37,485 nt of DNA, taken from NCBI GenBank assembly GCA_947624605.1, contig CANQLA010000003.1:1-37485 (forward strand). The letters are read 5' to 3'. Within the stretch, counting starts at the first letter, position 1. Each line of letters begins with the position of its first letter. Source of the stretch: Candidatus Gastranaerophilales bacterium (GTDB lineage Bacteria; Cyanobacteriota; Vampirovibrionia; Gastranaerophilales; Gastranaerophilaceae). This document shows positions 1-37,485 of the stretch, in pieces. A program made the translations under genes and the position numbers. A model generated the notes under the pieces. The model ran no database searches and had not been told where the DNA came from. It was given only the letters and a program-made list of their open reading frames with translations.

Positions 1-120
1 AGAATCTATCCGAATAAGAAACAGAAAAAGCAGATAGCGCAGAGCATCGGCAACGCCAGGTTTGTTTACAACCATTTTCTCGCCCGCCAGGAGGAGAATT
101 ATAAAAACGGCGGCAGATAC
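1..120 (+). pseudogene. TnpB (IS200/IS605 OrfB) N-terminal fragment
   Basis: Reading frame 1 from the first base gives RIYPNKKQKKQIAQSIGNAR followed by FVYNHFLARQEENYKNG, which matches the N-terminal helix-turn-helix segment of TnpB, the RNA-guided nuclease of IS200/IS605 elements. The start codon lies left of the window. After about 40 residues the similarity ends, and the frame runs on through kinase sequence to a stop at 178-180. None of the catalytic RuvC or zinc-finger parts is present. The first 100 bases are about 46% GC, well above the surrounding DNA, which supports a foreign origin. The junction with the kinase lies somewhere in 95-125, where both readings are plausible. It could be an IS remnant or a chimeric assembly join. 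Confidence 0.75.
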
Positions 121-595
121 AGCCAAAGAGCAAGGGAAAATAATTGTTGCGGACGTACAGAAAGATATGAACCGCTATAAAGGTGTTACGGCAATGACTC
201 CAAATCAGCCTGATACGGAGAAATATACAGGATTAGTAATACAAGGAGAAGAAAGATTAAAGCAAGCCGGAGAAAAACTCTTATCCGACTCTGAGTCGGA
301 ATATATGTTAATAACAAGAGGCGGAGACGGAATGGCGATATTTGAAAAAGACGGTAAATACAATCTTATTCCTGTATTCAACAAAACAGACGTATTTGAT
401 GTAACAGGAGCAGGAGATACGGTAGTTGCAACATTCACATTAGGACTTGCAGCAGGTTTAACGGCAAAACATGCGGCTATAATCGGAAATCTTGCTGCAA
501 GTATAGTAATTCGCAGATTTGGATGTGCAACAACAAATATAAAAGAGTTAATCAAGGCAGCAGATAAAATTAATTTTGAGAAATTCAGAGGATAA
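62..595 (+). pseudogene. 5'-truncated PfkB-family sugar kinase, HldE/RfaE heptose-kinase-like
   Basis: This is the C-terminal half of a ribokinase/PfkB-family kinase, most like the D-glycero-beta-D-manno-heptose-7-phosphate kinase domain of HldE/RfaE, which phosphorylates heptose-7-phosphate for LPS core synthesis in the cytoplasm. The PfkB signature DVTGAGDT holds the catalytic base Asp and the anion hole. TPNQPDTEKYTG and the C-terminal ITRGGDG and AASIVIRRFGCAT blocks also match the family. About 160 family-like residues remain of a usual 310-330, and the N-terminal substrate lid and half of the Rossmann core are missing. Homology begins near base 98; sequence before that belongs to the TnpB reading frame. 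The only upstream start in this frame is a TTG at 62 with no convincing ribosome site, so the gene is probably non-functional as it stands. The stop lies one base before the ATG of the next gene, so it formerly led an operon. Confidence 0.75.
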
Positions 596-596
596 T

Positions 597-1190
597 ATGA
601 AATCAGCATTTAAAAATTTAAAAAAAGCAGACTGGATAATAATTTTCGCAGTATTAATAATATTAATTGCACTAATAATACCGGCAGCAGGAATAAAGAA
701 ATACATTTCAAAATCACCGATTTTAGAAGAACGGGATATATACTTTACGGTTTTTTTGCGTGGGGTTACTGTTACAGATATCAAATCACCCTTCCAAATT
801 GGAGAAGACACATTTATAACAATAAGAAATGTTCCATACACAAAATTAAAAATCAAAGATGTTCGATGTGACAGGAGAAAAAAATTATTGGAAACAAGTA
901 TAAAGGGAGATTATAAACTTGTTGACGATGTTACGATGCCATTTATGTATGATTTTGAGATTACAATACAAGACAGAGCCAAAATAACCGATGACGGAGC
1001 TGTTGTTGGAGGAAACAAGATTAAAATAGGCATTCCCGTAGTTTTAGAAGGAAAGAATTATAAACTTAACGGAATTGTGTCCAATGTACAATTCTATGAA
1101 GGAGAAAGCCAATATCAAAATAAAGAAGAAAACCAAGTTAATAGTGAAAATAATCCTTCAGGTAATGAAACGAGTGGTGAAAGCAAATAA
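597..1190 (+). CDS. DUF4330-like membrane-anchored protein
   Basis: This 197-residue protein has one N-terminal transmembrane helix at residues 11-32 (ADWIIIFAVLIILIALIIPA), then a soluble domain, and ends in an Asn/Glu/Ser-rich hydrophilic tail of about 30 residues. The short anchor followed by a beta-rich domain resembles DUF4330, a family common in Cyanobacteria and relatives with no assigned function; I make this match from memory of the family's layout. ATG 597 is preferred over an in-frame upstream TTG at 576, because it follows the kinase stop by one base and gives a clean membrane anchor. It sits in a + strand run with the O-antigen-ligase-like gene 17 bases downstream, so a role at the cell envelope is possible but unproven. 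Confidence 0.6.
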   Translation: MKSAFKNLKKADWIIIFAVLIILIALIIPAAGIKKYISKSPILEERDIYFTVFLRGVTVTDIKSPFQIGEDTFITIRNVPYTKLKIKDVRCDRRKKLLETSIKGDYKLVDDVTMPFMYDFEITIQDRAKITDDGAVVGGNKIKIGIPVVLEGKNYKLNGIVSNVQFYEGESQYQNKEENQVNSENNPSGNETSGESK

Positions 1191-1207
1191 AAGAGTAATA
1201 AAACATA

Positions 1208-2581
1208 ATGATAGTTGAAAGTAGAATACTGAATTATATTAACAAATTTTTGTCCCAAATACAAGATAAGACAGATAAATTCAGAGAAAAATCATATATT
1301 TTATCAAATATAGATAATATTTTATTTATATTTATTTGTTCATCAATAGTAATAAGTATATTTGCAGGCAATAATACCACAGCCGTATTATTGTGTATAG
1401 TTTCATTTTTATACTTTATGACATACATTTTCCAAAAGGGAACAAGAGTAGAATTAAATCGAAGTACAATATTTTTAATGTTATATTTATGTATAGCAGT
1501 TGCAAGCACGATTAATTCAACAATGATAAAAGCGAGCATAACAGGTATATCAAAAACTGTTTTATATTTAATATATTTTTCAGCAGCAGCAGAGTATTTA
1601 AGAAAGCATAAAGAAAAAATCCGTATTATAATAGTATTAATCGGAATATGTGTAAGTTTTGAAGTAGTCGCGGCATTTTTACAAAACAATATACACGTAA
1701 TGAGTGCAGCGACTTGGCAGGATATATCGAGGTTAAACCCCGAATATATTTTAACAAGAGTTTACGGAACATTAAAACCGTTGAATCCCAATCTACTTGG
1801 AGGATATTTCATTGCAGCAGTACCGTTTTTGTGGATAAGTAGTGCATTATTTTGGATAGAGAAAAAATATAAATTGTTTTATACAGGGGCAATATTTTCA
1901 ATAGCATCAATTTCAGGAATTTTCATGACGGGATGCAGAGGGGCATACATAGCATTATTTGTAATGACAGCAGTTACAAGCATTTTTATATACAATATTT
2001 TAAAAACTCATTATCCTAATTCATATACAATAGTAAATAAACACAAGAAAGGAATAATAATATGGCTGATAGGACTCAGTGCATTAATAATGACATCTGT
2101 ACCAAAAATTTCTCACAGAATCTTATCAATTTTTGCAATGAGGAATGACAGTTCGACATCATTCAGAATGAATGTTTATCAATCATCGATACAAATGATA
2201 CAAGATAATATATTATTAGGTATAGGATGCGGAAACAAGGTATTTAGAGAAATATACGGATTGTATATGCGTTCGGGATTTGATGCATTAAGTGCATATT
2301 CAATATATATAGAAACAGCAGTAGAAAGCGGAATAATAGCATTAATATTTTACATACTTTTTATCATATTTTTAATTAAAGACGGTATAGAATCTTATAA
2401 GAGAACGAAAGATATAAAAACAAAAACAATAATAGCATCAGGAATAATAAGTATTATAGGAGTGCTTGTTCATGGTTTTGTAGATACGATATATTACAGA
2501 CCGCAAATACAAATAATTTTTTGGATAGCAGTAGCAATTGTAACAATATACACAAATGAACAAGGGAAAATAAACGCATAA
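1208..2581 (+). CDS. O-antigen ligase/polymerase family (Wzy_C, IctB-like) membrane protein
   Basis: This 457-residue integral membrane protein has about 11 hydrophobic helices. The mid-protein block NPNLLGGYFIAAVPF, the large periplasmic loop with SFRMNVYQSSIQMIQDNILL, and GIGCGNKVF are typical of the Wzy_C/O-antigen ligase superfamily. The NPNLLGGY block is especially like IctB-type members of Cyanobacteria. Members join or polymerise lipid-linked sugars on the periplasmic face of the inner membrane, but substrates cannot be read from sequence. Codon choice is extremely A-ending (Ile is mostly ATA), unlike + strand genes after 11 kb. It probably shares a transcript with the DUF4330 gene, 17 bases upstream. 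Confidence 0.75.
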   Translation: MIVESRILNYINKFLSQIQDKTDKFREKSYILSNIDNILFIFICSSIVISIFAGNNTTAVLLCIVSFLYFMTYIFQKGTRVELNRSTIFLMLYLCIAVASTINSTMIKASITGISKTVLYLIYFSAAAEYLRKHKEKIRIIIVLIGICVSFEVVAAFLQNNIHVMSAATWQDISRLNPEYILTRVYGTLKPLNPNLLGGYFIAAVPFLWISSALFWIEKKYKLFYTGAIFSIASISGIFMTGCRGAYIALFVMTAVTSIFIYNILKTHYPNSYTIVNKHKKGIIIWLIGLSALIMTSVPKISHRILSIFAMRNDSSTSFRMNVYQSSIQMIQDNILLGIGCGNKVFREIYGLYMRSGFDALSAYSIYIETAVESGIIALIFYILFIIFLIKDGIESYKRTKDIKTKTIIASGIISIIGVLVHGFVDTIYYRPQIQIIFWIAVAIVTIYTNEQGKINA

Positions 2582-3122
2582 AAATGGTAAAACTTGAGAA
2601 AATACAAGGATATTAAGCAAAAGAAATATTGAAGGAATAGTTTTTAAAAAAAGAGAAGAATAGAAAATGTACTAAAAGAGCGGAAAACCGGCAGTAATAA
2701 AAGTGCATGTATATATAAGAGCTGGTGACAAAGCTGGAGAGGTAAATATAACAGGGATAATAAAAACGGAAAAATTAGATTTAGTAGAGAAAGCAAGAGA
2801 TTTTAGTGACGGACCAAAAAGCAGAAGCAGTATATTATTTATAGAAAGGGGAGTAGTGCAATTTGCCTGTATAGGAATAGGAAGATAGCTTATAAATAAG
2901 TATTAAAGGAATTTGAAGCAGATAAAGAAGCAGAAGTAATTTTATTGCAGTATTAATTGTGTCGGAAGAAAGGAGAAAGAGACATTGGTGAGAATAGTTT
3001 AAAGAGGGAACTTAACAGTCCAAAGTAAATATGAAGCTTTTGAAGAAGTGCGGGGAAAATATGTAAAAATTCGTGTGAACTTGTTATAATAATAGAAAAA
3101 ATAATAAAAGGAAGCATGTAAA
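2582..3122 (+). other. 541-base gap with decayed-looking coding DNA, possible nfnA remnant
   Basis: There is no credible intact gene here. The + strand is strongly purine-rich, like the neighbouring coding strands (17 G against 5 C in 2701-2760), and stretches of plausible protein are broken by stops. One open stretch (2676-2888) contains KSGKPAVIKVHVYIR, GDKAGEVNIT and later GVVQFACI. These segments recall, in the same order, the FAD-domain entry and the C-terminal Cys segment of NfnA/SudB, the usual partner encoded directly upstream of nfnB. The central NAD-binding part would be deleted. A second fragment lies at 3007-3090. The resemblance is weak and could be chance. Confidence 0.3.
3082..3090 (+). 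promoter_or_regulatory. Extended -10 promoter candidate for gltA/nfnB
   Basis: The sequence TGTTATAAT is a perfect TATAAT box with an upstream TGn extension. It lies 32 bases before the nfnB ATG, and an AGGAAG ribosome site falls in between. No good -35 box is seen, as expected for an extended -10 promoter. It would let nfnB be expressed apart from the decayed region upstream. Confidence 0.5.
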
Positions 3123-4481
3123 ATGATAGAAAAACCAAAAAGACAAAGACAAGCAGAGCAGGATCCAATGATAAGAAGGCATAATTTTGATGCAGTGGAA
3201 AGTAATTTTACAGAAGAACAAGTGAAACAGGAAGTACAAAGATGTTTAAAGTGCAAAAACGCAAAATGCATAACCGGATGTCCCGTAAATATAAATATTC
3301 CGGAGTTTATAGCAGCATTAAAAGAAGATAACATAGAAAAAGCAGGAGATATAATCAGGGAGACAAGTTTTTTACCGTCTGTATGCGGACGTGTATGTCC
3401 GCAGGAGCGGCAATGTGAAGGCAAATGCATATTGGGGATAAAAGGAGAGCCGATTGCAATCGGAGCATTAGAAAGATATGTCGGAGATAATACGGATGCA
3501 AAATCTACAGTTTCGGTAGACACGGGGAAAAAAGTTGCAATAATAGGTTCAGGATGTGCAGGGATTACGGCAGCTGCAGATTTAAGAAAAGCAGGGCACA
3601 GAGTTGTAGTATTTGAAGCACTTCATAAACTTGGAGGTGTATTAAGGTATGGAATTCCACCATTTAGACTTCCGAGGAATTTTTTAGACAGAGAAATAAA
3701 TTCTTTAAAGAAAATAGGAGTTGAATTTGTAACTAATGTAGTAGTAGGCAAATCTATTACGATAAAGCAATTAAAGGAAGATGGTTACGATGCGGTATTT
3801 ATATGTTCCGGAGCAGGACTTCCAAAAATGTTAAATATACCGGGAGAAAATCTCAATGGAGTATATTCTGCAAATGAATTTTTAACAAGAGTCAACTTAA
3901 TGCATGCAAATCGAGGAGATGCACCGACGCCTTTAAAAACCGGAGAAAAGGCAATTATTGTAGGTGGCGGTAATGTAGCCATGGATGGATTTAAAAGTGT
4001 AAAAATAGTATACAGAAGAACGGAAGCTGAGCTGCCGGCAAGATTAGAAGAAATAAGACATGCAAAAGAAGAAGGAATTATATTTCAATTTTTACACAAT
4101 CCTGTAGAATTAACAGGAGAAAACGGTTTTGTAAAAAAAACGAAACTTGAAATTATGGAGCTTGGAGAGCCTGACGAATCCGGCAGAAGAAGTCCTGTTC
4201 CGACAGGAAGGTATGTTTATGAAGATGTTGATACATTTATTGTTGCATTAGGTACAGGACCGAATCCAATTATACAATCATCAGTAGAATCTGACGGATT
4301 AAATTTGCAAACTGATAAAAAAGGATATATTGTAATTGACGCAGAAACAGGAAAAACAACAATAGACGGTGTATATGCCGGAGGTGATGTTGCTCCGGTA
4401 GGAACATCTAATGCCATCAATGCGATGGGAGCCGGAAAACGTGCTGCTGCTGCAATTAATTCTTACTTAGCCAATAAATAA
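3123..4481 (+). CDS. gltA: NADPH-dependent glutamate synthase small-subunit-like / NfnB flavoprotein, with internal deletion
   Basis: The family comprises FAD/Fe-S oxidoreductases: glutamate synthase small subunit, SudA, and the NfnB subunit of the electron-bifurcating ferredoxin:NADP transhydrogenase. The 452 residues begin with the two-cluster ferredoxin-like domain (RCLKCKNAKCITGCPV, then SVCGRVCPQERQCEGKC). The FAD-binding GSGCAGITAA (about residue 143) and GGVLRYGIPPFRLP follow, then the NADP-binding GGGNVAMD (281-288) and the C-terminal FAD motif VYAGGDV. Between Asp288 and IVYRR only six residues occur where relatives have about fourteen. The helix after the glycine loop is therefore largely gone, and NADPH binding is doubtful. 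The ORF stays open. ATG 3123 follows AGGAAG. The usual partner gene nfnA is not intact upstream. Confidence 0.85.
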   Translation: MIEKPKRQRQAEQDPMIRRHNFDAVESNFTEEQVKQEVQRCLKCKNAKCITGCPVNINIPEFIAALKEDNIEKAGDIIRETSFLPSVCGRVCPQERQCEGKCILGIKGEPIAIGALERYVGDNTDAKSTVSVDTGKKVAIIGSGCAGITAAADLRKAGHRVVVFEALHKLGGVLRYGIPPFRLPRNFLDREINSLKKIGVEFVTNVVVGKSITIKQLKEDGYDAVFICSGAGLPKMLNIPGENLNGVYSANEFLTRVNLMHANRGDAPTPLKTGEKAIIVGGGNVAMDGFKSVKIVYRRTEAELPARLEEIRHAKEEGIIFQFLHNPVELTGENGFVKKTKLEIMELGEPDESGRRSPVPTGRYVYEDVDTFIVALGTGPNPIIQSSVESDGLNLQTDKKGYIVIDAETGKTTIDGVYAGGDVAPVGTSNAINAMGAGKRAAAAINSYLANK

Positions 4482-4507
4482 AAACAATTCATATTCCTCT
4501 GAAAAAC

Positions 4508-4541
4508 ATCTCAATAAGATTTTTTTATAAATTATTGAGAT
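4508..4541. terminator. Bidirectional terminator between gltA and the nucleotidase gene
   Basis: A perfect 10-bp stem (ATCTCAATAA at 4508-4517 with TTATTGAGAT at 4532-4541) encloses a 14-base AT-rich loop. It stands between two convergent genes: gltA ends at 4481 and the - strand gene ends at 4544. T-rich sequence flanks it on the right. The stem is AT-rich, so strength is uncertain. Confidence 0.6.
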
Positions 4542-4543
4542 AT

Positions 4544-6253
4544 TTATTTGATAATACTTATTCTTCCATCTTTTTGTATATTAATTGGTTCTTTTGTATT
4601 TTGAATATATTCTTCTACCAAACTACTAAAATCATTATTGTATATTTTTGTATGAGAATCACTGATTTTATTGAGCATTGTATAACCGTCAAGACCTCTT
4701 GCAATAAATTCCGGCATTACGATTGAATAATGTTTGTTTTTGTCAGGATTATTAATATCTACAAGATGTTCTTTTCCGTTTTTATCAACAGTAAATAAAG
4801 TTACTAACTCTCCTTTTTCGCTAACGGAGTATTTCATTCCGGAAACTTGAGCCAAGCCCGGTTTGTTATCTCCGTTATTAAATGAAGAAGCACAATACTT
4901 CATGGCATTAACTAACTCTTCTTCGGAAATATCAGAAACAACAAGTTTATCTTTAAACGGGAAAATTTCCTGAATATCACGAGATGATACAGCACCTTGC
5001 GAAAAGGCACTTCTCATAGTACCGGCGTTTATCATTGCAACATCAGTATTATACTTTTTTTTCATAATATCAACCAGAAATGAAGCATGAGGATTTTCTT
5101 CCGTTAAATTATTTTTAGGCATTGGAGCTACACTTGCAATTTTTCCTAATATTTTAGGTTTTCCTAAAATGTTGTTAAATTCTTCTTGCATTTTCTCATT
5201 TCTTTCAAGTGAAGCGGTTGATTTAACTATATTTTCTGCTTTAACAATTTCTCCGTCATTATCAAATTCAACATTTAAAATACCATAATAATTACCGTCA
5301 CGACCGGCTTGCGTAATTATTGTCGGTGCTCCAGTTTCTTTTGAAATAATAAGGTTTTCTCCTACAGTCAAATCTTCAACTAAATCATGTGAATGTCCGC
5401 CTAATATTATATCTATACCTTCTACTGATTTTGCAATTTCTATATCATTTTGGTATCCAATATGAGAAAGGACTACCACTCTGTTTATACCTTCGTCTTT
5501 TAATCGTTTAACTTCGTCTTGCAGGTATTGTTTAGTTTGTTCCATTTGTTCTATTTCAAATCCTTTAAACAATTCTTTATTTGATGAGCGAAGCGACAAA
5601 TCAAAGGGCATTAAAGCAATTATTCCATATTGATTTTTATTTTCATCTTCTTGAATATAAGAGTCTATAATTCTGTTATATAATTTATGTGATTTATCTA
5701 TATTTACATTTGAACCCATAATTTTATAAACGGCACTTTGTGTTGAAGTTAAAAAATCATTCATATTTTGATCAACTTCGTGATTTCCTACGACGGTTGC
5801 CATAAAGTTATTGGCGTTTAAAAAAGAATTTACCGCCATATTGACATTGACATTAGGTCCTAACATTATGTCACCTGCAGAAAATTTTAAAGTATCGACA
5901 TACGAAGGCATTGCTTTATCAAAATCCATACTGGCTGTAGTAATTCTTTCCATATTTGATAATCTGCCGTGAATGTCATTTACATAAAATATACTTGTAA
6001 CATTTCCTGATTTACCCGATTGCATTGTTGTACTTATTATACTGTCGAGTTTATTGTCTGTAGAATTATTATCGATTTTCCCGGGATTTTTTAAAACGCC
6101 TAAAGATGTAAGAGCTAATTGTGAACTTACTAATTGATTTTCTTGTGAATTTTCTTTTTTTGTCTCCGGCGTCGCATTTGTTGTAATAATATCAGAATTT
6201 TTTTGTATTTTTGGAGAAATCCAAGTCTTAATACCATTTGAATTTATTTGCAT
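4544..6253 (-). CDS. 5'-nucleotidase/UshA-like metallophosphatase
   Basis: The protein is 569 residues long. After about 85 low-complexity residues, the calcineurin-type metallophosphatase domain shows its metal-binding motifs in order: NDIHGR, SAGDIMLG, VGNHEVD, VVLSHIGY and GGHSHD. The 5'-nucleotidase C-terminal domain follows, with NPHASFLVDIM, INAGTMRSA and DIQEIFPFKDKLVV. Relatives hydrolyse nucleoside monophosphates, UDP-sugars or cyclic nucleotides, usually in the periplasm. No classical signal peptide is visible; the N-terminus is polar (MQINSNGIKTWISP), so this copy may be cytoplasmic or use another export route. ATG 6253 is followed by continuous coding. It is a single gene with a 265-base gap upstream and a terminator shared with gltA. 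Confidence 0.85.
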   Translation of the reverse strand: MQINSNGIKTWISPKIQKNSDIITTNATPETKKENSQENQLVSSQLALTSLGVLKNPGKIDNNSTDNKLDSIISTTMQSGKSGNVTSIFYVNDIHGRLSNMERITTASMDFDKAMPSYVDTLKFSAGDIMLGPNVNVNMAVNSFLNANNFMATVVGNHEVDQNMNDFLTSTQSAVYKIMGSNVNIDKSHKLYNRIIDSYIQEDENKNQYGIIALMPFDLSLRSSNKELFKGFEIEQMEQTKQYLQDEVKRLKDEGINRVVVLSHIGYQNDIEIAKSVEGIDIILGGHSHDLVEDLTVGENLIISKETGAPTIITQAGRDGNYYGILNVEFDNDGEIVKAENIVKSTASLERNEKMQEEFNNILGKPKILGKIASVAPMPKNNLTEENPHASFLVDIMKKKYNTDVAMINAGTMRSAFSQGAVSSRDIQEIFPFKDKLVVSDISEEELVNAMKYCASSFNNGDNKPGLAQVSGMKYSVSEKGELVTLFTVDKNGKEHLVDINNPDKNKHYSIVMPEFIARGLDGYTMLNKISDSHTKIYNNDFSSLVEEYIQNTKEPINIQKDGRISIIK

Positions 6254-6304
6254 AATATTCCTTCACACAATTATATTCTTTAAATTCTGAAACATATTAT
6301 ATTT

Positions 6305-6332
6305 TGATATCTTAGCAAATATTATGTTACAA
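6305..6332 (+). other. Weak candidate dif-like XerCD site
   Basis: The sequence TGATATCTTAG, a 6-base spacer CAAATA, and TTATGTTACAA have the 11-6-11 layout of dif sites. The right arm matches 8 consecutive bases of the XerD-type arm TTATGTTA. The left arm matches the inverted right arm at only about 6 of 11 positions. It lies in the intergenic gap (6254-6518) nearest the apparent strand-composition flip at 4.5 kb. AT-rich DNA gives such matches by chance, so this is only a pointer. Confidence 0.2.
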
Positions 6333-6518
6333 AATTTTACACATAAATTATTTCTTTCAGGAAAATTTTTATTTAGGTTTGTATAGTGAAAAAGACTATA
6401 ATCATTCAAGATACGATGCATTGCCATTCAGATATAAAAACTTATGCACAAATTAATAAACATCTTTAAGATAATTTTCATACTTAAAATCCTATATCGA
6501 AATTAATAGTATAAGACT

Positions 6519-7472
6519 TTATTCTAGTAAAAAGTACCATTTCGATTTTTTTATTTTATTGCCCAAATACATAATATTATCTATTCCTGTTTTTGGTTTT
6601 GTATTAATAATTTTATTCTTACTATTTTGCGAATGTAATGTTAAAATATTTATTTCGGGAATGTTTCCTAATCTGAAAGGTGCCGCATTACCTATACCGC
6701 TTGAAACATAGAAACGCTTATTGTTTTCAACAATATAACCTTTTACAAACCTTTGATTGTATTCTGAAGGAATAAACAAACCTCCAAAAAAAGGCAGGTA
6801 TATCTGTCCTCCGTGTGTATGCCCCGATATAGTCAGGTTTACACGATTGGGAACTTTTGGAAAAACGTCAGGATTGTGTGCAAGAAGTATTACCGCTTTT
6901 CCTTTCGGAATTTTTGATATAAGATTTGAAATTTCTTTTTCAGAATTATGTCCCCATTTGTCATTTAATCCTGCTATATAAAAATTTCTGTCTTTTGATT
7001 TTATCTCTATGTATTCATCAACAAGCAGCGGTATTTTACTTTGTTGATATATTGGTTTTACTGTATTTTCCGGTTTAAAATCGTGATTTCCTAAAATTGC
7101 GTATGTTCCAATTGCCGGAGAAAGCTTTTTTAATTGCTCAACTATGTGTTTTTTGTCTTTGTATGCATATGCTGTTGTTCTTGCATCAATATCTCCGGTG
7201 ATAAATATTAAATCCGGTTTTTCCAAATTTGTTTTTTTTATAATTTTTTCAAGTTTTTTCTTATCTATATTTAACGAACCTAAATGCAAATCGGATAAAA
7301 CAGCAATTTTTAAACCATTAAGCTGTTTATTTTCATCGGGTATAAAAATTGCCTTTTTGTTAACTGTCAGAAGTCTTGGCTCAATTTTAGCTCCCCAAAA
7401 AAATACGAGCAGAATTATTATCCATATTATGGATATTATAATTAAAAAATTTTTTATAAAACTTTTTAACAC
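6519..7472 (-). CDS. Membrane-anchored metallophosphoesterase (YaeI-like)
   Basis: A GTG start at 7472, two bases after the hydF stop, gives 317 residues. This start is preferred because the longer open frame to 7631 would run far into hydF. Residues 1-30 form a transmembrane anchor (FLIIISIIWIIILLVFFWG). The calcineurin-like phosphoesterase domain then shows LSDLHLG, ITGDIDAR, LGNHD, LLAHNPD and SGHTHGGQ, which carry the two-metal ligands. YaeI-type relatives act on phosphodiester bonds, and some other members of this large group cleave lipid or UDP-sugar substrates; this substrate is unknown. It is the last gene of a compact leftward run beginning with the alcohol dehydrogenase, so it is probably co-transcribed with hydF. 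Confidence 0.8.
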   Translation of the reverse strand: MLKSFIKNFLIIISIIWIIILLVFFWGAKIEPRLLTVNKKAIFIPDENKQLNGLKIAVLSDLHLGSLNIDKKKLEKIIKKTNLEKPDLIFITGDIDARTTAYAYKDKKHIVEQLKKLSPAIGTYAILGNHDFKPENTVKPIYQQSKIPLLVDEYIEIKSKDRNFYIAGLNDKWGHNSEKEISNLISKIPKGKAVILLAHNPDVFPKVPNRVNLTISGHTHGGQIYLPFFGGLFIPSEYNQRFVKGYIVENNKRFYVSSGIGNAAPFRLGNIPEINILTLHSQNSKNKIINTKPKTGIDNIMYLGNKIKKSKWYFLLE

Positions 7473-7474
7473 TT

Positions 7475-8686
7475 TTATTTTGCCTTGTTTATAAGTGCTT
7501 CTGTCGCTCTTTCCAATATTCCGAGACAATAGGAAATTGCAATTCCGTAATTTGTAATTGGTACATTTGCTTCTTTTGATTTTGTTATTCTGGAAAGTAT
7601 CTCCCGTCTGTTTGTCATGCATCCCCCGCAATGAACTATTAATGCATAATCTTTAATGTTTTGAGGAAATTCATGTGATGAGATTTTTTCAAATATAAGT
7701 TCTTTCCCGGTTTTTTTTCTGATTAAATTCGGGATTTTTACATTTCCTATATCATCTTCTATTTCATGGTGTGTGCAGCTCTCACAAATTAATATTTTAT
7801 CTCCATCTTTTAATCTTTCTATTGCCTTAACTCCTTCACAAAATTCATTTAAATCACCTTTTAGTCTCGCAAATAAAATAGAAAATGAAGTTAGTGCAAT
7901 TTCCTTTGGTACAATTTTATTTACTTCTTTAAATGCTTGAGAATCAGTAATTACAATTTTAGGAGGATTTTTTAACTCAGATAGGCTTTGTCTTAACGTT
8001 TTTTCGGTTGTTACAACCGAAATGCACGAATTGTCTAAGAGCTCTCTTAATACATTTACCTGGGGCAAAATTAACCTCCCTTTAGGTGCTTCTTTATCAA
8101 CAGGTGTTACTAAAATAACACTGTCATAAGTATTTACTAACCCTTCTAAAATTGATGGCGGATTAATAAATTCTGCAGGAACAATTCTTATTAATGCCTC
8201 TCTGACTTTTGCTGCTATGTCTTTGTCTGAAATTGCCGAAATTTTTAATATATAATCTGAAAATTTTTCTATTTCTTTTATTTTTTCTTCAGATATTTCA
8301 CGTATGTCTTTTTTATTAATTACTGTCAATATCGGAATTTGCTTGTTTTTGAAATCCTCTGCAAGTTTATGCTCAAAATTGCTCCAGCCTTCATAATCAC
8401 AAACAATAATTGCAACATCTGTTCTTTCAATTATTTTTTTTGATTTTTCAATTCTTAATTTGCCAAGCTCCCCTTCATCATCAATACCTGCTGTATCAAT
8501 AAAGACGACAGGTCCTATAGGCAGCATTTCCATTGCTTTTTCAACTGCATCAGTCGTTGTTCCGGCTACTTCTGATACTATTGATGTATATTGATGTGTC
8601 ATTATATTTATTAATGATGACTTTCCGACATTTCTTCTGCCGAATATTCCTATGTGCAGCCGCATGGATTTAGGTGTCTTTTCCAT
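7475..8686 (-). CDS. hydF: [FeFe]-hydrogenase maturation GTPase HydF
   Basis: HydF is the GTPase and scaffold on which HydE and HydG build the 2Fe subcluster before transfer to apo [FeFe]-hydrogenase. The 403 residues match the family length. The N-terminal GTPase domain has the P-loop GRRNVGKSS, the switch region around AGTTTD, DTAG (G3) and NKKD (G4). A dimerisation domain follows, and then the cluster-binding domain with Cys304-x-His306 and His352-Cys353-x2-Cys356, the CxH...HCxxC set that binds the [4Fe-4S] cluster. The start overlaps the upstream UPF0104 gene by 17 bases. HydE, HydG and the hydrogenase are not in the window, so the maturation genes are scattered in this genome. It implies anaerobic hydrogen metabolism. 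Confidence 0.95.
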   Translation of the reverse strand: MEKTPKSMRLHIGIFGRRNVGKSSLINIMTHQYTSIVSEVAGTTTDAVEKAMEMLPIGPVVFIDTAGIDDEGELGKLRIEKSKKIIERTDVAIIVCDYEGWSNFEHKLAEDFKNKQIPILTVINKKDIREISEEKIKEIEKFSDYILKISAISDKDIAAKVREALIRIVPAEFINPPSILEGLVNTYDSVILVTPVDKEAPKGRLILPQVNVLRELLDNSCISVVTTEKTLRQSLSELKNPPKIVITDSQAFKEVNKIVPKEIALTSFSILFARLKGDLNEFCEGVKAIERLKDGDKILICESCTHHEIEDDIGNVKIPNLIRKKTGKELIFEKISSHEFPQNIKDYALIVHCGGCMTNRREILSRITKSKEANVPITNYGIAISYCLGILERATEALINKAK

Positions 8687-9692
8687 TTATATCAAAATTC
8701 CTTTCTTTAAAATCCCTTAAATTTAAATTTTTACAAAAAATAAAATATATAATAGTAACAAGATATGCAATAATAACTGTTCCCTGTTGTACAAGTGCAA
8801 TACTAAGTGCAACGGAATTTTCCATGTCATATAAACTACAAGCAAGTATAAATGCATACTGATACAGACCGATATATATTGATGCAGAAGGAATTATTGT
8901 GGAAAGTGCCGTAAAAGACAATATAAATAATGTTATTGAAAAAGGCGGCTTTATGCCAAATGCAATTATCAAAAAATACATTAATATACAATCAAGAAGC
9001 CAGGATAAAATACTTAATATGGCTACTTGTAATAATATTTTAGGTTTTGCAAACGATTCAAAACCTTTCATAAAAGAATTTAATAAATGCTGTATTTTAT
9101 CTGTTGTTTTATATATTAATTCTCCGGTTTTGTTTGTGAAATTTAATGAATAAGTTTTTATTTTTTCACAAATATAATCACATTTATTTTGTTTATAAAA
9201 CCATAATACAAATAAAAAACTTAAAATAAATATAAAAGAAGCTATAATGGCTAATTTTACTGCAAGTTCGGAAGCTTTATATGAAATTATTCCCGCAAAT
9301 AAAATTAAAACTACCGACAATCCGTCTAAAATTCTTTCTGCCGCTACGGAACCCAATACTTTAAGTTTAGATATGGAATATTTATGTCCGAAATAACAAC
9401 CCCTGAAAATATCTCCCGCACGTGCCGCAAGAAATATATTAAGCAAATTTGTAATTACATATACTATATAATAATTATTAAAAGCTATATTGTGTTCTTG
9501 TAACAATATTTTCCATCTTAAAGTTCTTATTATAATAATTATTATAAATATCGGAATTAAAATTATAAGAAATTTTATATTAAAAAGTTTAAATGCTTCT
9601 GCTGTCTGCAAAAAATCAACACGATTGATAACTAAAACAGTAAATAAAACTGTTATAAGAAAAGCAAATAAGGTCTTAAGGGTTTTTTTCAT
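8670..9692 (-). CDS. UPF0104/lysylphosphatidylglycerol synthetase TM-region family protein
   Basis: This 340-residue integral membrane protein has about eight helices. The N-terminal segment has TLRWKILL, then LLNIFLAARAGDIFRGC and AAERILDGLSVVLI. These positions match the conserved (A)R(A)GD and (A)ERxxD blocks of the UPF0104/MprF flippase-like family. Only the transmembrane part is present, with no aminoacyl-transferase domain. Members of this type are thought to move lipids or lipid-linked groups, but the substrate is unknown. Its start is two bases below the alcohol-dehydrogenase stop, and its end overlaps the start of hydF by 17 bases, so translational coupling is likely. Confidence 0.8.
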   Translation of the reverse strand: MKKTLKTLFAFLITVLFTVLVINRVDFLQTAEAFKLFNIKFLIILIPIFIIIIIIRTLRWKILLQEHNIAFNNYYIVYVITNLLNIFLAARAGDIFRGCYFGHKYSISKLKVLGSVAAERILDGLSVVLILFAGIISYKASELAVKLAIIASFIFILSFLFVLWFYKQNKCDYICEKIKTYSLNFTNKTGELIYKTTDKIQHLLNSFMKGFESFAKPKILLQVAILSILSWLLDCILMYFLIIAFGIKPPFSITLFILSFTALSTIIPSASIYIGLYQYAFILACSLYDMENSVALSIALVQQGTVIIAYLVTIIYFIFCKNLNLRDFKERNFDINGKDT

Positions 9693-9694
9693 TT

Positions 9695-10654
9695 TTAAAC
9701 CTCCAAAAGGATTTTTATATTTTCACTGTTGTTATTTGCTTCAAATGCTTCTATGGCATTTTCTATAGGGAAAATGCCCGAAATCATGTCGAAAAAGTTA
9801 ATCCTGCCTGTACTTATAAGCCTCATTGCCGGGTCAAATCTTCCGCATCTCGAACCTAAAATTGTTATCTCATTGATTACCACAGGTGCAAGATTTAGTT
9901 CTTTTGATGAGGCTATTGTGCTTTTTAAAACAAGTACTCCTTTGGGTTTTACTGATGTTAAGGAAGTTTCAAATCCCGTTATTGAACCTGTTGCTTCAAT
10001 AACAACATCAAATTGCATATTTTTATCAAAATCATTGAGTAAACAAGTTTTTACACCTTGCTTTTTTGCTATGTTAAGTTTGTTTTGATGCTTGCCTACA
10101 AGCAGAATATTAATACCAAAAGCGTTTAATGCCAAAGCTGTTACAAGACCCAATTTGCCGTCACCTAAAATCATAACTTTTGACATAGGCTCAATATGAA
10201 GCTGCTCTAAAATTTCTAATCCCGCTGCAAGCGGCTCTGTGAAAACAGCTTCTTTATCTGAAACATGTTCGGGTATTTCAATTAGATTTTTTATCGGTAA
10301 CGTTATATATTCTGCAAAACATCCGTCTTTTGATAAAATTCCAAGTGTTGTTCTGTTCGGGCAATGTCTCTCTAAATCTTTTTTACACCAAATGCACTCA
10401 CCGCAACCAAGATTTATTTCTCCTACAACCCTCTTACCAATAAATGTTTTGTCGGAAAAATTAACTTCTTCTACAATTCCTGTAAATTCATGTCCTAATA
10501 TACCTTTGAATCCCATATAGCCTTTTGTGATTTCTTTATCTGTATTGCATATTCCGGCTAATGTGACTCTTATTAAGGCTTCTCCTTCTTTGGGTACAGG
10601 TTTTTTATAACTGTCGGTATATTGTAATTTTTTATCAAAAATAACTGCTTTCAT
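9695..10654 (-). CDS. Zinc-dependent medium-chain alcohol dehydrogenase family protein
   Basis: The 319 residues carry the MDR layout. The N-terminal catalytic domain has GICNTD (first zinc ligand Cys), GHEFTG (His-Glu) and the structural-zinc cluster CGECIWCKKDLERHC. The Rossmann domain has GDGKLG in place of the common GxGxxG. The C-terminal catalytic return ends at ENIKILLEV. It is shorter than the usual 340-350 residues, mostly through compact loops. Likely an NAD(P)-dependent polyol, threonine or alcohol oxidoreductase in the cytoplasm; the substrate cannot be assigned. It heads the run ADH, UPF0104, hydF, phosphoesterase. ATG 10654 follows a purine-rich AGGAG ribosome site. Confidence 0.85.
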   Translation of the reverse strand: MKAVIFDKKLQYTDSYKKPVPKEGEALIRVTLAGICNTDKEITKGYMGFKGILGHEFTGIVEEVNFSDKTFIGKRVVGEINLGCGECIWCKKDLERHCPNRTTLGILSKDGCFAEYITLPIKNLIEIPEHVSDKEAVFTEPLAAGLEILEQLHIEPMSKVMILGDGKLGLVTALALNAFGINILLVGKHQNKLNIAKKQGVKTCLLNDFDKNMQFDVVIEATGSITGFETSLTSVKPKGVLVLKSTIASSKELNLAPVVINEITILGSRCGRFDPAMRLISTGRINFFDMISGIFPIENAIEAFEANNNSENIKILLEV

Positions 10655-10719
10655 ATTTTCTCCTTACTTGCTAATTATAATTAACTAAAGCAGAAAATTA
10701 AAAGAATGTTACATTATTG

Positions 10720-11322
10720 TTATACAACTTGTATATTTAAGCGTTTTATTTTTTCCTTTAATTTGATTTTTTTCTTCAAAATATCATATCCAATAGATGT
10801 GTACTTGCCGTTATCTTGATATGATAACCTCCTGTTTGTATTTTCTAAAAATTTTTGTGCATCTGAATATTTTTGAAGTTTAATTAATAAATTTATTTTT
10901 AATGCACTAAGCTCTGAAAAAAGAATGGTATCATTTATCTTTAAGTTTTTAAAAGCCGTTTCGGTAAACTGAAGAGCTATTTCATATCTGCCTGAAATTT
11001 CATTTACTGAAGCTAAATTAGCTAATATTTTTGCGTCCTCTGGTTTAAGTGCAGCTGCTCTTGAATAATATTCAAAAGCTTTATCTGTTTTACCATCTGT
11101 AAAATATACATCACCAAGTAACTTCATACTCTTTATATGACAAGGATCAAATTTAAGAACAGCTTTTAACTTCTTTTCGGCTTTTTTTGTTTGAAAAAAA
11201 TAAAAAAAATCATCTTCAGCTTGTCTGTACATTCTTTCCGAATTAATGTTTAATACATTGTCATAGTGCGAATTTTTTATATTTTTAATACTTTTTATCA
11301 TTTTATATAGATTCTGTTCCAA
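10720..11322 (-). CDS. TPR-repeat protein
   Basis: The protein has 200 residues. After about 45 polar residues it contains tetratricopeptide-type helical repeats, clearest at KSMKLLGDVYFTDGKTDKAF, and at AKILANLASVNEISGRYEIA with LQFTETAF. The C-terminus is Lys-rich. No signal peptide or membrane helix is seen, so it is probably a cytoplasmic scaffold for protein contacts. It lies 65 bases upstream of the alcohol-dehydrogenase gene on the same strand and could lead that operon. The partner is unknown. Confidence 0.7.
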   Translation of the reverse strand: MEQNLYKMIKSIKNIKNSHYDNVLNINSERMYRQAEDDFFYFFQTKKAEKKLKAVLKFDPCHIKSMKLLGDVYFTDGKTDKAFEYYSRAAALKPEDAKILANLASVNEISGRYEIALQFTETAFKNLKINDTILFSELSALKINLLIKLQKYSDAQKFLENTNRRLSYQDNGKYTSIGYDILKKKIKLKEKIKRLNIQVV

Positions 11323-11399
11323 ATAAATTTCTCAATGATTTAATAATAAGTCCTTTTGCCTTTTACGGCTATGATTAAAATATATAATTTTAAAACTTT

Positions 11400-11502
11400 A
11401 TGCTTAAAAAGCATGACTGACATGCGATTTCATGATTATGAATTTTTGTTAAGAATTTTCACCCGGATTAAAATTTAAAAATAGTTATGGCTTAAAAGCC
11501 AT
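11400..11502 (+). repeat. Two similar hairpin units in the 341-base gap before rpoZ
   Basis: The 11323-11663 gap holds no gene. Unit 1 is ATGCTT-aaa-AAGCAT (11400-11414) and unit 2 is ATGGCTT-aa-AAGCCAT (11487-11502). Each is followed by TG or GA and a CATG further on, so they look like divergent copies of one palindromic element about 87 bases apart. They may be intergenic REP-like repeats or RNA structures. The right end of the gap carries the rpoZ promoter. Confidence 0.4.
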
Positions 11503-11607
11503 GTTTTGCATGAGTTTTAATAAAATTTTATGTTTCTTTACAAACTTAATATTTTTTTGTAACAATTTGTATTAAACTTAATTTGAAAACAAATTAATAA
11601 ATTTTTG

Positions 11608-11636
11608 TTGAAATCATAATTTCAGCATAGTATCAT
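11608..11636 (+). promoter_or_regulatory. Sigma-70-type promoter of rpoZ
   Basis: TTGAAA (11608-11613), a 17-base spacer and TATCAT (11631-11636) give a near-consensus promoter. Transcription would begin near 11643, leaving a leader of about 20 bases with a GGGAG ribosome site at 11652-11656 before ATG 11664. Confidence 0.65.
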
Positions 11637-11663
11637 ATAAGTAAAAATTTCGGGAGAAAATCA

Positions 11664-11906
11664 ATGAATCAAATTATAAAAATAGCTTGGGATTTAAATG
11701 ATAATTGTGAAAATCGTTATGAACTGGTATATGAAATAGCAGAACTAGCTAAAAAATTGGTGGATGAAAATCAGTCAAAACGTGCAAAGGATGAATTCGG
11801 TTTCGATGAATACGGTTTCGACAATTCTATAAAAAAAGAAAATCCCGTTGAACACGCTATTATGGTAAAAGCTTCGGAAACAGATGATTCCGGTTTGGTA
11901 GGATAA
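11664..11906 (+). CDS. rpoZ: RNA polymerase omega-subunit-like protein
   Basis: This 80-residue protein has ENRYELVYEIAELAKKLVDE and then ENPVEHAIMVKASE. They match the omega fold's N-R-Y/F-x-L-V...A...A-K helix and its later conserved P-V-x-x-A-I helix; the spacing resembles cyanobacterial RpoZ. Omega binds the C-terminal part of beta-prime and aids polymerase assembly. Between the two helices lies an acidic/aromatic insert containing two in-frame copies of DE(F/Y)GF. It has its own promoter, ribosome site and a strong terminator, so it is a single-gene unit. It faces the sigma-factor gene, which ends 119 bases beyond. The assignment rests on two short motifs. Confidence 0.6.
   Translation: MNQIIKIAWDLNDNCENRYELVYEIAELAKKLVDENQSKRAKDEFGFDEYGFDNSIKKENPVEHAIMVKASETDDSGLVG
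11790..11819 (+). repeat. 15-base in-frame tandem duplication inside rpoZ
   Basis: GATGAATTCGGTTTC is followed directly by GATGAATACGGTTTC, differing at one base. The unit is five codons long and encodes DEFGF then DEYGF, so the duplication keeps the frame and lengthens the acidic linker of the omega-like protein. Confidence 0.8.
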
Positions 11907-11935
11907 ATAATTGATTATTTATTTAACAGCTATAT

Positions 11936-11966
11936 GTACCAGGTTTTAACTTATGAAACCTGGTGC
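11936..11966 (+). terminator. rpoZ terminator
   Basis: A 9-bp perfect stem (ACCAGGTTT at 11938-11946 with AAACCTGGT at 11956-11964) can extend by a G-U and a G-C pair. It has a 9-base loop and is followed by a T-rich run (ATTTTGTTTGTCTTTT). It also faces the sigma-factor gene, which ends at 12025. Confidence 0.8.
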
Positions 11967-12024
11967 ATTTTGTTTGTCTTTTATATTTTTTATTGTAAAT
12001 TTGTTTAATGCCTTATTTTTTAAG

Positions 12025-13011
12025 TTAAATATAATTCTTTAATGCACTTTCCTTGTTCTTGTCACGACATAACTTTCTGAGTTTACTTAAAGCCCTGTTT
12101 TCAATTTGACGTATTCTTTCTCTTGAAACATTATATTGAGTTCCTATTTCTTCAAGAGTTTTTTTCTCACCGTCTTTTCCAAGACCATATCTCAGCATTA
12201 ATACATCTCGTTCTTTAGGACTGAGTTTGCTTAACATTTTTTCAATATCACCGAATAAGTTCTCTTGAGTTACTTTTATATCAGGGGATAAAGTTGATTC
12301 ATCAACTATAAAATCTGCAATTTTGGAATTGTCATCTTTTTGATTGGCAGGAGTTTCAATGCTTACTGTACTTTGAGCAGATTCTATAAGCTGATTTAAT
12401 TTTGCTAAAGGCATGCCTACTTTATATGCAATTTCTTCTTTACCGGGTGCAAATCCGTTTTGTATTGTTAATTCCGTTGAAGCTTTTTTAATTTTCCCTA
12501 ACGTTTCAATCATATGAACCGGAAGCCTTATAAGTCTTGATTTATCAGCTATTGCTCTTGTTATTGCCTGCTGAATCCACCATGTAGAGTATGTCGAAAA
12601 TTTGTACCCTTTTGTATAATCAAATTTTTCCGCAGCTCTCATAAGTCCCATATTGCCTTCTTGTATCAAATCAAGAAACGACAACCCTCGACCGATGTAT
12701 TTCTTAGCAATACTTACTACCAATCGCAAATTTGCATTTACAAGTTTTGTAATTGCTTTTTCTTTTTCTTCATTAGTACCTTCCATTATACATTTTGCAA
12801 CTGCTTGTTCTTCCTCTGAAGAAAGAAGGTGAATTTTACCTATTTGTTGAAGATAAATTTTGACCGAATCGTCCGATACGGCAGTCGACAATGTTTCCGA
12901 AATTTTCGGTTCTTCTACCGCTATTTCTACATCATTTTTTTCTGCTTCATAATCATAATCTTCATTTGGTTCAATATCAAATCTGTCTGTTTTTTCTTTT
13001 TTACGTACCAT
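12025..13011 (-). CDS. rpoD: RNA polymerase sigma factor, sigma-70 family (RpoD/SigA-like)
   Basis: The 328 residues span regions 1.2 to 4.2 of a sigma-70 factor. Region 1.2 starts at [14 protein letters not shown]. Region 2 has [20 protein letters not shown], then [20 protein letters not shown] and [20 protein letters not shown], used for -10 recognition and melting. Region 3 follows. Region 4 has LTPKERD-like [15 protein letters not shown] and the -35-reading helix [18 protein letters not shown]. Region 1.1 is nearly absent; the first 40 residues are only acidic linker. It may therefore be the primary sigma or a group 2 factor. Its start overlaps the rlmB end by 11 bases, so the two are co-transcribed. 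Confidence 0.9.
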
Positions 13012-13813
13012 TTATATTAACTTTGTCCTTTTGTATAATCTGTCTTATTGTTTCATACATGATAACAGATGCAGCGTTTGCAACATTTAGTGAATTAAAA
13101 TCTCCATCTATTGGTATTCTTACCCGAAAATCCGAATTTTTAACATTGTTTTTTGAAATTCCCGATTTTTCGTTACCTACGATAAGAGCAAAATTCATAT
13201 CCGTATAATCAATATCAAAATAATTATCTTCAGCATCAACTGAAGAAGCAATTATCCAAAAGGAGTTATCCTTTAGGGCAGTTATCGCATTAGACATACT
13301 GTTTACCGCTATAATACTGATTAAGTTAACCGCACCTGCTGAAGCCTTTTCTACTGTTGCATTTATTAATGAACCATGCCTTTTCGATAATATTACTCCA
13401 TCGTATCCTGCACATACCGCTGTCCTTATTATTGAACCTACGTTGTGCGGATCTTCAACACAATCCAGTATTACTACTTTTCTATACCGCTTTTCCCGCT
13501 CTGACTCAAGAAATTCATCCAGTTCTATATATTCTATCGGTGAAACAAATGCTATTATACCTTGATGTGAATATTCTTCATATTTCTTAAACTTTTCCTT
13601 CGGTACAAATGAGTATGGAACAGATATACTTTTTGCAAGTTTGATAATCTTTTCCGTTCGTTTATCTTTATGAATAGTATCCATAAGTATTAGTTTATTT
13701 ATTTTTCTTTCGTTAGAGTTTAATAATTCTATAATATTATTTTTTCCATATACAAAATTTGTATTGCCTATAGCTTTTCTCCTCCATTTGTTGTACAATT
13801 CGTATTGTAACAT
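13001..13813 (-). CDS. rlmB: TrmH/SpoU-family 23S rRNA 2'-O-methyltransferase (RlmB-like)
   Basis: The protein is a SPOUT methyltransferase that uses S-adenosylmethionine to methylate a ribose 2'-OH, for RlmB at a guanosine of 23S rRNA. The N-terminal L30e-like substrate domain starts at [12 protein letters not shown]. The knotted catalytic domain has the three SpoU motifs: [24 protein letters not shown] and [16 protein letters not shown] 13813 gives 270 residues. However, the only strong ribosome site (GGAGGAG, 13779-13785) lies inside that reading, and the codon placed correctly after it is ATA at 13771, just before the usual family start. The true start is uncertain; an upstream TTG at 13831 is less likely. 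It is followed by the sigma-factor gene. Confidence 0.85.
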
Positions 13814-13885
13814 ATAAAATACGTATTCCAAAAAAAATAAAATTAGTATATTATTACTAATAGTTAAACGAATAGGTTATATGCA

Positions 13886-15655
13886 ATGGGAAATTTACTG
13901 GAAAAACTTGGATTAAGCTCAGTATTGACGGTTGGTATTTCAGTTTCGGCGTCAAATTTTATTGAAATGATTTGCGTAGATAAAAATCAAAAAGTCATTA
14001 CTAAATATGCTTGTAAAGAATTAAAGTATAATATAGCTATTAGAGAAATTATCAGTTATGAAGACTTTTCTATTACGGTTTTAGAATTATTTAAAGAATT
14101 AAAAATTAATCCTAAAAATTGTAATGTTGTTTTAAATCTTCCAAATGTTCATTTCGGTTTGACAAATATGCCTCAAGTTCTTCCGGAAGACCAAATTTCA
14201 ACAGCTATCGCTTCTGAAGTTGAAGAGTTATATCTTTTCAAAAGACATGAACCGGTAGTAAGCTGGAATATGGTCGGTGAAGATGATGAAGCCAAAAAAA
14301 AATATTTCGTCTTTGGTGCAATTCAGGAAAATACCATAAATAATATAAAAAGTGTTTTTGCTGAAATGGGGGCTAATCTTGTAGCTATAGAAACTTCTAA
14401 CAGCTCTTTATTAAAAGGTCTTTTATATAGTGGATTGTTTGATGAAGAATTTCAAGATGGTGAAGCTACCAATATACTTTTAATTTCTTCTAATTCTTAT
14501 TCTATATTTTGTATGCAAGGTACGACTATTGTAGACTATTTTGATGAACCGATTGCTATTAAATCTTTTACAAATGATGAGGTTTATATTGCAATTTCTT
14601 CCGCAGTCAGTACTTCTTTAGAAAATTATCCCTCTAAAAATTTATTAGTAATCAGTGAAACCAATGAAGTCAGTGCTGAAATTCTTTGCCATAAAATAAA
14701 TGTTTCCGGTAATTTGAAGTTTTTAGACAGAAATATTTATACTGACAAATCATTTATCGATACTTCCGAAGATGTGATTTCCAAATATCTTCCTTTGATA
14801 TCACTTGAAGCAGTTGGTGCTGCAGTTTATTTTTTTGATAATTTCCCTGTTAAATTTAATTTTTTGCAGGAAGGTGAAATAACTACTTCCGAAAAAAGTG
14901 TTATTAATATTTTCGGTACAGAATATGAACTTAACAGAAAAGCAATTTTGAATATATCTCTAATTGTCGGTATTGTCGTTCTTATAATTTTCTTATTTAT
15001 AGGATTTTTAGTCTCTTTATATAATAAGAAAATAGTTAAAGATACCGAAATTATGTCTGAAGAATTTATTCAAATTACTTCGCAATTGAAAGCAACTGAA
15101 ACCGGCGGCAGTGATGTGAATTCTATATATTCCGTTCAATCTAAAATTAGTGAAGAAAACACAAAGGGAGTTTCTCTGTTTTATGGTTTGGGTTCTGAAA
15201 TTCCTTCAAATTTATATTTAACTAATTTTTACAGTAATTCTGATGGTGAAGTTAAAATTTCAGGAAACTCTACATCAAGTGATTCAATTTATGCATATGT
15301 AAAAGGTTTGAAAACAAAATATCCGGAGATAAAAATTTCTAAATTGCAGATGGAAATGGGAGATGAAAGCGGTTCTTCCTTCTTGTATTCATTTTTGATA
15401 GAAAGTGAGGTTTCAGCCCAAAAAGAAGCACAAGCAGAAGCTGCTGAAAAATCGCAGGCTGATAATCAACAAAATAGTCAACAACCTAAAGCTCTGTTTC
15501 CTTTCTTCGGCTCTTCCGCTCCGCAAACGCCTCCGGCTGCTCCTTCTGCACCACAAACTCCTCCGGCAGCTCCCGCTGCAGGTGGTGCTGATTCTACTGC
15601 TGCTCCTCAAGCAGCAAATGCTCCGGGAGGACTTCCGGCTCCGGTTGCTCCTTAG
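13886..15655 (+). CDS. pilM: PilM-PilN-type fusion protein of type IV pilus assembly
   Basis: The 589 residues combine two pilus-alignment proteins. Residues 1-345 look like the actin-like cytoplasmic PilM (LTVGISVSASNFIEM, LNLPNVHFGLTNMP, the EVEELYLF helix). A single transmembrane helix spans about 354-378, and a PilN-like periplasmic domain covers 380-515 (SEIPSNLYLTNFY, DGEVKISGNSTSSDSIYAYV). A Pro/Ala-rich tail of about 65 residues, with two copies of SAPQTPPAAP, ends the protein. In most bacteria PilM and PilN are separate and contact each other across the membrane, with PilM binding the PilN N-terminal peptide. PilO follows after 31 bases. The assembly links the cytoplasmic motors to the outer-membrane secretin. 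The family match is by architecture and is less certain in sequence. Confidence 0.7.
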   Translation: MGNLLEKLGLSSVLTVGISVSASNFIEMICVDKNQKVITKYACKELKYNIAIREIISYEDFSITVLELFKELKINPKNCNVVLNLPNVHFGLTNMPQVLPEDQISTAIASEVEELYLFKRHEPVVSWNMVGEDDEAKKKYFVFGAIQENTINNIKSVFAEMGANLVAIETSNSSLLKGLLYSGLFDEEFQDGEATNILLISSNSYSIFCMQGTTIVDYFDEPIAIKSFTNDEVYIAISSAVSTSLENYPSKNLLVISETNEVSAEILCHKINVSGNLKFLDRNIYTDKSFIDTSEDVISKYLPLISLEAVGAAVYFFDNFPVKFNFLQEGEITTSEKSVINIFGTEYELNRKAILNISLIVGIVVLIIFLFIGFLVSLYNKKIVKDTEIMSEEFIQITSQLKATETGGSDVNSIYSVQSKISEENTKGVSLFYGLGSEIPSNLYLTNFYSNSDGEVKISGNSTSSDSIYAYVKGLKTKYPEIKISKLQMEMGDESGSSFLYSFLIESEVSAQKEAQAEAAEKSQADNQQNSQQPKALFPFFGSSAPQTPPAAPSAPQTPPAAPAAGGADSTAAPQAANAPGGLPAPVAP

Positions 15656-15686
15656 TCAATTACTTATAATTAAAAGGAATATTTAA

Positions 15687-16295
15687 ATGCAATTTGATGA
15701 AAATTTTATGAAAAATTATAAAGAGTTGTTGATTGGTGTATTCATTATTATCCTACTTGCAGCTTTGGGGTTGAAGTATGTCGCAGGTAATGCATCTAAG
15801 ACTAAAGAATATGTTTCCGCAAATAAAGCTCAAAAGGCTCAGTTAAAAGAAGTTCAAGTCAAATTTGATGAAGTTAAAAAAATTAAACAAGAGATGACTG
15901 CAAAACAAAGTAAAATTAAGCCCGTTTTTTCTCAAAAAGCTGCACCCGAAGATTCTATCGCTTCTTTCGGCGGTATGTTTGAAGATATTATTGATTATGT
16001 TAAAATGAACGGTTTAAGGCTTCGTTCTGTTGAATATATTATTAATCCCGCTGATGATCCTATATATTCGGTTTTCCCTTCTTTATATAATGTTTGTCGT
16101 ATTAATATATTTGTAATTGCTACTTACGGACAAATGGAAGGTTTCCTCAGAGATTTAACTGTTTACCCTTATTTTATCAATATTTCTTCTATTGATATAA
16201 CTCCTTATGAGAAAGACAAAGAATATCTTTTGGTTAATATTTCAATAACTTTGTATTCTAAAAAGCAGCAAAGTGTTGGCAGCGTATTGCAATAA
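15687..16295 (+). CDS. pilO: PilO-like type IV pilus inner-membrane protein
   Basis: The 202 residues have the PilO layout: a short cytoplasmic N-terminus, one transmembrane helix (LLIGVFIIILLAALGLKYVA, about residues 14-33), a coiled-coil stretch rich in Lys and Gln (about 36-75), and a periplasmic ferredoxin-like domain ending in SIDITPYEKDKEYLLVNISI. PilO pairs with PilN in the alignment complex. ATG 15687 follows an AAGG ribosome site. It lies 31 bases after the PilM-PilN gene and no further pilus genes follow, so the motor and secretin are encoded elsewhere. Confidence 0.7.
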   Translation: MQFDENFMKNYKELLIGVFIIILLAALGLKYVAGNASKTKEYVSANKAQKAQLKEVQVKFDEVKKIKQEMTAKQSKIKPVFSQKAAPEDSIASFGGMFEDIIDYVKMNGLRLRSVEYIINPADDPIYSVFPSLYNVCRINIFVIATYGQMEGFLRDLTVYPYFINISSIDITPYEKDKEYLLVNISITLYSKKQQSVGSVLQ

Positions 16296-16329
16296 ATAAT
16301 GATTTTTTCTTTTTAATCGGATATACCAT

Positions 16330-16758
16330 TTATACTATTTGAAAAGGGCATTTTTTACACGATGCTTTATAATGTAATATTAAATTATCTTCCGCATCAT
16401 ATCTTTTAACAACTTTACATATTAATTCCGAGCCGCATATTGGGCATCTGAGTTCTGAACCTTCGCCTGACATCATTTTTTCTCGTGCATAATCTTCAAA
16501 TTCTTTGTTTGCTGCATAATAATTTATTTCTACTTTCTTTTCATACTTTAAAATATCTGAAAGGTTTATTTTCAGTCCTTTAGCAAGCTTTTGACGAATT
16601 GTAACCGAAAGAAAAAGTTCCTTTCCGCATTCTATATCAGAAATTTCTTCTTCTGTAAGGTTACAGCGTTTTGCTAACAATGTAACAGAAAGCCCGATTT
16701 TTTCACGGGCTTCTCTTACGAATTGTGCTAATGATATATTATTAATTTCTTCTTCCAT
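16330..16758 (-). CDS. Xre-type HTH protein with C-terminal zinc ribbon
   Basis: The 142 residues join an N-terminal Xre/Cro helix-turn-helix (LAQFVREAREKIGLSVTLLA, then LTEEEISDIECGK) to a short linker and a C-terminal zinc ribbon, with ligands CPICG near residue 106 and CKKC near 135. The pairing suggests a DNA-binding regulator with a metal-stabilised extra domain. It starts five bases after the secF stop and is likely co-transcribed with secD and secF. It may report on secretion or simply share the promoter; no target is evident. Confidence 0.7.
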   Translation of the reverse strand: MEEEINNISLAQFVREAREKIGLSVTLLAKRCNLTEEEISDIECGKELFLSVTIRQKLAKGLKINLSDILKYEKKVEINYYAANKEFEDYAREKMMSGEGSELRCPICGSELICKVVKRYDAEDNLILHYKASCKKCPFQIV

Positions 16759-16763
16759 AAAAA

Positions 16764-17735
16764 TTATGCTTTAACTTTCTTAGATTCTTTTACGTGATTA
16801 TAAAATACCAACAAAACACTTGCTACAAATATACTGGAATATGTTCCCACTGATATTCCTAAAATCATTGCTAATACAAAATCTTTTGTCGTAACTCCGC
16901 CAAAGAAATATAATGCCAATAATGTAAATAATGTTGTTAATGATGTATTTATACTTCTTGTAAGCGTTTGATTAACGCTTGCATCAACAACTTCATCAAA
17001 TGTTGCGGATTTTGATGCAAATTTTAAATTTTCACGTATTCTATCATATACAACAATCGTATCGTGTACTGAAAAACCTAATACTGTCAGTACGGCACTT
17101 ATAAATAATGCATCTACATGAACTCCGTAAAAAATTCCTAAAAATGCAAATACACCTAAAACAAATAAAACATCATGCACTAATGTAAATATTGCGAACA
17201 TTGCATATTCAAAATGAAATCTTAATGACAAATATGCACAAATACCAACTATTGCAAGTAATACCGCAATTATTGAATTTTTCATTAATTCTTTTCCCAG
17301 AGTCGGACCCACCGAACTTACCTGAACAAGTTTGGCTTCAGGATATATTGATGTGATAGTATTTGTAACCGTGTTGGTTTTGTTACTGTTTTTATCTCCA
17401 TCGAAGGCGGTTTTTATTGAGATTATTTCAGTAGACTTAGATTTGCCTTCTTTATTTGAAGTTGTTGTTAAAATTTGTATAACAGGATTTTCAATTCCTT
17501 CTGCCGATAATTTTTCTCTTACATTTGCTATATCAACGTTAGAGAGTTTTGTGTCAACAGAATATTGAATTATCGTTCCTCCTGTAAAATCAATACCTAC
17601 CAAAAGAGGTGCTCCGGTTTTTACTGTTAAATATCCCATTGCTCCTATTGACGGCACAATTAATAATATGGAAATTACTAAAAAAATCCATCTGTATTTT
17701 ACAATATCAATTATCTTTTTTGCATTTGAAAACAT
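16764..17735 (-). CDS. secF: Protein translocase subunit SecF
   Basis: SecF pairs with SecD in the inner membrane and uses the proton motive force to pull exported proteins through SecYEG. The 323 residues show the N-terminal helix, the periplasmic P4-type segment with GIDFTGGTIIQYSVD, and the five-helix RND-like block with VGPTLGKELM, LGFSVHDTIVVYDRIREN and NQTLTRSINTSLTTL. The family length matches. ATG 17735 follows AAGGAG. Fourteen bases separate it from the secD stop, so secD, secF and the HTH gene form one leftward operon. Confidence 0.95.
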   Translation of the reverse strand: MFSNAKKIIDIVKYRWIFLVISILLIVPSIGAMGYLTVKTGAPLLVGIDFTGGTIIQYSVDTKLSNVDIANVREKLSAEGIENPVIQILTTTSNKEGKSKSTEIISIKTAFDGDKNSNKTNTVTNTITSIYPEAKLVQVSSVGPTLGKELMKNSIIAVLLAIVGICAYLSLRFHFEYAMFAIFTLVHDVLFVLGVFAFLGIFYGVHVDALFISAVLTVLGFSVHDTIVVYDRIRENLKFASKSATFDEVVDASVNQTLTRSINTSLTTLFTLLALYFFGGVTTKDFVLAMILGISVGTYSSIFVASVLLVFYNHVKESKKVKA

Positions 17736-17749
17736 CGTTTTCTCCTTAC

Positions 17750-19060
17750 CTAATCCAAAATACCAAATTTAGCATTTTCCCGTTTGGTTTCATCTGCAAC
17801 ATAAGCAGAGTTAATTTCTTCCGCCTTGAGTCCAAACCATTCCGGATGTTTGAGATTTCCCGTACCAAACAGAAGGTGCATAAAGTTTTTTGTAACAGTA
17901 ATTGCACTAAACATACTTACTATTGTTCCTATTGCAAGTGTCAATGCAAATCCCTTTACTACACTTGTTCCAAGAATATACAATATTATACAGGTTATTA
18001 TCGTAGACATATTGGAATCAAATATACTTGTAAATGCCCTTTCAAAACCTAAATTGATTGCTGTAAACAATGTCCTCCCTACCCTTAATTCTTCTTTGGT
18101 TCGCTCAAAAATCAATATGTTTGCATCCACAGCCATGCCAATACTTAAAATAAATCCTGCTATACCTGCAAGAGTAAGTGTAACAGGTATTATTTTAAAA
18201 ATTGAAAATACAATCAAAGAATATATTACAAGTGCAATATCTGCTATTAAACCCGGAACTCTATAGTACAAAATCATAAATATCATTACAAAAGATAGCC
18301 CTATCATTCCTGCAAATTTACTGTTTGAAATACTGTCTGCACCAAGAGTTGGTCCTACCGTATTTTCTTCAATAATTTTGGCCGGAACTGGCAATGCTCC
18401 TGCATTCAATAAGTCTACCATCTTTTTTGCTTCTTCATATTCAAAACCGCCTTTCCCTCCGGATATTTGAGCTTGTCCTCCTAAAATAGGCTCTTGTATT
18501 ACAGGGGCTGATGTTAACTCTCCGTTAAAAAATATCGCCATTTGTTTGCCTACTAACTCTTTCGTTAAATTTCCGAATTTTTTAGTTCCGACTTCATTAA
18601 ATTCCAAACTTACTACCCATTCTCCGTTTTGAGAATTCGTTGAAACTAATGCCTTCTTTAAATCTTTTCCAGTTAATCCCGTTGGTACCCATCCCTCAGT
18701 ACCATCAAAATTTTGTACCGGTCGTTTAAATTCAAGTTCGGCTGTTTCCCCTAAAAATTCTTTTGCTTTTTCAGGATCTGAAACATCTGGTATTTCTACA
18801 ATTAGCCTTTTATCTCCTTCTTTTTGAACAACCGTTTCTGCAACTCCCATTGCATTAACTCTGTCTTCTATCGCAAATTTTAAACTGTCCATATTATCCG
18901 GTGTTATCTTTGGTATGGTACTTGTAGTCTGTGCTTCAAGCACCAACCTCGAGCCTCCTACCAAATCAAGTCCCAGTTTCGTTGGTTTCTGCGTTACTAC
19001 ATATATACATCCTAATACTAAAAGTATTATCAGCCAAAATAAAAGTTTTTTATTTTTCAT
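17750..19060 (-). CDS. secD: Protein translocase subunit SecD
   Basis: SecD is the larger partner of SecF. The 436 residues include the N-terminal helix, the P1 head region beginning with LGLDLVGGSRLVLEAQ, and the ENTVGPTLGADSI block that precedes the transmembrane bundle. SIGMAVDANILIFERTKEEL carries the Asp needed for proton transfer. The head domain is shorter than in E. coli SecD (615 residues), as is usual outside Proteobacteria. ATG 19060 follows a GGGGA ribosome site. Confidence 0.95.
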   Translation of the reverse strand: MKNKKLLFWLIILLVLGCIYVVTQKPTKLGLDLVGGSRLVLEAQTTSTIPKITPDNMDSLKFAIEDRVNAMGVAETVVQKEGDKRLIVEIPDVSDPEKAKEFLGETAELEFKRPVQNFDGTEGWVPTGLTGKDLKKALVSTNSQNGEWVVSLEFNEVGTKKFGNLTKELVGKQMAIFFNGELTSAPVIQEPILGGQAQISGGKGGFEYEEAKKMVDLLNAGALPVPAKIIEENTVGPTLGADSISNSKFAGMIGLSFVMIFMILYYRVPGLIADIALVIYSLIVFSIFKIIPVTLTLAGIAGFILSIGMAVDANILIFERTKEELRVGRTLFTAINLGFERAFTSIFDSNMSTIITCIILYILGTSVVKGFALTLAIGTIVSMFSAITVTKNFMHLLFGTGNLKHPEWFGLKAEEINSAYVADETKRENAKFGILD

Positions 19061-19281
19061 TTCTGTCCCCTGTATAATTATATTTATTTTTATTTCTATT
19101 GTACTTCAAACATATATACAAATACAAATTTTTACAATACTCTGTAAATTAATCTTATAAACTATTAATTATTAAATATCTTCTTATTTTCATTTCTTAT
19201 TGTTTTTATTTGTTTTTATGTTCTAATATTTGTATTTTTATGATAATTTCTATATTTTTTCATTTTTTTAAGAATTTTCTA

Positions 19282-19310
19282 TTGAAAAAAAATTTTTTTT
19301 ATGATAGATT
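19282..19310 (+). promoter_or_regulatory. Promoter of rpsU
   Basis: TTGAAA (19282-19287), a 17-base spacer made mostly of an A-run then a T-run, and TAGATT (19305-19310) stand 41 bases before the rpsU start. The A/T tract between the boxes would make the DNA intrinsically curved. The rest of the 291-base gap (19061-19351) shows no gene and is T-rich on this strand. Confidence 0.55.
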
Positions 19311-19351
19311 ATTTCTGCTGTTAGTATTATTACTGAAGGTGGTGAAAATTA

Positions 19352-19525
19352 ATGCCTGAAATCAGAGTCGGTGAAAATGAAAGTATTGAAGGTGCTTTAA
19401 GAAGGTTTAAGAAAAAGGTTCAAAAAGCAGGTATACTTTCTGAAATAAAAAAACGTGAAAGATATGAAAAACCAAGTATAAAAAGAAAACGTAAGTCTGA
19501 AGCTGCACGTAAAAGACGTGTTTAA
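19352..19525 (+). CDS. rpsU: 30S ribosomal protein S21
   Basis: The 57-residue protein begins [20 protein letters not shown] and has the S21 layout: a short beta segment, then Arg/Lys-rich helices ending [10 protein letters not shown]21 sits on the 30S platform near the anti-Shine-Dalgarno region of 16S rRNA and aids initiation. A strong AAGGTGG ribosome site lies nine bases before ATG 19352. It has its own promoter and a perfect terminator, so it is a single-gene unit between the leftward secDF operon and the leftward CheA-like gene. Confidence 0.95.
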
Positions 19526-19530
19526 TTACT

Positions 19531-19561
19531 AAAAAACCGCTCTTACAATGAGCGGTTTTTT
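19531..19561. terminator. rpsU terminator, probably bidirectional
   Basis: A perfect 12-bp stem (AAAAAACCGCTC at 19531-19542 with GAGCGGTTTTTT at 19550-19561) has a 7-base loop and T/A runs on both sides. It ends at the stop codon of the CheA-like gene (19561), so it can stop transcription from both strands. Confidence 0.9.
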
Positions 19562-21633
19562 TATTCTGTTGTTAAAATCTCTTTTATTGTCGTAACTAAA
19601 TTATTCTTATTTAATTCACTTTTACTTAAAAATGCTTCGATTTTTATCCCTCTGAACAATTCTGATACTCTGTCTATCGAAAGCATTGATATTATTATTA
19701 TCGGTATATTCTTCATTTTTTCCTTTTTTTTAATATACTTTACAAATTCTGCACCGTTCATATCAGGCATTTCTATATCACTTATTATTAGTTTAATATT
19801 TTTTTCTTCCAGTTTTCGCAAGGATTTTTTCGCACTGTCATACGCCAAAACATCATATCCCGTTCCCTTTACTATTTTTTTTATGTAATTTTTTGCAATC
19901 TTTGAATCATCTATAACTGCTATTTTAGGGTTTTTGTCATTGTTCTGTTTTTTTTGAATATTTTGTCCGAAAAATACGGTTGGACACTCAAGTATAATTT
20001 CCGTACCAATACCCTTTTTGGTATCGATAGATATTTTCCCTCCAATATTCTTAATTTTTGTATTTACTATGTCAAGACCCATTCCTCGTCCGGAAATTTC
20101 ACTTACCTGGTCTACTGTCGAAAATCCCGGTTGTAATACTAATTTCAGGTAGTCTTTTCGTTTTAAAGAATTAATTTCTTCTTTTTGTATAAAATGCTGC
20201 TCTATTGCTTTTTCTTTTACTTTGTCTATGTCTATTCCCTGTCCGTCGTCTTTTACTGATATAATTACTTTACCTCGCTTCTTAACTGCTTTTATAATTA
20301 TTTTTCCGGCTCTTGTTTTTCCTATACTCTCTCTTATCTCTGGCTTTTCTATACCATGATCCACAGCATTTCTTAACAGGTGAATAAGCGGGTTTTTAAT
20401 TTCTTCAAGTATATTTTTATCTATGCTTACTTCTCCTCCGGTTATTTCTATTTCCGCTTCTTTGTTCTCCTCTTGCACTATATCTCTTACCATTCTCGGA
20501 AACATGTGCAATATTACTCCTAATTTTAAATTCCTTATATTTTGTATCGACTCTGTTAATTTTACATATTCGTTTATAAATTTTTTGTTTACCTCTAAAC
20601 GTTTTTTACTGAATAAATTAAGCTCTTCTGTAAGTTCCTTAATCTCTTTAAATCTTTGGATGATTTCACAAGTCCCTTTTTCATTAATAATATTTTCTGC
20701 TTCTGCTGCTTTACTGTATATTTTTTCTATTATCCCAGCAGCTTTATTATATTCTTTCCTTGTATTAATGCTTAACTCTCCTAATTCATCCAAACATTGG
20801 CTTATTCCGTCAAGTTTATCACTCTCTATTCTTAATGTCTTTATTGAATTATGAGTGTAATCGGAAAAAATATTTTTTACATCCGGCTTTTTATCCGAAA
20901 AATTCGCTAAAATATTATTGTTGCTATCTTTATTTTGTTCAGTATCTCTTTGCGAATAATCAACATAAACATCTATCATCTGTAATGCTATATTCATTTT
21001 GTGTTTTACTAATATAATTTCATCCGTATTCGTAGTTTTGTCACATATTATTCGCTTTATAGATTTTAAACCTCCAACTAATATATTTAATAAACTTTTA
21101 TCTTTTATCTTTTTTGATAACTTCACTTTTTCTAATATTTTGTATATGCATTGTACCGTATCCGAAATTATTGTGTTTTTTGCAATGTCAGCTTGGTTGC
21201 ATAACGTTAATGATAAATCCGTTAGCTCCGGTGCCAATTTTATATCTTCTTTTAATAATGGAATTTTATAAATTAATTCCTTTATTATCTCCTCTGTCGT
21301 TTTCAACATAACTTTTTGACAATGAACCAGTTCATCTGTTTCGGAAATTAATCCCTTGATTTCTGATAAAATATTTTTACCTTCAATATCACTGCTTCCG
21401 TCTTGTATCTTGCCAAGTAAATCTTCTATATTATGTGCTAACGTCTGAACTTGCTTTAAGCCTACAATTGCTGCAGCACCTTTTATTGCATGTGCTTCAC
21501 GCATCAACTTCACCAAAAAATCTTTATTTTGCGTCTGTTCATAAAATATTATGTCTTTCTCAAATGCAACTATGATTTTCTTACATTCTTCCCGAAATAT
21601 ATCTTCGGCTTCATCTGTTTCTATATCAGACAT
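19561..21633 (-). CDS. CheA-like hybrid histidine kinase with receiver, lacking CheW domain
   Basis: The 690 residues hold an N-terminal Hpt domain (phosphorylated His48 in AHAIKGAAAIVGL), a helical linker of about 170 residues, a dimerisation region near 265-355, and a CheA-type ATPase with HLLRNAVDHGIE (N box), VKDDGQGID (G1) and SGRGMGLDIV (G2). After GTEIILECP the protein goes straight to a receiver (IAVIDDSKIAKNYI, phosphate-accepting Asp in ISDIEMPDMNG), ending at the C-terminus. The CheW-like P5 domain that couples CheA to chemoreceptor arrays is missing. It probably signals from the cytoplasm through an intramolecular or separate receiver, perhaps for pili or chemosensory control. A 75-residue ORF lies 59 bases upstream in the same direction. 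Confidence 0.85.
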   Translation of the reverse strand: MSDIETDEAEDIFREECKKIIVAFEKDIIFYEQTQNKDFLVKLMREAHAIKGAAAIVGLKQVQTLAHNIEDLLGKIQDGSSDIEGKNILSEIKGLISETDELVHCQKVMLKTTEEIIKELIYKIPLLKEDIKLAPELTDLSLTLCNQADIAKNTIISDTVQCIYKILEKVKLSKKIKDKSLLNILVGGLKSIKRIICDKTTNTDEIILVKHKMNIALQMIDVYVDYSQRDTEQNKDSNNNILANFSDKKPDVKNIFSDYTHNSIKTLRIESDKLDGISQCLDELGELSINTRKEYNKAAGIIEKIYSKAAEAENIINEKGTCEIIQRFKEIKELTEELNLFSKKRLEVNKKFINEYVKLTESIQNIRNLKLGVILHMFPRMVRDIVQEENKEAEIEITGGEVSIDKNILEEIKNPLIHLLRNAVDHGIEKPEIRESIGKTRAGKIIIKAVKKRGKVIISVKDDGQGIDIDKVKEKAIEQHFIQKEEINSLKRKDYLKLVLQPGFSTVDQVSEISGRGMGLDIVNTKIKNIGGKISIDTKKGIGTEIILECPTVFFGQNIQKKQNNDKNPKIAVIDDSKIAKNYIKKIVKGTGYDVLAYDSAKKSLRKLEEKNIKLIISDIEMPDMNGAEFVKYIKKKEKMKNIPIIIISMLSIDRVSELFRGIKIEAFLSKSELNKNNLVTTIKEILTTE

Positions 21634-21692
21634 ACAAAAACTCCATTTTTCTTTACTTTATCACAAAAAAATATTTATAAAACTGCAGTTCT

Positions 21693-21920
21693 CTAATCAT
21701 TTTTTACTGCACTTTGCTGGGCTTCGTTTAATATTTGTTTTATCTTTTCTATCCTTCTTATTAATTTCCTTAGTTTCTTCTTCTGATATTCCGAAATTAC
21801 TATATCTTTGTCAAGTATAGGGGTATAACAAAAATCAAGTATACAGTTTGCTTTGTTTATTAAATAAATTATTTCAAAATAAAAATACTTGATTTGCTGT
21901 TCCGCAATTTTAATAAACAT
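21693..21920 (-). CDS. Small Lys-rich protein upstream of the CheA-like kinase
   Basis: The 75-residue protein starts MFIKIAEQQIKYFYFEIIYL and ends in a basic helical segment rich in Lys and Ile (KKLRKLIRRIEKIKQIL). I do not recognise a family. It looks real because a strong AAGGAG ribosome site lies at the right distance before ATG 21920 and because it sits just upstream of the kinase gene in the same direction. It could be a small partner or adaptor of the kinase, which is inference from position only. Confidence 0.55.
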   Translation of the reverse strand: MFIKIAEQQIKYFYFEIIYLINKANCILDFCYTPILDKDIVISEYQKKKLRKLIRRIEKIKQILNEAQQSAVKND

Positions 21921-21995
21921 ATTTATCTCCTTTATTTCTGTTTGTAAATAATATTTGTTGTTTTTAAAACAATAGAATTTAAAAAAGAAAATAAT

Positions 21996-22001
21996 TATAA
22001 T
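21996..22001 (+). promoter_or_regulatory. -10 box for an apparently leaderless xre gene
   Basis: A perfect TATAAT ends 11 bases before ATG 22013. A start about 7 bases beyond the box would leave a leader of about five bases and no Shine-Dalgarno site. The -35 match (TAGAAT, 17 bases upstream) is weak. Confidence 0.4.
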
Positions 22002-22012
22002 TACATAATATC

Positions 22013-22351
22013 ATGATTGATGGAAAAAGTATTAAAAAATTAGTCGGTACAACTATTAAAGAATTGAGAATTAAAGATAATATTACACAGGAAAAATTAT
22101 CTGAACATATAGGTTTACAACCTAACGGACTGACGCAGATTGAAACAGGCAGAAATTTTATTTCCAGTGAGGTTTTGGCAAATTTATGCCAATATTTTAA
22201 TGTTTCTCCTGCAGTGTTTTTTACACCAAAACCGCAATATTCTTTCGATGAACATATTAATTATTCTAAAAAAATTATCAGCCTTTTGCCAACATTTAGC
22301 AAAGAAAAACTCCAAGAAATATATAATATTTTACTTGTTATGAAAAAATAA
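22013..22351 (+). CDS. Xre-family transcriptional regulator
   Basis: The 112-residue protein has an N-terminal Cro/C1-type helix-turn-helix: IKELRIKDNITQEKLSEHIG, then LQPNGLTQIETGRNF, where the recognition helix falls. A helical C-terminus (INYSKKIISLL, FSKEKLQEIYNILL) may dimerise. It is divergent from the small ORF and CheA-like gene, and its ORF begins 92 bases from the small gene's start, so it could control that pair. No ribosome site precedes ATG 22013. Confidence 0.8.
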   Translation: MIDGKSIKKLVGTTIKELRIKDNITQEKLSEHIGLQPNGLTQIETGRNFISSEVLANLCQYFNVSPAVFFTPKPQYSFDEHINYSKKIISLLPTFSKEKLQEIYNILLVMKK

Positions 22352-22374
22352 TTTCTGACTTTATTTTTTGTATT

Positions 22375-23607
22375 TTAAATTAGTTCTGTATTAAAATCTG
22401 TACAAATTGTCTGATTTTTCAAGTATTTCTTTAAAAATTTTAATTCTTCTTCTTTGTTTTTTAAATTATTATTTAATTTTTCTTTTAATATAGCGTTTTG
22501 TATTTCAGAAAACATTTTCCCCTGTTTTATTCCGAGTTTAATTAAATCACTACCGGATGTTAGAATTTTAGTATCTTTTATTTTAAAAAAACGCTTAGCA
22601 GTTTCTAAATTATAAAAAATCCCATAAAAAACAACAGACAAATAATCTTTTCCTTTAAAAAATTCATAGATAGAATAATTATCTGTTAAATTATTTTGAT
22701 GTCCGACTTTTATGTCTTTAATTATTTTAAGTTCACGTGATGTTAAATTGAGTTTATCAGGCGGATCTTGTTTTATAAAAAGAGGAAGAAAATACAAAAG
22801 CCATATATCTTCTTCTCTTATGCAAAATTCAAAAAGTGCATTTCTGAGCATTTGTGCATTTAAACCTTCAATCGTTTCTTTAACAAAAATTTTATATAAA
22901 CCATATTTTATAAAATCATTAAAAGCACTGATTTTATTGAGTGAGAAGAGTTCTTTTATTTCTTTTTTGACTCTTTCTAACGGTATATTGGAATAGGGAT
23001 TTTGTAAATATTTGTTTTGTTCGTACAAAGTTTCTTTGTCAGGTTTGAAACCAAGTCTTTGAGCAAATTTTAAACATCTTATCATTCTTGAAGGATCATC
23101 TCTGAAAGATTGATTATGAAGAATTTTAAGTTTTTGTTTTTTTAAATCTATAACTCCGCCCGTATAATCAATAATTTCAAATAAATTTTTTTTATTTAAA
23201 GACAAAGCAATTGTATTGATTGTAAAATCTCTGCGTAAAACATCATTTTTAAGTTCACAGCCTGTCTTAATAATTTTAGGGAGATTTCCCGGAGTATCAT
23301 AAACTTCCTGCCTAGTTGAGGCAAAATCAATTTCAATATTATTTTTAAATACAACTTTTGCAGTAGGTAAAATTTCATCATACTTTACTGATTTCAATTT
23401 GAAATTTTTACAAATTGACTTTACAAAAGCGGTTGCATCTCCTGCAACTGTGATATCAATGTCCTTTAAAGGTTTTTTTAACAAAATATCACGGACAATT
23501 CCCCCTACAAGATAAATCTCAAAACCGTATAAATCAGCAGTATCAATGCAGACAGATATCGCCTTTGCTGTTTTTTTATCAATTTTCTTAAAAATATTGA
23601 CCTTCAT
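22375..23607 (-). CDS. cca: CCA tRNA nucleotidyltransferase/poly(A) polymerase family
   Basis: The enzyme adds or repairs the CCA 3' end of tRNAs (class II). The 410 residues have the head motif LVGGIVRDILL, the metal-binding Asp pair in LKDIDITVAGD, RRDFTINTIAL (motif B) and FRDDPSRMIRCLKFAQRLGF (motifs D/E). A helical body and tail follow. It has no HD domain at the C-terminus. Whether it adds CCA, only CC or A, or poly(A) cannot be read from sequence. Its predicted promoter leaves almost no 5' leader. Confidence 0.9.
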   Translation of the reverse strand: MKVNIFKKIDKKTAKAISVCIDTADLYGFEIYLVGGIVRDILLKKPLKDIDITVAGDATAFVKSICKNFKLKSVKYDEILPTAKVVFKNNIEIDFASTRQEVYDTPGNLPKIIKTGCELKNDVLRRDFTINTIALSLNKKNLFEIIDYTGGVIDLKKQKLKILHNQSFRDDPSRMIRCLKFAQRLGFKPDKETLYEQNKYLQNPYSNIPLERVKKEIKELFSLNKISAFNDFIKYGLYKIFVKETIEGLNAQMLRNALFEFCIREEDIWLLYFLPLFIKQDPPDKLNLTSRELKIIKDIKVGHQNNLTDNYSIYEFFKGKDYLSVVFYGIFYNLETAKRFFKIKDTKILTSGSDLIKLGIKQGKMFSEIQNAILKEKLNNNLKNKEEELKFLKKYLKNQTICTDFNTELI

Positions 23608-23616
23608 TATTTGTTT

Positions 23617-23645
23617 ATTATATCAAATATGTGGACTATGACCAA
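23617..23645 (-). promoter_or_regulatory. Promoter of cca with very short leader
   Basis: On the - strand, TTGGTC (23645-23640), a 17-base spacer and a perfect TATAAT (23622-23617, preceded by TGa) end nine bases before the cca ATG at 23607. Transcription would begin about two bases before the start codon, so the mRNA is probably leaderless. Confidence 0.5.
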
Positions 23646-23682
23646 TTTTGAAAAAAATCATCTTTTTGAACCTTAATATTTC

Positions 23683-23711
23683 TTTACTTTTTGCTAAAGT
23701 TATATTATATT
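23683..23711 (+). promoter_or_regulatory. Promoter for the 88-residue protein gene
   Basis: TTTACT (23683-23688), a 17-base spacer and TATATT (23706-23711) precede a leader of about 30 bases carrying an AAAGGA ribosome site before ATG 23750. Confidence 0.5.
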
Positions 23712-23749
23712 ATGCCGATAAATAAAATGTAGTAGTAAAGGATACAAGA

Positions 23750-24016
23750 ATGTTAGGAAATAATACAAATCTATTTAACAGACCGTTCGGACTTAACGTT
23801 CAAGTTCCTACGAGAACTTTAAAACAAGTAAAAGATACTGCTACGAAAGCTGTTAGCAGTTTGTGGGAGCCTGTTGCGGATTATTTTGAAAAAGCTGATA
23901 ATGTTTTTAGCGGTAACGTCCAGGAAGAAATTGCAAAATATAACAGAATGGCTTATTCTTTGGGTGCTACAATGAGAAAAGGACAACAACGTCCTTCTAT
24001 CAACTTTAAGGTATAG
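23750..24016 (+). CDS. Small hypothetical protein, single-gene unit
   Basis: The 88-residue protein is soluble and basic, with VKDTATKAVSSLWEPVADYF as a likely amphipathic helix and a Gly/Arg/Gln-rich end (MRKGQQRPSINFKV). I recognise no domain. It is real by context: a good promoter, an AAAGGA ribosome site, clean coding codons and a terminator over its stop codon make it a self-contained unit between cca and the amidase gene. It resembles small lineage-specific proteins with no known role. Function unknown. Confidence 0.6.
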   Translation: MLGNNTNLFNRPFGLNVQVPTRTLKQVKDTATKAVSSLWEPVADYFEKADNVFSGNVQEEIAKYNRMAYSLGATMRKGQQRPSINFKV

Positions 24017-24026
24017 TTTTAAAGTT
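24002..24026 (+). terminator. Terminator overlapping the end of the 88-residue gene
   Basis: The stem AACTTTAA (24002-24009) with TTAAAGTT (24019-24026) encloses the stop codon in its loop and is followed by TTTCCTTTTTT. The AT-rich stem makes it modest in strength. Confidence 0.45.
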
Positions 24027-24082
24027 TTTCCTTTTTTCTTCCGTGAGTGTAATATTTTCTTGTGTTTCATAATTTAACAAAA

Positions 24083-24111
24083 TTGGAAAATTTTTAAAAA
24101 TAGATTATTAT
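24083..24111 (+). promoter_or_regulatory. Promoter of the AMIN amidase gene, leaderless
   Basis: TTGGAA (24083-24088), a 17-base spacer and TATTAT (24106-24111) end six bases before ATG 24118. The start site would fall at or next to the ATG, and there is no Shine-Dalgarno sequence. Confidence 0.5.
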
Positions 24112-24117
24112 CTAGTA

Positions 24118-26013
24118 ATGATGAGAATATTTTTAAAAATTATATTATCATTCCTTTTCCTGAGTTTTCAAACCGTTTATGCCAATACTATGAAAGTGAA
24201 TGACATAACATTTGACAGCTCTGACAGTGTTATATTCGTTGCTACAAGCGGTTCTGAAGGTGAAGTAAATATAAAAAAAGGTATTTTAAGCAATCCTGAA
24301 AGAATTTTTATAGACATTCAAGATGCAATTTTAACAAAAAAACAAAGTTCTTATGATTTTAAAAACGGAAATCTTTCTAATTTAAAAATTTCACAATTTT
24401 CTGCAAATCCCCCTGTAGTTAGAATTGTTATGACTAATTCTCCCGGCTTTGATTTGAAAAACGTTAAAGTGATGTCTATTGGCGGAAACATTATTATTAA
24501 ACTCCAAAATTATAAACCGTCACAAAATTATTTGACTCCTATATATAGAGAGGTTCAAAACAGTGCTTATGATTATTTTGAAAAGGTTAGAATAAACCAA
24601 GTAGAAAACGAGTCTTTACAAAATGATTTTCCTATAGCTTTATCTCCCGCTGTTCCTCCGAGTGTCAGATCAAATACTGTCGTTATTCCCACTGATATAA
24701 AAAATATTACTCCTCCTAATGAACCTGTAAGAATTAATCAACCTTTTTTAAATTCTAAATTGCTTTCAAGATTTTTTGTTTCTAATGCTTTCGTGAAAAA
24801 TGGTTCTATTGTAATTTCCGGAACAGGTATTGTAAATTTGGAAAAAGTTTTTTATCTATCCAATCCTGAAAGAGTTATTTTTGATATACCTAATTCTGTA
24901 TCAGATTCAAAATTAAGAAATAAAATCTTTATGCTTAGTGAACAAGAAACTGCCAAAATTGGTCAGTTTTCTCCTACTAAAACCAGAATTGTCATTACTT
25001 CTCCTGATGCTCATAAATATAGGGCTGTTTATTCTGATGATTTGCAAAATTTATTGTTGGCAAAAGATGACAGTCTTAAAAATGTTAAATTGTTTTCAAC
25101 TACTTCTGATATTTTGTCAATAAATGTCAAGACAAGTCAGGAATACAAAACTTCCATACACAAACTGATTCTTGATTTTTCAGAGCCGATTGTTCATTCT
25201 TTGAAAAGAAATAATAATAATATTGAATTGAAATTATATAATGTAAATAACTCCGGTATAGAAAAAATTTTTAATAAAATTAATAATTCCGATTTAAAAA
25301 ATTCACAAATTAATAAAATCGGTGATATAGGAATATTTATTTCTGTGCCTATTCAAAATGATACTACCATCGATTGTCTGGAAAACTTGAATGCCAAAAG
25401 ACTTGTTTTAATGTTAAAATCTCCCAATTACTCTACTCAAATACAAAAAAATACAAAACATAATTTAAGTAAAAAAACAATAGTTATTGATCCTGGACAT
25501 GGAGGCTCCGACCCGGGTGCAATGAGAGAAAATGTCCAAGAAAAAAATCTTACTCTTGATATCGCTAAATTAGTTGTATCCAATCTTAAGGAACAAGGTG
25601 CCTCCGTCTATATTACCCGCAACGACGACTCTTTTATTTCTTTAAGTGACAGAGTTACTTTCTCTAATAACTTAAAACCTGATTTGTTTGTCAGTATCCA
25701 TATAAATGCCAGTGAAAATGAAGAAGTAAACGGCATTGAAACTCATTATTATAAAGATAACAGTATTGATTTAGCTAAATATATACATAAATCAATAGTA
25801 TCTCAATTTGATGAAAATACAAACCGAGGTGTATTTAAATCAAGATTTTACGTTATAAAAAATACTACAGCTCCTGCAGTTCTCCTCGAATTAGGCTTTA
25901 TTTCAAATATAGAAGAAAGAGGTTTACTTATGGATGAAAATCGTCAGAAAAAAATTGCGGAAAAAATTACTGAAGGTATAATAAACTATATAAATAATAC
26001 GGAAAGTAAATAA
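24118..26013 (+). CDS. N-acetylmuramoyl-L-alanine amidase with AMIN domains
   Basis: This 631-residue exported protein cuts the amide bond between muramic acid and the peptide stem of peptidoglycan. Residues 1-22 are a signal peptide (cleavage near VYANT). Two AMIN-type beta domains appear near 25-115 and 225-320; AMIN domains target amidases and secretin-linked proteins to the cell wall. A linker region leads to the Amidase_3 domain (about 452-631) with zinc ligands in IDPGHGG, VQEKNLTLDI and VSIHINA, and the catalytic Glu in VLLELGFISN. It lies one base upstream of murI, so both act on the cell wall from one transcript. No inhibitory helix insertion of the AmiB/C type is evident. Confidence 0.92.
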   Translation: MMRIFLKIILSFLFLSFQTVYANTMKVNDITFDSSDSVIFVATSGSEGEVNIKKGILSNPERIFIDIQDAILTKKQSSYDFKNGNLSNLKISQFSANPPVVRIVMTNSPGFDLKNVKVMSIGGNIIIKLQNYKPSQNYLTPIYREVQNSAYDYFEKVRINQVENESLQNDFPIALSPAVPPSVRSNTVVIPTDIKNITPPNEPVRINQPFLNSKLLSRFFVSNAFVKNGSIVISGTGIVNLEKVFYLSNPERVIFDIPNSVSDSKLRNKIFMLSEQETAKIGQFSPTKTRIVITSPDAHKYRAVYSDDLQNLLLAKDDSLKNVKLFSTTSDILSINVKTSQEYKTSIHKLILDFSEPIVHSLKRNNNNIELKLYNVNNSGIEKIFNKINNSDLKNSQINKIGDIGIFISVPIQNDTTIDCLENLNAKRLVLMLKSPNYSTQIQKNTKHNLSKKTIVIDPGHGGSDPGAMRENVQEKNLTLDIAKLVVSNLKEQGASVYITRNDDSFISLSDRVTFSNNLKPDLFVSIHINASENEEVNGIETHYYKDNSIDLAKYIHKSIVSQFDENTNRGVFKSRFYVIKNTTAPAVLLELGFISNIEERGLLMDENRQKKIAEKITEGIINYINNTESK

Positions 26014-26014
26014 A

Positions 26015-26800
26015 ATGAACAATAATCCAATAGGTGTATATGATTCGGGTATCGGAGGATTGACAGTTTTTTCAAAACTGTCTGAACTCTTACCAAATGA
26101 AAATTTTATTTATTTTGGCGATACGGCAAATATGCCCTACGGAACTAAATCTAAAGAAGATTTGTTAAAAATTACTCATAAAATTATGGATTTTTTTGCT
26201 CAAAAAAATGTTAAAGCGGTTGTAATGGCTTGTAATACTACTTCTGCCGTGGCTTATGATTGTTTGAAACACGATTATAACTTTATTATGTATCCGTTAA
26301 TACAAACTGTTTGTAAGATATTAGCAAATATTAACGCTAATAAAATAGGTGTCTTATCTACAGAAGCAACTGCAAATTCTCATGCTTACAAAATGTATCT
26401 GAAAAAATATAATCCTAACATTGATGTCATAGAACATGGCTGTCCGGGCAAATGGGTTGAATGTGTTGAATCAGGCTCACAATCCGATTTAACAAATTTT
26501 GAAATTATAAAAAATCATTTAAATATTCTTTTAAATCAAAATGTTCAAAAAATTATTTTAGGCTGTACCCATTATCCATATCTGAAAAATATTCTTGTAA
26601 ATATATCAAAAAAAGACATCTTTATTGATCCTTCGGAATATTTTGCTCAGTATATTGCCAATGATTTGGAACAATCCGGCAATAAAGCAGAAAAACAATT
26701 GTTTAAACCTGAATTTTATGTAAGTTCCAATCCGGAACAATTTTTCATTTCATCAAAAATATTTTATAATATAAATACAGTACCAACGTTAGCATGTTAG
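26015..26800 (+). CDS. murI: Glutamate racemase
   Basis: MurI converts L-glutamate to D-glutamate for peptidoglycan, without a cofactor, using two cysteines as acid and base. The 261 residues show GVYDSGIGGLTV (Asp10, Ser11), FGDTANMPYG, ACNTTSA with catalytic Cys73, and LGCTHYP with catalytic Cys184. The family length is about 255-285. It starts one base after the amidase stop and its end overlaps an upstream ATG of the next gene, so all three are probably one operon of envelope genes. Confidence 0.95.
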   Translation: MNNNPIGVYDSGIGGLTVFSKLSELLPNENFIYFGDTANMPYGTKSKEDLLKITHKIMDFFAQKNVKAVVMACNTTSAVAYDCLKHDYNFIMYPLIQTVCKILANINANKIGVLSTEATANSHAYKMYLKKYNPNIDVIEHGCPGKWVECVESGSQSDLTNFEIIKNHLNILLNQNVQKIILGCTHYPYLKNILVNISKKDIFIDPSEYFAQYIANDLEQSGNKAEKQLFKPEFYVSSNPEQFFISSKIFYNINTVPTLAC

Positions 26801-26808
26801 GAAAAAAT

Positions 26809-27393
26809 ATGAAAAAAATAATTATACTTTTTATTGCTTATGTTTTTACATCTTGTTGTGCTTTTGCACAATCTTTTATTGGTGTGGCAATGTCTGATTT
26901 TTCAACGGAAAATCCTGTTTCGTTTTTTAGTGTACAAATCCGGCAAAATATTACTTTTAATAATCTTAAACAATATAATGCGGGTACTGTTTTTTATGGC
27001 AAAGTTACAAAGGTTTCTCACGGACAGTTTGGGAAAAGACAAGCATATTTTGAATTTGAACCTACTCATTACCTCTCTCATAATGGCGTTTCCCAAATTT
27101 TTAAAGATAAATTAAAACTAAGAGTGTCTTTCTATAAGCCTTTTGACAAAAATTCCGCAAAAAAACTTGCTAAAACAGGTATAACCACTGCCGCCGGTTT
27201 GGCTTTTAATATTCCTATGTTATCTGAAGGAATTTCTTTTACCGAGGGTTTTATTAATCCTCAATATGATGATAACAGGTTTATCAGCGGTGTTAAAAAA
27301 GCTTATAAGGATTCTCCGGTTTCTTATATTGAAAAAGGTGATGAGTTAAATATATATACGGGTCAGGAAATTAATTTGAAAATTGTTGAATAA
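26809..27393 (+). CDS. Exported hypothetical protein
   Basis: ATG 26809 gives 194 residues and follows a good AGGA ribosome site; an in-frame ATG at 26794 overlaps the murI stop. The N-terminus is a signal peptide (KKIIILFIAYVFTSCCAFAQ, cleavage after AFAQ). The mature part is beta-rich, with GTVFYGKVTKVSHGQFGKRQ, a possible OB-like or outer-surface fold, and a glycine/alanine stretch TTAAGLAFNIPM. No family is recognised. It ends the amidase-murI run, so a periplasmic or envelope role is inferred. Confidence 0.6.
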   Translation: MKKIIILFIAYVFTSCCAFAQSFIGVAMSDFSTENPVSFFSVQIRQNITFNNLKQYNAGTVFYGKVTKVSHGQFGKRQAYFEFEPTHYLSHNGVSQIFKDKLKLRVSFYKPFDKNSAKKLAKTGITTAAGLAFNIPMLSEGISFTEGFINPQYDDNRFISGVKKAYKDSPVSYIEKGDELNIYTGQEINLKIVE

Positions 27394-27409
27394 TTACCAA
27401 AATGTATTT

Positions 27410-28459
27410 TTAATATTGAATATTTACTTTACAAAAATATTCAATATCATTTTTGAATATACTTTCATCTGTTAAATTTAGCTTATTATATAACTTTTTA
27501 GTTTCTTGTTCGATTTCCTTTTTATCAGATACTTTTGACAAAAAATAATTTGAACAAATAATATCAGGACTATATTTATATGATTCTTCCAAAGTTTGAA
27601 GAACTTCGTTTATTACACTTTCCGCCTCATCGATTTTATTGTCTTTCGCTAAAACAAGTGCATATTTGAGCTTCATTTTATTCAAAATTTTTTGTGAAAA
27701 TTCGGGATTATATATTAATTCGCTGTATATTTCTTCGGATTTTTCATATTTACCAATTCTGTAATACAAATCTGCATAATGAATTTTATTAATTAATTCT
27801 TGCTCAAATTTGGGAAGCTCTTCAGAAAATTTATCATTTAATTTTTCATATTTACCAATCTGTTTATAATATTCTCTAAGAAGATAAATTAAAGAAAATG
27901 CGTCTGCGTCTTCTCCGTTATATATTTTGTTTTGAACGTCTTCTGAAAATAAAATTTTTTTTGCATTATTAAAATCTTCTTTGTTTAAATAAAATGCAAT
28001 TAAATTTTGCGGATACCAACTCTTTAAATCTTTTAATATAGGAAAAGCTTTGTTAAAATATCCTAAAGAACAATAACAAAGTGCAATTTGCCGTTTTATA
28101 AAATTATGCAGTGCTTCATTTGAATTGTCGGAAAAATTTAAATATAAGTTTTGATATAGCTCTAATGACTTTTGTATATCTCCGCTTTCAAAATAACAAA
28201 ATGCCGTTTCAAGAAGTAAATCATTAATTTGTGAAGAAATTGCTTCTGTGCCTTTTAAATGAAAAATTTTTGAAATTTTAAGTTTGGTTTCTTTTATTTT
28301 GATTTCTCGGCATAAAATATCCGCAGCCCTGTAATATTTACCTTCTTCCAAATAAATTTGACCATTTTCGGCAGAAAAATACCTGTTGTATAAGATAAAT
28401 GCAATAGTTGACAAAATTGCAATAATAATTATAAACTGATAAATTATTTTTGGTTTCAT
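27410..28459 (-). CDS. TPR-repeat protein with N-terminal membrane anchor
   Basis: The 349 residues start with one transmembrane helix (IIYQFIIIIAILSTIAFILY, about residues 4-23) that anchors a repeat domain of TPR-like helix pairs, for example LLETAFCYFESGDIQKSLEL with YQNLY, and YADLYYRIGKYEKSEEIYSE. It probably faces the periplasm and acts as a scaffold; the substrate is unknown. Its last codons carry the terminator of the convergent exported-protein gene. No ribosome site precedes ATG 28459, though AT-rich -10-like boxes lie nearby. Confidence 0.65.
   Translation of the reverse strand: MKPKIIYQFIIIIAILSTIAFILYNRYFSAENGQIYLEEGKYYRAADILCREIKIKETKLKISKIFHLKGTEAISSQINDLLLETAFCYFESGDIQKSLELYQNLYLNFSDNSNEALHNFIKRQIALCYCSLGYFNKAFPILKDLKSWYPQNLIAFYLNKEDFNNAKKILFSEDVQNKIYNGEDADAFSLIYLLREYYKQIGKYEKLNDKFSEELPKFEQELINKIHYADLYYRIGKYEKSEEIYSELIYNPEFSQKILNKMKLKYALVLAKDNKIDEAESVINEVLQTLEESYKYSPDIICSNYFLSKVSDKKEIEQETKKLYNKLNLTDESIFKNDIEYFCKVNIQY
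27413..27447. terminator. Terminator of the murI operon, inside the convergent TPR gene
   Basis: A perfect 13-bp stem (ATATTGAATATTT at 27413-27425 with AAATATTCAATAT at 27435-27447) has a 9-base loop and a following CATTTTTG. It lies within the last codons of the - strand TPR gene, so its sequence must also encode protein. Confidence 0.65.
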
Positions 28460-28570
28460 GTTTCTATAACTGTAAATATAAGTACTATTATAAGTATATA
28501 TTATATTAATATTCTTTCAAAATAATATAATTATAATCATATCTTTCGACGATAAATATACTGCTAAATA

Positions 28571-28605
28571 AACATACAAAGACCCTTTAAGGGTCTTTGT
28601 ATGTT
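28571..28605. terminator. Strong palindromic hairpin after the GGGtGRT gene
   Basis: A perfect 15-bp stem (AACATACAAAGACCC at 28571-28585 with GGGTCTTTGTATGTT at 28591-28605) has a 5-base loop. It stands 22 bases beyond the stop of the leftward GGGtGRT gene and 112 bases before the TPR gene start. Only a weak T-run follows on the - strand, so it may also protect the mRNA 3' end. Confidence 0.75.
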
Positions 28606-28626
28606 ATGCTAAGAGTTTTTCATACT

Positions 28627-29625
28627 TTATTTTTGAGCATTTTCAACAGCAACAGCAACAGCAACAGTTGCACCAACCATAGGATTGTTACCCATACCTA
28701 TTACACCCATCATCTCTACGTGTGCAGGAACAGAAGATGAACCTGCAAATTGAGCATCACCATGCATTCTGCCCATAGTGTCTGTCATACCGTATGAAGC
28801 AGGACCTGCTGCAACGTTATCCGGATGAAGAGTTCTTCCTGTTCCTCCTCCTGATGCTACTGAGAAGTATTTCCTTCCGTTTTCAAAACACCATTTTTTG
28901 TATGTTCCTGCAACAGGATGTTGAAAACGTGTCGGGTTAGTTGAATTTCCGGTGATGGAAACATCTACACCTTCCTTTATCATAATTGCAACACCTTCAG
29001 AAACATCATCAGCTCCGTAACATTTTACTTTTGCTCTTTCCCCGTTTGAAAATGCCGTTTCTTTGATAACTTTTAATTCTCCTGTTTTATAATTATATTC
29101 AGTTTCAACAGACGTAAATCCATTGATTCTTGAAATTATATATGCGGCATCTTTTCCAAGTCCATTTAAAATAACTCTTAATGGTTCTTTTCTTACTTTG
29201 TTTGCATTTCTCGCAATTCCTATTGCTCCTTCAGCTGCTGCAAACGATTCATGACCTGCTAAAAAACAAAAACATTTTGTTTCTTCCCTTAATAACATTG
29301 CTCCTAAATTCCCGTGACCAAGACCTACTTTTCTTGTATCACCTACGGAACCGGGTACCGCAAAAGCTTGTAAACCTATTCCTATAGCTTCTGCTGCTTC
29401 TGCTGCAGTTTTTATGCCTTTTTTCAATGCTATTGCACAACCTAATGTGTATGCCCAGACAGCATTTTCAAATGCTATGGGCTGAATGCCTTTAACGATT
29501 TCTTCTACGTTAATTCCTTTTTCTTCACATATGGATTTCGCTTCCTCTAATGAAGCCATTCCATATTCTTTAAGTGTTTCTTTTATTGTTGACTCGCGTC
29601 TGTCTTTTCCTTCAAATTCTACCAT
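28627..29625 (-). CDS. GGGtGRT protein
   Basis: The 332 residues match the uncharacterised GGGtGRT family, named for its conserved stretch, here VASGGGTGRTLHPDN (about residue 258). Other conserved-looking blocks are VGLGHGNLGAMLL, KCFCFLAGHESFAAAEGAIG and MIKEGVDVSITGNSTNPTRF. The function is not established. It follows the Fe-S scaffold-like gene after 12 bases, a pairing known in other anaerobes. That suggests joint action on an Fe-S or one-carbon target, but this is inference. ATG 29625 follows GAGGAC. The C-terminal VAVAVAVENAQK is encoded by a short CAG/CAA-like run. Confidence 0.85.
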   Translation of the reverse strand: MVEFEGKDRRESTIKETLKEYGMASLEEAKSICEEKGINVEEIVKGIQPIAFENAVWAYTLGCAIALKKGIKTAAEAAEAIGIGLQAFAVPGSVGDTRKVGLGHGNLGAMLLREETKCFCFLAGHESFAAAEGAIGIARNANKVRKEPLRVILNGLGKDAAYIISRINGFTSVETEYNYKTGELKVIKETAFSNGERAKVKCYGADDVSEGVAIMIKEGVDVSITGNSTNPTRFQHPVAGTYKKWCFENGRKYFSVASGGGTGRTLHPDNVAAGPASYGMTDTMGRMHGDAQFAGSSSVPAHVEMMGVIGMGNNPMVGATVAVAVAVENAQK

Positions 29626-29637
29626 TGTTCAGTCCTC

Positions 29638-30336
29638 TTATTCTCTTCTGGGATCTATAACTTTTACAGCATCCGCAAATCGACCATATGTTCCTATGTT
29701 ACTTTCAAAAGCTGTTTTGTAATCTACACCTTTTTTTAATGCCGCTGTAAATTTGCCTAGATGTATAAACTTGTATCCTATAACTTCGTTATTTGCATCT
29801 AAACCTAATTCAAGAATGTATCCTTCCGCCAGTTCAAGATATCTCACTCCTTTTTCTTTCGTCGAGTGAATTGTTCCTACCTGTGAACGAAGTCCTTTCC
29901 CTAAATCTTCCAGTCCTGCTCCTATTGGCAGACCGTTCTCCGAAAATGCCGTTTGCGTCCTTCCGTATACTATTTGCAAAAATAATTCCCTCATTGCGAC
30001 GTTAATTGCATCACATACCAAATCTGTATTTAATGCCTCAAGAATTGTCTTGCCAGGAAGTATTTCTCCTGCCATCGCCGCTGAATGTGTCATTCCCGAA
30101 CAACCTAACGTTTCTATTAATGCCTCTTGTATTATTCCTTCTTTTACATTTAATGTAAGTTTACACGTTCCTTGCTGAGGAGCACAACAACCACAACCAT
30201 GAGTTAATCCGGAAATTTCTTCTATCTTTTTTACTTTCGTCCATTCGCCTTCTTGCGGTATGGGTGCAGGGTCATGCTTTGCGCCTTTGCATACGCAACA
30301 CATTTCCTGAACTTCTTTTGTTGTCTGAATTGTCAC
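29638..30336 (-). CDS. Fe-S cluster assembly scaffold-like protein
   Basis: The 232 residues contain an IscU/NifU-like core: GCGCCAPQQGTCKL, followed by GIIQEALIETLGCSGMTHSA, with conserved Cys residues spaced as in scaffolds that hold transient clusters. An extra N-terminal Cys pair (MCCVCKG, residues 12-18) is present, which IscU lacks. Start is GTG at 30336 with an AAGGAG ribosome site six bases upstream. It lies directly upstream of the GGGtGRT gene. No cysteine desulfurase is near, so its sulfur source is unknown. The family annotation in databases is iron-sulfur scaffold-like; a role with GGGtGRT is unproven. Confidence 0.75.
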   Translation of the reverse strand: MTIQTTKEVQEMCCVCKGAKHDPAPIPQEGEWTKVKKIEEISGLTHGCGCCAPQQGTCKLTLNVKEGIIQEALIETLGCSGMTHSAAMAGEILPGKTILEALNTDLVCDAINVAMRELFLQIVYGRTQTAFSENGLPIGAGLEDLGKGLRSQVGTIHSTKEKGVRYLELAEGYILELGLDANNEVIGYKFIHLGKFTAALKKGVDYKTAFESNIGTYGRFADAVKVIDPRRE

Positions 30337-30446
30337 TTTATTCTCCTTCTTAATATTCTTGACTTTTCTTATCTATATTATCTTTTCTCAAAATTTCCGG
30401 TCAAGTTTTATTTTTTCATTTCTTTCATACTTTATCCGTCTCGATT

Positions 30447-30752
30447 TTATTGTAGGTCTATAAGACTTTTGTTTATTTGTATATCTTCAAAATTTGCTTT
30501 CTGTATCGAGATTGTTTGTCTTATCATTTCTTCTTCACTTGATTTATTTCCGGTATATCTTGATATTCCCTTGAATCCTTCATGCGACATATAAAACAAT
30601 AACGCTATATATGAACATATCACTATCGCTAACAAAAATAAATTTTTGTATATCTTCCTTATTCTCACTTCCGTTTCCTTTTCCTGACTCTTATAATATG
30701 AGTTTATTTGTAAAAAATTTTTATTCAAGCAATTATGTATAAATTTTTGCAT
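30447..30752 (-). CDS. Small membrane protein, unknown
   Basis: The 101-residue protein has one transmembrane helix (KNLFLLAIVICSYIALLFYM, about residues 36-55), a polar cytoplasmic N-terminus and a short polar C-terminus. I recognise no family. Its ATG lies one base after the stop of the zinc-ribbon gene, so it is translationally coupled to it. Both may form one membrane module upstream of the scaffold gene, 110 bases away. Confidence 0.55.
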   Translation of the reverse strand: MQKFIHNCLNKNFLQINSYYKSQEKETEVRIRKIYKNLFLLAIVICSYIALLFYMSHEGFKGISRYTGNKSSEEEMIRQTISIQKANFEDIQINKSLIDLQ

Positions 30753-30753
30753 T

Positions 30754-31794
30754 TTATTTTTTATATAACTCTTCTATTCTTTCTCTTGATTCTTTATCAA
30801 GATATTCAATTGTGTATATTAGATTTTTAAAAGATTCAATATCAAATTTCTCTCCTGCCGTATGTGTTTCCGTTGTCATATAATTTGTTAATGCTAATAT
30901 TTGCTGACGTACCTTTATGTTATATTCTTCCCAGTTATCATTCTTTTTATATGAAGCTTTAAATACGTTATACTTTCTCAGGTTTTTTCTATACTCTTTT
31001 ACTTTTGCTCTGTATGAAAAAATGTCTTCACATTTTATATATCTAATCTTTATGTTCATATTTCTTTGTCTTGTTATCTCTTTTGAAAAATTTTGTGTAA
31101 ATGATATTATTCTTCCGTCAAATTGCTGATAATATCTCTGCCCATTATCTTCATAACTGAAAAGATAATGAATAGGCTCCGCTACTTCATATTCTATCCC
31201 GCTTTTACATTTCGGCGTTGGAGGATTCGTTTCATTATATATGATTTCAAATAACTCCTGACTTTCCTTCATTTCCTTCTTCTCTTTTGTTCTTGCACGT
31301 CTTTTACTCACTAATTTTATGTTCTTCGCATTGGGATAAATATTCTTTATTATATTAATAAAATATTCTTCAGGATTTATCACTTCCTCTTCTCTTTCTA
31401 AAACAATATTTCCGCTGCTTTCATATTGCGTTGAAAAAAACAAAAATTCATTGCTGTTTCTCTTATCCTTTACTATAACGTAATATCTTAATAAATTAGG
31501 TATACTCTTGGGATTATATATTATATTTTCCGAATAATACCAATTTGACGGAATTTTATAACTTGCAACAATATCTCTCGTAAATTCATAGTCTCGTATA
31601 ATTAACGTTTTATATGCCAATTTGTCATATATTTTTGTGCCTATAAAAATAAAAGTCACTATAATTACTGTGAAAACAAAAAATTTTATATGATTTTCGG
31701 ATTTTATCAGTCTTTTATTTAAAAGCTTCCCACACTTGGCACAAATTATAAAATCATCACTGTTAAATTCGCCGCATTGTGAACACTTTTTCAT
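30754..31794 (-). CDS. Zinc-ribbon membrane protein, unknown
   Basis: The 346 residues open with a zinc ribbon (CSQCGEFNSDDFIICAKCG, ligands C4, C7, C18, C21), then one transmembrane helix (IKFFVFTVIIVTFIFIGTKI, about 36-55) and a large extracytoplasmic domain of about 290 residues without recognised motifs. This zinc-ribbon-plus-anchor layout is common in uncharacterised bacterial proteins. It leads the leftward run with the 101-residue membrane protein and lies divergent to the Skp-like gene. Confidence 0.6.
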   Translation of the reverse strand: MKKCSQCGEFNSDDFIICAKCGKLLNKRLIKSENHIKFFVFTVIIVTFIFIGTKIYDKLAYKTLIIRDYEFTRDIVASYKIPSNWYYSENIIYNPKSIPNLLRYYVIVKDKRNSNEFLFFSTQYESSGNIVLEREEEVINPEEYFINIIKNIYPNAKNIKLVSKRRARTKEKKEMKESQELFEIIYNETNPPTPKCKSGIEYEVAEPIHYLFSYEDNGQRYYQQFDGRIISFTQNFSKEITRQRNMNIKIRYIKCEDIFSYRAKVKEYRKNLRKYNVFKASYKKNDNWEEYNIKVRQQILALTNYMTTETHTAGEKFDIESFKNLIYTIEYLDKESRERIEELYKK

Positions 31795-31918
31795 AATTTT
31801 CTTTCCTCTTTTATATTTTATACAAACATTAAAATAATTATAAAAAACATTTGTAGAATTGACAATTTGGTAAATTGATGTAAAAATTAATCAGTTATCA
31901 ATTTTATAGGAGATTAAT

Positions 31919-32341
31919 ATGAAAAAAATTCTTTTATTATTTGGCTTGATGTCTATTGTATTACCTTGTGTCGCTGCAGAAAAATATGCAAGTGTTAATG
32001 TGGAATACGTTATGAGTAAGTATCCGGCTGCACAAAAGGCAACTGAAGAATTAAGAAAACAAGAACTGGATATTCAAAAATTTGTAATAGATGCAAGAAA
32101 AGATTTGGAAAAAACTCCTGAAACCCAGAAAAAAACAAAAGAAGATAAATATAACAAGGATTTACAGGCAAAAGCTATGAATCTTAGAAAACAAGAGGAA
32201 ACTAAAGGTAAAGAAATTTTTACTAAATTCGATATGGCAGTTAAATCAGTTGCAAAAGCAGGCGGATATACATTAGTCGTTCCTGCTGCTCTGTATGGTG
32301 CAACAGATATTACTGATGATGTAATAAAAGCATTAAAATAA
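31919..32341 (+). CDS. OmpH/Skp-family periplasmic chaperone
   Basis: The 140 residues begin with a signal peptide (LLLFGLMSIVLPCVAA, cleavage before EKYASV). The mature part has the Skp layout: a short beta start (YASVNVEYVMSKYPAAQKAT), a long coiled-coil rich in Lys, Glu and Gln (residues 43-103), and a closing segment GGYTLVVPAALYGATDITDD. Skp chaperones unfolded outer-membrane proteins through the periplasm, so an outer membrane is implied. The start has a GGAG ribosome site. A perfect TTGACA at 31859-31864 lies upstream, but the matching -10 box is poor. Confidence 0.8.
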   Translation: MKKILLLFGLMSIVLPCVAAEKYASVNVEYVMSKYPAAQKATEELRKQELDIQKFVIDARKDLEKTPETQKKTKEDKYNKDLQAKAMNLRKQEETKGKEIFTKFDMAVKSVAKAGGYTLVVPAALYGATDITDDVIKALK

Positions 32342-32427
32342 CAGAAATCCAGCATAAATAAAAGAGCAAACATCTACTGCTTAAGATGAAGGTGCATTTG
32401 AAATAACAAAATTCAGCATAAATAAAA
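32336..32427 (+). repeat. 28-base imperfect direct repeat at the Skp gene 3' end
   Basis: Copy 1 (32336-32363) and copy 2 (32401-32427) share AAATAACAnAAnTCnAGCAT and the following AAATAAAA, with a one-base length difference. Copy 1 includes the Skp stop codon, so the gene end and its trailer appear duplicated 65 bases downstream. Confidence 0.6.
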
Positions 32428-32450
32428 AGGAAGATTATTTCTTCCTTTTT
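32424..32450 (+). terminator. Terminator of the Skp-like gene
   Basis: A perfect 10-bp stem (AAAAAGGAAG at 32424-32433 with CTTCCTTTTT at 32441-32450) has a 7-base loop and ends in a T-run. It also lies 29 bases from the end of the convergent broken transporter. Confidence 0.8.
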
Positions 32451-32478
32451 ATCTATAAATATCATTTTGTATTTTTAA

Positions 32479-33808
32479 TTACATCCCTTTTTTATAAAGA
32501 GGTAATAATATTATGATACAAAGTACGGCAGAAATTGTCCAAAACCATAATGCAGATTGCCAACCGAATTTATCAATAAAATAACCCGTTCCTATACCTG
32601 AAATCATTGCCCCTAAATAACCGAAAATTCCGCAAAAACCCGTTGCCGCTGCCGCAACTTTTTTGGAAGTTGATTCAACTGCACATAATCCTCCTATAAA
32701 TATCAGCGGACCTGCAGTAAACAGACCTATTCCTGATAAACAAACATAATCCGTTATCGTTGGCAGCAATGAATGTCCTTCATTTTCCATTAATACTATA
32801 AGACATACTATCAAACCTATACAAAAAATTATATTAACAGGCATTCTCCTTCCCTTATATATTTTATCTGACATAACTCCTGCTAAAAGAACTCCAACTA
32901 TTCCGAACAGAGGCAGAAAAGTCTGCTTTTTTGTTGCTAATTCCAAAGTATCTCCTTTAAATTCAACAAGGTATTTTATTATCCAATCTTCCGTTCCATA
33001 TCTGAATATGTATACAAATATAAAAGATAAAACCAGTATCCACATAATAGGATTGAAAAAAATATATTTCTTCAGAATTTCAAAATACGACAAATCATCA
33101 TCAGCTTCCTTTTCAACAGAATTTAATTTACCTTCTTTGTATTCAAGACAATATATTTAAAAATGCCGGTATAATAAACGCTGATTGCCAACCGTATTTT
33201 GGTATCAAATATCCTGCAAGTAAAAATACTATGCAAGTTCCTAATTGGTGAGATATAGCCCAAATTGACCATATTGTCCCTCTTTCTTTATTTGACCACC
33301 AAAAAGTAAGTACCTTTGTACAAACAGGAAATCCTGCCGATTGAAACCATCCGTTTATACCCCAGAATAAAGACATTACCAACAATAATACCGATTGCCC
33401 CATAAATTGAATATTCGTCGGAAAAATCATAGGACTTAATGCAAAAAGTATGTTTGAAATTGCGGAAATTAATATTGATAATGTCATAAATTTATTTGCA
33501 TCTGCCTTGTCTGCAAGTATACCGTTAATAAATTTCCCTATTGCATAGCTGAAATATAATGCACTGCCTAATATCCCCAATTCTATATTTGAAAAATGTA
33601 ATTCTTCGCTTAATACAGGCAACGCTACCGAAATATTCTTTCTCGTAAGATAAAACATTGTATATCCTAAAAAACAAGAAGAAAAAATATCAATTCTGCA
33701 TTTTTTGTATAATTTGCCAACTTCTTCATCACTCTTCGTTACGGGAATTTCCTTAGGTGCCTTATAATAATCAATTAATTTCTTTAACATATTCAATAAC
33801 TTTTTCAC
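32479..33808 (-). pseudogene. Broken GlpT/UhpT-type MFS phosphate-ester antiporter
   Basis: Two ORFs encode the halves of one organophosphate:phosphate antiporter of the major facilitator superfamily. The N-half (33808-33143) has FSCFLGYTMFYLTRKNIS-like DIFSSCFLGYTMFYLTRKNI and GKFINGILADKADANKFM, ending at NILS then stop. The C-half (from about 33132) resumes, in the +1 frame, with LEYKEGKL, then SYFEILKKYIFFNPIMWILV and, further on, FGWQSALWFWTISAV. About 20 or more residues that normally follow helix 6 (the region before a PVEEYKE-like linker) are missing at the joint, and the frame shifts. The ATG 33790 or GTG 33808 could serve as the start. As written it cannot give a full transporter. 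Confidence 0.8.
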
Positions 33809-34065
33809 TAACTAACATTATGATTATAATACAGAGAAAATTCCTAAAGTGCAAAAAAAATAATATCTGTAAAAAATACAGCTTTCGCCATTTAATCTGA
33901 AATTAACCGCTTTATATGATTTTATTTGTTGTTTTTTCTATATATCTGCATTTATACTGTATTTAATGATTGTTTCCGTGATAAATCTGCTGCATCTTAT
34001 TACCTCTTCTGTCAAAATTGTTGTCTTTATTTTTCCTGTTATTTTAAACATTAATTAACCGTATA

Positions 34066-35316
34066 TTATTCATTAATTTTTATAACAGGAATTTGTCTGC
34101 CTTCCATCTTCCATTCCCTGAACTCAGATGTAGCTGTAAATATAACATCACTTGATGAATTTAATGCAGTTTCCAAACTATCCTGAATAACGCTTATAAC
34201 AAAACCTACTGCGACAACTTGCATCGCTATGTCATTGGAAATTCCGAAAAGAGAACAAGCTAAAGGAATTAAAAGTAAAGATCCTCCCGCAATTCCCGAT
34301 GCTCCACATGCCGCAAATGTTGATAATATACTTAAAAATATGGCAGAAGGTACGGAAACATTAATTTCTAACGTATGAACGGCCGCTAAAGTCATTATTG
34401 TTATTGTCACTGCCGCTCCGTTCATATTAATGGTTGAACCTAACGGAATTGATACGGAATAAATATCTTTATCTAACCCTAATTTCTCACAAAGTGCCAT
34501 ATTTATCGGTATGTTAGCTGCTGAACTTCTTGTGAAAAAAGCTGTTATACCACTGTCTTTTAAACACTTTAATATCAACGGATACGGATTGGTATGCAAA
34601 ACACAATATACTATAATAGGATTTGTTACAAAATAAACAAACAACATACTTCCTGCAAGTAACAACACCATTTTGCCATATAAAGTAAATATTTCTATTC
34701 CGTTTGACGAAATAGCACGGTAAACAAGTCCCATAATCCCAAAAGGTGCAAAATCTATTATTAAACGCACTACGTTTGAAACACATTTGGAAAAATCCGA
34801 TAATAAATTTTTGGTACTTTCGGAAGCTGTTTTTTTAAATACTATACCCGTAATTATTGACCAAAATAATATCCCCAAATAATTCCCTTCCGTTAATGCA
34901 GATATGGGATTTGCAACTATCTTTATCAACATATTGTATATAACTTCTCCTATTCCTGAAGGAACATATAATGTATTATTATTGCTTGATACTATTAGTA
35001 ATTTCTGAGGAAATATAAAACTTATAAAAACAGAAACCATTGAAGCAATTAATGTGGATATCAAATACAACAAAATTACCGTTTTGAATCTTTTTCCGGC
35101 TTTTGAAGTATATCCTGCAAGAGAGCTTATTATCAAAATACTTACCAAAATAGGTGCAACACCTTTTAATGCACCTACAAACAATATTCCAAACAAATTA
35201 ATACCATTAAAATTCGGATAAATAAAGGCAAGAATTATTCCGACCATAATTCCGATTACTATCTTTATCACAATATTTGTATTTCTGTATATGTCTGTTA
35301 TTTTTTTAATACACAT
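34066..35316 (-). CDS. sstT: Serine/threonine:sodium symporter
   Basis: The 416 residues match SstT of the DAACS (dicarboxylate/amino acid:cation symporter) family: eight helices and two re-entrant loops, with AFFTRSSAANIPINM (serine-rich HP1), STINMNGAAVTI (the NMNG sodium-site motif) and AACGASGIAGGSLLLIP (HP2). Family length is about 400-415. It is the last gene of a run with cooC and folD, only three bases below the folD stop. Serine uptake would supply one-carbon units through glycine hydroxymethyltransferase, which fits folD as neighbour; that link is inference. The 257 bases after its stop hold no gene. Confidence 0.9.
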   Translation of the reverse strand: MCIKKITDIYRNTNIVIKIVIGIMVGIILAFIYPNFNGINLFGILFVGALKGVAPILVSILIISSLAGYTSKAGKRFKTVILLYLISTLIASMVSVFISFIFPQKLLIVSSNNNTLYVPSGIGEVIYNMLIKIVANPISALTEGNYLGILFWSIITGIVFKKTASESTKNLLSDFSKCVSNVVRLIIDFAPFGIMGLVYRAISSNGIEIFTLYGKMVLLLAGSMLFVYFVTNPIIVYCVLHTNPYPLILKCLKDSGITAFFTRSSAANIPINMALCEKLGLDKDIYSVSIPLGSTINMNGAAVTITIMTLAAVHTLEINVSVPSAIFLSILSTFAACGASGIAGGSLLLIPLACSLFGISNDIAMQVVAVGFVISVIQDSLETALNSSSDVIFTATSEFREWKMEGRQIPVIKINE

Positions 35317-35319
35317 TTT

Positions 35320-36171
35320 TTACCAATCATCTGTTATTAAATTATGTTCTGCTAATTCAACCGTATTCTGCATAAGCATGGCAACTGTCAGAGGACCTAT
35401 TCCACCCGGAACGGGCGTTATTAAAGAAGCTTTTGAATAAACATTTTCAAAATCAACATCTCCGCATATTTTCCCATTTACCTTTGATATGCCTACATCA
35501 ATTATAATCGCATTATCTTTTATCATATCTGCTTTTAAAAATTTGGGCTTTCCAATTGCCACTACAATCAAATCTGCATTTTTCGTATAAAAATCAATAT
35601 TCTTTGTTTTGGAATGACATATCGTAACGGTTGCATCCCTTTGCAGTAAAAGTTGTGCAACAGGCTTTCCGACAATGTCTGAACGCCCTAAAATAACTGT
35701 GTTTAATCCTTTTAAATTGATTTGATATTCATCTAAAAGTTTAATAATCCCTTTAGGTGTGCACGCAACCGAATACGGAATTTGTCCGGTAAACATTTTA
35801 CCGGCATTAGAATAATGAAATCCATCCGCATCTTTCCTCGCACTGATTGAATTAAGAATTTTTTTACTATCAATATGCGACGGCAAAGGAAGCTGAATTA
35901 AAATTGCATCCGTATTAACGTCAGCATTTAATTCTTCTATTTTTGACAATATTTCACTTTCTGAAATATTCGCAGGAAAATGCGTCGTCTGAGAAATTAT
36001 TCCTATTTTCTCACAAGCATGCTCCTTGTTTCTTACATATATTTTGCCTGCTTCATTATCTTCTGTTATAACAACTGAAAGTACAGGTTTCCTTTTCAGT
36101 TTTTCAACCCGTTCTTTCAAATTTTTATATATTTTTTCCGCAATTTCTTTTCCGTCTGCAATCACTGTCAT
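35320..36171 (-). CDS. folD: Bifunctional methylenetetrahydrofolate dehydrogenase/cyclohydrolase
   Basis: FolD interconverts methylene-, methenyl- and formyl-tetrahydrofolate with NADP(H) or NAD(H). The 283 residues show the catalytic pair Tyr45 and Lys49 (KIYVRNKEHA), QLPLPSHI, KDADGFH, the nucleotide-binding VILGRSDIVGKPVAQLLL and the substrate-binding PVPGGIGPLTVAML. The family length is 280-300. Its ATG overlaps the cooC stop by four bases (ATGA), so the two are translationally coupled, and sstT follows three bases later. In acetogens folD is part of the methyl branch of the Wood-Ljungdahl pathway, which gives meaning to its coupling to a CooC protein. Confidence 0.95.
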   Translation of the reverse strand: MTVIADGKEIAEKIYKNLKERVEKLKRKPVLSVVITEDNEAGKIYVRNKEHACEKIGIISQTTHFPANISESEILSKIEELNADVNTDAILIQLPLPSHIDSKKILNSISARKDADGFHYSNAGKMFTGQIPYSVACTPKGIIKLLDEYQINLKGLNTVILGRSDIVGKPVAQLLLQRDATVTICHSKTKNIDFYTKNADLIVVAIGKPKFLKADMIKDNAIIIDVGISKVNGKICGDVDFENVYSKASLITPVPGGIGPLTVAMLMQNTVELAEHNLITDDW

Positions 36172-36923
36172 GACAAATCACTCCTTGGTATATTTAATCT
36201 GAAATAAAACTCTCTGATTGCATCTTTTATTACTTCGGAATTTCTATTATTTGAATTATCTTTCAAATCTTTATCTTCAGGAATTATTCCTAACACTGAA
36301 AGTGAATAATCTTCCGTTAATTTGTATGCTTTTTCTTTATTTTCATTATTTATTCCGTTTAATACCACTCCCATTTGTCCTTCTGTTGCATATTTAGCGG
36401 AATATTCTTCTATTCTTCCCGCAAGCTCAGCGGATTCAACAGTGGGACGAGTTAATATCATTGTTATATCTATTGGAATATCAACCAGTTGATATAAGTA
36501 TTTTAAATCAAACTCACAGTCAAATATAGCAATATCATATCGATTAATCAGTTTTAATAATGCATCATTCATCTGTTTCGTTATTGGACATCTGCAATCT
36601 TTTGATCCCACCAACCAAGATACAATAATATCCGTATTCTCATCTATGGGTTCTATTATGTCTTCTAATGCCCATTCAATATATTCTTGTTTTGTCATAT
36701 TTTCGGGTATCCCGGTTTTGTATTCGTGTTTACCGCTTTTTATCCCATATATTGTCTTTCGTATATCTTTATCAAAACTTCTGCCAAGTTCGCAGGATAA
36801 ATCATTGTCAATTAATAATATGGTTTTTTCCTTAAAAATCTCTCTGAAAACTGAAAGTAAATTTTTTACTATTGTTGTCTTGCCGCTTCCGCTTTTACCT
36901 GTAACTGCTATGGTTAATGTCAT
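36168..36923 (-). CDS. CooC-like ATPase for carbon monoxide dehydrogenase nickel insertion
   Basis: The 251 residues form a MinD/NifH-type ATPase. The P-loop is GKSGSGKTT (residues 9-17; Lys10 is the deviant-Walker signature lysine), and LLIDND (36-41) is Walker A-prime. The CRC at Cys110-x-Cys112 falls at the place of the C-x-C that binds nickel or zinc in CooC proteins (112/114 in characterised members). CooC loads Ni into the C-cluster of CO dehydrogenase, with or without acetyl-CoA synthase. Neither CODH nor ACS is in the window, but the coupling to folD by a 4-base overlap suggests a Wood-Ljungdahl-type gene neighbourhood. The usual KGGxGKT is here KSGSGKT, so this is a divergent member, and other ParA/MinD-type roles remain possible. 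Confidence 0.7.
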   Translation of the reverse strand: MTLTIAVTGKSGSGKTTIVKNLLSVFREIFKEKTILLIDNDLSCELGRSFDKDIRKTIYGIKSGKHEYKTGIPENMTKQEYIEWALEDIIEPIDENTDIIVSWLVGSKDCRCPITKQMNDALLKLINRYDIAIFDCEFDLKYLYQLVDIPIDITMILTRPTVESAELAGRIEEYSAKYATEGQMGVVLNGINNENKEKAYKLTEDYSLSVLGIIPEDKDLKDNSNNRNSEVIKDAIREFYFRLNIPRSDLS

Positions 36924-36956
36924 TTCTTGCCTTTACTTGTTATCTTTCCTTATTAA

Positions 36957-37022
36957 TTTGCAAAGAAAATGAGCTTTGCAAAATACCTCTGCTTTTTGAT
37001 TATATAAAAAACAGAGGTATTT
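36957..37022 (-). terminator. Adjacent hairpins between the QueE-like gene and cooC
   Basis: Hairpin A (AAATACCTCTG 36981-36991 with CAGAGGTATTT 37012-37022) has an 11-bp stem and lies just after the stop of the leftward radical SAM gene. Hairpin B (TTTGCAAAG 36957-36965 with CTTTGCAAA 36974-36982) has a 9-bp stem. They overlap by two bases, so both cannot form completely at once. On the - strand A ends in TTTTGC. This could be a plain terminator plus a leader structure for cooC. Confidence 0.6.
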
Positions 37023-37036
37023 TTTCAATAATATAA

Positions 37037-37485
37037 TTATCTGACTGCTAAAATCTTGTGTACTTGCGGAATTAAACGAACCTTCCAGTATTTTTTTCTG
37101 AATCTTTCCAACACATCAGGAAGATATCTGCTTGGAACATTAATTTTTCCGTCTTTTGCAATCGGCTGCAAAACAATTTCTATATCATTTTCCTTCGCCA
37201 TTGCTATACATTTATCGATTTCTTCCTCGGTTATATTATTATCAAAAATAACTTTCATATAAATATCTTTTCGTGCTTTTTTACAGCTCTTTAAAAAGTT
37301 TAAATGTGCTTCAAAACAATCTTTCCCTCCATATGCTGAAGGCAGTTTTATATTTGCCGAAACGTATTTTATCATGTTGATTATTTCGTCTAACTCATCC
37401 ACTCGTGTTGCATTTGTTTCAAGATAAACCGGCAGAGTAACATTTCTTAAAAACTCTTTTAAAAACAGAACGTCACACAAAGGTT
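37037..37485 (-). CDS. Radical SAM protein, QueE-like, partial (5' part outside the window)
   Basis: The reading frame is open to the right edge. The visible 147-149 residues are the C-terminal part of a small radical SAM enzyme. The sequence begins PL, then CDVLFLKEFLRN, fitting the conserved GGEPL that ends just outside. LPVYLETNAT, YVSANIKLPS, YMKVIFDNNITEEEID and the terminal RLIPQVHKILAVR match 7-carboxy-7-deazaguanine synthase (QueE)-type proteins, which close the ring during queuosine/preQ0 synthesis. The [4Fe-4S] CxxxCxxC motif would lie in the missing 5' part. It is followed by hairpins and then the cooC-folD-sstT run, probably a separate transcript. Confidence 0.7.
   Translation of the reverse strand, partial: PLCDVLFLKEFLRNVTLPVYLETNATRVDELDEIINMIKYVSANIKLPSAYGGKDCFEAHLNFLKSCKKARKDIYMKVIFDNNITEEEIDKCIAMAKENDIEIVLQPIAKDGKINVPSRYLPDVLERFRKKYWKVRLIPQVHKILAVR

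Follow-up and report, generated by a model that had tools for sequence, protein, structure and literature searches.

A tnpB fragment joined to half of a heptose kinase gene at the end of a Gastranaerophilales contig is very probably an assembly error

Background

The TnpB proteins of IS200/IS605 elements (PF12323; NF038281) carry an N-terminal helix-turn-helix, and it is this domain that they share with the first bases of the contig described here. They differ from it in extent: the contig tip encodes only about 40 residues, lacks the catalytic part, and loses its homology to TnpB at a joint with a second gene. That gene belongs with the D-glycero-beta-D-manno-heptose-7-phosphate kinases (TIGR02198), of which only the C-terminal half of the kinase domain is present and the 5′ half is missing, while the genes that follow it are, by eye, similar to those at the kinase locus of related genomes. 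The third point of comparison is a technical one. Misassembly giving rise to chimeric contigs is described as a known, relatively rare source of error in metagenome-assembled genomes (PMC8201837). As in the chimeric contigs that this source describes, pieces of different origin would here lie in one contig, but the foreign piece is a short end of about 100 bases, which a gene-based check would probably miss.

The window, by which we mean the whole stretch of DNA analysed, is the entire contig C3 (37,485 bases) of a Gastranaerophilales genome (G000) assembled to 2,020,541 bases in 217 contigs, with an estimated completeness of 85.3% and contamination of 2.8%. Because the window is a complete contig, its base 1 is an assembly end. 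Judged by the kinase, the nearest relatives are four genomes of the same genus, with a protein identity of 79–80%. Searches of the window with Rfam models and for tRNAs gave no match.

A TnpB fragment of foreign composition

Bases 1–114 of the plus strand, read in frame 1, encode a fragment of the N-terminal helix-turn-helix of TnpB with foreign codon usage. The translation matches the PF12323 profile (HTH_OrfB_IS605) over positions 9–46 of 47 with an E value of 5.8e-16 and the NCBIfam profile IS200_TnpB with an E value of 5.1e-12, so that both profiles bear out the original prediction, which had read such a helix-turn-helix in frame 1 from base 1. The frame is already open at the first base and runs off the contig start, and the foreign piece thus reaches the contig end; any left end of an IS200/IS605 element would fall outside the contig. 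At the other side, the PF12323 homology stops at residue 38, corresponding to base 114, and the RuvC-like catalytic part of the protein is absent.

The tip also stands apart in composition. The first 100 bases measure 46% GC, the same value as predicted, and bases 1–96 are 47.9% GC versus 30.4% for the window overall. Among 388 nonoverlapping 96-base windows, 5 are as GC-rich as the tip, and GC content by itself is moderately telling for a foreign tip, not decisive. GC3 is the stronger measure. It reaches 22 of 32 codons in bases 1–96, a value attained by none of 8,339 overlapping 32-codon stretches in 24 other open reading frames (ORFs) of the window, nor, when 5 more ORFs are added to make 29, by any of 9,416 stretches (maximum 16). 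The kinase half, counted separately, stays below it as well (0 of 135 stretches; maximum 13). These ORFs were taken from 32 of at least 150 amino acids, with 2 that lie antisense to longer ORFs (1234–1689 and 2999–3523) excluded.

A profile search of the genome itself (E ≤ 0.01) returned a single PF12323 match, that of the tip, with no second match to indicate further IS200/IS605 copies in this 85%-complete assembly, and across 286 genomes drawn from the order (E ≤ 1e-4) the only genome matched was G000 itself. Control genomes gave a match in 2 of 14 cases in the order-wide search and in 3 of 14 in the own-genome search. PF07282 found 2 matches in the genome (E = 0.024 and 0.035), neither of which reaches the cut-off of the family. 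At the DNA level, bases 1–120 match 1 of 59 related genomes, again G000 itself. Composition and distribution together suggest that the tip and the remainder of the contig have different origins and that the tip comes, most likely, from another bacterium.

The search for a donor of this piece found no DNA match in plasmids or phages, and none in the 59 related genomes apart from G000 itself. Protein searches gave identities of 50–62.5%, both among the 20 matches listed from phages (126 records) and among the 15 listed from plasmids (136 records). When back-translated tnpB patterns were run against the viral_contigs collection, 4 of 5 had no match and the fifth led to two loci, L120 and L121. 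These were rejected as donors, their TnpBs being only moderately similar to the tip and continuing differently beyond the position of the joint.

The kinase gene and its missing 5′ half

The C-terminal half of a heptose-7-phosphate kinase gene of the PfkB family occupies bases 98–595 (plus strand), within an ORF that spans bases 62–595. It matches TIGR02198 over profile positions 159–313 of 315 (E = 3.3e-43) and the PfkB profile PF00294 from position 143 onward, and a complete PfkB-fold kinase domain is absent from the window. The PF00294 and TIGR02198 matches start at bases 86 and 92, respectively, slightly ahead of the DNA identity to related kinases. The half gene is open without an internal stop, and all 164 residues align to the four same-genus orthologues at 79–80% identity. 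All 39 genomes searched, the contig's own among them, have a match to this part of the protein.

The original prediction had called the gene HldE-like. The kinase domain fits this description; the full name does not, since its homologues in the same genus are open frames 342–388 amino acids long and the one that was scanned has PfkB and the related Phos_pyr_kin as its only domain matches. In codon usage, ATA accounts for 8 of the 14 isoleucines of the kinase stretch (bases 101–592), the corresponding figures for the same stretch being 0 of 11 in G001, 4 of 15 in G002, 2 of 12 in G003, and 2 of 14 in G004.

It had further been proposed to look for the 5′ half of the kinase elsewhere in the genome. 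With the N-terminal half (180 residues) of the kinase of locus L011 as query, G000 gave no match at E ≤ 10, while each of 5 relatives searched alongside it did, making it the one miss among 6 genomes. A PfkB-family part at the end of another contig, C120, was considered as the missing half and rejected: its profile range, positions 3–239, overlaps the range 143–298 found in the window, it reads by eye like a fructokinase unlike the heptose kinases of the genus, and the N-terminal query has no match there.

The joint

The TnpB and kinase homologies overlap by about 15 bases, so that bases 98–114 (plus strand) fit both reading frames, the PF12323 match ending at base 114 where the identity to kinases has already risen. 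In register with the four same-genus kinases, identity is 3–8 of 20 bases per bin up to base 100 and jumps to 11–14 of 20 in the bin 101–120, which places the beginning of the kinase at about base 98–101, inside the interval of 95–125 that had been predicted for the joint with the kinase interior. One relative, G004, shares an identical run of 13 bases (99–111) with the contig; the run shared with G002 covers bases 101–108, and none of 5 bases or more is shared there with G001 or G003. The joint interrupts the coding region of TnpB and does not coincide with an end of the element. An in-frame fusion of TnpB and kinase can be ruled out, because the TnpB piece lies in frame 1 and the kinase in frame 2, and frame 1 meets a stop codon at 178–180; no fusion protein is encoded.

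Gene order and a gap between two contigs

Downstream of the kinase, the contig continues with a conserved cluster. The next gene (597–1190, plus strand) encodes a DUF4330 protein (PF14221, E = 2.2e-24), and the one after it (1208–2581, plus strand) an O-antigen ligase-like protein (Wzy_C; PF04932, E = 5.9e-14). Similar genes are found, by eye, in L027–L030, where the former likewise follows the kinase. Upstream, the kinase of the relatives L028, L029, and L030 is preceded by, in order, a minus-strand gene for a membrane protein, which looks by eye like a glycosyltransferase, a glycosyltransferase gene (GT2), a gene for an outer-membrane efflux protein, and, next to the kinase, an unannotated minus-strand gene.

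Part of this upstream region is found on a second contig of the genome, C176 (3,913 bases). It carries the first 71 residues of the GT2, ending at base 3909, preceded by a minus-strand neighbor similar to that of the relatives, and it can be aligned to the GT2 of the three relatives until within its last few bases. The intervening genes are not found in close form: for the efflux gene, G000 offers nothing closer than a 22%-identical match on contig C6, compared with close homologs in G003 (100%) and G004 (58%), and the unannotated gene has no match in G000 in a search run without a control genome. In L028, L029, and L030, the distance from the point at which C176 breaks to the joint is about 3,554, 3,548, and 3,540 bases, respectively. 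Gene order therefore indicates that C176 and C3 end at opposite edges of a roughly 3.5-kb hole. The lack of the kinase 5′ half would be weak evidence alone, the genome being incomplete (85%), and it becomes telling because C176 breaks at the syntenic place.

Origin of the joint

We consider the tip to be a misjoined end of a metagenome contig, an ordinary assembly error and not a biological gene fusion, with a probability of roughly 0.9. Several findings favor this reading: the tip lies at a contig end and is foreign in codon usage, none of the 285 other genomes sampled from the order has a PF12323 match, the kinase lacks its 5′ half, and C176 shows a matching break. Assembly would have failed over about 3.5 kb, from within the GT2 through the efflux and unannotated genes to halfway through the kinase. 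Where the sequence resumes in the kinase, a chimeric read or the assembler itself may have crossed a short sequence common to the kinase and a foreign tnpB, adding some 100 bases of tnpB from another, more GC-rich bacterium to the contig end. At about 15 bases, the overlap at the joint is shorter than the k-mers usual in short-read assemblers, so the join may have required a merging step or a read that was itself chimeric. We infer both that the joint lacks read support and the step that made it.

A true rearrangement would leave an identical consensus sequence. All or part of an IS605-type element from a distant bacterium may have recombined by microhomology within the kinase with deletion of up to 3.5 kb, the contig breaking here because the element is present in several copies. 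The short overlap is what microhomology-mediated joining would leave, contig ends often lie in mobile elements, a multicopy insertion sequence would likewise break the assembly at this spot, and the foreign composition is compatible with recent acquisition. We nevertheless regard this as unlikely. PF12323 occurs nowhere else in the genome and in none of the other 285, and PF07282 yields only the 2 subthreshold matches; the joint falls inside tnpB and away from any end of the element; the event would destroy a kinase gene whose C-terminal half has a match in every one of the 39 genomes; and C176, on the far side of the hole, has no such foreign tip and follows the GT2 of the relatives almost to its end. 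More specific, and a little more improbable still, is the proposal that this strain recently gained an element with a tnpB gene from a gut bacterium of higher GC content and then lost the first half of the kinase and its neighbors through a microhomology event in tnpB. If that were true, the strain would no longer be able to make heptose-containing lipopolysaccharide by this route. The possibility that a truncated tnpB from an old insertion is eroding within a kinase pseudogene seems hardly credible. In its favor, the only upstream start codon in the kinase frame is a TTG at base 62, within the TnpB piece, but the frame of the tip is still open and its foreign codon usage undiluted, and the kinase half, open and 79–80% identical to its orthologues, looks no more eroded than the tip. 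Of the two options in the original prediction, the chimeric assembly end is accordingly the one that agrees with the data, whereas the eroded IS605 insertion sits poorly with the single PF12323 match and with a joint inside the TnpB coding region.

The biological importance of the tip is slight. Its relevance lies in the caution that a very short foreign contig tip can place a transposase annotation in a lineage whose sampled genomes otherwise gave none and can make a conserved gene appear disrupted.

Other features of the contig

Elsewhere in the window, an open frame of 589 amino acids at 13886–15655 has no Pfam match at an E value of 1e-5. The protein encoded at 28630–29625 matches PF14057 (GGGtGRT) over positions 1–327 of 327 with an E value of 9.4e-194, the family name giving no function.

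The O-antigen ligase gene is separated from a gene for a pyridine-nucleotide oxidoreductase (PF14691, PF07992) by about 540 bases that contain no long gene (2582–3122). This region is 69.5% purine, a share reached by 95 of 36,945 windows of equal length, all of which start at 2521–2652. The ligase and oxidoreductase genes are close together in L027, L029, and L030. In other Gastranaerophilales, the ligase is followed by a gene that we take, by eye, to encode a succinyl-CoA synthetase beta-like protein. The region looks like a decayed relic of this gene: tblastn finds broken matching pieces (E = 0.01–0.05), and a stretch of 58 bases is 84% identical to L043 (E = 2e-10).
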